Assembly: GCA_964017065.1 (NCBI GenBank)
Contig: OZ024790.1
Coordinates: forward strand, 9,808,403 to 9,872,402
Direction: 5' to 3'
Length of the DNA stretch: 64,000 bases
Source of the DNA: Haliclona indistincta
Lineage: Eukaryota; Porifera; Demospongiae; Haplosclerida; Chalinidae
The notes below the pieces were generated by a model. It saw nothing but the letters and a program-made list of their open reading frames with translations, did not search any database and was not told the origin of the DNA. The translations under genes and the position numbers were made by a program. Below, in pieces: positions 1 to 64,000 of the stretch; the first letter of the stretch is position 1, and each line of letters starts with the position of its first letter.

Positions 1-250
1 AGTATGTACGATTTCATCCAACTGATAAAAAGGTACGAGTCTTTACTACTTTTCGAGACCTGAAATAAATTATTCTCCACTTTTATTCACAGTTTGCTGA
101 TAATTTCTTCAACCTGGTCATTCATCCACTTGAGAAACAATTAAAAGGCATTGATTTTTGGTGGTTGGACTGGCAGCAAGGTAATGCTATCTAACTCACT
201 GATGAGTTCTTAGTTGCACTCCTTCAGGTGAAGACTGTATCAAGATTCCT
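1..250 (+). pseudogene. GH31 glycosidase fragment (copy A), fused to SDR
   Basis: Three exon pieces match the intact GH31 gene at 33-38 kb. Bases 1-32 correspond to its exon 13, 93-180 to exon 14 (with the nucleophile motif FWWLDWQQG) and 228-250 to the start of exon 15. Splice borders are kept. Exon 14 carries a 6-bp in-frame insertion compared with the intact copy. At about base 250 the GH31 exon changes directly into SDR coding sequence and the frame stays open across the join (IKIPCELQKTQEL). The rest of this copy lies left of the window. It is called a pseudogene because the GH31 acid/base half is missing and the attached SDR is broken. Confidence 0.8.
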
Positions 251-1276
251 TGTGAACTGCAGAAGACTCAAGAACTGCAAAGACAAGATGGCGTTCACCA
301 CCAGCAGCTGCAGTTTGCTGGCAAGACAGTTATGATTACAGGCGCCGCTGGAGACATAGGCGGGGCTACAGCTCAGGCGTTTGCGAGAAAAGGAGCTCGT
401 CTGGTGCTGGTAGATCTACCCTCCACTGAAGACGGTTTGAACGAGAAGAAGAAAGAAATGGTGACAGATGGAGCACTGAGCTGGTGTGCACGTGATCCCC
501 TGTGACGTCACAAGCAATGAGAGTGTGAAAGATTTAGTGGAACATGCAGTCAGAGAGTGTGGTCGTGTGGATTGTTTCTTCAACAATGCTGGGATACAAG
601 GATAACTGTGCCCTCTACACAAACAGACAGACGAGTGGTTTAGACGGACGATTGAGGTCAATCTTCTCGGTGTGTTCCACGGGATGAAGTACGTTGGGCA
701 AGCGATGGTCAATGCTGGAGTGGGTGGAGTCATTGTTAACACAGCTAGTCTAGCTGGGCTGGAGGGTGTGCCCAACATGGCTGCATATGTTGCATCCAAG
801 TTTGCTGTTGTGGGACTGACCAAGACGGGCTCTAAAGATCTTGGGCCTCATAGTATTCGGGTGTGTGCAATAGCTCCTGGACTATTGGAAGGAAAGATGT
901 GGTCATCTCAAATTAGAGGAAATGCTGAGAGTATAAAGAGAGAAAGGGGTGAGTGAACAAACAACGCCTGCATGTTGTATACTAGGTTGCAGCTTTAAAA
1001 ACATTAATCCTAAACTGGTTGATTAGTGGTCTTTATGAGTACCTGATGAGTAAATTCTGAACACTATATTTTCCTTATGCTTGCTGCAGGTCTGGAGGGA
1101 CAACCAACTGAAAAGGAGCTGAAAGAGGTGGAGGTGCAGATGCTATCTGGTACCCCTCTTGGTAGACTGGGGAAGCTGTCTGAAGTGGCTGATCTAGTGG
1201 TCTATCTGTGCAGTGATATGAAGCATCTTATGTATCAGGAACAACAGTATCTATAGATGGTGGAAAAATATGCTAA
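251..1276 (+). pseudogene. Short-chain dehydrogenase/reductase (copy A), broken
   Basis: The Rossmann NAD(P)-binding motif TGAAGDIG, the NNAG motif, the catalytic Ser region NTAS and the YVASK active-site motif are all readable, so this is a classical SDR (FabG/3-oxoacyl-reductase-like fold). The first exon ends at 948 (donor GTGAGT), an intron covers 949-1089, and the second exon encodes the C-terminal part ending in a VSIDGGK-like stretch. It cannot give a full protein. There is a 4-bp insertion near 474-480, a nonsense codon at about 603 where copy B has GAA, and a 2-bp insertion near 1217. The intron shows it is not a processed retrocopy. The substrate cannot be told from sequence. Confidence 0.85.
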
Positions 1277-1435
1277 ACCGATTATTTAGTGCTAATGCAT
1301 GCATATTCTTATGCTTACTACATATTAGTGCATATTCTTACAGCTTACTCAACTATGATGAGCATGGACGCTATTTGCTTATAGCAGCTCTGCTCATGCA
1401 TGACTATCATACATGTACAGGCTGTATAGCTAGTC

Positions 1436-4400
1436 TCATTGTATGTTGGAATACCTTCTCATTTCTGTAGCATTTGCAATGAGTTCAGCAAGTGCATGCA
1501 GTCCAGACTTTCTGAGACACTCTATCAAGTGTTGATATGTACGAGTAGGTGCATCGCTTTCCAACCATTTCTGGAGGATGGCCAGTGTGATATTCTCAGC
1601 ACCATCGCTGATTTGGTTCTTCTTAATGAGATCAACTCTTGCGCCATTGGCATCTTGCAAGAGATGTATTCCAAACGTCTTGTAGTTACTAGCAGTAATT
1701 GTTTTAATGACATTCAGAGGTTTTCCATCAGCTCCCTTCATGTTCATCAGCTTCAGTAGTGTGGGTGGGGTGCCTACAAATATTGTAAATGTACGCATTG
1801 ATAATAGCAATAGTACATCTTGTACTACAACTACATCTTGTCCAAGCCATTTGGCTGGATTTGCAGATCTAACACCAACAAACACTCATGAATATAAAAA
1901 GTAGTCAGTTGGCTGAATGCTATGGAGAGATACGCTATGCAAGAGTACAGCTGCAGATGAATCCAGTTGGATAGTAGTCGGAATAGTAACTGTTAGTAAT
2001 TGCAGTACCAACCACTTATAATGGCTATCAAGGCACAAGTATACCTATGTAAATACTAGCTCTTATGTAGTCACCAATTTCTAGCCATCAAAATTAAGCT
2101 GAGACACACTATACATAAGATATTATGCAGGAGACAGCAGTACTAGTATACAACACTCACCTTGTAACTGATAGCTGGTGCCAGCAATTCCTGTACACAA
2201 TGATAATGCATTATTATGTATTACCATATTGGACACAACAATTTTACTTGTGTTATGTTGATATGCAAGTATTCACAACATACCTAGCCACTGCTGATGG
2301 TGAGCTTCCAATTTAACCACTTCACTTGTCTCTTCACATTCCACAATGCATGTCTCAGGGTTGAATGTACAGATGTGGCATGCACTTTCTTCACCACAGG
2401 AGCATAGAAAAGAGTCTACCTTGGAGAGGGCACCTTCTCTGATGTGGAGTTTCACTTCTGTCAAACGTATTGACTCTAAAATACAATCTCGAATGGTAGA
2501 GCACTGCTGTTGAAGTTGCTTTTCCTTGAAGCCAGAATAGTACACCTCTATTTGAAGGTGGCGCTCAACAACGCAGACCACTCCTCCAGGCACATAACGC
2601 AACTTTATCATATTCCGATATTGTCGTTTATTTTTTTGAATCTGAACAAATTGATTTGGAAATACTGTAAGAAGGAAGACTATGATTGTAGGTAAATACC
2701 CCACTGGGATAGGAACATACTCCTCATAAATCCCTCTTCTTGCTCTCAATCTAATCATCCATGGGCACTGGAAGGAATGAGTGGTAGGGTAGAGCGCAGC
2801 ATTGGGTATGAGTGGTAGGGTAGCATAGGGTAGAGCGCAAGGCATAAAATACTCTGATGTTTGGTCAATCTTTGCGACTATCTTCACGTGTTCCAGAATG
2901 TCCAGAAAGAATTGCGATGAGATTGGCTCAGAGAATTCAACACATGACTCTAATGTTGAACGAGTGAAACACCCTTTGTGCTGGAGAAGTTTTTTGTCTT
3001 GATTACGAAGAGTAATGTCATCGTAGTGCATGGCTAGAAAATCTTCATCGAGAAATGAGATCGTGATTAATCGAGAGAGCTTGTTGAACACTGCTTTGGT
3101 GTCAATGATGACAGAGTCTCTAAGCTTTGGAGTATCAAAATGCATGATGAGGCTGATATCATGAAAAAACTGGATTGCTTTCTCAGTCTCTGCTTTGTCC
3201 ATCTCAAGAGATTCTCCGAGTCTAAAGCACTCACTGAGTGTGAGTATGGCTTTGTCATCCTTCTCAGCTATAGTGAGCATGCTGAGAAGAAATCCAAACC
3301 AGCGCAGCTTTACTTCCACTTTTATTGTCACATTTGAAATCTTGAATAGTCGTCGAAGTTTCTTTGCTGACTCTGTCCGTTCCTTCCTGATTTCGGTGTC
3401 AATGGAAACAGCATTGATGGGCAGGATGACCTTGCTACCCAGCTGCACTTGAAATGCTGCATATGGTTGAAGGATTTCCTTCAAAATGGATTCTTTTTCT
3501 TCAACTGTTTCACTGCAAACGTGTGCTTCATCTGCAAATGTGCCCACAACTGTGAATTTAGCTCCACTGGGACATTCAATTGCTGATGGTGTGTATGGTG
3601 GCTGAATAGAAGCTGTATGCTTGGCCAGAGTCTTCATTATCTGTACATTGGACAACTGTACACCAAATTGCTCACAGTTGGCTGATGTGCCATGAAAAAA
3701 ATATGAAAACTCTGCTAGTTTATTCAAGGGCTCGTTGAGCTTAAGAGGAAATATTTGTAAGCAGCTGTTTCGAAGGAAAAGAGCACCAGCATCCAAGAAT
3801 GGTGGTTGACCACCACAATCAGTCATAATCATCCAGTGGGAGTTGAAGATTACACCTGAACTTCTGCTGCTGTGTAGTTCTCTGAGTAGATCAGGAAACC
3901 AACTATACCCAACGTAAGGAGAATATGGAGAAAGATCAAGAAAAGGCACAGCTGGAGTCGTACTGCCTGCTGCTGTTGTAGGAACTAGTACCATTTCATT
4001 ACCAACAGGAGTTGTGTCATTTGCAGGAAGTGGTTCATAGCTGCCTATTGCTACTGTTCGTGTAGCTGGCTTACCCTCTCCTGCCAAATGAAGAGAATCT
4101 GTAGCTTTGTCAGATGAATTTTCCTCAATGGTTTTCTTTACTGCTCCACAAACCATTTCAAACATCCTTTCTGTAGTGACATTCTCCCACTCGAGTTGTG
4201 TTGGATCTTCATTATCGATTAGCATGTAGCGTGAGGGTGGATCTACACAGCCAGTGCTATTTCTTTCGTGAGCAGGCTCTTTTCCCATAGCAAGGTCAAG
4301 AATTGAAGTTTTGCCCGTTCCAGGATAGCCATGAGTGCCAATGTTGGTGATATTCATAGTGACTGTTACTCCCAGTGAGGACCTGGCATCATCAGGATCA

Positions 4401-7400
4401 ACCAAATCTGAAACCAAAGAGATGAACATGAAAATTATACTGTCTGTTTAAACATGCTTATTTCCTACTGTAATCATACTTCAAAAATGCCTCAATAAAC
4501 TTGAGATGCACAGACGCATGTATTAGCTATTCCATGTCTATCATGGATAATTTACCGAGTGTTTCTGGTATACACACCGTGGATAGGCATGGAATAGGTG
4601 ACTTGTATCATGGCAATTGAATGAACTGTACACCAAATTATACTATGAGTGATTGCTATGTAGATGCTGAACTGTTTTTGAATACTTCTGTACTTATATC
4701 ACTGTTCCGCTAAAACAAAGTTCAAAAGGCACCTGCATGGTTTCACGATTTATCGTGGGTTTTTCATCATGGATACTGCTTGCGCTAAGGTGCTAGGCTC
4801 ACTGAAAAAGAAGAAACAAGAAAAGGAAGATGACGAAAATGGATTTCACTGGTTTCAGGTTCATCACTTTAGCAATGTGTTAGAGCAATTTCTGTGCTAC
4901 CGTAAAGATTTAGAGAGCAGATTTAAGTATATCCTAATGTGTACAATACACCACCAGGTGAAATATTGGCATTTGAATGCTAATACATTGCATTTTATCC
5001 GCCATCTTGTTTTCCATCTATCCCTACTTGGGGACGCACTACCAAAATTCTAAATACGTTAGAGCAAAAAAATGTTTCACAATGAGGACTGAGTAAGAAC
5101 TGTTTTACTAATAATTACAATAATTTATTTTACCATTCTTTTGATTCATCATCTGCTGATACACTTCCTTGTAATCCAAGGCAGCTCCTTCCAATATTCT
5201 CCCCACCACCCACCGACCGTTCTGCAGGACTGCACGCATGGAAAGAGAACCTGTCATGTCTTTGCAGTGTAGCATGTTAGTGTGTGCCACTATAGTCACT
5301 TGACTGACAATGCATTGCTATTGCTCACTCAATTCAACGAGGGCAGTGTGGGATAGCTTATCACGAAAAACAGATTGTCTTCGTCCACCAAACACTACCA
5401 ACAACACTCTTTCTTGTGATAATTGTATTGCAGAGAGTGAATGGCGCACTCGTTTGGTCACATAGTCATTGAGAGATAGCTGATAGAATGTATACAATAT
5501 CAAAAGCAATCTCTAAAATTCAAAACCATACCTTTTCCCACTGCTTTGTAGTGAGGTCACCAATCCAGCAATCACTGATAGTATCCAGCCCATCCCTGCG
5601 CCCTCCCACTATCACTAGTAATGGTCCGCTCACACATACAGTAGTATGAGCATACCGCCCCTCAGGCCATGTCATGGAGTGGTCGATAGGTCTGTTGATC
5701 CTGGTCCAGCGCTGGTAAGAGGAAGAGCAAACTCATCCTGGTTTCTTTAAATGCATGTACCAAAGGTGCTGATGCCTCAGTAGAATTTTAACTTACATGT
5801 ACCTATAGCTAGCTGAGCAATTTTGATAACACTAACTATAGCTATAATAAATTTATATATTATATATAACTGAACTACATGAACACAACATATTATGATG
5901 CCTCAGTAGTCTAGCAATCAGTGGTTAACAGCATGTAATCAGAAACCAAGCAAGTGCCAGCCACATGTTAAGTTGTAATTAGTAACAAGCTGGGTGTATC
6001 TTAGTCTGGTTGCTGCTCCTCTATGCCTACTAATAATTGGATCCACACCAGCAATCCAATTATCAGTAGGCATGGAGGGGCAGCGGCTAGACTATAGGTG
6101 TACCTGCAAGGTCGATTAACTGCAAGAGTAAAATATTAGAACTCTGTTTAACCCTTTATGCCATAACGACGCCATTTGGTGTCATACAAACTTCAGACAC
6201 CAGGATTTTCTATGGCTTCAGCACAAATTCCAAAATGTTATTTTTATGAAAACAAAATGGCAGCCAATTTTGTTGAAATTTATGGCTTCAGCTGGGACAT
6301 TCGGAAAACACATTTTTGCACATTCTCCATGATCTGGGCTACATTTTGCACTCACCAAAGCCACTGCTATTTGTATGTACTTTTCAGTAGCCAACTCCAA
6401 AATAATAACTTTGAGCAAAATTTGACAAGGTTGATGCACTTTATCAGCTTGACTTGAGTGTGGACAATTGTAGCTACTCACTGGCAAATGGACGCAAATT
6501 TGAGACCAGTAGCACAAAAGACACGAGATATTTTCGAGAGAATTGGTTGGCATTTATGAGGTTAAAATTTTAGCAAGATAATTTAGTAATTAAAGGGTTA
6601 ACTCAGTTGCTAGCTGTCCTGTACCATCACATGTACAGATTTCTAGAAAGTCTGCTGTGTGAAACATTATTTTGTTCAGAAAAATATGCAGAGCATTTGC
6701 AATGACCATCAATTAGAGTGAGCAAATCACAGAATAACTTGCATAAAGCTTCGTATAAAATTTATTCACACATGAGTAGCCGCCATCTTAATCGAGGTCA
6801 TCCCTACATATCTCGAGCAATTTAGCATGTGCTCTACTTGTGTAGCTCATACCAGTGCTTATAGTTCCAATGAGCAATGTGAAATCCTACAGACAGACTG
6901 CATGACTATTGTACGTCTCCAAGACTCAGTCCACTGAAGCATAATCAAACAGATTTAGGAATGGCTTAATCACAAGCCAACAAAGCACACAAACAAGAGA
7001 TAAAACAAATGCACGCCTGCATCAATTATCCTACATCAGTGGCTTTTTTTGGCTTGTAAGCTAATTTACTGGTTATTACTGTATACCTGCTGTATACCTT
7101 AAAATTTTACCGGTGCACAGTATGCAGAAGGGTTAATAAAGGAGAATAGTGAGCTTGTTTTTGCAGCAAATTTTGAAAAAGTAAGCATTGGCCTTTCTAA
7201 TAAGTGTACAACGTTTGCTAAACTCATCAGCGAAAGAAGCCTGTACAGTAAACTAAACATAGTGAATAATAGACATGCTCCTAAGTATGTCATTGTTATG
7301 TTAAGTGTCACAATCTGCTTTCCAATGCAGACAAGTCCATTTCGTCCAAATCAGTCGTAAAACAAATTAACAAAAAAATTAAGTAGGAATCTAATGTATG

Positions 7401-9500
7401 CACTCAAATTACAATAATAATGGTTACAACCTAAACACCTTACCAGTTGTGCCAAATGAACTAAAATTACTCAGAAAACCTTGTAATACTTACCACAGTA
7501 TCACTACTCAGATCAACTATTAACAGGTCATCACTGTAGGATCCTGATCCACTCATACCACCGAACAAAGCAGCTCTCCTCTCACCTACTAAAGTAAGAG
7601 TGAAACTGTCACATGGATGAGGAGGATGTCCAATTATGCTTGGTGAACTCCACTCTCCTGGAGGTGATAACATCATCTCTCACTACTACTGGCATAATAC
7701 CACTCAAAGATGATAATATAATTATACATGTACATTACTTATCAATATTATGTAATTGACCAATCAGATTGCTCAATTGGAAGGCCATAAAACTTTAAAA
7801 GCACATACAGTATATCATGGTACCATGAAATAACAATTACTTTTTGCTGACTAGTTCTAAGTTGTACATCCAGTACATGTACTATGCTAAACTATGCAGT
7901 GCTGAGTTAACACAATAACAAGTACGATGAGTGCAAAGTTGACCAGCTGAGATGCAAGTGTTGAGATAAAAAGTACTTTGTTGAGTCAACCAACTACTCA
8001 AGTAATAATAAGTATAGTAATGCAAAGTTAATGAAGCACCAATGGTGCAATGCCTCAGTGAAGATGCACACATGGGGCTGAAGCACAAATGCTATAGACA
8101 TCTAATGGTGCATGTAATCATAACCCATCTCCAGTGGCTATAACAGTAACATTAATTTTGATCTCGGTACTATACAGGGTCTCAATTGTTGATTCCTGTG
8201 GTTGGTTTAGCCTAAGTAGTGTATAGACATCACCAACACATGCATGCCCTGCATTACACACATTACTGCAGTGAAGTAAAAGGTTCCCTCTGCCCTTTCC
8301 TGAATATATATCTTCCAGACATGCAGAAGCATGAATGCATGCATGTAATCATGACAGCAATAGGGTTCGTTCTCAATCTCAAATGTTGGACTATAGCTGA
8401 AGAAATTTCTATGTTTACAGTATAATAGCCTTTGGATATGTCTGGTAAAATCAACAGTAGCTATTTTCCATTCCACAATAGGTATCATCTAGAGTACATT
8501 AAGTAAGAGTATGCAACTGGCAATATACCCCGTTGGACTGCGTTGGACAGTTTCTACGTCACAAGTTTACACAACCCAGCCAACCACTGTGGTTGACTGG
8601 GTTGTGTAAACTTGTGACGTAGAAACTGTCCAACGCAGTCCAACAGGGTATATTGATTCATACTCTTACTTAATGAACTCTTGGTATCATAGGTTCCAAT
8701 ACGCATGCAATAGGTGATTTGAGGTGTCTGAAGTCGTACCTCTTCTGGTGCATGCATACTATATATGCATAGGTTAATAATCGCAAAGTTTAGCTATACA
8801 ATAATTATGGAAAACACTAACTTTCAACAAATGCTTGTTTAAAAAATTATATTGGAATCGACAATAATTATTCTTCTCGACATATAGGTTGCTGAGTACA
8901 CATGCATGAAAACTAGTAAAATTGTTCTACCACTAGTCTTACATATTTTATCACTCACTTTTGGTCAGTGAGAACATATGTTGTTCATTGCAATTGCACT
9001 TAATAGGAAGATTAGTATCAACTGCTTTGTACTGTGCTCCAGGCTGATGATATGCTGGGGTAGGACCATGCCCTGCTACCACATACAAGATGTCCTCCTC
9101 ATCCTTAAATGGTACCATTCCACACCGATTCTTTCTCATTGGTGCTCCACCTAGCTCTGATTTCGTGGGTGATAACTCCACCCAATGTAGGGTTATTGTG
9201 TTCAATGAGTGAAGACTATTATGATAGCAGTCATCATGATAACAGTAACCACCAAAGTAGTGAAGCGCATTGCTCACAACAGCACAGGCATTGTAAGTCA
9301 CTCCCAGTGGAGGAGTTCCACTTGTTTGTTGACGTATCCAGTTTCCAGTCTTTACTTGAAACACCTCCACAAAAGATAGTAACTCTCTCTTTTCTTGACT
9401 ATCATGTACACGTGGTAAACCATCCACTGCTCCCGCCCACATGTACACGTTACCGTCAACCAAAATTGTTCGATGTCCAGCACGAGGAGCGGGCTCGTAC
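1436..9500 (-). CDS. Kelch-Roc-COR-Death protein (ROCO-type GTPase), 5' end uncertain
   Basis: Seven minus-strand exons join in frame: 9500-8959, 7678-7494, 5711-5532, 5479-5329, 5298-5134, 4407-2284 and 1773-1436, about 1228 codons. The first four encode a Kelch propeller (GHRTILVDGNVYMWAG, LHYFGG, AALFGGMSG, LLVIVGGRR, VVFGGRR). The long exon begins with a Roc GTPase: P-loop GYPGTGKTS, G3 DCGGQP, and a G4-like VGTFADE in which the usual NKxD is altered. A COR-like region follows. The last exon is a C-terminal Death domain (ending near LAELIANATE). Exon phases agree at every junction. The true start is unclear: an upstream exon may feed an acceptor at 9501-9503, or an in-frame ATG at 9562 may be used. 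By family knowledge, Roc-COR modules are dimerising GTPase switches and Death domains recruit adaptors. A signalling or cell-death role is inference. Confidence 0.85.
4690..5045. repeat. Diverged copy of 1.4-kb interspersed repeat R1 (partial)
   Basis: This stretch aligns by eye with 28385-28740 and with the outer parts of 38905-42710. Shared blocks include AAAACAAAGTTCAAAAGGCACC, a (GAA)-rich tract, TTTCACTGGTTTCAGGTTC and a terminal CATCCCTAC. It lies in the intron of the Kelch-Roc gene between exons 5298-5134 and 4407-2284. A 94-codon ORF across it on the plus strand is not supported by the other copies. Confidence 0.7.
6003..6092. repeat. Inverted repeat in intron of the Kelch-Roc gene
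   Basis: Arms of roughly 35 bp (TAGTCTGGTTGCTGCTCCTC ... and its imperfect complement ending in GACTATA) flank a short loop around GGATCCACACCAGC. It could be a small foldback MITE. The rest of the 1.8-kb intron (5712-7493) is AT-rich and shows no other gene. Confidence 0.6.
8491..8682. repeat. Near-perfect ~95-bp-arm hairpin in intron of the Kelch-Roc gene
   Basis: The left arm (AAGTAAGAGTATG... GTTGGACTGCGTTGGACAG...) is followed after a very short loop (CCAACCACTGTGG) by its reverse complement. The inner 55-60 bp of each arm match almost perfectly and the outer parts are slightly degraded. Part of the same sequence recurs near 45550-45580 (CCCAACGCAGTCCAATGGGG), so it is probably a foldback transposable element. 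If transcribed with the host gene it would form a long dsRNA stem. Confidence 0.8.
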
Positions 9501-9562
9501 CTGCTGTTCACTATGTGGAAAAATATGATAGTTAATCTATGTCTGGTCTGGCCAGTCAACAT

Positions 9563-10910
9563 TTAATTAATTACAGACTGATTACAGAGCTGGAATTTAG
9601 CCAATGGCCACACAGATAATTAAATGAATTAAATGTGACATAATTATGGGGTCTGAAATTTTGAATCTAATGAAACAATTGCCAAAAAACTTTAAAATTT
9701 TGACAGAAAAATGAAACGTTCAACGAATGAACGCTATTGCCCTAGGAAAGTGAGCACTCTCCCAACATTGACCATGTATTGGTGGATTTTTGTACCAACA
9801 TAAACAATTCTTTTGAGTCATTACCATTATTCTGGTAATATAATATTTGTTTGCATTAGGTCTGTCAGTGTTGAAATAGAAGTCCATCAATGATATTTCC
9901 AGAGCATTTTCAGCTGTATTGCTTGCTTTACTGGGGCAGTTCTGGGAGCAGATTGTTCATTTTCAAATTAGAACTTGTATCTACAATATCATATTGGATA
10001 ACGGATAAATTCATGAGCTTATCATTGTAGCCTCATTGTAGCCTCATTGGCTACATTGATAAGCTCACGAAGTAATTCGCTATCGACTATAATGGATGTA
10101 GCCAACAATCTCTACTCAATTAATATCATATTGCTTGGGTGTGCTAAGCAGCTGACTAATCATGCAAAGAAGAAATCTTTGTGTTCTTTGCCTGCAAACA
10201 CTCATGGCAGCGGCGATATAATGTTTATGTATATACAGTCTGTCAGTCATTATCACCTCACATGCAGTTGTCTAGTGGATTGGTCGAAAAATCGTTCACT
10301 TTATCATAAAAGCATGAAACTTGATACACTGTTAGAACATGCACAAGAAGATCATTTTAAGCTATAGGACCATCTCAGATTTGACCTCTGACCTTTGCAG
10401 CAGCTTTTTTCTTCAGAATTGCTGATTGTATGGTTCAATATGACAAATAATTGTATGTTCAGGAATTTTTGATGCTAGACAGTGGAGAAGTTTGACCTTT
10501 TCAGAAAAATAACCGATATGATTGACATTATTTTCATAATGATATTTATGCACTGTCTGTGAGTTACTAGTTTATTGTAAATAGTAAGAACTTTAAAAAT
10601 ATCAACAAAAATGATCTTTGACCCTGCCGCAACCTTTTCTTCAAAATGATTGGCTGAAATTTTAAGCTGATTTAAAAAATAATGCTGATTTGAATTTGCA
10701 GTTCTCATTTTGCACACAGTAACTAGGTTAAAGATATGTATAGAATGAGTCATGACACAGTATACTTGTATTTAAACAAAGGTACAATGCCTCTGTGACA
10801 TCAATATTGAATGTTAGCCTCAATAAGCAGTGAGACTCGTTTTGATCTCCATTGATATTCACTCTCACTCAGAATAAGAATAAAGAAGGCAAACTAGGAG
10901 CAAGAACTGA
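9563..10910. other. Intergenic region, no gene recognised
   Basis: AT-rich sequence upstream of the Kelch-Roc gene. ORFs here (up to 106 codons) show no domain and no codon pattern distinct from surroundings. A small inverted repeat at about 10012-10070 (TGAGCTTATCATTGTAGCC ... GGCTACATTGATAAGCTCA) is the only structure noted. A promoter or first exon of the minus-strand gene may lie here but is not identifiable. Confidence 0.5.
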
Positions 10911-11530
10911 CTCTATCCCAATACATGCATGACCAGCTTCGTCGGAAAATACTTCTACCTCAATAAACATTATTGTGTAGATCATTTCCGAAATTCTTGT
11001 AATCATTTTTGGTGAGACTTGCTACAAGGCAACTATTTTATTTGCTGGGATCACTTATGACACTTAGCAAGTTTTTACTTGGTTGTTTTTATGTCACTTA
11101 TCTTTTAAGCTGCCAAATGACAGACAAACACTTGATTTCATGCTCACGCTCCAATTAGTAGCATGCTTCAATTAGTAGCATGTTTCAATTAGTAGGTGTA
11201 TTCATGCTCCAATTAGTAGCATGCTCCAATTAGTAGCATGCTTCAATTGGTAGCATGCTTCAATTAATAGCATGCTCCAATTAGTACCATGCTTCAATTG
11301 GTAGCATGCTTCAATTAGTACCAACATCAAATCAAGTGGTTCAACTGATTTGATAATGCATGTCTTAATTAGCTACATATACTTCCTTCTTCTTTGTTCA
11401 GCAAGTCTTGCTGAAAATTCGTTAAAAGCATTTCTTATAATGGGTTCAGAGGAATTGATCTATAATACCGTAGAATGTAAGAGGTATTTTCCGATGTAGC
11501 TGGTCATGCACGTATTGGGATAGAGTATTG
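10911..11530. mobile_element. Non-autonomous TIR element (MITE-like) with internal minisatellite
   Basis: The left terminus at about 10911-10960 (CTCTATCCCAATACATGCAT...CGGAAAATACTTCTACCTC) is the inverted complement, with a few mismatches, of the right terminus at about 11480-11530 (GAGGTATTTTCCGATGTAGC...GTATTGGGATAGAG). No transposase ORF lies between them. The interior carries the 17-bp tandem repeat listed separately. Confidence 0.75.
11148..11322. repeat. Minisatellite, ~17-bp unit
   Basis: About ten copies of CATGCTYCAATTAGTAG with small variants (GGTAG, AATAG, TACC). One copy is interrupted by GGTGTATT. It lies inside the TIR element at 10911-11530. Confidence 0.9.
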
Positions 11531-12727
11531 TTTTCCTCTCATCCCTACATTGGAATGCACTACTGTGTGTCCCATGTAGCTAAAACAACAATCGGTGGTG
11601 GTTGTTGCTCCGTGTATGTGATTGTTGTTCGGTGAATGTCGCTCGGTGATTGGATTGTTACTTTAGCTAATGATGTGTAGCTAAAGAAACAATCGGTGGT
11701 AGCTAAAAGCCAATATGTAGCCCTACAAACCAACTGCTATAGCAGGTTAAATGGTTGCTCTCTTGCTCAGCTGTAAGCTAAGCGCTATAGAAAGAAGAAC
11801 CGTACCATGCCAAATTGTGTACAATGAGCCATCAATGCACTGAAGTATAAAAATTTTTGTACATTCCAGATTCCAGTTTCCAGATTCCAGTTTTAGATTC
11901 CAGCTTTTAGTGTTTCCCTTGGCGCATAAACAGGTGCGACAGAGTGCTGATGCTGCTAATTAACGATCATGATTATTGTCATCGTGAACTGTTATATGCC
12001 ATCTCATTACTCATCGTACTTGAGCCGGATTTTGTTCATGTATCCAGCATGCACAACTACGGCAGTTTACTGGTAGGCTTGTGGACTGGGCTACCTTATA
12101 CATAATACTGAGCCTTTCCGGAACTATCCCTGACATTTCAGTTACAATTAAGTTAGCCTTGTAGTAAACATTCTATATAGTTTGAAAACATTGCAATTGC
12201 GTGAAGTCATATCAATTCTAGCAACCTTAAACTAACTTGTTTTTCTGAATACTTGAGTTTCATATCATGACAAGAAGCCATATGATTCATGATGAGTAAA
12301 GATAGAGGATCAAAATGGTAATACATCATGATGTACGGATATGTGATTGTATATAGAGAAATGAAGAAAAAATTAATGTCAAGGAGTAATTTTAATTCGT
12401 GTGTTTCTCTGTAGACGAAACCGATTTACAGTTAGACGAAGTTGGTTGTTTCATAGATATTGTTTACAGTTATAGCTGGCAATTGGGTTGTTTATATAGT
12501 TAGACCGGCGATGCGGGTAGGTTGTTTACTACAGTTAGGTGATGGTTGTTTATACATATGTGGATGTATATAGGGTGCTCTCTTTCTTTTAACTCTTGCT
12601 ATAACCGGTTATTGCAGGTTATCGGGTTATGGCGATTGTCATTAAGTGGTGCATCTCACCCTCTGTATACTGGGTACTGGTAAAACCAGGAACGGGAAAC
12701 GAGGAAACGGGAAATAGGAAATAAGCT

Positions 12728-12807
12728 GTTAGGTCCATACTGGCGCCGTTAGGTCCATACTGGCGCCGTTAGGTCCATACTGGCGCTGTTAGGTCCATAC
12801 TGGGCAC
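12728..12807. repeat. Minisatellite, 20-bp unit, four copies
   Basis: The unit GTTAGGTCCATACTGGCGCC is repeated four times, the last with one change and followed by a decayed copy. The flanks (11530-12727) hold no recognisable gene. Confidence 0.9.
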
Positions 12808-12898
12808 TGTTAGGCGAAGGTTTTTAGGGTCTTGGGTTTAGGATTTAGTATATAGTTTTAGTGCAATAATGGCGCCGTTTCTTATTTCCCATCATGGC

Positions 12899-14345
12899 TA
12901 TCGGGTTATCATGGTTACCAGGTTATCGGGTTATCAGGTTATCATGGTTATCAGGTTATCATGGTTATCAGGTTATCATGGTTATCATGGTTATCAGGTT
13001 ATCATGGTTATCAGATTATCGGGTTATATATACCTGATAACCCGATAACCTGATAACCCGATAACCATGATAACCTGATAACCATGATAACCATGATAAC
13101 CTGATAACCTGATAACCTGATAACCATGATAACCATGATAACCTGATAACCTGATAACCTGATAACCATGATAACCTGATAACCCGATGACCCGATAACC
13201 TGATAACCATGATAACCCGATAACCTGATAACCGTGATAACCTGATAACCTGATAACCATGATAACCTGATAACCATGATAACCTGATAACCATGATAAC
13301 CTGATAACCTGATAACCCGATAACCCGATAACCTGATAACCATGATAACCAGATAACCATGATAACCTGATAACCCGATAACCCGATAACCCGATAACCA
13401 TGATAACCCGATAACCTGATAACCGTGATAACCTGATAACCATGATAACCTGATAACCATGATAACCTGATAACCATGATAACCTGATAACCTGATAACC
13501 CGATAACCCGATAACCTGATAACCTGATAACCATGATAACCTGATAACCATGATAACCTGATAACCTGATAACCTGATAACCATGATAACCTGATAACCT
13601 GATAACCATGATAACCCGATAACCCGATAACCTGATAACCATGATAACCTGATAACCATGATAACCTGATAACCATGATAACCTGATAACCTGATAACCC
13701 GATAACCTGATAACCATGATAACCTGATAACCTGATAACCTGATAACCTGATAACCTGATAACCATGATAACCTGATAACCATGATAACCTGATAACCTG
13801 ATAACCATGATAACCCGATAACCTGATAACCATGATAACCATGATAACCCGATAACCTGATAACCATGATAACCTGATAACCTGATAACCTGATAACCAT
13901 GATAACCTGATAACCTGATAACCATGATAACCTGATAACCAGATAACCAGATAACCATGATAACCTGATAACCCGATAACCATGATAACCTGATAACCAT
14001 GATAACCTGATAACCTGATAACCATGATAACCCGATAACCTGATAACCATGATAACCTGATAACCTGATAACCATGATAACCTGATAACCAGATAACCAG
14101 ATAACCATGATAACCTGATAACCCGATAACCACCTGATAACCATGATAACCTGATAACCTGATAACCTGATAACCATGATAACCTGATAGCCATGATAAC
14201 AGAATAATAAAAATAACTGCTCATAATTATAACAGTGATTCCATGTTGGCCTGATAGCCATGATAACACAATAATAATGATGATAACTGCTGATAACAGT
14301 GATTCCATGTTGGCCATGATAGTATAACCTTATAACCACTGATAA
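12899..14345. repeat. GATAACC satellite, 8-9-bp units, with internal orientation switch
   Basis: From about 13030 to 14190 the plus strand is an almost unbroken run of GATAACCT, GATAACCC and GATAACCAT units. From 12899 to about 13020 the same units run in the opposite direction (GGTTATCAGGTTATCATGG). The switch lies at GGGTTATATATACCTGATAA near 13020-13035. The array decays gradually at its right edge (14190-14345), where units are separated by unique sequence. Because a unit contains no stop in the minus-strand frames, all three are open for hundreds of codons. Those ORFs are not genes. Confidence 0.95.
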
Positions 14346-15600
14346 CCGGTTATTTAACATTTTAAAGTAAACCACTTCCCCCTATATATTGCCAGGTCTA
14401 TTATTATGGAGTGGATAAAAATCGCTTTTATCTCATAAACTTTATGTAAATAAGAATATAAATATCCTTTAAACCATAGTATGAATAATTCTCTTTGATG
14501 TAACGACCGTTAATGAGGGCTATAAATCGTGTACAGCCGGCACGCGTTTCAAGATGGCTGCCGCGTTCGAGAATCCACAAAGAAACGGCGCTCGGGCTGC
14601 CCTACGGTCTTCCTGCGACGAAAAGTAGCCAGCTAGATGTTAGGCAAGCAGCGCACTATGGTTTAAAGTAGTTATATACCTCACAGTCGGTATATAACTA
14701 CTATAAACAATATTTACAAGGCGTAAACATGATGTAATGTAACGATGACTTCAGTGATTTTACTACTAGATAACAAAACTTGTGACACAGCCTCACCATA
14801 ATACATTTACAAACTATAACTTTAGGTAAACTATTCCTAAGCTTTTCCCACTTGTTGTGGAAATTCTTGCCTCTGCATGGCTGGAAAAGCAACCTGTCAA
14901 GTTCAGCGGCCTCAGTTTCAATGAGCCCGACAGTCTCGAGTCTGCTTCAAAAACTCAGTATTAACCTTTGGTCGTTCAATGCTCAAATGCTACTGCAGCG
15001 TCACCCAAGCCTGGGTTCTGTTTCTCCTTTTGTTGACTTTTCGCTATACAGGCTGCTGTAGCGGCCTCATTTATTTTTAGGCGCGAATGGTTCGCACCGT
15101 TTACACTGAATTTTTAATTGCGACGCGGCTGTACCATAGGCGATCTAGTTTTGTAATGATGCCGGGGGAATATCAAATAGCTAATTCAGCGCTGTATTAG
15201 AGAACACAGGCTCACAAGACTAATCATTATGACTCACACTGAGGAAGCGGAGTTGCCATATCTGTTGTGTATACATGTAGTCACTCGATCAATCAGCATT
15301 AGCATAGATAGAAACCAACCGCCGCGGAGCTGGTGAGAAAGGTATACTTAATACTCCATAAAGAGTTAACTTCAGCAACTCTTGGCTCTTGGCCGCAGCG
15401 TCCACTGAATTATTCCTGATTGCATCCGATTACTCCCGCATTATGCTTCATGCTTTACGGACCTATTATTCCGTAAATTATCAATATGCCAGCTTAATAT
15501 TATTACTCATCCCTATTCATCATGATGCAGTAAGACTGAAGATGCAGATGTCTGTATGAGACAAATCACATGAGCAGAAAAACAGCGCATAAAACCTACC
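14346..15600. other. Intergenic region, no gene recognised
   Basis: No domain-bearing ORF was found. A 14-bp perfect hairpin (AGTAGTTATATACC / GGTATATAACTACT, loop TCACAGTC) sits at about 14667-14702. A short GC-richer patch around 14535-14640 contains AAGATGGCTGCCGCG, which may be a promoter or short 5' exon, but nothing downstream confirms it. Confidence 0.4.
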
Positions 15601-15628
15601 TGACTTGATTATTTCCAGTACTGCAGGT

Positions 15629-15775
15629 TAGTACCATTCTATACGTCACGTATAGAACGGTACTAACCCCATATAGCTGAACTTTCTTGAATATAGCTGA
15701 ACTTCATGCGAAAGTTCAGCTATATTCGTTCATGAATATAGGTGAACTTTCGTTCAACTATATTCATGAACTAGT
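15629..15775. repeat. Cluster of inverted repeats
   Basis: The first palindrome is GGTTAGTACCATTCTATACG facing CGTATAGAACGGTACTAACC at about 15628-15668. It is followed directly by overlapping direct and inverted copies of GAACTTTCGTTCAGCTATATTCATGAA up to about 15775. This looks like the ends of a decayed foldback element. Confidence 0.75.
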
Positions 15776-15982
15776 CTCTTGGAAACTATGATTGGTTTTG
15801 GTACAACCGTCATTGAATTATTAATGAGCAGTTACACTCACATTACGCCTATAGTTATGCCCATTTGTAATGTTGATGTACGTTGTAAAGAGTTGACAGT
15901 GTGTCTTAGTTGGTCATTCGCTTTCAACTGATTTGGAAGCATTTTTCACAGTTGGCCATACTTCAATTGTTGTGTCATTACA

Positions 15983-17200
15983 ATGATACATAAATTCATT
16001 TTTTCCTCTCCTCACAACACAGGAGCTTTTGTCAGATACTACGTATGTTACCATCAGATGGGTGATCATAAAGACAACCATACTATGTTGCAATTGTACT
16101 GTGATAATATTGACAATTATCAGGCTAGCATCAACAGTAAAATCCTTTCTTTGATAGTGCACCTACAACAGCAGGTGACCTGTATAGACTCACAACACAG
16201 GAGCTGTTATCAGATTTTATGTACGGTGCCATCAGATGGGTGATCTGTGATAATATACAATTGTATATACAATTGCAATGTACTGTGGTAATATTGACAA
16301 TTATTAATTTTGTCCATCTGTTCAATGATTGTGTTTCGGTCATAAAATTTAATGATTAAAAAATACACAAACCATGGGAGTGGTACTACTGCAGAGTAAT
16401 CTTTTATTATAATTAGCTTGCAGGTCAGTGAGTTTACTACTGACCATGCACTGGAGTGACATCACCAAATAAGGGTCCAGGGTTACATCAGTTGCACAGT
16501 AGTAGTATTTCCCTGTTAATGTGATCTTGATACCACTGCAGAGCAAGTTTTACTTATTTAAAACTATAGGGTCTAGAGCTGCTGCTGCCGTCGAGCCTGA
16601 TACCACTGCAGAGAGACATTTCATTAAAACTAGGGTCTAGAGCTTCCCCCTGTGCATTTCACAGTAGCGGATGTACTATACGAGAGTAAGCATTTCACTG
16701 CTATTGCTAGCCTGATACCACTGGCATAGTACATTTCACAGCAGCAGTAGATGCACTATGATGGTAAGGACTTCACTTGCTATTGTGATCCTAATGTAAC
16801 TTGCTGGTCGGTGAGATTGTTACCGACCACTGCAGTGACACATGATCACATTTCACTAATCTAGAGTCTATACAGGTCACCTGCAGTCGTAGGTGCACTA
16901 TGAAAAAAGGATTTTATTGTTGATGCTAGCCTGGTACCACTGCAGAAAGACATTCCGCTAAAACTATGGTTTAGAGCTTGCCTGTGTATTCTACAGTTGT
17001 AGGTACACTATGATAATGAAATTAATAATTTATTTCACTGCTGTTGTGAGCGTGATACCACTGCAGGGAGAGATTCTACTCAAAGAGATCGAGCCTGATA
17101 CCATGCAGTTTAGTGAAACGTGTCTCTGCAGTGATATCAGGCTCACAAAAGCAGTCAAATCCTTACTTTCATAGTGTAGCCAGTGAAATTCGTGTTACTC
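15983..17200. repeat. Degenerate interspersed repeats (CTGATACCACTGCAGAG family)
   Basis: A segment of about 100 bp containing CACAACACAGGAGCT...CATCAGATGGGTGATC...GATAATATTGACAATTAT occurs twice (about 16014-16125 and 16193-16304). From 16530 to 17190, GCCTGATACCACTGCAGAGA, CATTTCACTAAAACTA.GGTCTAGAGCTT and TAGGTGCACTATGA recur several times, some inverted. No ORF with a recognisable product. The next stretch, 17200-18480, is unique-looking and has no supportable gene. Confidence 0.6.
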
Positions 17201-18479
17201 TCATAGTGCGGTGATCACAGCATACCATCACTTACAGTGTAAGGACAGTGTAGTCTAAGTTCAGACTATGTTAATATTGAATCTGATAGATCGCAATACT
17301 GAATTGCACTTTTCTCCAGGCTTGTACAAATTGCTGAGAGTAAAGGACTTACAGCAAGCATGGGATGCAACCAAAGGTATGGGTATTGTCCTTTTGGTGG
17401 TGATGGAGACATACAGCTGAATTCAGATCAATGTATATCTGCTTACATAACCTGACTTGAATCAGCTACCAACCCTAGTGTAAAATGAACATCGATGTGG
17501 GCCGGGATAACATTGAGGAAAATGTTGATAAATTCCAACTAAAAGCAGAAATTTTGTTTTGTGCTGTATCACATAATTATAGTAGAAAAATTAAAATTTA
17601 TATTAGTTATTAATTTGGTTAATGACCTCAAGAAAGTGGTTTGCTATGGACTATCAAAATGCTTTCCACCCCAGTCAGTATACTTACTGCAGCTAACTTT
17701 AGACTTTGAACAGAGCAAGGTGCTAACTCATTAATTTTTACTTTTCTCCTTTCCCCTTAACGTTGTATCCCACTGTACTGAGACATAATGGATAGGCTAT
17801 CATCACTGACTAGCCAATAGACCTGATAACCTGCATCATGTACATTCATGCAGAGTTACAGTATTATTTTACTCTCCCACTTATTGTATACTCATAGTGT
17901 CTTCTTCGCATAATTATTGTCAACTCACTTCCATATTTGTAGTATAATTATAAACATGTAGTTACTGGGTTAGAAATTTGACTGATAATTATGATTTTAA
18001 CTTGTTTGTACCTACCGTACTGGTGGTATTGATCACTCGATGAGGCAAGACTTCTTATTGCTAGAAGTCTACTCTTATGTCAGCAGGCCGGGACACTATT
18101 GAATAGAGCTTAGCAGCAGATCCATGAAGGCAAGTTGGAGTGGTGAACAGAGTTACCTTAGGTACTGGAGAAAGGTAACAAAGAGAAAATAGCATTGAAG
18201 AGGTATAGTAACTTCTTTCTTTTACATGCCCAGGTGCAACAAACTTTGACCGTCCTCTTACGATCCAAAGGAATTCACCAACTGACATTATTTTAGAGAG
18301 AGAATATATTAATTTAGTTCGACATAGCAAAGTATCGTCTGTCAAGGAACAAAAGGTTGTGAAATGCAGAATGAGCTCACCCTAGCTGGGTGGAGTGGAT
18401 AGATTTTCGATCTGAGGTAACTGAGATTTGTGTTCTCTGTGCAGTGATGCAGTAAAGGAACATCAGTGTCAATATTATG

Positions 18480-18524
18480 GTGAATTAGCAGTAGGTAGGC
18501 GGGGCTCGTTTGCACGTGGACGTG
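18480..18524 (+). promoter_or_regulatory. Promoter-proximal GC box and E-box, GH31 copy B
   Basis: GTAGGTAGGCGGGGCTCGTT followed by GCACGTGG lies just ahead of the ATG at 18525. The same block, with one substitution, precedes the intact GH31 gene at 33104-33130, so it is probably part of the ancestral promoter. The functional reading (Sp1-like GC box, bHLH-type CACGTG) is inference. Confidence 0.45.
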
Positions 18525-20690
18525 ATGGCGGTTCTTTCGTTACTGGTGTCTTTTGTGTTGGTGGCGATCTGCAATGCTGGTAACGACCCACGACCGAACC
18601 CATCAGCAGTAGTGAAGGTCGGCAAGGCGCGTTTTACTGTGCTTACCGACATGCTTGTTCGGATGGAGTGGGGACAAACAGTGGACGCAGCAACATTCAC
18701 GTTTATAAACAGAAATCTCCCTGCACCAAAATACCAGCACACGACTGAGACTGATCCTAAAGGTGAGAACTGGACAGTGATCACCACAGAGTCACTGAAG
18801 GTATGAAAAGTGGTGTTAGTTTTTGCACAGCGACGAAAGGTGTGTTTCTTCAGGTTGAATATTTACCAAGCGATGAGACATTCAGTGCTGATAATCTGAG
18901 AGTGACAGTTACTCTGAGTGATGGTTCAACCAAGAAATGGTCACCACAACCAGCTAACAGTACTACTGAATATGATGGGAACCTGTTAGGAACTGTCAGG
19001 GTATGTATACTACACTGGCATGCAGGTGATGACCCAGTTTGTTAAGAGCGATTATCGTTCCCTTAGACACTAGATGGAGAACTGGGTCCCTTAGATCTAA
19101 ACTGTCTCACACAGAAGCAATCTGACCTCCATTGCACCTTTGGGTGAGGAAGAAAGAAGAAAGGGAGAGTGAAAGAGAAATTATTAATGGTTGATACGCA
19201 GATTGATATCTACCGGTGGCTATGTTGTAGTGGATGACACAGGTCACCCTCAGTTTGATAATTCCATGGACTGGCCGTGGGTAGTCAATCAGAGTCTCCC
19301 TGCAGCCTCTAGTGCTTCATGTAGTGCAGTGGATGTGTCCAAGGTAACGAATAGTGTCAACATTTCGATTTTACTTTTCATTTCTATACTCAGCGTCGAT
19401 ACTGTGGTCTACCCAGTATTACTCAGTTTGACTGTATTGGGAAGGTATGTAGCTCTACTGTACAATGTTTAATGACCTCATAGCATTGTACAGGGTTGTT
19501 GCTATAGCAACAGTGGGTCACCAAGCTGCTACTATCCTATGGAGGCACACCAGGACCTGTACTTCTTTGGACATGGAGACAGTAAGTTTGTACAGGGTTG
19601 TTGCTATAGCAACGGCAGCTCACCAAGCTGCTACTATCCTATGGAGGCACACCAGGACCTGTACTTCTTTGGGCATGGAGACAGTGAGTTTGTACAGGGT
19701 TGTTGCTATAGCAACGGCAGCTCACCAAGCTGCTACTATCCTATGGAGGCACGCCAGGACCTGTACTTCTTTGGACATGGAGACAATAAGTTAGTTAGCT
19801 AATACTGTACATCTATCATTGGTTCTATTCAGACTACAAGCAAGCCCTGTCTGATTTCATACTGGTAGGTAACACTAGTGACACTATCAGCTACACATGA
19901 TGTCGTGTGTAGGTCTCTGGTCCGATTCCTATTCCACCTCGGTTTGTATTTGGGATATTCTATTCACGATATTGGGCTTACGATGATACTGGAGAAATGG
20001 TGAGCATGAGAGTAAAATATTTAAAAATATCGCTATGTTGCCGATAGGATTTAGTTAAAGGTTATGAAGATCACAATATTCCTCTTGATGTGTTAGTGAC
20101 AGACATGGACTGGCACATCACATTTCACAAAGAAGACTCAGCAGGCAAGAAAGATCAAGTGAGCAAAGAATGTAAAATGTAGAATGTTGGTTGTAACTTT
20201 GACAGGCAGGACAGAGAATTGGCTGGACTGGTTATACTTGGGACAAGCACCTGTTTCCAAATCCGGAAGGCTTTCTAGACTGGTTAGTTGAAACTTTTGA
20301 TGTTAATCACGCTCCTAGCTTAAATAATAGTCTTATAATTATGTTGTTTTTCTATGCTTTAATCAAAGGTGTAAAACGAAGAGGATAAAGAAAACTCTCG
20401 ATTTTCATCCTGCTGCTGGTTAGTTAAAGGATAAAATTATGCTATAGTGATCTAGTAAAGTCATTTTGAGGATTGGTTATTTGTTTTTCAATGCACTTTT
20501 CAATGTTTTTCATGAAATTTCTCTCTTTCTGGTATTTTCTCTAGGTATTCAACCATGGGAAGAGTCCTATACTGAAATGGCGAAGGCAATGGGAATTGAT
20601 CCTTCAGTCAGTTTTTATAACTAGTTAATAACTTGATTGTTACACTGTTTCTTTTAGACTAACAAGTATGTACCATTATTTATTTCATCC
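18525..20690 (+). pseudogene. GH31 glycosidase, copy B, broken
   Basis: This stretch matches exons 1-13 of the intact gene at 33145, including a signal peptide (MAVLSLLVSFVLVAICNAG), the N-domain (GGYVVVDDTGHPQF), the trefoil region and the barrel start (FYSRYWAYDDTGEM, VTDMDWHITFHKED). It cannot work. The trefoil exon is triplicated and the donor after the last copy is changed from GT to AT (GACAATAAG at about 19782-19790). Exon 13 carries a 7-bp insertion (ATTATTT near 20675) that shifts frame into stops. Exon 14, with the nucleophile, is missing: sequence runs from the exon 13 donor region straight into the SDR exon. Confidence 0.85.
19494..19797 (+). repeat. Triplicated trefoil exon, 102-bp unit
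   Basis: Three near-identical copies begin at 19494, 19596 and 19698, each encoding GCCYSN..SPSCYYPME..QDLYFFGHGD. The unit is 34 codons long, so reading frame is conserved through the array (…GDSKFVQGCC…). Each unit keeps the old acceptor CAG and a GTAAGT/GTGAGT-like donor, but the gap between units is only 14 bp, too short for an intron. The other GH31 copies have a single unit. Confidence 0.9.
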
Positions 20691-20758
20691 GACTGATAAA
20701 AAGGTACGAGTCTTTACTACTTTTCGAGACCTGACATAAATTATTCTCCACTTTTAGA

Positions 20759-21787
20759 TTAAGATTCCTCGTGAACTGCAGAAGACTCAAGAACTGCAAA
20801 GACAAGATGGCGTTCACCTCCAGCAGCTGCAGTTTGCTGGCAAGACAGTTATGATTACAGGAGCCGCTGGAGACATAGGCGGGGCTACAGCTCGGGTGTT
20901 TGCGAGAAAGGAGCTCGTCTGGTGTTGGTAGACCTACCCTCCACTGAAGACAGTTTGAACGAGAAGAAGAAAGAACTTGTGACTGATGGAGCAGCTGGCG
21001 TGCACGTGATCCCCTGTGACGTCACAAGCAATGAGAGTGTGAAAGAATTGGTAGAACAGGCAGTCAGAGAGTGTGGTCGTGTGGATTGTTTCTTCAACAA
21101 TGCTGGGATACAAGGAGAACTGTGCCCTCTACACAAGCAGACAGACGAGTGGTTTAGGCAGACGATTGAGGTCAATCTTCTCGGTGTGTTCCACGGGATG
21201 AAGTACGTTGGGTAAGCGATGGTCAATGCTGGAGTGGGCGGAGTCATTGTTAACACAGCTAGTCTAGCTGGGCTGGAGGGTGTGCCCAACATGGCTGCTT
21301 ATGTTGCGTCTAAGTTTGCTGTTGTGGGACTGACAAAGACTGGCTCTAAAGATCTTGGGCCTCACGGTATTCGGGTGTGTGCAATAGCTCCTGGACTATT
21401 AGAAGGAAAATGTGGTCATCTCAAATTAGAGGAAATGCCGAGAGTATAAAGAGAGAAAGGGGTGAGTGAATGATCGAGCGACATCTGCACATATACTAAG
21501 GTTTCAGCTGTTTCCTAAACATGCTGACTACAACGGTGCAGTCTTGTTATTAGCACCTGCTAAGTAAACTCAGATACTTAACTTTCTCTATGTTCGCTGC
21601 AGGTCTGGAGGGAGAACCAACTGAAGAGGAGCTGAAAGAGGTGGAGGTGCAGAAGCTATCAGGCACCCCTCTTGGTAGACTGGGCAAGCTGTCTGAAGTG
21701 GCTGACCTAGTGGTCTACCTGTGCAGTGATGAAGCATCTTATGTATCAGGGACAACAGTATCTATAGATGGCGGAAAACTACGTTGA
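20759..21787 (+). pseudogene. Short-chain dehydrogenase/reductase (copy B), broken
   Basis: Closely similar to the SDR at 251-1276, with the same exon-intron layout (exon 2 begins near 21602 after GCTGCAG). Motifs TGAAGDIG, NNAG, NTAS and YVASK are present. Its own lesions differ from copy A: one A is missing near 20908 (GAGAAAGGAGC against GAGAAAAGGAGC), a TAA replaces CAA at about 21212, and one G is missing near 21408. The C-terminus (VSGTTVSIDGGKLR, stop at 21785-21787) is intact where copy A is frameshifted. The two copies were therefore inactivated independently, at least in part. Confidence 0.85.
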
Positions 21788-21944
21788 ACTGACTATTAAT
21801 ATTCATGATTTAAACATACACGTTTGCAAATACAAGCAAAAACTATGGTCATATTTGGTCAACCACTCAATCTACAGTAGTAGCGTTCAAGCAGATTCAT
21901 CTACAGTACTAAATCTAGATACAGGCTCATACTAGTGATAAGCA

Positions 21945-24900
21945 ATGAATTTTAATACACGTATGCATTACGCAGCCAACGCCCTAATGGCGGCGAACAT
22001 ACAGCAGCGGTGTGTGGCGGCGTTCAAGCAAGGAGACTATGAAGAAGCAGAACGACTGTTACCAAAGATACAGCAACCACAAAACGTCGCTACGAAATTC
22101 ACTCTAACTGGCAACGAGAGCAATAACGTGACGCTGGCACACTTGGCTGCTTATCATGGCTGGTTAGATATTTTCAAGACAATGAAGGAATACTACTCGA
22201 AAAACTGTACAGACAACGCAGGTAGCACTCCATTACACTATGCTGCTGCTGGAGGTAGCTTAGCAGTGATAGACTACCTTATCACACAGCTAGGTTGTGA
22301 TCCAACTACTCCAAAAAACGATGGCGCTCTTCCACTACACATTGCTTGTCTTAGTGGTCACTTGAATGCTATTAAATATTTCATTATGAAACAAAATTGT
22401 GATCCAAATTGTCGAAGTCAAAATGGATGGACACTTCTACATTATGCTTCTGAAGGTGGTCACATGAACATCATCCAATACCTAATCACTGAACTAGGTT
22501 GTGATCCAACTACTCCAAACAATGGTGCTCTTCCACTACACATTGCTTGTCTTAGTGGTCACTTGAATGCTACTAAATATTTCATTATGGAACAAAATTG
22601 TGATCCAAATTGTCGAAGTCAACGTGGATGGACACTTCTACATTATGCTTCTGAAGGTGGTCACATGAACATCATCCAATACCTAATCACTGAACTAGGT
22701 TGTGATCCAACTACTCCAAAAAACAATGGCGCTCTTCCACTACACATTGCTTGTCTTAGTGGTCACTTGAATGCTACTAAATATTTCATTATGGAACAAA
22801 ATTGTGACCCAAATTATGATGATCGAGATGGATGGACTCCTCTACATTATGCTTCTCAAGGTGGTCACATGAACATCATCCAATACCTAATCACTGAACT
22901 AGGTTGTGATCCAACTACTCCAAACAACAATGGTTCTCTTCCACTGCACATTGCTTGCCGCCATGGTCACTTGAATGCTACTAAATATTTCATTATGGAA
23001 CAAAATTGTGACCCAAATTGTCGAGGTCGACATGGACAGACTCTTCTACATTATGCTTCTCAAGGTGGTCACATGAACATAATCCAATACCTAATCACTG
23101 AACTAGGTTGTGATCCAACTACTCCAAACAACAATGGCGCTCTTCCACTACACATTGCTTGTCTTAATGGTCACTTGAACGCTACTAAATATTTCATCAC
23201 TGAACAAAATTGTGACCCAAATTGTCGAGGTCGACATGGACAGACTCTTCTACATTATGCTTCTAAAGGTGGTCACGTGGACATCATCAAATACTTAATC
23301 ATTGAAATTGGTTGTTATCCATCAATTGTTGATCAGTCTGGTCAAACTATATTACACTTGGCTAGTTATCATGGTCACATTCAAATTGTACAGTGGTTGT
23401 TGCACAGTGGAAAAGTGAATATTATGGCAAGGGACAATAATCAAAAAACCTGTGTTGACGTGGCAGGTCATGTGAAAAATCGCTTTGAGTTGCTGAAATT
23501 ATTTCAAGATAAAGTATTACCTTCGCCAACACCTTATAGTTCAAATTCGCCTTCTTTATCAACAAATGAACCATCTGCTCAAGAAGAAGTATTATCTTCA
23601 CCATCACCATCTAGTTCAAATTCTCTACCAAGAAATGAACCATCTGCTCAAGACAAAGTACTACCTTCACCATCACCATCTAGTTCAAATTCGCCTTCTC
23701 TACCAAGAAATGAACCGTCTGCTCAAGACGAAGTATTACCTTTACCACCACCATCTAGTTCAAATTCGCCTTCTCTACCAAGAATTGAACCAACCGCTCA
23801 AGACGAAGTATTACCTTTACCACCACCATCTAGTTCAAATTCGCCTTCTTTACCAAGAAATGAACCATCTGCTCAAGACGAAGTATTACCTTCACCATCA
23901 CCATCTAGTTCAAATTCGCCTTCTTTACCAAGAAATGAACCGTCTGCTCAAGACGAAGTATTACCTTTACCACCACCTAGTTCAAATTCGCCTTCTCTAC
24001 CAAGAAATGAACCAACCGCTCAAGACGAAGTATTACCTTCACCATCACCATCTAGTTCAAATTCGCCTTCTCTACCAAGAAATGAACCAACCGCTCAAGA
24101 CGAACTATTACCTTCACCATCACCATCTAGTTCAAATTCGTCTTCTTTACCAAGAAATGAACCATCTGCTCAAGACGAAGTATTACCTTCACCATCACCA
24201 TCTAGTTCAAATTCGCCTTCTCTACCAAGAAATGAACCATCTGCTCAAGACGAAGTATTGAGCAGGTGGTGGTGGAAGTATTACCTTCACCATCACCATC
24301 ATGTGGTGGTGGAAGTATTACCTTCACCATCACCATCTAGTTCAAATTCGCCTTCTCTACCAAGAAATGAACCAACCGCTCAAGACGAAGTATTACCTTT
24401 ACCACCACCACCTAGTTCAAATTCGTCTTCTTTACCAAGAAATGAACCATCTGCTCAAGACGAAGTATTACCTTTACCACCACCATCTAGTTCAAATTCG
24501 CCTTCTCTACCAAGAAATGAACCATCTGCTCAAGACGAAGTATTACCTTCACCATCACCATCTAGTTCAAATTCGCCTTCTCTACCAAGAAATGAACCAA
24601 CCGCTCAAGACGAAGTATTACCTTTACCACCACCACCTAGTTCAAATTCGCCTTCTCTACCAAGAAATGAACCGTCTGCTCAAGACGAAGTATTACCTTT
24701 ACCACCACCACCTAGTTCAAATTCGCCTTCTCTACCAAGAAATGAACCATCTGCTCAAGACGAAGTATTACCTTCACCATCACCATCTAGTTCAAATTCG
24801 CCTTCTCTACCAAGAAATGAACCATCTGCTCAAGACGAAGTATTACCTTCACCATCACCATCTAGTTCAAATTCGCCTTCTCTACCAAGAAATGAACCAA

Positions 24901-27900
24901 CCGCTCAAGACGAAGTATTACCTTTACCACCACCACCTAGTTCAAATTCGCCTTCTCTACCAAGAAATGAACCGTCTGCTCAAGACGAAGTATTACCTTT
25001 ACCACCACCACCTAGTTCAAATTCGCCTTCTCTACCAAGAAATGAACCAACCGCTCAAGACGAAGTATTACCTTCACCATCACCATCTAGTTCAAATTCG
25101 CCTTCTCTACCAAGAAATGAACCAACTGCTCAAGACGAAGTATTACCTTCACCATCACCATGTAGTTCAAATTCGCCTTCTCTACCAAGAAATGAACCAT
25201 CTGCTCAAGATGAAGTATTACCTTTACCACCACCATCTAGTTCAAATTCGCCTTCTCTACCAAGAAATGAACCAACCGCTCAAGACGAAGTATTACCTTC
25301 ACCATCACCATCTAGTTCAAATTCGCATTCGCCTTCTTTACCAAGAAATGAACCATCTGCTCAAGACGAAGTATTACCTTCACCATCACCATCTAGTTCA
25401 AATTCGTCTTCTTTACCAAGAAATGAACCATCTGCCCAAGACGAAGTATTACCTTCACCACCACCATCTAGTTCAAATTCGCCTTCTTTACCAAGAAATG
25501 AACCATCTGCCCAAGACGAAGTATTACCTTCACCACCACCATCTAGTTCAAATTCGCCTTCTTTACCAAGAAATGATCCATCTGCTCAAGACGAAGTATT
25601 ACCTTCACCATCACCATCTAGTTCAACTTCGCCTTCTCTACCAAGAAATGCATCTGAACATGCAACAGCTTCTATAGGTAAGATAAAGTAATTTTAGATA
25701 TTAAAACGATTTATAATTATTTTGCCTCGCGGGCCAGTGTTTCTTGGTGACAAATTTTACTATTTTCTTGTGCATGAGTGATGTGGAAGTATCCTGTAAC
25801 CTTAATTGATTCTAATTAAATTTGTATACAGATGTAGTAGCTATTCAATTAACATCCATTAGGTAATTTTTACTGTGCTTTGTAAGACATAATTATGCTA
25901 CCATCGTTACAAGGCCCTGATACACTAGGCAACTTTGTTGAGTGCAACTGCTGCCAGCAAACAAATCGCATAGTGTGTCATGCAACTTTGAAGCAACTTT
26001 TTTGTGCAACACTGCACAAATAGAACACTGTTATTTCGACTGTGGCGCACAAACTCTGGCTGCAATACGCACAAATGTTGTCCAATCACTGTAACAGCAG
26101 AAAACTTGTTTCAGCTATTTTCTGTAGATTGTTCTGGAATATTACTTGCCTTGATCTGGAGTGTAAACAATGCACACCTGAACTCGATATCATGTACTAT
26201 AGCGCGATGACAAAACTGTCCAAAGCATACATTCCATGCATTCCTGCATATATTATTCGTTAGTGGGCGTGTCGTATGTCAGCAATACGTCATATTAAAT
26301 TAGCTTGTCGTACCCCCCTGATCTAGCTCTATGTATGATACTTTATTACAAAACCTTCGATGCATGCAAAAGGGTTACGGTACTTGCTTTGTAGTTCTAT
26401 CCATCGAGCTGCAGAGATCAACTATCACTTCTATGCCCTGGTAAGGTTATGAGCATGATAAGCACGACAATGGCTTGCAATGAGACATATGGATTTTAAG
26501 TGCCTTCTTTCTCGTGTTATGCATGCATTGATGGCTCACTTTGATGGCCATCTGGGACCTCTATGAGACTGAACAGAAGCACTTATAGTAGACTACTTAG
26601 GTGCTTGTTGATTCCATCTAAACTGCATGGTAGCTCTGAGGGTGCATAGATATCTAGGAAGAGCCTACACTACACTGTATAGGTAGCCATTACTGTAGTC
26701 TACAGTAATACCCAGGGGGTACGACAAGCTAATTTAATATGACGCATTGCTGACATACGACATGCCCTCTAACAAACAATTACGCTTTGGAATGTATGCA
26801 GGATAGTTTAAACTGTTTGCCGTCGCGCTATAGTACATGGTATCGAGCTCAGGTGTGCATTGTTTACACTCCAGGTCAATAATTATCCCAGAACAATCTA
26901 CTGAAAATAGCTGAAACAAGTTATGGTAATTGGACAACATTTGTGCGTATTGCACCCAGAGTTTGTGCACCACAGTCGCAATTCCTTTACAATATTAACC
27001 GACTGATGCTCAAGAATGACAGCAATGCTGTTGTGATCACGTTGGTGCTTGCCTGGATGAATAATTTTGCCAACCAATTCTCTATCTTGATCTCTCCGCA
27101 CTACAGAAACTAAAAGAGGTTAGGGTGGGGTAAGGTAGCTAAAACGAAAGTTCTTGGGTAGTAGTATCCATTTCGCAACATACTTACCGTTCAAATTGTC
27201 CTCAAAAGACGAAGCAGACCAGGAAAGTCGCAATGTATTTTGTGTGCAGCAATGTCAGCATTACGTCAGAATAAATTAGCTTGTCGTACCCCCATGAAGG
27301 CTACCTACTCACGCTGCTCCTACTCACGCTGCTCCAAACCTAACAGGCTCCTGCTGCCAGTGCAAACTAAAAACAAGAAATTAAAAAGATTTCTATCGAA
27401 ATCAAAAGGATGTAGTGATGAAGAAATCTACCACTGGTTCACAATGTAAACCAACAAGGAACAAGCATAGAATGGTAACACGATTGACTTGCTAACAGAC
27501 CATAGATCCCTACATCAGTGGCTGCTGTGGACAGACTATAGCTAGTAAGCTATTTACTGTTGACTGACACTTTCAATAGAATTCAGCTTGTGACAAAATA
27601 TTGATCTTATGTACAGCCACTGATGTAGGGATCTATGGTCTGTTAGCAAGTCAATCGTGTTACCATTCTATGCTTGTTCCTTGTTGGTTTACATTGTGAA
27701 CCAGTGGTAGATTTCTTCATCACTACATCCTTTTGATTTCGATAGAAATCTTTTTAATTTCTTGTTTGTGTCCTTTTTTCTTTTTAGTGAAGTCCAGTTC
27801 AATATCATGCATGTACGGTTTGTTTCCACCATTAGTTTAGTATTCCTGTTGTTGATGGCTTTTCTTAAACTTGTAGCTAAAATTGTTAAGCTGTACGTAT

Positions 27901-30900
27901 CAGGTCTGCCTAGTCGCCTACGCATGCATGCAGTGCATACGAGCCCCGCCCACACTTGTTTGTAGACGGTTATAATTATCTGGCAAGTGCAGAATGGCGA
28001 TCCTACACGAGCTTACCGTTCTTCGAAGACTCCAGACAAATGCCGGGTGTGTGTTCTCCGTGATAGTGATCCACACGGCGCAGCGATACTTTAGCTGCTT
28101 TGTCACGTGCGCTACCCATTGCTTGGTCACGTGCGTATTGCGCAATCACAATAATGGCGTCTACAGTTGTTTTGCATAACGGAAGCTAAAGCGGAAGTAT
28201 GACGTTGGCCAATCAAACGCACGTAGGCGTAACTAACTGAAGCTGTACACGTGACGAATAGTGAATTTGATTGGTCAGCGTCACACTTCCGCTTTCGCTT
28301 CCGTTATGCAAGATCTTCGCAAACAACTGTAACACTAAGCTGACAATGGATCACGATCGAGAAATCGCGGAACTTAGATCGCCGTTACGCTAAAAACAAA
28401 GCTCAAAAGGCACATGCCAGGAGAATTTCACGACTGTTCGTGGATGTTTTGGTCTCGGCACTGCTAAGGCGCTAGGCGAGTGGAAGAAAGAAGAAGAATA
28501 AAAGAAGAAAACGAAGATGACGAAACTCGATTTTCACCGTTTCCAGGTTCGTCACTTTCGTAACAATTTCGATCAATCTCCTTGCTACTGTAAGATGGGG
28601 CAACGCCAGAGAGCAGATCTAAGTGTCTAAAGACGTATAAAATTCAACACCAGGCGAAATATCAGCGTTTGAACGCTAATACATTGTATGTAGCCGCCAT
28701 CTTGTTTTCTCGTTCATCCCTACATAGGGAGTCACTACCGTGCCTCCCTAATAGAGAGCTAACACTACAATGTGGATGCATGTCATGCTGAGGGTTATAT
28801 AAAATCTGTTTATGTTGTGTGTAACTGTTCTCAGGTGCTACTGGTTTACAGAACAGAAGCCTTATGGAAAGACATATACAACAGCATGGAAGTGTATACT
28901 TATTCTCGCTCAAATCTTTCTTCATTGGTCCTTCGTGTGTGGGTAAAACCACAGCTCTTCGCCGTCTTACTTATAAGATTACTCACATTTCACCAGACGA
29001 CATTGTCCCTAGTACTGGTATTGATGCTCCATTAACAGTCAATTTATATCATGAGACAGATCAGTCATCAGTGCTCTTATCTGAACATGGGTGGAAAAGT
29101 CTGGGACTTAGGGAGCAATGCCAGACTTTGTGTAGCCATGTTATCAACAATCCATTGCCACCACCTTCAAGCAGCTCTACCTTACCAATGAGACCATCCT
29201 TAGAATCTGCCTTGTCCATTTCTCCTACTCATATTGCCTCTTCCCCAAACATCTCCCCTGCATTCACCTGTTCTGAAGCAGCTGCATTTTCTGCTATGAG
29301 TATGCCAACTGATGAGTTAACTATTGCTCCTAATACTACAGCATCCATTGATGAGCTGACTACTACACACCATATTTATGATCCTATTGATGAGCCTAGT
29401 AATGAGCCTGCTATTGGTGATGATAAGCCTACTGATAAACCTACTGGTGATATGACTGATCTGATTGCTGAAATCTCCACACTTGTCAAAGATGAAGATT
29501 GGGAGTCTATCCGAGAGCCAACTGATGAGTTAACTATTGCTCCTAATACTACAGCATCCATTGATGAGCTTACTGATGAGCAAGATGATAAGCCTAATGA
29601 TAATACTACTGATGATATGACTGATCTTATTGCTGAAATGTCCACACTTGTCAAAGATGAAGATTGGGAGTCTATCCGAGAGTTACTTAAAGAGAGGGGT
29701 ATACTTGCATTCCTTCACATCATCGATATTGGAGGACAGCCAGAATGTCATGAGATTTTACCTCTGATACTACATGGCCTCGCACTTAATCTGATTTTTC
29801 TTAATGTGACACAAGACCTGGACTCACCCTACACTGTGGTGTACAGGACCAATAGCGGATACAGTCCCATCCAGTACAAGTCAGAATTTACCATCCGAGA
29901 GATCATCCAGCGTGCCCTCTGCAGCATTGCATCACTCCAGACCAGTCCAGACCACAAGCCGGCAGCCATTCTTGTTGGCACATACTTTGATCAAAGCAGT
30001 GAAGCGGATGTCTTAACTCTAGATCGATCAATTCAGGAAGCTTTCAAAGACACGAATTTCATGAAGAATGACATTCTGTATCAAGTCAATGAATCGGAAG
30101 TGGAGAAACGATACATTCATCCACTGAATAATGTCAGTAGTGACCCCAGTGACATAGAGAAACTTCGTCTGTTAATAACGGCCATTGTTCATCAACGCTT
30201 CACACCAGTTCCAGTACCAACGTCTACATTGTTACTTCATCTCATTCTGCGTCAGAAATTTGAGGTGAGAGGATGGTGCAGCTTAGAGGAATGTGTTGAG
30301 GTTGCCAAGAGCTGTCATATTTCAAGAAAAGATCTCCTTGGAGAGAATGGTGTTCTCCAGTTTCTTCATGACAGATTCGGCACCATCCTCTACTATCGTG
30401 GCTTGAAGATTGGTCAGCGTGTTATCATCAATCCAAATATCATCTTGGCCCCTACCACTGAGCTCTTTGTGTATGCATTTGGTACTAAAAAATCTGAACC
30501 TAATACAGCCAACACGATTCGTAGCACAGGAGAAATTTCTCAAAGTTTAATGCACAAGGTGTGCTCACAGAAAAGTATCGAGGAAGCTAATGATGAAAAA
30601 ATCCCAACTAGTGAGATTGTAGAGCTCCTGGCCTCTCGTCACATACTGTATGAGGATGCTAGATCAGCTAATGAGGAAACCACCTATTTCTTACCCAGCC
30701 TCCTTTTTCCCGACCATAATGTGGCCAAAGAATCCAGTGACCCTACCATTCTCTCTTGTCTATTCTATTCTCCAATACTCTTATGCCCTTCTACTGATTT
30801 TCTTCCTCTCGGTCTTTTTCCGGCCATAGTAGTCAAGCTGTCCCAAAAGACAATTTGGAGTCTAAACGAGTGTGAAAGATTCCGTAACAGAATTCGCTTT

Positions 30901-32218
30901 TATGTCCAGTACAGCAAAGAGAAGTTGCTTCATGTGGAGTTACGTGCCCTGTCAACTCATCTGGAGTTTCGTATTGTTCAATCTGACACTGCACCGGTCA
31001 ACCCTCGCTTGATACCACTAGTTCGCCGGGAACTGTGGAATGCTGTTACAGAAGTTTCATTGTCTTATCCACACACAGAAAACGTCAAGTGGAAATATGC
31101 GTTCTATTGTCCTTCTGCTGTGAGCTTAGGTGGTCACCCTCATCCTGCGAAGTGCAAGACAATGGAGGAACCACAAGATGTAGTGTGTTCTCTGCCTGAT
31201 TGTCACGGAGACAAAGTTACCCTAGAGGATAGACACAAGTGCTGGTTCAAGGTGAGTATAACAATAGTTATTATAGCTTTACAGACACACTACTGCACAC
31301 ACCAGTATTATTATAATTGTATTATAATGTATTGTTAGTAATAATAACATTTATTATAACTGTATACAGGAAATACAGATGACCATTGATCCTCACAAAG
31401 AGCTGAACAAATCAACTGAAAAGCCATGCCCTCTTCTCACAGTAAAGGAGGTTTTGGCAGCAACCATCAATGTCAGTGACTGGCATCAACTCGGATTACA
31501 ACTAAATCTTACAATGTGCCAGTTGAAAGAAATTGATGTTACCTATCATAAAGAGGGATTTAAAAGGATCAAAGCTGAGATGTTCGATACATGGCTGAAG
31601 AGTTCTTCCAGTGCATCTTGGGTTGACCTGATAAAAGCATTGAAGACCATTGGTGAAGATACTGTTGCCAGTGAAATTGAAGCAAGCTGCTCTATAGAGT
31701 CACTTGACACAACAGGTAATGTGCATGCATGCGGATTCTATTCATAATGTTAATTAAATTTCTGCTCTGGATTAACAGTTGTCAGCAGTTCTAGTGAAAC
31801 TATTGTTAGTAGTAGCGCTCACTCATTGAGTGGAACAGGTAAAACACATCATAATCTACATGCAACAATCATCAATTTTGTCTCCTTTTTAGACCAAATA
31901 GAAGCAAAGAGCTCAACTGCAAATGAAAATGACAAGACTGCATCAATGGCTGTGAGAGGTAATTCTGCAGAGTGCTCTATTAATTGCACATGATACTTAT
32001 GTATCGTATGACATGTTTTCATGTGATATACAGCTCGCTCCGGTCGACAATGTTCAGAGATTGAGCTGTCAGCAGTTGAAAGCATCCAAGAAAACAAACC
32101 AGAAGAGAAACAGGCATGCAAGAAGGATGTGTTAAAGAGCTGGCTTGGCATACTTGTAGTCATAGCAGTAGCAGTGGTGGTGGTGGCAGTAGTGATATTA
32201 GTAGCACTCACTCGTTGA
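21945..32218 (+). CDS. Ankyrin - Pro/Ser repeat - Roc-COR - Death - hydrophobic tail protein
   Basis: Six exons join in frame: 21945-25677, 28835-31251, 31370-31715, 31779-31838, 31893-31958 and 32034-32218. They total 6807 bp, 2268 codons plus stop. Residues about 50-500 hold 13 ankyrin repeats (alternating GALPLHIACLSGH and GWTLLHYASEGGH types). Residues about 520-1240 are the 25-residue Pro/Ser repeat. Exon 2 encodes Roc (P-loop GPSCVGKTT, G3 DIGGQPE, G4-like VGTYFDQ), an acidic linker with an internal duplication, and COR (LILRQKFEVRGWCSLEECVE). Exon 3 is a Death domain (DWHQLGLQLNLTMCQLKEID). Two small Ser-rich exons follow. The last exon ends in LGILVVIAVAVVVVAVVILV, long and hydrophobic enough for a membrane anchor, then ALTR and a stop. 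The ATG at 21945 is the first in frame. The 3.2-kb first intron is full of transposons. A signalling scaffold or immune role is inference from the family. Confidence 0.88.
23511..25650 (+). repeat. 75-bp coding tandem repeat, about 28 units
   Basis: The unit encodes EVLPSPSPSSSNSPSLPRNE followed by PSAQD. Variants alternate between LPSPSPSSS, LPLPPPPSS and LPLPPPSSS and between EPSAQ and EPTAQ. The regular alternation implies higher-order duplications. It forms a disordered spacer between the ankyrin block and Roc. The +1 frame (KYYLHHHHLVQIRLLYQEMN) is also open because the unit has no stop there, and is not a gene. Confidence 0.95.
24256..24320 (+). other. Frame-excursion inside the Pro/Ser repeat
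   Basis: Within one unit the peptide reads LSRWWWKYYLHHHHHVVVEV before returning to EVLPSPS. GAAGTATTACCTTCACCATC is read here in the +1 frame and then again in the normal frame, flanked by GGTGGTGGTGGAAG and CATGTGGTGGTGGAAG, which complement the ACCATCACCAT repeat core. The net length change preserves frame. Confidence 0.8.
25815..27000. mobile_element. Repeat R3: inverted-arm element in intron 1 of the ankyrin-Roc gene
   Basis: Bases about 26035-26310 and 26712-26990 are inverted copies of each other. Their ends carry TTAGCTTGTCGTACCCCC, and this end sequence also occurs a third time at about 27270-27293. The unpaired centre (26340-26710) begins GATGCATGCAAAAGGGTTAC and matches 62480-62770. 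The stretch before the left arm (25815-26000) matches 62064-62270, including TAGGCAACTTT and AATCGCATAGTGTGTCATNC. No transposase ORF, so it is non-autonomous. Confidence 0.75.
27380..28752. mobile_element. Repeat R1, full copy (~1.37 kb), empty of nested insertions
   Basis: The copy starts near AGAAATTAAAAAGATTTCTA and ends at CACTACCGTGCCTCCCTAAT. Its left 400 bp are a foldback: 27381-27560 is repeated inverted at 27600-27775. The same layout occurs at 38050-42720, where two further elements have been inserted. A short ORF (27689-27955, minus) and others inside it are not conserved between copies. It ends about 80 bp before the acceptor of the Roc exon. Confidence 0.8.
29305..29720 (+). repeat. 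213-bp tandem duplication in the Roc acidic linker
   Basis: Two adjacent copies begin at 29305 and 29518 with CCAACTGATGAGTTAACTAT, each ending in MTDLIAE(I/M)STLVKDEDWE. The 71-codon spacing keeps frame. The second copy has a shorter, altered middle. It lies between the P-loop and the G3 motif, so the Roc domain carries a long acidic insertion compared with typical Roc. Confidence 0.9.
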
Positions 32219-32760
32219 TTGGATCAGGTATGATCACACTGCGATGTGCATATGCAATGATCATATTTTGTCAAATAGAAGCACTGCTTCAGAGAGTGAG
32301 ACAAGTGCATTAATAACTTCAGGAGGTAATATTCTAGCCTCACACCAGACTCAGCATCAGCTCTGTAAGTTAGTTTGATTGATAATTATGTTACATAGTT
32401 GATAATAGTTGTTACATAGTTGATTGATAATTATGATCTCCGACATGTCGTATAGGGACTGTAAGGCAGTACTCAGATTGGAGGGGTCTAGGATTGGAGC
32501 TGGGACTAGACTATCAGACATTCAAACACATCCAAGAAACAATTAACCAAAGAGAAAAGCAGGCATGCAAGATGGACTTGTTAAAGAGTTGGACAAAGAA
32601 CATGAGTTCACTCAGTACAGCTTGGACAAGACACTCTTGCTCAAAATATTGAGCAAGAATTTTACAAGCAATGGTACGATACCAAGTCTAAGACAGAGTG
32701 CTCCCGAACACTATATAGCTGTAGTTGAAACCTCAATAATACATGATACCCCATAACACT
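32219..32760 (+). pseudogene. Decayed tandem copy of linker and Death exons
   Basis: Downstream of the stop the exon series repeats. CTCACTCGTTGATTGGATCAG followed by GTATGA mirrors the exon end at 31822-31838. AAATAGAAGCA at about 32274 mirrors the exon at 31893. At 32457-32670 there is a Death-like exon (YSDWRGLGLELGLDYQTFKH, then KQACKMDLLKSW). Stops close each piece early when read in the phase used by the main gene. It looks like the remnant of a second Death domain that the ancestral gene once carried. Confidence 0.65.
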
Positions 32761-33103
32761 TGGCAACTGACCATGAACTGAATTATAATTTTTCTTGACT
32801 ATGAATTTTGTGAAACGTCAGAGCCCACGCAGTTGCAGAAATTTATTCAGAATTTCAGAATTTGCGGTCTTCGTGATGACTACGTTGTACAGTCGTGTCA
32901 TCAGATACATGTGAATCAATCATCCTAAATCAATCATGACCCTCAGAACTGGTTCATTGATGTGCATATCTAGCACAGCTCAAGAGCTGCATATCTAGTC
33001 TGTAGTGTTAGTCCCATAGAGTTATCAACTAATTTGGCTTCATTGAAATGCACAGCACTTGCCGAGAATAGCAGCAAGTCCAGCAGTAATTTGCAAATGC
33101 AGT

Positions 33104-33144
33104 AAGTAGGCGGGGCTCGTTAGCACGTGGGGCTAACGAGAGTG
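33104..33144 (+). promoter_or_regulatory. Conserved GC box and CACGTG upstream of GH31 copy C
   Basis: GTAGGCGGGGCTCGTTAGCACGTGG is shared with copy B at 18492-18519 and lies within 50 bp of the ATG. The sequence identity between copies is direct. A role as core promoter element is inferred from position only. Confidence 0.45.
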
Positions 33145-37976
<4,832 letters not shown>

Positions 37977-39007
37977 TGACATTTGAACACATGATGAAAT
38001 TTAAGAGATATAGCACTGTACCATACATTTAGCTCGCGTGCGGCATTTTCATGTTATTAAAGAAAATTAAAAAGATTTCTATCGAAATCAAAAGGATGTA
38101 GTGATGAGGAAATATACCACTGGTCCACAATGTAAACCAACAAGGAAAAAGCATGGAATGGTGACACGATTGACTTGCTAACAGAGCATAGATCCCTACA
38201 TCAGTGGCTGCTACGGCCTGACTATAGCTAATTCAGCTAGTTGCCGTTGACTGACACCTGAAGTGCGTTGAATTGAATTCAGCTTGTGACATAATATTGA
38301 TCTTATTTATGTACAGCCACTGATGTAGGGATCTATGGTCTGTTAGCAAGTCAATCGTGTCACCATTCCATGCTTTTTCCTTGTTGGTTTACATTGTGGA
38401 CCAATGGTATATTTCCTCATCACTACATCCTTTTGATTTCGATAGAAATCTTTTTAATTTTCTTGTTTGTATCCTTTTTTCTTTTTCAGCGAAAAGAAGT
38501 TCAATATCATGCGTTTACCGAGCCGTCTAATTTGTTTCCACCATTATTTTCCAGTTGTTGATGGCTTTTCTAAACTTGCAGCTAAAATTGTTTTGTTGCA
38601 GCTCGCCTACGCATGAATGCATACGAGCCCCGCCCACACTTGTTTGTAGACGCTTATAATTATCTAGCAAGTGGAGAATGGTGATCCTACACGAGCTTAC
38701 CGTTCTTCGAAGACACCAGACAAATACTGGGATGTGTTCTCCGTGATCCATACGGCGCGGCGATACTCTAGCTCGACTAGCTAGTGGTTGGTCACGTGCG
38801 CTAACCACTGCTTGGTCACGTGCGTATTGCGCAATCACAATAATGGCGTCTAACACTTAGCTGACAATGGATCACGATCGAGAAATCGCGGAATTTATAT
38901 CGCCGTTTCGCTAAAAACAAAGTTCAAAAGGCACCTGCCAGGAGAATTTCACGACTGTTCGTGGGTGTTTTGGTCTCGGCACTGCTCGCGTAAAGGCGCT
39001 AGGGGCG

Positions 39008-39125
39008 CTGAAGAACAAGAAGAAGAAGAAGGAGGAGGAGGAGGAGGAGGAGGAGGAGGAGGAGGAGGAGGAGAAGGAGAAGGAGAAGAAGAAGAAGAAG
39101 AAGAAGAAGAAGAAGAAGAAAGAAG
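39008..39125. repeat. Polypurine (GAA/GGA)n tract
   Basis: Runs of GAA, GGA and AGA units expanded within R1. The other R1 copies have only short versions (28485-28510, 4805-4830). Not coding. Confidence 0.9.
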
Positions 39126-39361
39126 AAAACGAAGATGACGAAACGGACGAAACTCGATTTTCACCGTTTCCAGGTTCATCACTTTAGTAACAATTTCGAG
39201 CAATCTCCTTGCTACTGTAAGATGGGGCAACGCCAGAGAGCAGATCTAAGTGTCTTTAGAGTATAGCTCAATGATATTGACCAATCAGATTTATTAGATC
39301 CGAGGATCTATTTGCTGTAGAGACCATCCGCGAACGGATAGAGTCCATCCGCGAACAGATA

Positions 39362-42067
39362 AAGTAACCGCGGGGGTTTTCGGAAAAACTTTTGGGTGTG
39401 GTCTAATCTTTTGTCTCTAGCTCAGCTTCAGCAGCACTTCATTGAACCAGACTAATATCGCTGAAAAGCCAAGGCAATGGGCTACTAAATTGAAGAGTTT
39501 GAATGTTCTCCACAGTGATTTCTAATTTTAATTCTTCGTTATCTTATGCTGTATGAAAAAGCATCAAAAATTAAGTGGGTGGGGTTTCCGGAAACGCGCG
39601 TATTCTTGTAAAAAACGGCTTTGTTCTTGTGTGTCAGCATGTGTCAAGACTTGGTAAAGATGTATTAAGGAGTTTTGATGTCACAGCAAGTATTGGAAAT
39701 GTGGAATATACCATGTGAGTATAAAAAATTGTAAACACAAAGTAAATAAAACTTTGTTGCCAGTTTGATGATTGAAATGCACTGAATTTGTGATTATTGT
39801 TACAGTAGCTGGTGACTGCTGGTCATTAGATGAATAAGAAAATTGTGTTTAGAAGAGTTTAACAGTACTTGCATATGAATCTTTTGCGTGCGCTTGGCTT
39901 CCTTTCAAATCCAGCACACCAATAATGAATTCCATCGACCGCATACATCTGCATCACTGTCACAGCCAATCCAGGCATCCTGGTTCTCATCATCATCATA
40001 CTCTGCCTTGCAAACATGGCACACATTCTCATTGACATCTAAAATTTTCAAAATGAATATCATAGTAATATTATAGACAAATTTTATCTTACCCTCTTTT
40101 TCTTCTCTTTGTTGTTGTTGTTTGTTTTTCCCCTTTTTCTTCTGTCTCTTCTTTCTCTTTCTCTTTAGCTGCCTTCTGTGCCTCCAATAACTCTACAAAC
40201 TCATCGGATGTGATGGCGTCACCTTCTACTCTGATTCTTAGATTGTTGCGCTGTCCTAGAGTTGGCTTGCTGGTTTGGATTTCCAGTATCCCAGCGAAGT
40301 ATGAAACTATCTGGGTTTTCAGTATCGGTGTTGTCGGTATCTGCTCACCACAGCTAGTGCAAGTGATGCGTTGGTGTCTTCTCGGTGACGCTGTTGTCTG
40401 GTGATCCTGGTGATCGTTAGTGTCTTGAGCAGTTGGGGGAAGCTTGTCAAGAACATGCTGACGAGAAAATGGAACAAGGCCTGCACTTTTAAAGCCACCT
40501 TTGGAGTGTGCTGTTGTAAAGGAAGCTTCCCACAATTCTGCAATTAGAGATGGAAAAACTTCCTTGCTTACTCTCTCTCCTCTTGTTTTCAGCTTGAATT
40601 TCTTCAGTATTTGCCTCCAGGCACTCTTGAGTGGTGCAAATACTCCAACATCCATTGGCTGTAAAAGATGCGTTGTATTTGGCGGTAGGCATAGGAGTAG
40701 CAAGTTCTTCTCTCTTGCTGTATTAATTAGCTCAAGGCTAATATGAGAATGGTGGCCGTCAAAGAAAAGAACGACTGGTGCTGTTTTTGTCAGGTGTGTC
40801 ACTGCTGGGATGAACAGCTTGTTGAACCAGGACAGGAAGTTGCTGGCATCCATCCAACCCGAATCATTCACTCCATAAAGTGCCCCAGCTGGTCCGCCCT
40901 CCATCCACCTCCGGTACAGATTTTTGCCTTTGTACAAGATGAATGGTGGTAAACGCTCTCCACTCCCACTTGCTGCACAATGGACAGTAATGAATTCATG
41001 TCCAGAACCACCACCTACTTCGTGTACAGCCTTTGCTCCTCTGCGTACTATTAGCTTTGTTGAGGATGAGGATGTGCAGAACCCTGTCTCATCGCAGTTC
41101 CACAGTCGGCACGCTATCCCTGGATCTGCCACGTTCAACCCTGCTTCGAGAAATGTTTTCTGCACCTGGTCAAACCATGCATCTATCACCTCTCTGCACC
41201 CGGCCCGTGCTCTCGCTTTTGACAAGTGTTGTGGCTTTCTTTCGCTAAGGATGGGCCACCTCTTCTTGAAGCGATTCCACCAATCCCTTCCCGGGATTCC
41301 ATTGGTGAATGGGTTGCTGATTTGCTTTTCTTCAAGATAGTCGTGGACGACTATGTCTACAATTTCTTTTGTACTCCCAAATCCAATATCAGCAAGTGCT
41401 ATGCATGACAGAACAATTTCTTGCTCCACCTGTCTACTCAGCACAGTCGACCCCCCTGCACCAACCTTCTTCACCTTCCCCTTTACGTGGTCGTCGAGCG
41501 TACTACATGTAGGTGGAATGCCATATTTTAATGCAACTCCATGCACGTTTGGTTCACTTTTACTCCGGCACTCTGCAATGGCTCTCTGGAGGTCCTCCGC
41601 ACTATACTTTCGTTTTGCTGCCATTGAAAAAATTCAAACAACTTTTTTTATTGCTGTGAAAAGCGCATGCGCGTTTGTTTATATAATGGAAAATACGATT
41701 TGTATTTAATACTACTGTTGACAGCATGCACGTGTGCAGCGGGCTCTGATTATTCTCGTACTGTTTTAAATGGTCAGTCTGCGTAGTTGCAGTTGGTTTT
41801 TATTGCATATCTGCATGCATTGGTAAAGTTGCAGTGCTGCAAGAAAGTTTTTTTAGCGATTTTTAACCGTATGCGTATGATTTGCCTAGCCTAATAGCAT
41901 GTTTGCAAATTTTCTGCAGCCACCTTATGTGGCCCAAAATAGCACTATGATAGGGCATGGTATTCACCAAATTTGGTAGCTGTGCGTTGCTTGTCTTGAG
42001 CTCAGCGTAGAAAAATCTCTTGAGTTTCCGGAAACCCCACCCTTTCCGGAAACCCCCGCGGTTACTT
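39362..42067 (-). mobile_element. Intact pogo/Tigger-like Tc1-mariner element, 2706 bp
   Basis: The terminal inverted repeats start AAGTAACCGCGGGGGTTT and match over 25 bp with one mismatch. The element is flanked on both sides by TA (39360-39361 and 42068-42069), the target duplication expected for Tc1-mariner. The corresponding site in the second R2 copy (47230-47270) is uninterrupted and reads GCGAACAGATAGAGTCC, giving a clean empty site. Subterminal GGTTTCCGGAAAC repeats lie inside both ends. One transposase ORF occupies the right half. The left 700 bp (39400-40088) show no gene. Confidence 0.92.
40089..41624 (-). CDS. Pogo/Tigger-like DDE transposase, full-length
   Basis: A single uninterrupted 511-codon ORF. 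The N-terminus (KYSAEDLQRAIAECRSK) has the form of a psq/CENP-B-type helix-turn-helix. A second DNA-binding stretch (PGRDWWNRFKKRWP) follows. The DDE_1 catalytic triad is readable: D178 in NCDETGF, D289 in FFDGHHSH and D325 in LLQPMDVGVF, giving a DD35D spacing. The C-terminus has a CTSCGE pair and a Lys/Glu-rich basic tail (TTTTKRRKRG), a likely nuclear signal. The ORF is inside well-matched TIRs and carries no lesion, so the element may be active or recently so. This is a transposon gene, not a host gene. Confidence 0.93.
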   Translation of the reverse strand: MAAKRKYSAEDLQRAIAECRSKSEPNVHGVALKYGIPPTCSTLDDHVKGKVKKVGAGGSTVLSRQVEQEIVLSCIALADIGFGSTKEIVDIVVHDYLEEKQISNPFTNGIPGRDWWNRFKKRWPILSERKPQHLSKARARAGCREVIDAWFDQVQKTFLEAGLNVADPGIACRLWNCDETGFCTSSSSTKLIVRRGAKAVHEVGGGSGHEFITVHCAASGSGERLPPFILYKGKNLYRRWMEGGPAGALYGVNDSGWMDASNFLSWFNKLFIPAVTHLTKTAPVVLFFDGHHSHISLELINTAREKNLLLLCLPPNTTHLLQPMDVGVFAPLKSAWRQILKKFKLKTRGERVSKEVFPSLIAELWEASFTTAHSKGGFKSAGLVPFSRQHVLDKLPPTAQDTNDHQDHQTTASPRRHQRITCTSCGEQIPTTPILKTQIVSYFAGILEIQTSKPTLGQRNNLRIRVEGDAITSDEFVELLEAQKAAKEKEKEETEEKGEKQTTTTKRRKRG

Positions 42068-43128
42068 TAGAGTCCTTCCGCGAACAGATAGACCACAGTT
42101 TGCTTAGTGAGAGTGCATTCATAACAAGCCATAAAAATTGTTATTACAAGAACACATGATGTGAGGCTTGTACACGTGTGAGCGTGAGTGAGTTCCAGAA
42201 ACTAACTTTTTGTTGCGTCAGAAAGCCACTAGCAGACGCTAAAGCGATGGCGGAAAGATGGTAGGAGACGAGACAGATTACCAGCAAGGTGTAACAAGAC
42301 ACGGAAAGCCGTTTAGCGACGTACTCTAGCTAAACTCGCCTGTGTTTTTCCATCGCTGAAGTAAGGCCGTGTTCTTTACAAAACATTTGCGCAGCGTCGA
42401 AAATTCCTTGTTGGATAGCAACGGTTGCTATACTCTAAGCCGGTTAGAGACCTCGGCCAACGGGATCTACGCGGTATAGAAACCCTCGCGTCGCCATAGA
42501 ACCCTCGCGCTACGCGCTCGTGTACTATATGGCTTCCTCGGGTTTCTATACCGCGTAGATCCCTTGGCCTCGGTCTCTAACCTATACTTGGACGTATAAA
42601 ATTCATCACCAGGCGAAATATCAGCGTTGAACGCTAATACATTGTATAGTATGTAGCCGCCATCTTGTTTTCTTGCTCATCCCTACATAGGGAGTCACTA
42701 CCGTGCCTCCCTAATAGAATTGACTCAGTAAAGTATATACATGCACAATCACAGTATGTGCATAGTCAGATCGATGTGTTATGAGTTGATACGTATACAT
42801 TATTGCTGACATGTCATGAAACCAATTGTACCATGATTGACTCTCATGTTGCCGTTTAGCAGGTTCTTGCCTGATTGTGTTTCTTTACAAGTGCTGTTGT
42901 CAGTTTTTTTTACTGTTGCTTTACGAGAAGTACTTTTACTTTTCGTTGTGAATTCCAGCAGTCTGGGAGAGTGATAATTGGAACCTTGGAATACGAATTA
43001 GAGGCTAGACAGGTTGTCGTTCCTGCGATGAACGAATCATGCTAGTCTAGTTACATCCCTCGAGTGTAGTCGTGTGCCAAATTCTGCTGTATGTCAATAC
43101 ATACATGACTTGTAGCTGTTGATGAGTA

Positions 43129-43520
43129 TTATAGGTAGCTAGTACATGTAGTATCCAGTGCATATAGCTGCTGTAAGGTGATGGGCACTGGCTTATTAAG
43201 TGCAGTGACTAGCGCCCACATGACAGTCGCTCCAGGAGGAACAGCACCTTCAGGGATCTCAATGAAGAACCCATAGCCAGGCCACTCTACTTTCTGAGGC
43301 TTGTCTCTCACAACCTCGATCCAGTACAGTACAAGTCTTCTTGTACACTTCAACACCACGCAGGAAGTCTGCACCACATGCACAGTCACAAACTGAAGGA
43401 GCCTGCATTAGTAGCTTACCTGGAGCAACTGCTGAATAATCGGCTGGCACTCCAGCTTCAACCACATGCACACCTTAATTGGTTTGATAGCTACAGTATA
43501 GTGAACAGCTGTGAGCTGGA
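43129..43520 (-). pseudogene. ZU5-like domain fragment
   Basis: The minus strand encodes KPQKVEWPGYGFFIEIPEGA followed by VPPG, which resembles the start of a ZU5 domain (present in UNC5, ankyrins and many Death-domain proteins). An upstream possible exon (43520-43430) encodes TVAIKPIKV-like sequence with a GTAAGC donor at about 43420. The domain stops after about 50 residues at a TAA. It lies downstream of the helicase-Death gene's stop on the same strand, so it is not part of that model. It may be an orphan remnant of another ZU5-Death gene. Confidence 0.4.
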
Positions 43521-44194
43521 CACCATCACTCACCATTTTCTTGATTGCCAGCACTGAGTGAGATACATGATTAAAAATTATTAACATGTATAGACCTTCA
43601 TAAACTTATAGAAAATATTGCACTTCACTAGTCACTTGTTGTGCCTATATGTTGCTCAATCTAGCTCTAGTCTTGCTACATAGCTAGGTTGTGCACATTA
43701 TTATTTAATTAATAATAATTGTTTTCCACGGCTTTATCTTAGCTGATGCATGGGGTGATGTTGTTACCCATGCAGCTTTATTTTCAGGCATTAGTAGTAA
43801 GTTTGACAATTTACTAGAGTACTTCTACCACCATCATTTCCACCAGCAGATGACTTCAGCATTAGTATTACATTCCTTCCCCTTTACTTTTAACGTGCAT
43901 GGAAAGGCATATACAATTATATAGGTCTCGGCTTATACATTGTGAGCAATTCTTTCACCTTTCACCAGAATAATATTATGATCACATTATGGTACACTGG
44001 TTATCAACTGACTTGAATCGAATTGTAAACAGGTGGAGGAATTTAGAGCGATTTGTCACTCATTTTTAAAATTATTATTATTTTATCATGCATATCCTTC
44101 AGTTATAGAATAAACAAGAGAAACGATCATGACAAATTTTACACAAAACCAAGCCAACATAATGTAAACATGCTAGCTAGTGGTGAGGAGTCAG
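43521..44194. other. Intergenic AT-rich region
   Basis: No ORF with a recognisable product and no clear repeat seen. Confidence 0.4.
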
Positions 44195-47100
44195 TTAGTG
44201 CTGTTCTTTATCCAGCCATATCCTAATGTTAGTAGCTGTGTTATTTTCTTCAGCTATCTCAAGAGTGCTGATGATAGTATCCCATGTGTAGGGAACCTTT
44301 CCCTCTCGTTTCCACTGATTGAACACCTTTATGAAGAGACGAACTTGATCCGTGGTCTGTATCTCCAATGAGTCCAGTGTTGATGTTTCAATATCCAGCA
44401 GTACTCCTACCTCGTACCACTTGGTCGGTATCTTTTTAGCAACCAAGGTCATCAGATGAGCAGTTGATGGAGCTTGAGAATAGACTACTGACTTATCTGT
44501 CAAAAGAACTGCAGTATCCAGTGATAAAATTATTGTAACATGATATGGGTTGTGCTCACCAGCTGTTTTCTGTGGTACTGTTGAGGGATCTTGAGCTGCT
44601 GGTTCAGGAGGAGCTTTAGCTGCTGGTTCAGGAGGAGCTTGAGCTGCTGGTTCAGGAGGAGCTTTAGCTGCTGGTTCAGGAGGAGCTTGAGCTGCTGGTT
44701 CAGGAGGAGCTTGAGCTGCTGGTTCAGGAGGAGCTTGAGCTGCTGGTTCAGGAGGAGCTTGAACTGCTGGTTCAGGAGGAGCTTGAGCTGCTGGTTCAGG
44801 AGGAGCTTGAACTGCTGGTTCAGGAGGAGCTTGAACTGCTGGTTCAGGAGGAGCTTGAGCTGCTGGTTCAGGAGGAGCTTGAACTGCTGGTTCAGGAGGA
44901 GCTTGAACTGCTGGTTCAGGAGGAACTTGAGCTGCTGGTTCAGGAGGAGCTTGATCAGGAGGACCTTGAGCTGCTGGTTCAGGAGGAGCTTGAACTGCTG
45001 GTTCAGGAGGAGCTTGAACTGCTGGTTCAGGAGGAGCTTGAGCTGCTAGTTCAGGAGGAGCTTGAGCTGCTAGTTCAGGAGGAGCTTGAGCTGCTAGTTC
45101 AGGAGGAGCTTGAGCTGCTGGTTCAGGAGGAGCTTGAACTGCTGGTTCAGGAGGAGCTTGAACTGCTAGTTCAGGAGGAGTTTGACTTGCTGGTGGTATC
45201 ACAAGATCTGAATATATTAATATAATGCGTTATAGATCATAACATCAAGAGTTTAATACCTAAGACTAAATCCAACTGTCAGTTGATTTCAGGCGCATTT
45301 GAACATGGCATGTCCATGATAGCGCTTTATGGCCCTTTGTATAACTCTGCATGTGATCTACGGAAATGTTCAGATGACTTCCATCTATTCTCTACAATTA
45401 ATCTGAACAGTTTCCGTGGGTCACAGAGCTATACGCAGTGCTTACAACGGACCATGCACACAATGTTCAAAACACAACTGAAATCGACAGTGAATATCAT
45501 TAGCGTTGCAGCCACTATAATGCTGTCTGCTGTATAAACTTATGAGGTAGAAAATGCCCAACGCAGTCCAATGGGGCATGTTCCTTGCATATTATACATG
45601 TAGTAATAAATAAGACAATAATATAGCTACAGCACCTGAGTCAACGGTTTTTGATTTAGTTTTCTCATTTTCCATTTTATATGTACTTTGAGTTGAGCTT
45701 TTTGCTTCAGATTGCTCTTCTACTGTATGAAACAAAAATGCATGCACATTGCAGTATAGTATCATACTTGTTTCATCCAATGAGTCAGGCGCATGAATGC
45801 TATTACCATCAATAGAGCTGCTCACCTCTAAAAGAGCAGACACTCAACACATGACATCAACTCATGCTCATGCATTACCTGTTGTTTCAGGCAAATTCCC
45901 AGAGTGGCTAGCTTTAATTTTACCAGCGACACTGACCTCGCCTATAGACTTCAAAGCTGCAATCAGGTCAGGACAAGATGCACTAGGAGAGTTGTTTAGC
46001 CACAAGTCGAACATTTTAGACTTTATTCTTTCTACTAAATCTGCACGACAGGTAACCTCAATATCTTGTAACTGGCTCGTTGTAAGATTCAGTTGTAATC
46101 CGAGTGCACGCCAGTCAGTAACATCTTTGCATGCTGCTAGAAGCTTTTTCACTGTGAGAGAAGAACCTGAAAGTCACAGTAAAAGTATGGAATGTGCCAA
46201 CAACAGACATACCTTTTGGTTTCAGTTTAATCCCACTATCAAAATCCTTCTTTAAAATTTGTTCCGACAACAATCTGTACAGAGACAAGGTGAATACAAT
46301 GAAAATGGCAGCATGAATCTCACTTTTCCTTGTGGTGATCCTCTAATGCAACTGGTCCTCCGTGACAATCTGGTAGAGAACACACCACATCTTGTGGCAT
46401 CGTCTGGCAAAGATCTGCTATCAAAAAATATCACATTATATCAGACCTTTGAAACTGTTTTTATCAGACCTCGGTCACGATAATGTGCTTTATGTATAGA
46501 CTTATCGCATAACACAAATTCACGTCACTAGTGAACGATAAGTATGGTTAGACCTCGGTTTAGACAAGACCATGCAGAGTACTTGATATGTTATTAAATA
46601 CTAAGCTGGATTTCATTCAAAAGTGCATGCGTGTCAAAATAATCAGCCGTTTACAGAAACTTTTCAATCAGATGATACCAAGGGCGTATAGATGATACTA
46701 ACCAGGGTGGTCCACAAAATAATTAAGCACAGAGATATGTATAGGTTAGAGACCAAGGCCAAGGGATCTACGCGGTATAGAAACCCGAGGAAGCCATATA
46801 GAACCCGAGCGCGTAGCGCGAGGGTTCTATGGCGACGCGAGGGTTTCTATACCGCGTAGATCCCGTTGGTCGAGGTCTCTAACCGGCTTAGAGTATAGCA
46901 ACCGTTGCTATCCAACAAGGAATTTTCGACGCTGCGCAAATGTTTTGTAAAGAACACGGCCTTACTTCAGCGATGGGAAAACACAGGCGAGTTTAGCTAG
47001 AGTACGTCGCTACCGTGTCTTGTTACACCTTGCTGGCACTCTGTCTCGTCTCCTACCGTCCTTCCGCCATTGCTTTAGCGTCTGCTAGTGGCTTTCTGAC

Positions 47101-50100
47101 GCAACCAAAAGTTAGTTTCTGGAACTCACTCACGCTCACACGTGTACAAGCCTCACATCACGTGTTCTTGTAATAACAATTTTTATGGCTTGTTATGAAT
47201 GCACTTTCACTAAGCAAACTGTGGTCTATCTGTTCGCGGAAGGACTCTATCTGTTCGCGGATGGACTCTATCCGTTCGCGGATGGTCTCTACAGCAAATA
47301 GATCCTCGGATCTAATAAATCTGATTGGTCAATAACATTGAGCTATACTCTAATAAGCAATAGACAGGCGTATGTAGTTGTAATAACATTAATATAATTA
47401 TTCACAAATGCATGATACAAACTAACTAGTAATGTATCTCACCATGTGAAGCTGCTGCAAGTTCATGTTCTTGTGATGTCGAATTAGATAAACGATCTTG
47501 ATCAGCATCGGTTACATCCAACTTTTGATTTACAAACCATTGAAGCTTTTGGAGAGATTCTTGTTCGATTCCTTCTCCTGCCTTTACGGTTTCTGTGTCG
47601 AAACACCTATGGAGGTAGTGAGCCCAGCATTGCTTGCCAGTATCCATCTTGTCCTCCATCGACATAAGTACGTACGGGTTACCGATAGCAACGACAAGAC
47701 TCTTGGCTCTGGTGATGACTGTGTTGAAGACACTGGGACTGCACAGGCTCTTGGTCGGGTTAAGGGAACACCCTGATGGGTGCAGTGCTTCGACCGTGCT
47801 TATGAAGATGGCCTCAAACTCACGACCTATAAATTTATGATACTTCAGATCCAGGACTCATGCAGCTATAGTCTTTCATACTATACCTTGTATCGTATAT
47901 GTTGGGACCAGATGAGATTGTTCAAATGGCATCTTTAAAGCATTCTTTATATCAGACAACTGTAGCAGGAAAAACAATGGTCTTTATCTGCTCTTTATGA
48001 AGAAAATGACATTTTGTGAAGCAATACATTCATAAACAAGTACTCGGGGACAGATTCAGAAATGAGGAGAGAGGAATTGGCGTGGAAAGTTTGCTGCAAA
48101 TTGTGCTATTCGTTTTAACTTGTTCGCTGATTGCTCATGAAATTTAAGCACAAATCTCTGTCGCTAGCTAGCGCCTAGTCTCTTCTTTTTGTTGGTGTAA
48201 AAGCAGGTCTCACATCCAGTGTTATGTCATGCATGCACAACCAACCACCCCTGCATGGTATTATGCATTCACTCCACACAAAAGCAAAATTATCTAACCT
48301 GATGCTTATTGTTGGCTATGATGTAAACATTGTCCATCTGTCTCGGGTCTTTAAAGAAGGTTTTGATCTGCTTGACAAGGTTCTTGGCTTCATTTTCATC
48401 TGTTTCTACGTATTCATGAGATCTAGCTTTCTTCTCAAGACTTGAGCACACAAACCAGATTGGGTGAGCTATACCAGAAATGGTGTTTGAGTAGGCACGA
48501 GATTGCAAGCTCTGCGAATAAAATAGTGTTTGAGCAAGATAGACAATTTCCTTGTGGCAGCGATGATTGGTGTTGAGCACAGCTACTGGCAGGTGATACT
48601 GGTTATAGAACTCCCGGAGACGAGTGAAGAGTGATTTCGCTAATCCATTATCACGTGCTATGTCACCTAGCACCAAAATCTCTGGACCGACCTAGAGAAA
48701 TGTAATGGAGCAGGGTGAATTTGATAAAATGGTTTACCTGACGATCATCTCCAGCAATGACAATCTTTGTGTCTTGGTTGGCCATGCATAGAGGAGCAAC
48801 TGCCTCTGGCTCCCTAGCTTGAGCTGCTTCATCAAGAAGAATGTGGGTAAAGAACTTGCCACCAACAGTTGACTGGATGTTAAGGCCAGTAAGGAATGTA
48901 GTGACAATTACCACATAATTTTCTTGAGAGAATTCCCAAGAAAACATCTTTCGAAAATCATTTAAATTCTTGTACACGTGGTAATAATTGCTCTCGATAT
49001 GATAGCGAGCTCGAGTGATCCTGGCTAGCTTGACTCTCCATGGGTTGACCTTGTTCTGGACCATCCTGCCAAAGTACTCCTCAATGAATGTGTCTGCTGT
49101 ATTCTGATGATGGCAAGCAATGAGTACTCGAGTTGGCACCTTCTTCTGCTTTCCCTCTTCAATAAAGTGATATGTAGCTACTGCTAGCAGACGTGTCTTG
49201 CCTGTTCCAAATGCCCCAGATATAAGTACAGGAACTTGAGGCCGACTGCCGACTACCTTTCGAAGAGCAGGTTGCTGGCTCTCTGCGTCAAGATCTATGA
49301 AGTTGCATGTTAAGCGTGGCAAAGCTCGTAACAGACCATGATCACTATGCGCTGGATCTGGCATTATCTTGCAAATCTGATTGTTACTCAAGCTTCCTAA
49401 AGACTTGCGTAGGAGATCGAAATAGAAGTGTTTCACTTCGAATTTAACCCTGCAAATAACCATGTTAACGAGATCAAACCGAGCTTCTAGCTTTCTTGCT
49501 TCTTCGCCTTTGAACTCAATCAGCAGGAAATCATAGTGTTCGTACATATTTTGTGGCAGAATTGTAGCTGAGCACACATTTTTTCCGCTGCTCTGATCGA
49601 CGATAAAGAGATCATCGCTTGCTGCTTGACTGACATACATGATCTGGTCACCATTTATACCCGAAAGACAACCGTATCTGCTGTTAGGATCACCTCTTTT
49701 CACCCAAGATGGAATATTTTCATATATAGACAGTTGGTACTCACCATCGCACCTGATGATGCACAAATAAAAATAACTTTCATAATTAACTTTTATAAAA
49801 GTGATTTTAATCGCTTTTGATACATACCTGTCTGAAAGCAGTTTAGCATGTTCCTCTTCCTCAAAGTGAAGGAGAGAATTGAATTTTGACTGGTACTTTG
49901 TCAGGGCATCTTCAACTTTAGCTTCTGAGCTTGGTGCCGTCTTGACTATGGATGGGGCTCTGTAACTGACCTATGTAAACAGAATAATCAGATTTGATCA
50001 AAAAGTAGATTTGATCATTGAACGTACTGGTAGTACACTTTGCATTGGTGTTGGCCAGTCTGTTGTCATAGATTGCTGCTGCAGCTGCTGCCAACTAGAC

Positions 50101-51018
50101 ATTTCAGTTGCTGGTGCATGTTTAACTATAGCTTCAAGTCCCGAGCTTGGTGCCGTCTTGACTATGGGTGTGGTTCTGTAACCGTTGACCTATGTAAACA
50201 GAATGAGCAGATTTGATCACGGTATATTATACTGAGTAGATTTTGATCATTGAACGTACGGATCTCACAGGTACACTTTGCATTGGCGTTGGCCAGTCTG
50301 TTGTCATAGATTGCTGCAGCTGCTGCCTAGCTTCAAGTCCTGAATTTGGTGCCGTCTCAGTGGATGTTGTCCAGCTGTAACTGACCTATGTAAACGAATA
50401 AGCAGATTTGATCACGGTATATTATACTGAGTAGATTTTGATCATTGAACGTACTGGTAGTACACCTTGCATTGGCGTTGGCCAGTCTGTTGTCATAGAT
50501 TGCTGCAGCTGCTGCCAAGCTTCAAGTCCTGAATTTGGTGCCGTCTCAGTGGATGTTGTCCAGCTGTAACTGACCTATGTAAACGAATAAGCAGATTTGA
50601 TCAGTAAGTAGACTTTGATCATTGAACGTACGGGTCTTGGTACAGGTGCACTTTGTCTAGGCGTTGGCGAGTCTGGTATCATAGATTGATGTAGCTGCCT
50701 ATGAAAGCTTGGCGTTTCAGTTGCTGGTTGGTGCCTCATCTGGTCAAGCTGAGTATTCCAGGCAACCATCTCTTCCTGACTGTGTGCAAAAGTACACTGA
50801 GGTCCTCTACAAGTCACTCCTCCATTGCACAGCACGTATCTGCCACTTTGAAGAGGTGGATCGGGAAGGGGGCGTATTAGCGACCATGTGCTTTGTTTGA
50901 TACGCTGCCGTCCCTTTTTATTGCAGACCTCCTTAAATTCCTCATCTTGTGGATCGGTGTTAAAAGAAGTATCTCGATCACAAACATCGACAGTACGATA
51001 ACATTCTCTGTTGGCCAT
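44195..51018 (-). CDS. HELZ2-like CCCH zinc-finger SF1 helicase fused to two Death domains
   Basis: Fifteen exons read in frame: 51018-50632, 50574-50455, 50385-50260, 50189-50028, 49970-49828, 49752-48738, 48691-48299, 47959-47887, 47826-47443, 46417-46324, 46274-46213, 46166-45879, 45827-45768, 45722-45636 and 45207-44195; 4407 bp, 1468 codons plus stop. The N-terminus has a CCCH finger (CNGGVTCRGPQCTFAHSQEE). The helicase core has Walker A GAFGTGKTR, Walker B/II HILLDEAAQ, motif III GDDRQ, motif V YTIQGREFEAIFIS and motif VI VITRAKSL, as in UPF1/HELZ2-type SF1 RNA helicases. After the helicase come a short COR-tail remnant (PQDVVCSLPDCHG, almost identical to the ankyrin-Roc gene), a Death domain (DWRALGLQLNLTTSQLQDIE), a PPEPAAQA repeat, and a second Death domain (KWYEVGVLLDIETSTLDSLE). 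The exon 9 to 10 join spans a MITE and rests only on phase and splice signals. If wrong, these are two genes. Confidence 0.75.
44509..44559 (-). other. Possible 51-bp in-frame intron (exitron)
   Basis: Within the last exon of the helicase-Death gene, GTGAGC at 44559 and CTGCAG ending at 44509 bound a 51-bp segment with an intron-like AT-rich interior. Both retained and spliced forms keep frame and phase, removing 17 residues just ahead of the second Death domain. Confidence 0.5.
44591..45180 (-). repeat. 24-bp coding tandem repeat (PPEPAAQA), about 25 units
   Basis: The minus strand encodes eight-residue units PPEPAVQA, PPEPAAQA, PPELAAQA and PPEPAAKA. One unit is shortened (GPPDQAPPEP). It forms a Pro/Ala-rich spacer between the two Death domains. 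Confidence 0.95.
46742..47355. mobile_element. Hairpin-ended MITE R2, copy 2, uninterrupted
   Basis: Inverted copy of the element at 39249-42600 without the pogo insertion. Its foldback end lies at 46745-46890 and its CCGCGAACAGATAGAGTCC repeats (read on minus) at 47225-47290. It sits in the intron between helicase exon 9 and the COR-tail exon. Confidence 0.85.
50028..50574 (-). repeat. Tandemly duplicated exon-intron units in the helicase N-terminal region
   Basis: Exons 2, 3 and 4 of the helicase gene and their introns are copies of one another. Each encodes a variant of VSYSWTTSTETAPNSGLEA... ending QSMTTDWPTPMQ(S/G)V. Each is preceded by CATAG/GTC and followed by GTACGTTCAATGATCA. Exon 5's start (VSYRAPSIVKTAPSS) and exon 1's end (DSPTPRQSAPVP) belong to the same series. 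All are multiples of three, so copy number can change without frameshift. Confidence 0.9.
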
Positions 51019-51742
51019 TGCCTATCCCTCGATCGCGCACTGACTGCGAAATTTGAAACCGTGGGCTCTGAATAAATTTTACCTGATTGTTCTTCTTGCA
51101 AAATTTTTCTGCAAAAGATTTTTATCCACACAAGATTTGCGAAACTACATATACTATATCTGTGTGCAACGCAAAATCGTAGTATATGCGCATGCGGCCG
51201 CGTTGCATATTCACCGTGTGCAGTGTATCATCTATGCATAGACTGATAAAATGGTCCATCTAAAGACTCGACTGTTACCACTGACTAGTATACAATTGGT
51301 CACATTGCTAAACAGTGAAGAAATCACTATGACTGCAATAATTTGGAGCATAAAAACTGACTAGAAAACTAAAATAATTATATTGTAATCACTGTGTGTT
51401 CAACCAGGAATTGACTCTCATTTTTAGTGTGTTGTTGAGTTGGATCTGACCCATCTGTAGAAATGACAGAAACCAGTAAATATTTTGTTTGCAAAGTTAC
51501 ACCCATGTGAATGAATTAAACTACCATTACAATAAACAATTTTTCAACACGCATAGTATTGAAAGATAAACCGGTTTTAGTTTGAATATTAGTACATACT
51601 TCATTGAGTGCTGCTTTGTAGTATCCATCAAAACTGTTCAAATAGCTTGAGATACGAGATGGAGTATAGGTAATGAGATTACCAATCTCATTAGTTGACA
51701 GCAGATTGTAGTAGTTCTCCTGATAGATGGGATGAGTGATCC

Positions 51743-51747
<5 letters not shown>

Positions 51748-51802
<55 letters not shown>
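51748..51802. repeat. (GA)n microsatellite abutting a GH31 copy D exon
   Basis: On the minus strand this is a TC run ending at the acceptor of the WITHPIYQ exon, as in copy C. Confidence 0.9.
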
Positions 51803-51807
<5 letters not shown>

Positions 51808-52976
51808 GGGTGGGTGGGAGAGAGAGGAGAGGCATCATCTTACGACTATCACTACAACATTAACCCTTAACCTGATCATCGAGGAGTACTTTCATCGTCT
51901 GCAGTCGTCGTGACGACTTCACAAAGTCATGCAGTACTGTCATGTCATCAGATACATGTGACTCAAAATCAATCATGACCCTCAGTGGTTCATTGATGAG
52001 TATTGGAGTCACAACATTGATAATCAAAGTGACCTTACTAGAGAAGATTGGAAAATACAAAAGATACAGAAAAGGTCAAAATTGCATTGAAGAGGTATAG
52101 TAGCTACTTGGTGGTTTTGCTAAAGCAACATGAGTAGATATGCATGCCCAGTACAGCATGCAGTTGTAACAGTAGTATCTTACGGTCCAGAGTAAGTCCA
52201 ACAGTCATGATGATAGTCTGATAGAGAATCCCTCAGAGCACAGTATGGTATTTTATTATCATTCACAACAACCTGGTCAGCTGAAAGTATTATAAAAACG
52301 AAACAGATGTGTAAAACAAACATGTAGAAAGAAATAGAGCATTCAGAGGAAGGAGTTAGAGGTGTGGTTACCTGGCCAGAAGTATGGCAGTGCTAGCTGG
52401 TACATTCGTGATGATGGGATTCCAATAAACTGATCAGCAGCGCTGGCTACTGGTTCCATAGCTATGTTGAGCAGAGAAGGACTGAGATGTACACGAGAGA
52501 ACGTTCATTTCATTTAATCATACAACAAAATAAACAAATCTTGACTAACCTTTTTTCATCAATGATAAAGCTAATATTTGTGATAGCACTGTTTTCAGGG
52601 TTGTTCAAGTAATCATCACTAAATCCATCATCTTCATACATGAGTCCTCTACCTCTATTGTGAGGTATGGCGCTAGTGTTAGTACCAGCAGTGAACTAAC
52701 TAATCACTCACTGGTTAGCAGTTCCTACAAATATCATAAACTTGATGCTGTCAGGAATATCCTGAGCTGAACCCATTAGAGCTGTTGGAACAGAAAGAAG
52801 AGGATACTAGGAGATCGTTTTTAATTTGTAGCTTACAGAATCCATCTGTCCTCATTGGAATGATGCTACCAGCTTTAGAGAACACAGGCATCTCTGAGAG
52901 TAGATAGCTTCTATTGACCACAACTGGACCCTTTATCATGTCGCCACTATCCCATGAAATAAACACACCCTTAATG

Positions 52977-53083
52977 TAGAGAGAGAGAGACGAGAGACAA
53001 AGAGAGACGGGGAGAGGGGGAGAGGGAGAGAGGGAGAGAGGGGGAGAGGGAGAGAGGGAGAGAGGGGGAGAGGGAGAGGGAGA

Positions 53084-53147
<64 letters not shown>

Positions 53148-53160
53148 AAGTGAGAGAGAG
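52977..53160. repeat. GA-rich compound microsatellite
   Basis: (GA)n with GGGGA interruptions in the intron before the [10 protein letters not shown] exon of copy D. It occupies the same intron as the (TC)52 tract of copy C but is longer and more complex. Confidence 0.9.
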
Positions 53161-55011
53161 ACAGTGATACATAATTGTGTAGGAGAGGATATTGTATAAT
53201 TAGGCTAGTGACCATGTAAGGTTATTGACCTACCTCTGGTATCCAAATCTCTTTCTCAGCCAGCAGTGTTATGTTGTCTACTGGTGCAGTGATCGGTGCT
53301 ACCAGAATATCCTCACCAAAGAAGTACTGAACAAAACATCACACACACAATGCAAGGCAGCAGTACAGTGCATGTATGGTGGTTTACTTGTGTGTCTCCA
53401 TATGTCATAGCTTCAGGTACTGTTGGATACTCATAATACATTGGACGTAGTATGCTCAGACCTGTACAAAAAAAAGAGAAATTTCGAAATTTTCAAAGTT
53501 GTAAGTACCTGTTTTATGAGCAGTGTATGCCTGAGTGTAAATGTACGGAACTAGAGCAGCTCTTTGGATCATAGCCTTACGCATAATCTGATAGTTTTCC
53601 TGCGGATCAGAGAATTGACTTGAATGAAGAAATTAACAGGCATTTGCCTACAAGTGGAAAAACCCATATTCGGCGGTCATTGAGTGCGTTCTTAGTACAG
53701 TGAGTACGGAACATTGGAGAAAAAGCTCCCCACTGCACCCACCTGTAGGATAATAATGACTAAATCAATACATTTGACCAGTATGTGACATACAGACAGC
53801 ATTGTTCTGACCTAGTATACAGCTCAGGAGGCGGCAGGGTAAGATGGCCACCTATATCATGACTCCAGTACCCAAACAGAACGTTGGTCGCTCTCAGTGT
53901 GAACTTGACTTGAAACTCCAGCGATGACCACGCCTACAAACCACAAGACACTATTAGACACACATAGTGTAGTGATAGACTCACTGGAAACACATCTCCT
54001 GAAAACCCTACTTGATAGCGATGGTTGCCGAGCCCACCCCAGCGATGAAGCAGGAACGCTCGACGAGGAAGATCCTAGTGACACAGAATGAATCGTTTGC
54101 ATGTGTGTGCAGCTTGTCTCACCGATTCTTTCCATGAATATGAGTTAGTGAAGAACAGATAGTTTAGCCAGAATGTTGGATTAACAAGAGGAATCTTGAT
54201 CCAGTCTTCACCTGAAGGAGTGTAGCTGAGAGCTCATCAGTGAGTTAGATAGTATTACCTTGCTGCCAGTCCAACCACCAGAAATCAATGCCTTGCTTCT
54301 CAAGTGGATGAATGACCAGGTTGAAGAAATTATCAGCAAACTATGATAAGAGTTGAAAGTAAGTCAGGTCTAAAATGCAAAGTTTATACCTTTTTATCAG
54401 TTGGACGAAATGGCACATACGTGTTTGTCTAGAGACACAAGTAAAATTTGAGTTAGTAACTAGTTATAAAAACTGACCGAAGGATCAATTCCCATTGCCT
54501 TTGCCATATCACTGTAAGACTCTTCCCATGGTTGAATACCTAAACTCGAGTTTAAGAGTATATATTAGTGAGGCGGGCACAGTTTAAAAATACACCACAA
54601 TCATGCATTTTGTGATAAAAAGCATCAAATTTGCTATACATGTTACTAAAGGTGTTACAAAAAGATTTGGATATGGAGCCACATCATAATTTTAACCCTT
54701 GGTCTTTAAAATTAATATTAATTAATGGTTATTATGTCTGTCATAATTTTAAATAATTTTCAACAATCCAAGATGCAAAACTTCACACTTATGAAAGAAT
54801 TGGGATCACTAAATGCATTGATGATGTTTGTAATTGTGCACTACAACCTCAAGATAGAGAAGTGAATTACTTAATGTCTCATGAATAATTCATTTCATTT
54901 GGTTATCAGTAATTCTGGTATAGCTAATTCGCTTATATAAAGCAGTGAACTTCTTACCCTTGATACTCAAAGTGTTAAAAATTGTGCTGCAGTGGAGACA
55001 GTCTGAAGTTT

Positions 55012-55468
55012 ATGATAAATGGACAATTTTGAGTAAGTTTTTTTACATGACAATTCAAAGAAACTTGGATGTGTCAGCATAGCTAATTTAAAGTAAGAGT
55101 AAGCCAGCAGCAGATAATAGTCATTTTAAGTCTTTGTGTTGCAAGATACAGATACATAAGCACTTTGTGTAATACAATTGTCAAATCCCTCTCTGACAAT
55201 AACCACTTTCAGTTACATCTAGCAGCACTAGCAGTCCTTACTGTAACTGAAAGTGGTTATTGTCAGAGAAGATTTTGACAATTGTATTACTCAAAGTGCT
55301 TATGTATCTGCATCTTGCCATGTCTTCCAACATAAAGACTTAAAATGACAATATCTGCTGCTGGCTTACTCTTACTTTAAATTAGCTATATGCTGACACA
55401 TTCAAGTTTCTATGAATTGTCACTGAATTGTCATGTAAAAAACTTACTCAAAATTGTCCATTTATTAT
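55012..55468. mobile_element. Foldback element with ~215-bp arms
   Basis: The left arm (ATAAATGGACAATTTTGAGT ... CCACTTTCAGTTACA) pairs with the right arm (TGTAACTGAAAGTGG ... ACTCAAAATTGTCCATTTAT). The loop is about 24 bp (TCTAGCAGCACTAGCAGTCC...). A few mismatches and indels lie in the arms. No ORF. Confidence 0.9.
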
Positions 55469-55607
55469 AGATGTGTAGCATAAGGACTTTTATGGAAGCA
55501 AAACACAGAAGGTACGTAGTCAAAGTGATTTTTTCTAGCATCAAGGTTTACCTACAACTAGCATTATAAAACACGTATGGATCGAGACACAACATTACGA
55601 GTGGAAG

Positions 55608-55801
55608 TTGGCAAACCTGTCACAAAACTTATGTTTGCCACAAATTCGAGACCATTTCGTCGGGCTCCAGTCCTTTCTTTTAACGGCCTGTATCCACCGT
55701 TTTCTTCTCTCGACAGGAAAAGCTGGGAAACGATGGAAACCAATGCCTGGGTCGCTTGTGGAGCGAGATTTACAGCCAAACGCAACACATGCAAGTACCA
55801 T
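55608..55801 (-). CDS. THAP-domain zinc-finger exon (partial gene)
   Basis: Starting MVLACVAFGCKSRS, with FHRFPAFP, KRWIQAVKRKDW.PTKWS and ICGKHKF, this has the spacing of a C2CH THAP zinc finger, a sequence-specific DNA-binding domain found in host transcription factors and P-element-type transposases. After the domain the sequence reaches a possible donor (GACAG/GTTTGC at about 55614) and no continuation was found on this strand. The THAP end is slightly unusual: an extra residue appears where CxxHF is expected. It may be the first exon of a gene truncated by the foldback and GH31 sequences that follow. Confidence 0.6.
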
Positions 55802-56108
55802 CTTTGACCGCCAAAGGGTGTAACTTGCACGTGGAGCTAGGCACGCCTACCTAGGCTGCCAAGCGATTAATGAGGTGAGAGTTCACGCCGGTATGTATAG
55901 AAGCTTCCGGCCTGTGACCGGCCTGTGAATTTGTGATTGAGATTTCCGGCCTGTGCGTGGAGGTGGGCGGATGACAAGGTCTGACTATTTCCGGCCTGTG
56001 AGTGGAGGTATTTCCGGCCTGTGCGTGGAGCCGGATGACACGGTTTAGAGTAAACCGGTTTGGTACGTGTAAACGCCACTTATTGTAATTCAAGGACTAG
56101 TTGATAAG
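55802..56108. promoter_or_regulatory. Candidate bidirectional promoter with TTCCGG repeats
   Basis: The gap of about 300 bp between the divergent THAP exon (minus) and the RhoGEF ATG (plus) holds five CCGGCCTGTG blocks between about 55906 and 56030, four preceded by TT. The motif contains TTCCGG, the core bound by ETS factors. Spacing is irregular (units of roughly 13-40 bp, partly TTTCCGGCCTGTGCGTGGAG). The regulatory reading is inference. Confidence 0.45.
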
Positions 56109-59100
56109 ATGGCTAACCTCTCACAGTTATGGACGAAGAGAAATGATCAACTTGAGCTATGTAAGAAGGTCATTGAGTTTGAACAACAGGTCCTTGAGGT
56201 ATGCTGTATCACACCACATCATCACTACTACATGTATCACACCATCACTAGGTATTCAAGTGGCTGGATGATGTGGGTGTGGTGTTTCTAAACCATCGTC
56301 ATGACTATGGTCGGTCACTAGAGGAGGTGCGACTTCGTCAGGATGAGTGTTCGGTGTTTGAGAGAGATAAGATGACACCTGTGAGTCGACAGGTGGATAG
56401 ATTGCGATCCATGATGGAGCAGTTTGAAGATGCTGGCCACTATGAGCTGAACAAGCTGAGAGGGACATGGTCACAACTAGACAAACGATGGAAATTGTTT
56501 GAAGAAGACGTGAAGATCAGAATGAATTGTCTCGAACTATCTCTCAGCTGTCAAGACAATGTGTTTGAGGGTAGTAAATGGTGCCAGATGAGTGAGCAGC
56601 TACTGCAAGAGCTGGAGCAGAAGATGAGCGAGTGTGATACTGCTAGTGAGGTAGCTTCACTCATAGAGGAGCTGACCATCTACCTATCGGTAACTAAAGA
56701 GGAACAGATGGGACGAGTTAACAAGGTATGTGGAGTCCTGCATCCTTGCTATGTTGTGTACTCTGATACAGATCAAGCAGATCAGTGTGTTTCTGCATAG
56801 CAACTCACTAGTAGAGCTAGGGTCACAGGTAGAGGCTAGCACCCAGTCCATGCTGAGAGAGATCAGTGCAGTCAAGGAGGAACTGCAGTCACTACACGAT
56901 AAGCTGGTCAGGATTGAAGAAGAGTGGGATAGAGAGAGACGACTCATCAAACTGAAAGAGTGAGTGTGGGAGGGTGTGATGGTGTGACATATTGTACTAC
57001 TATAGGAGAGTATTGGAAGAGATTGTAGAGACTGAACAGATCTATACTCATGACCTGCGACTCATAGTAGAGGTCAGTGACCACTCTTTCCATGAGCTGT
57101 CATGAACATTCTATCCAGGTGTGTCTGCCTCGATACAAGTCAGCATCTCAGCTGTCGGAGGGATGGCCGCCTAGTCTGAAGGGTAAGGATCATATCGTGT
57201 TTGGTAATGTGAAGGCTATCAAGGAGTACCACGCTGAGTGAGTCATTCTATACCTTATCTAGCCTATAGTTGTACTATCCCTCAGAGAGCTGCTACCACA
57301 GGTTGAAGAAGCTGCCATGGATGGTCTGGACAGTGTAGCTCAAGTGTTTGTGAAAGAGGTATGACTCACTGATCACCATCCATCATCAGCTAGCTCCCTC
57401 CTCACTGCTGTAGGCTAGCGCCATAGCATCATTCTATGTGCCTTACTGTCAGAACAAGACAGCATCAGATGATCTCATGGCTAGTCATCGCAGCTATCTA
57501 TCAGTGCGCCACTACTATCACCATTACTACTATCATCATTACTATACTATCACACCATCACTATTATCACCAATACTACTATCACCATCACTACTATCAC
57601 ACCATCACTATTATCACTATCACTACTATCACACCATCACTATTATCACACCATCACTACTATCACCATCACTACTATCCATCACTACTATCACACCATC
57701 ACTACTATCACCATCACTACTATCACACCATTACTACTATCACACCATCACTACTATCACACCATCACTACTATCACCATCACTACTATCACACCATCAC
57801 TACTATCACACCATCACTATTTCTCCTCACAGCGTGTTCAGAGTCAACTAGGTATTGAGGACCCTCTCTCTTCTCTTCTCATTAAACCGCTCCAGCGCAT
57901 CACTAAATACCCTCTATTGCTCAAGGTACTCACTAGATGTGGTAGTAGCTTATGGTCCACTAGCTAGCCAGTACACATCCAGGCAGCTAGCTAGCAGCAT
58001 TGATGGAGTTTAATCATGGTGCTATAAGACAACATGACATGTTGTTATGGATCTATCACTTCTGGTGATACAGGCAATAACCGGGTGTATGATGACGATA
58101 TCACCATGGTAACCAGGTGTATGATGACATCATCACCTGTATGTGGTATGCATGGAATGTGCATGTTTATAAGAGAGAGAGTGTGTTCACTAAGCTAGCT
58201 ACCATTAGTGTGTGAGTGATGATGGTGAGTGCGGCTACTAGTGATGATATTTTATCTGTTCCTCTGTTACTGTAGGATGCCCTCAAGTACACCACACAGC
58301 TAGGTCAACCTACTGCTATCTTGGAGGTACTAGCTCATTATGGTAACTATCATGTGTTATCCATTGTTACAGCAAGCATTAGAGGTTGTACAAGAGATAC
58401 CAGTGCAGACTAACAATGCTGTTCACCTTAGCCTGCTAGATATGGGCGATGTGAGTAATACACTATACCATACTTTATGATGACTCTATACACTCTCTCA
58501 GGAGTCTACTCATAAACTAGGAGAGCTCATCTACCAGGTCAGACTCAGATAGCTCCACCTATCACTCACTCACCCACTTACTCACCTCAACCACTTGCTC
58601 ACTCACTCACTCACTCACTCAACCACTCACTCACTCAACCACTCACTCACTCACTCACTCACTCACTCACTCAACCACTCACTCACCCATTCACTCACTC
58701 ACCCACTCACTCACCTACTCACTCATTCTCTCACTCACTCACTCACTCACTCACTCACTCACTCACTCACCTACTCACTCACTCATTCACTTACTCACTC
58801 TCTTCTCTAACCTGCAGGGTATTGTCATGGTATCTGAGCCACGCCTACTCCTCACAGTAGAGAAGGAGCGTCGGGTATTTGTGTTTGAGCGTGCAGTCGT
58901 GTTCTCTCGTCGTGTTGAGCTGGGACAAGCCAAGTTCAAATATGAGTACAAGTTTAAGATGGCAGTAAGTTTCCTCTAGCTAGCTGACTACCCATGCTCT
59001 CTCTAGCTAGCTAGCTGACTACCCCTTGCTCTCTCTAGCTAGCTAGCTGACTACCCCTTGCTCTCTCTAGCTAGCTAGTGGACTACCCATGCTCTCTCTA

Positions 59101-61901
59101 GCTAGCTAGCTGACTACCCCTTGCTCTCTCTAGCTAGCTAGCTGACTACCCCTTGCTCTCTCTAGCTAGCTAGCTGACTACCCATGCTCTCTCTAGCTAG
59201 CTAGCTGACTACCCCTTGCTCTCTCTAGCTAGCTAGCTGACTACCCATGCTCTCTCTAGCTAGCTAGCTGACTACCCCTTGCTCTCTCTAGCTAGCTAGC
59301 TGACTACCCCTTGCTCTCTCTAGCTAGCTAGCTGACTACCCTTGCTCTCTCTAGCTAGCTAGCTGACCACCCCTTGCTCTCTCTAGCTAGCTAGCTGACT
59401 ACCCTTGCTCTCTCTAGCTAGCTAGCTGACCACCCCTTGCTCTCTCTATAGCTAGCTAGCTGACTACCCTTACTCTCTCTAGCTAGCTAGCTGACTACCC
59501 TTGCTCTCTCTAGCTAGCTAGCTGACTACCCTTGCTCTCTCTAGCTAGCTAGCTGACTACCCTTGCTCTCTCTAGCTAGCTAGCTGACTACCCTTGCTCT
59601 CTCTAGCTAGCTAGCTGACTACCCTTGCTCTCTCTAGCTAGCTAGCTGACCACCCCTTGCTCTCTCTAGCTAGCTAGCTGACTACCCTTGCTCTCTCTAG
59701 CTAGCTAGCTGACTACCCTTGCTCTCTCTAGCTAGCTAGCTGACTACCCTTGCTCTTTCTAGCTAGCTAGCTGACCACCCCTTGCTCTCTCTAGCTAACT
59801 GACCACCCCTTGCTCTCTCTAGCTAGCTAGCTCCCCTTGCTCTCGCTGACCACCCCTTGCTCTCTCTAGCTAGCTAGCTGACCACCCCTTGCTCTCTCTA
59901 GCTAGCTAGCTGACTACCCTTGCTCTCTCTAGCTAGCTAGCTGACTACCCTTGCTCTCTCTAGCTAGCTAGCTGACTACCCTTGCTCTCTCTAGCTGGCT
60001 AGCTGATTACCCTTGCTCTCTCTAGCTAGCTAGCTGACTACCCTTTCTCTCTAGCTAGCTAGCTGACTACCCTTGCTCTCTCTAGCTAGCTAGCTGACTA
60101 CCCTTGCTCTCTCTAGCTAGCTAGCTGACTACCCTTGCTCTCTCTAGCTGGCTAGCTGATTACCCTTGCTCTCTCTAGCTAGCTAGCTGACTACCCTTGC
60201 TCTCTCTAGCTAGCTAGCTGACTACCCTTGCTCTCTCTAGCTAGCTAGCTGACTACCCTTGCTCTCTCTAGCTGGCTAGCTGATTACCCTTTCTCTCTAG
60301 CTGTCATCAGGTGTACATATCATTGATAACATGGAGAGTGAACCATGCAAGTTTGGAGTCATCACTAGTGACCATCGTATCCATCTGAAGGCGCCTACAC
60401 CAGTCATCAAGGGACACTGGGTTCATGCTCTCAAGATAGCAGCTCAGACCTGTCATGAAGAAGAGGAAGCTGCTCGTATCCGCAGTCTAACAATGGCCAC
60501 TCGTCTTCACTCTACCCTGCGAGATGATGTCACTCAGGATCTCAAGAGCAAGGGCGGTCGTCAAGTACAGAACTCTCCATTCTCTTCTGAACGTATCATA
60601 ATGGCCGCTGCTACTACTGAGGACAGACCACCCTCTCCTGCTGTAGCAATGGTGTGCAATATGTAACTAGCTGTATCTTGTGTGATCATCATCTTATTGC
60701 AGTACAAGGTTACTATGGACTATATACCAGGTGATGAGGACCAACATGGTCTAGCTCTCAAGACAGGACAGGTTGTTGAAGTATTAGAGCAGTTGACAGC
60801 TGCTAATAGGTGCTTTGTACGATCCACTGGCATCACTGGTGAGATAGAGCATGGCTGGATACCAGCTAGCTTACTGGAGCCAGATGAGCAACCAGCAGTA
60901 CAGCACAGTGATGAAGATGACGCTACTGACCACGGCCACTTGAAGCAGTCTAGAGTGAAGTCAGTATTATTCACTGATAGCAACAGTCAACACCCGAGCA
61001 AGTGTCACCCGAGAAAAGTGTCACCCGAGCAAAGGGAGAGAGCACAGGAGAAGATAAAGTACGCTAACATACTGTTTGATATTATTCTATTGTCCACTTA
61101 ATTAGGTATATAATGGCGGAGCTTGTCTCTACAGAGAAGGAGTACATCTCAAAGCTAGAGATAATAGTCACCGTAAGCAGCCATTACACAGGCTATACCA
61201 CTCCCTCTCTTTTGCTCTAGGGATTCCTTCATGAGATGCAATCTGCAGGCTCAGCTCTGCCTGAACCACTCAAGGGGAAGGAGAAGATGATATTTGGGAA
61301 TGTAGTCGCTATATACGAGTTCCATAGAGAGTAAGCTCCTCCCATTGCCACACCTCTTACTGACATGCCTCTCTCTACAGTATATTCCAACACTCACTGG
61401 TCGAAGCTAATGACTCACTGGAGAAAACTGCTCAATGCTTTTTAGATTCTGTGGGTGTGGCTCTAGATCATGTGACTATCACCTGACAATGTCTATATCC
61501 TATAGCAAAAGAACTTCCAACTATACGTGACATATTGTGAGAACAAACCAAAGAGTGAAAGCTGGCTATGGACCTACACACACAATGGAGGATGCTTCTT
61601 TACTGTGAGTGGGTGTGGTTCAATGGGTGTGGCTTCATATGTGTGTGTGTGTGTATAGGATATCCAGAAGAAGCTAGGTGTACGTGAGGACATTGCCTCA
61701 TTCCTGATCAAGCCAGTTCATAGAGTCACCAAGTACCGGCTACTGCTGAAGGTACCATCATGGGCTGACTAGCATATAGCAGCTTCACTTCTTCACTCTC
61801 TCAGGACTTGATGAAGACAGCTCAGAAGACCGGTAGCCCTGTTCCTCTCTTAGAGAGTGCAGTACAGCTCATGAAGGATGTCCCCAAGCAAGCTACCCAC
61901 A
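56109..61901 (+). CDS. Trio/Kalirin-like RhoGEF: spectrin-DH-PH-SH3-DH, 3' incomplete
   Basis: Twenty exons join in frame, from 56109-56198, 56252-56725, 56772-56959 and 57006-57072 through 61659-61751 and 61805-61901. The order is: a spectrin-repeat-like helical region (VFKWLDDVGVVFLNHRHDYG), coiled coil (ISAVKEELQSLHDKLVRIEE), DH1 (RVLEEIVETEQIYTHDLRLI ... LIKPLQRITKYPLLLK), PH1 (GIVMVSEPRLLLTVEKERRV ... HWVHALKIAA), SH3 (KVTMDYIPGDEDQHGLALKTG ... GWIPASLLEP shortened here), then a second DH (IMAELVSTEKEYISKLEIIV ... LIKPVHRVTKYRLLLK). DH-PH-SH3-DH order is characteristic of Trio/Kalirin, which activate Rac/Rho GTPases in cytoskeletal control. The N-terminal Sec14 domain and most spectrin repeats of Trio are absent. 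After 61901 (donor GTATGT, phase 1) no further exon was found; repeats follow, so PH2 lies outside the window or is lost. Confidence 0.88.
57509..57822. repeat. ACCATCACTACTATCAC minisatellite in RhoGEF intron
   Basis: About eighteen 17-bp-type units with variants (ATTATC, missing AC) between the DH1 exons ending 57503 and starting 57833. Open reading frames across it are artefacts. Confidence 0.9.
58570..58800. repeat. (ACTC)n microsatellite in RhoGEF intron
   Basis: Long ACTC tetranucleotide run with AACC, CCAC and TACTC interruptions, ending just before the PH1 exon at 58818. Confidence 0.95.
58975..60298. repeat. 31-32-bp minisatellite within the PH1-splitting intron, ~42 units
   Basis: The unit is CTCTCTCTAGCTAGCTAGCT followed by GACTACCCTTG, with ACCCCTTG, CCACC and GGCTAGCTGATT variants that group into higher-order blocks. 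It fills nearly all of the 1.34-kb intron between the two PH1 exons and its last unit provides the acceptor CTCTCTAG at 60293-60300. Each unit contains a similar CTCTCTCTAG, so the array offers many equivalent decoy acceptors. Confidence 0.95.
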
Positions 61902-62800
61902 GTATGTGTTGTAAAAATTGGTGGTTGGCTAAGTTTACACAGTATTGGGCTGGTAGAAAATGTTCTGGGCTAGTTACAATTTGACTTACTATATAGCCCT
62001 ACAGGCTAGTAGTGAAAAAAGTTAATTTGAATCCCTGCCTGTAACCCCAAGAATAATAATCCCAATTAAATTTGTAGTAGCTGTTCAACATTCATTAGCC
62101 TATACTAAGGTAATTTGACTTTGCTTTGTAAGACATATTTATGCTGCCATCGTTACAAGTCCATGATACACTAGGCAACTTTTTTTGCGCGCAACTGTTG
62201 CCAGCAACAAAATCGCATAGTGTGTCATACGAATTCAAAGCAACTTTGCTGTGTGTAACATAATCTTGCACAAATAGCCGCAGCAAGTCGCTGATATGGG
62301 ACTTTTACAATGTTACTCCATATTGTTCCTTTAATGCATCATTCCATCTTGTTCCTTTTCTTTTTCAAGCCTGAATTGAACAATTGTCCCTTACTTTTGT
62401 AAGCGTCATCTCTACACTTTTCAATCAAAACGTTTTTACTATTATTTATGCTTTTGCCGCCTTTCATTTTATTAACCCTTGGTGCATGCACAAGGGTTAC
62501 GGTACTTGCTTTAATTGTCGTTCGGTCGTTCTGTCCATCGAACTGCAGAGATCAGCGCTCACTTCTACGCCCTAGTAAGGTTATGAGCACGATAAACACG
62601 ACAATGGATTGCAACGAGACTCGTGGATTTTGCTAAAGTGCCATCTTTGACCTCTATGAGAACAGAAGCACTAATAGTAGAATACCTAGGTGCTTGTAGA
62701 TTCCTGCAGGAAAGCTCTGAGGATGCATAGACATCTCGAGAAAGAGCCTACACTACAACAATGGCTACCTCTGACTCATGCGTTAATGGTCATGTCCTTG
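61902..62800. repeat. Remnants of repeat R3
   Basis: 62064-62270 matches 25815-26000 and 62480-62770 matches the centre of the R3 element (26345-26660), with AAGGGTTACGGTACTTGCTT shared. The two R3 pieces are separated here by a different, AT-rich stretch. No gene recognised. Confidence 0.65.
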
Positions 62801-62830
62801 TGACACATTTTGTGGTCAGCACTTTGCTAC

Positions 62831-63702
62831 AAACAGCACAAAACTCACTGTGAAGCATCATAACGTGCGTCTTCACATACCTAGCGACTCTTGGCAAAAT
62901 CTGCACAGCGCTAGGTGCGCACAATCCCAGGAACGCTGTAGCAATTTTTCTCACAAAATAACGCGACGTGTCGTGTTAGCTAGTCTATGAAAAGCGTCTT
63001 ATTTCAAGCCAGCGATGTCCTTGAACGATTGAACAGCCTTGTTTGGCTACCACTCTTGAATTGTAAATTATTGTCGATAAACGGAGAGAGTGCGTTAATG
63101 TCCTGCATACAAAGCTTCACAAAATCCTCTGTAGTTCGAATTTTCAAACAAACTGTTTCAATCCCTCCGTAAGTACTCGGTCTACAAGTAGGTACTAGTC
63201 AGGAAACACTGGTCTCTACACAGCATCCAAAATTTTGTGAGAAAATTCTGAATGTACATTCCAAATACAGAGATTGAATTCAGAAATTTCTCACAAAATT
63301 TTGGATGCTGTGTAGAGACCAGTGTTTCCTGACTAGTACCTACTTGTAGACCGAGTACTTACGGAGGGATTGAAACAATTTGTTTGAAAATTCGAACTAC
63401 AGAGGATTTTGTGAAGCTTTGTATGCGGGACATTAACGCACTCTCTCCGTTTATCGACGATAACTTACAATTCAAGAATGGTAGCCAAGCAAGACTGTTT
63501 CAATTGCTCGAGGACATTGCTGGCTTGAAATAAGACGCTTTTCATAGACTAGCTAACACTACACGTGGCATTATTTTTTTAGAAAAATTGCTACAGCGTT
63601 CCTGGGATTGTGCGCACCTAGCGCTGTGCAGATTTTGCCAAGAGTCGCTATGTATGTGAAGACGCACGTTATGATGCTTCACAGTGAGTTTTGTGGTGTT
63701 TG
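62831..63702. mobile_element. Large palindrome/foldback element, ~430-bp arms
   Basis: The left arm runs AAACAGCACAAAACTCACTG ... GGTCTCTACACAGCATCCAA AATTTTGTGAGAA; the right arm is its reverse complement, ending CAGTGAGTTTTGTGGTGTTTG. The centre lies near 63266 with a loop of only about 40 bp. Arms are nearly identical, with a few substitutions and one small indel near 63560. No transposase. Short ORFs inside are not supported. Confidence 0.9.
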
Positions 63703-64000
63703 TTCTTCTCTGTCAGATGTCAAAGCAAAAATATTTTTGCTCATTAATATTCATATTATTCGTAACCCGCCACCTTAAAGCATGCATGATCTGTGCCAAG
63801 GTTTATTACTTTGTGTGATTCAGCTTGAATACAGTTTACGTATACGCTCTATTGGTTGATGCTTTTAGATTGCAAAAGTAGTGAAACCGCTGTACTAGCT
63901 GTTCCAAACCTAACAGGCTCCTGCATGCTGCCAGTGCAAACAAAAGTAGGGAACTATAGCACTACAATGTGCATGAAACACCAAGGGTTTTGTGAAATCT
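63703..64000. other. Intergenic with a repeat fragment
   Basis: 63903-63945 (TCCAAACCTAACAGGCTCCT...GCCAGTGCAAAC) repeats 27331-27365, so it is another edge of the repeats found in intron 1 of the ankyrin-Roc gene. Nothing else seen. Confidence 0.6.

Follow-up and report, generated by a model that had tools for sequence, protein, structure and literature searches.

A 64,000-nt window of the Haliclona indistincta genome (the whole stretch analysed, C8:9808403-9872402 of a 144-Mb assembly) contains a helicase gene followed directly downstream, in the same orientation, by a Death-linker-Death cassette, and this order and strand are repeated at a second locus 160 kb away. The helicase (exons 51018-47443, minus strand) is assigned by its sequence to the HELZ/HELZ2 family of UPF1-like superfamily 1 (SF1) RNA helicases, and the cassette (46417-44195) derives from the 3′ end of genes of a GTPase-like Death-Death family. 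The most likely reading, which we hold tentatively and at a little short of even confidence, is that the cassette is spliced onto the helicase transcript, in at least part of the transcripts, giving one protein. The gene model that includes this putative join comprises 16 exons and 1,448 codons with stop on the minus strand (Table 1), in place of the 15 exons and 1469 codons of the initial annotation; counting the 45-nt in-frame intron 45767-45723 as coding gives, by arithmetic, 15 exons and 1,463 codons.

Table 1. Features of the helicase gene, the putative intron 9 and the Death cassette (window coordinates)
Feature	Position	Strand	Content or basis
Helicase exon 1	50632-51018	−	Start ATG 51018; CCCH-like zinc finger
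Helicase exons 2-5	49828-50574 (50574-50455, 50385-50260, 50189-50028, 49970-49828)	−	Repeated exons separated by short introns that resemble one another, followed by linker to helicase; bounds from splice sites and frame
Exon 6	48738-49752	−	RecA1 of SF1 helicase; AAA_11, 53.9 bits; GAFGTGKT, DEAA
Exon 7	48299-48691	−	RecA2; AAA_12, 40.3 bits
Exons 8-9	47959-47887, 47826-47443	−	End of helicase core and tail; phase 1 at putative donor
TAG	47426-47428	−	Closes helicase frame if donor 47442 is skipped
Dispersed repeat, MITE-like	46739-47354	−	Inside putative intron 9
Short dispersed repeat	46438-46541	−	Just upstream of cassette; 81% and 80% copies on C2 and C5
Putative exon 10	46324-46417	−	Tail of large exon of GTPase-like Death-Death gene family
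Putative exon 11	46213-46274	−	Splice sites, frame
Putative exon 12	45879-46166	−	Death domain 1 (Death1)
Putative exons 13-14	45827-45768, 45722-45636	−	Frame
Putative exon 15	44560-45207	−	PPEPAAQA repeat spacer, from translation
Putative exon 16	44195-44496	−	Death-like domain 2 (Death2) and stop

Helicase gene

An SF1 helicase is present where the initial annotation had placed it: Pfam AAA_11 is found in piece 49760-48729 and AAA_12 in piece 48691-48290, both above the cut-off of 27 bits, and the best solved relative is UPF1 (E 5.1e-12). AAA_12 also matches exons 8-9, at 18.5 bits and thus below its cut-off of 27. Exon 6 reads GAFGTGKT and DEAA at its helicase motifs. The candidate zinc finger of exon 1 scores under both relevant cut-offs (Nab2-zf4, 17.1 bits, cut-off 20; zf-CCCH, 13.6 bits, cut-off 20.5). 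Paralogues show similar first exons, as judged by eye. Exons 2-5 are 96.8-98.7% identical to their best matches at the second locus, with exons 2 and 3 sharing one best place. The earlier label "HELZ2-type" holds for the helicase module, which is of the same family as that of HELZ2; it does not extend to the RNB domain of HELZ2, which was not found in the six pieces of the window gene scanned with Pfam (the remaining model consists of short exons and repeats) and which is present in a sister copy, L057. A presumed upstream gene stops 371 nt before the helicase ATG.

Death cassette and its family of origin

Homology traces the cassette to a parent family of GTPase-like Death-Death genes, of which it keeps the tail, with the cut lying close to the putative acceptor. 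In this parent family a first part resembling a GTPase is combined with two Death domains, and one member lies in the window on the plus strand (28825-31747). Specifically, the protein sequence of exon 10 is 65.2-86.7% identical to L011-L016 and to window 31153-31239. In the longest matches homology starts at 46413 or 46412, which is 1-2 bases inside an exon start at 46414, and in others it starts at 46397. The large exon at the 5′ end of parent-family genes is missing from the cassette, whose Death frames are nonetheless open. The initial annotation had described exon 10 as a COR-tail remnant, and its homology to the end of the parent large exon is clear; the name COR, as well as ROCO for the parent family, is a tentative label, since Pfam yields just a weak, sub-threshold Roc match for the parent large exon (13.4 bits, cut-off 27; window 28828-31335). 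The other of the two members scanned, L041, gives no Roc match, but it lacks the first part.

Of the two Death domains claimed initially, Death1 stands (PF00531, 38.3 bits, cut-off 22.6; piece 46173-45868), whereas Death2 remains below the same cut-off (17.9 bits; piece 44500-44195). The predicted structure of Death2 has six helices at low confidence (mean pLDDT 56.2), and its best Foldseek match is Fas-FADD (E 1.2). The PPEPAAQA spacer described between the two can be read in the translation of exon 15. Death matches number at least 150 in the genome (150 of 1372 candidates were scored). At C7:398959 a Death domain is located 2.7 kb upstream of a helicase, and an apparent first exon of that helicase lies between them.

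Putative splice junction

Exon 9 can end in phase 1 at 47443, directly before GTGAGA, and the exons from 46417 onward read in a frame that fits it, as had been proposed. Acceptors with fitting phase are AG 46419-46418 (exon start 46417), AG 46416-46415 (exon start 46414) and a third with exon start 46369. With matrix weights taken from the 11 distinct introns of the window gene model and leave-one-out scoring, the donor is ordinary (5.86, against a range of 2.33-9.47), acceptor 46417 is near the low end of the range of 2.14-7.95 (3.45), acceptor 46414 is under the range of the gene's introns (0.68), and acceptor 46369 scores 6.7. An initial scoring had made both join sites weaker than those of the other 14 introns because the sites of these introns had trained the matrix; leave-one-out scoring brought the donor and acceptor 46417 within range. 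A phase-compatible donor-acceptor pair this good has a chance probability of about 0.26 (donor space 214 nt, acceptor space 103 nt), so the exact codon sum is weak evidence for the join, and we rejected it as proof.

The TAG is positioned 15 nt beyond the end of exon 9 and is common to three of the four close copies (the window, L018 and L020; not L019), whereas the donor GTRAGA is kept in all four. L020 shares the helicase 3′ flank to about window 46560, and neither L020 nor L019 has similarity to the window Death region in the 3.5 kb downstream. No AATAAA or ATTAAA occurs from the TAG to exon 10 in the window; ATTAAA is present in the second locus's own helicase-cassette gap, and L019 has AATAAA soon past its helicase end. 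Of the putative 1,025-nt intron 9, 616 nt are a dispersed repeat with at least 40 near-full copies, its own included (40 of 370 candidates were scored), the others being 94-97% identical. The second locus lacks this repeat, the flanks of which are contiguous in L029, and without it the intron would measure about 409 nt, comparable to intron 14 (428 nt).

These features also bear on a substantial, if somewhat doubtful, alternative, in which two neighbouring genes are present: the helicase would end at the TAG, and a separate tandem-Death adaptor gene would begin at an in-frame ATG at 46400, within exon 10. The sharing of the TAG with L018 and L020, the latter being free of Death sequence downstream, agrees with this arrangement. 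The 371-nt upstream spacing suggests compact genes, so that a gap of about 400 nt between genes may be normal; in addition, the abundance of Death matches makes Death-helicase adjacency cheap, C7:398959 being an example. The parent family argues the other way: its large exon has been cut away, leaving the cassette no native first exon; the space up to the helicase consists of helicase flank and repeats; and the members that have the 46400 methionine use it as an internal codon. Even as separate chains, the two products could still cooperate.

Second locus

The helicase-Death order and strand recur at C8:9691500-9701400, where the encoded protein is 93% identical to the window in helicase exon 6 and 99% identical in Death1 (C8:9693922-9694206), and where the main alignment blocks have 91-95% DNA identity. 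An insert of its own, about 426 nt long, is present at the second locus. Between the loci, helicase exons 6, 7 and 9 together give dS 0.16, dN 0.049 and dN/dS 0.31 (exon 6, 0.16; exon 7, 0.54; exon 9, 0.96), values that indicate purifying selection on the three exons taken together. Exons 13 and 14 are 98.8 and 100% identical, and across its 95 codons Death1 differs at two sites, one of them silent (dS 0.015). The aligned stretches contain two coding indels, a 15-nt one in exon 9 and an in-frame one of 15 nt in exon 11. Death2 is just 32% identical between the loci, and the spacer exon of the second locus would require an acceptor other than that of the window.

The non-coding difference drops along the locus (27/148, 20/313, 6/170 and about 5/331, the last obtained by subtraction from two comparisons), which suggests gene conversion. 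Gene conversion may thus have copied the helicase-Death arrangement between the loci, and they are counted neither as independent witnesses nor as two independent fusions. A seeming constraint on the coding sequence of the cassette (5/588 coding versus 25/548 non-coding substitutions, Fisher p 1.2e-4) was dropped, because 20 of the 25 non-coding differences lie at positions up to 45614, probably beyond the converted tract.

It is improbable that the cassette is a dying, untranslated fragment of a GTPase-Death gene that lies behind the helicase by chance: its 5′ part is missing, Death2 is sub-threshold in the window, and coding and non-coding substitutions are not clearly different over 46556-45636 (5/588 versus about 5/331), but all seven cassette exons are open in the window, exons 10-14 of the second copy are free of frame-breaking indels and its Death2 counterpart is above the Pfam cut-off (30.6 bits), and Death1 has dN/dS of 0.27-0.52 against the parent family, though pairs inside that family span 0.14-1.52.

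Sister helicases

Exon 6 as a query has matches at 24 places in the genome. In 11 of these the reading frame was followed beyond the helicase core until it met a stop or another domain. A Death domain is present in the next stretch in two of the 11, the window and L029; five copies (L019, L020, L022, L024 and L027) stop after the helicase core. L021 and L023 have a proline-rich tail and a Filamin domain in the same open exon (28.9 and 22.7 bits, respectively, the latter below the cut-off of 26.9), and C-terminal domain capture is therefore seen in this helicase family independently of any inferred splice. L057 and L058 have long tails, with RNB confirmed in L057 only (166.7 bits), the RNB paralogue that is on C7.

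Predicted helicase-Death proteins of Amphimedon queenslandica

In the protein search the closest organism with a name is Amphimedon queenslandica. Among 20 proteins listed, three (P0002, P0011 and P0012), all gene models of this sponge, combine Pfam AAA_11 with Death. P0011 and P0012 have an N-terminal Death domain (48.9 and 46 bits), followed ahead of the helicase by another death-like segment; NCBI names them "probable RNA helicase SDE3" and "probable helicase with zinc finger domain", respectively, and UniRef names both "Death domain-containing protein". Their helicases belong to the same SF1 family as the window helicase, which is 30% identical to P0012 over the aligned part. They differ from the proposed window protein in that Death is N-terminal and no CCCH finger is found at E 0.1, and they are known from gene models. 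P0002 (UniRef A0A1X7V9J.., 1478 aa) is closer in order: helicase and Death are in one chain, and its best Death segment is on the C-terminal side (1389-1442), with Death scoring 29.6 bits over the whole protein and no single stretch below E 0.01. P0002 differs from the window protein by an additional death-like segment at the N terminus, which scores 17.7 bits by itself, and by a lengthy middle part; it could be a merged gene model. By eye the middle part is ZU5-like, with no Pfam match. Helicase-Death proteins thus appear, from these models, to exist in sponges, and the window is a plausible, differently ordered case. The earlier proposal that a sponge joins Death to a HELZ-type SF1 helicase is in this way supported as a general idea, and more strongly than the putative join in the window.

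Discussion

Our analysis favours, tentatively, a single chimeric protein. In its favour we count the repeated arrangement at the second locus, the 5′-truncated cassette with open Death frames, the C-terminal grafts of sister helicases and the Amphimedon models, as well as the better retention of the donor than of the stop in close copies, the lack of AATAAA and ATTAAA between TAG and exon 10 in the window, the length of intron 9 once the repeat is removed, purifying selection on helicase exons 6, 7 and 9 together, and coding indels of 15 nt only. Against it we count the chance-level splice pair, the low-scoring 46417 and 46414 acceptors, the presence of the TAG in L020, which has no Death similarity in 3.5 kb downstream, the ATG at 46400, the short upstream spacing, the ATTAAA at the second locus and the AATAAA in L019, possible gene conversion, the divergence of Death2, and the presence of Death in two of the 11 followed copies.

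On the single-protein reading, we infer that the 3′ end of a GTPase-like Death-Death gene was captured immediately behind a helicase gene, on its strand, and that donor 47442 would be spliced to an exon start at 46417, 46414 or 46369. The product would have the order zinc finger, helicase, Death, proline-rich spacer, Death. The helicase would bind foreign or aberrant RNA, and its ATPase would drive a conformational change or filament formation that brings the C-terminal Death domains together. Clustered Death domains could then recruit Death-domain adaptors, producing a cell-death or inflammatory signal.

The helicase of RIG-I-like receptors belongs to superfamily 2 (SF2). The window helicase matches UPF1-type SF1 families rather than the SF2 DExD/H class, and no RIG-I C-terminal domain or CARD is matched at E 0.1 across the six pieces searched with Pfam, which cover exons 1, 6, 7, 9, 12 and 16. 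RIG-I-like receptors and the proposed window protein both combine a nucleic-acid helicase with death-fold domains, and RIG-I-like receptors, including lophotrochozoan ones with Death, are reported to have gained domains by exon grafting (PMC8998645). They have a RIG-I C-terminal domain and N-terminal death folds, whereas the window has an SF1 helicase and C-terminal Death. In cnidarians and brachiopods, TRADD-N is described as fused to the helicases Mov10, DDX60 and RIG-I-like receptors, with transposons proposed as a fusion agent (PMC8195603). These proteins resemble the window in linking cell-death adaptor domains to RNA helicases, and differ in having TRADD-N, mostly with DED, on non-HELZ helicases, as opposed to Death on a HELZ-type helicase in a sponge. 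HELZ2 itself is reported, in outline, as an interferon-linked defence against virus and LINE-1 (PMC5316548, PMC9839780). Helicases joined to death-related domains are already described (PMC8998645, PMC8195603); for a HELZ-type helicase with Death, no description was found in the literature searched, at the level of titles and abstract openings.

It is possible, though we hold this with less than even confidence, that sponges repeatedly joined Death to HELZ-type SF1 helicases at either protein end, yielding a receptor class with the mode of action of RIG-I-like receptors and a helicase frame unrelated to theirs; the window would then be a recent cassette capture behind a helicase, perhaps transposon-helped, beside sister genes that captured Filamin. 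If the join in the window is real, sponges would combine an RNA-sensing helicase and death-fold signalling on a helicase family other than that of RIG-I, so that the same design would have been reached more than once, and captures of Death and Filamin could be compared side by side on one helicase family. Even without the join in the window, the Amphimedon models make helicase-Death proteins testable in a public sponge genome.

Helicase gene and its paralogues

Exons 2-5 of the helicase gene resemble copies of a single exon and are separated by short, similar introns, and the N-terminal part of the helicase therefore seems, judging from these sequences, to have been enlarged through exon duplication. 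Paralogues elsewhere in the genome carry other C-terminal domains (Table). L021 and L023 each have a proline-rich tail and a Filamin repeat within one unbroken exon, the Filamin score of L023 being below the cut-off. L057 contains an RNB domain (166.7 bits) and a sub-threshold match to the HELZ2 OB fold. By its predicted domains, L057 represents a HELZ2 layout in this genome. In Amphimedon queenslandica, gene models P0009 and P0010 join a protein kinase domain to the same helicase family.

Neighbouring genes and Death-rich regions

Upstream of the helicase gene are exons that resemble those of a GH31 enzyme, either an alpha-glucosidase or an alpha-xylosidase, with motifs that we take to be of this type; the best match among solved structures had E = 0.068. 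The presumed end of this gene lies 371 nt ahead of the helicase ATG. The transposase is presumably pogo-like. Among the matches listed, those resembling the first Death domain of the cassette are numerous around C8:9.58-9.91 Mb, and Death-rich arrays are located at C8:11.9-12.2 Mb.

Table. Locations of features in the window and of helicase paralogues (C7, C8, contigs)
Feature	Location	Strand	Content
GTPase-like Death gene	window 28825-31747	+	837-aa GTPase-like exon, then Death domain
Transposase frame	window 40092-41633	-	514-aa open frame; DDE_1 domain, 91.8 bits
Helicase exons 2-5	window 50574-49828	-	
GH31-like exons	window 54000-51389	-	
L021	C8:10139484		
L023	C8:10135270		
L057	C7:412658-408930	-
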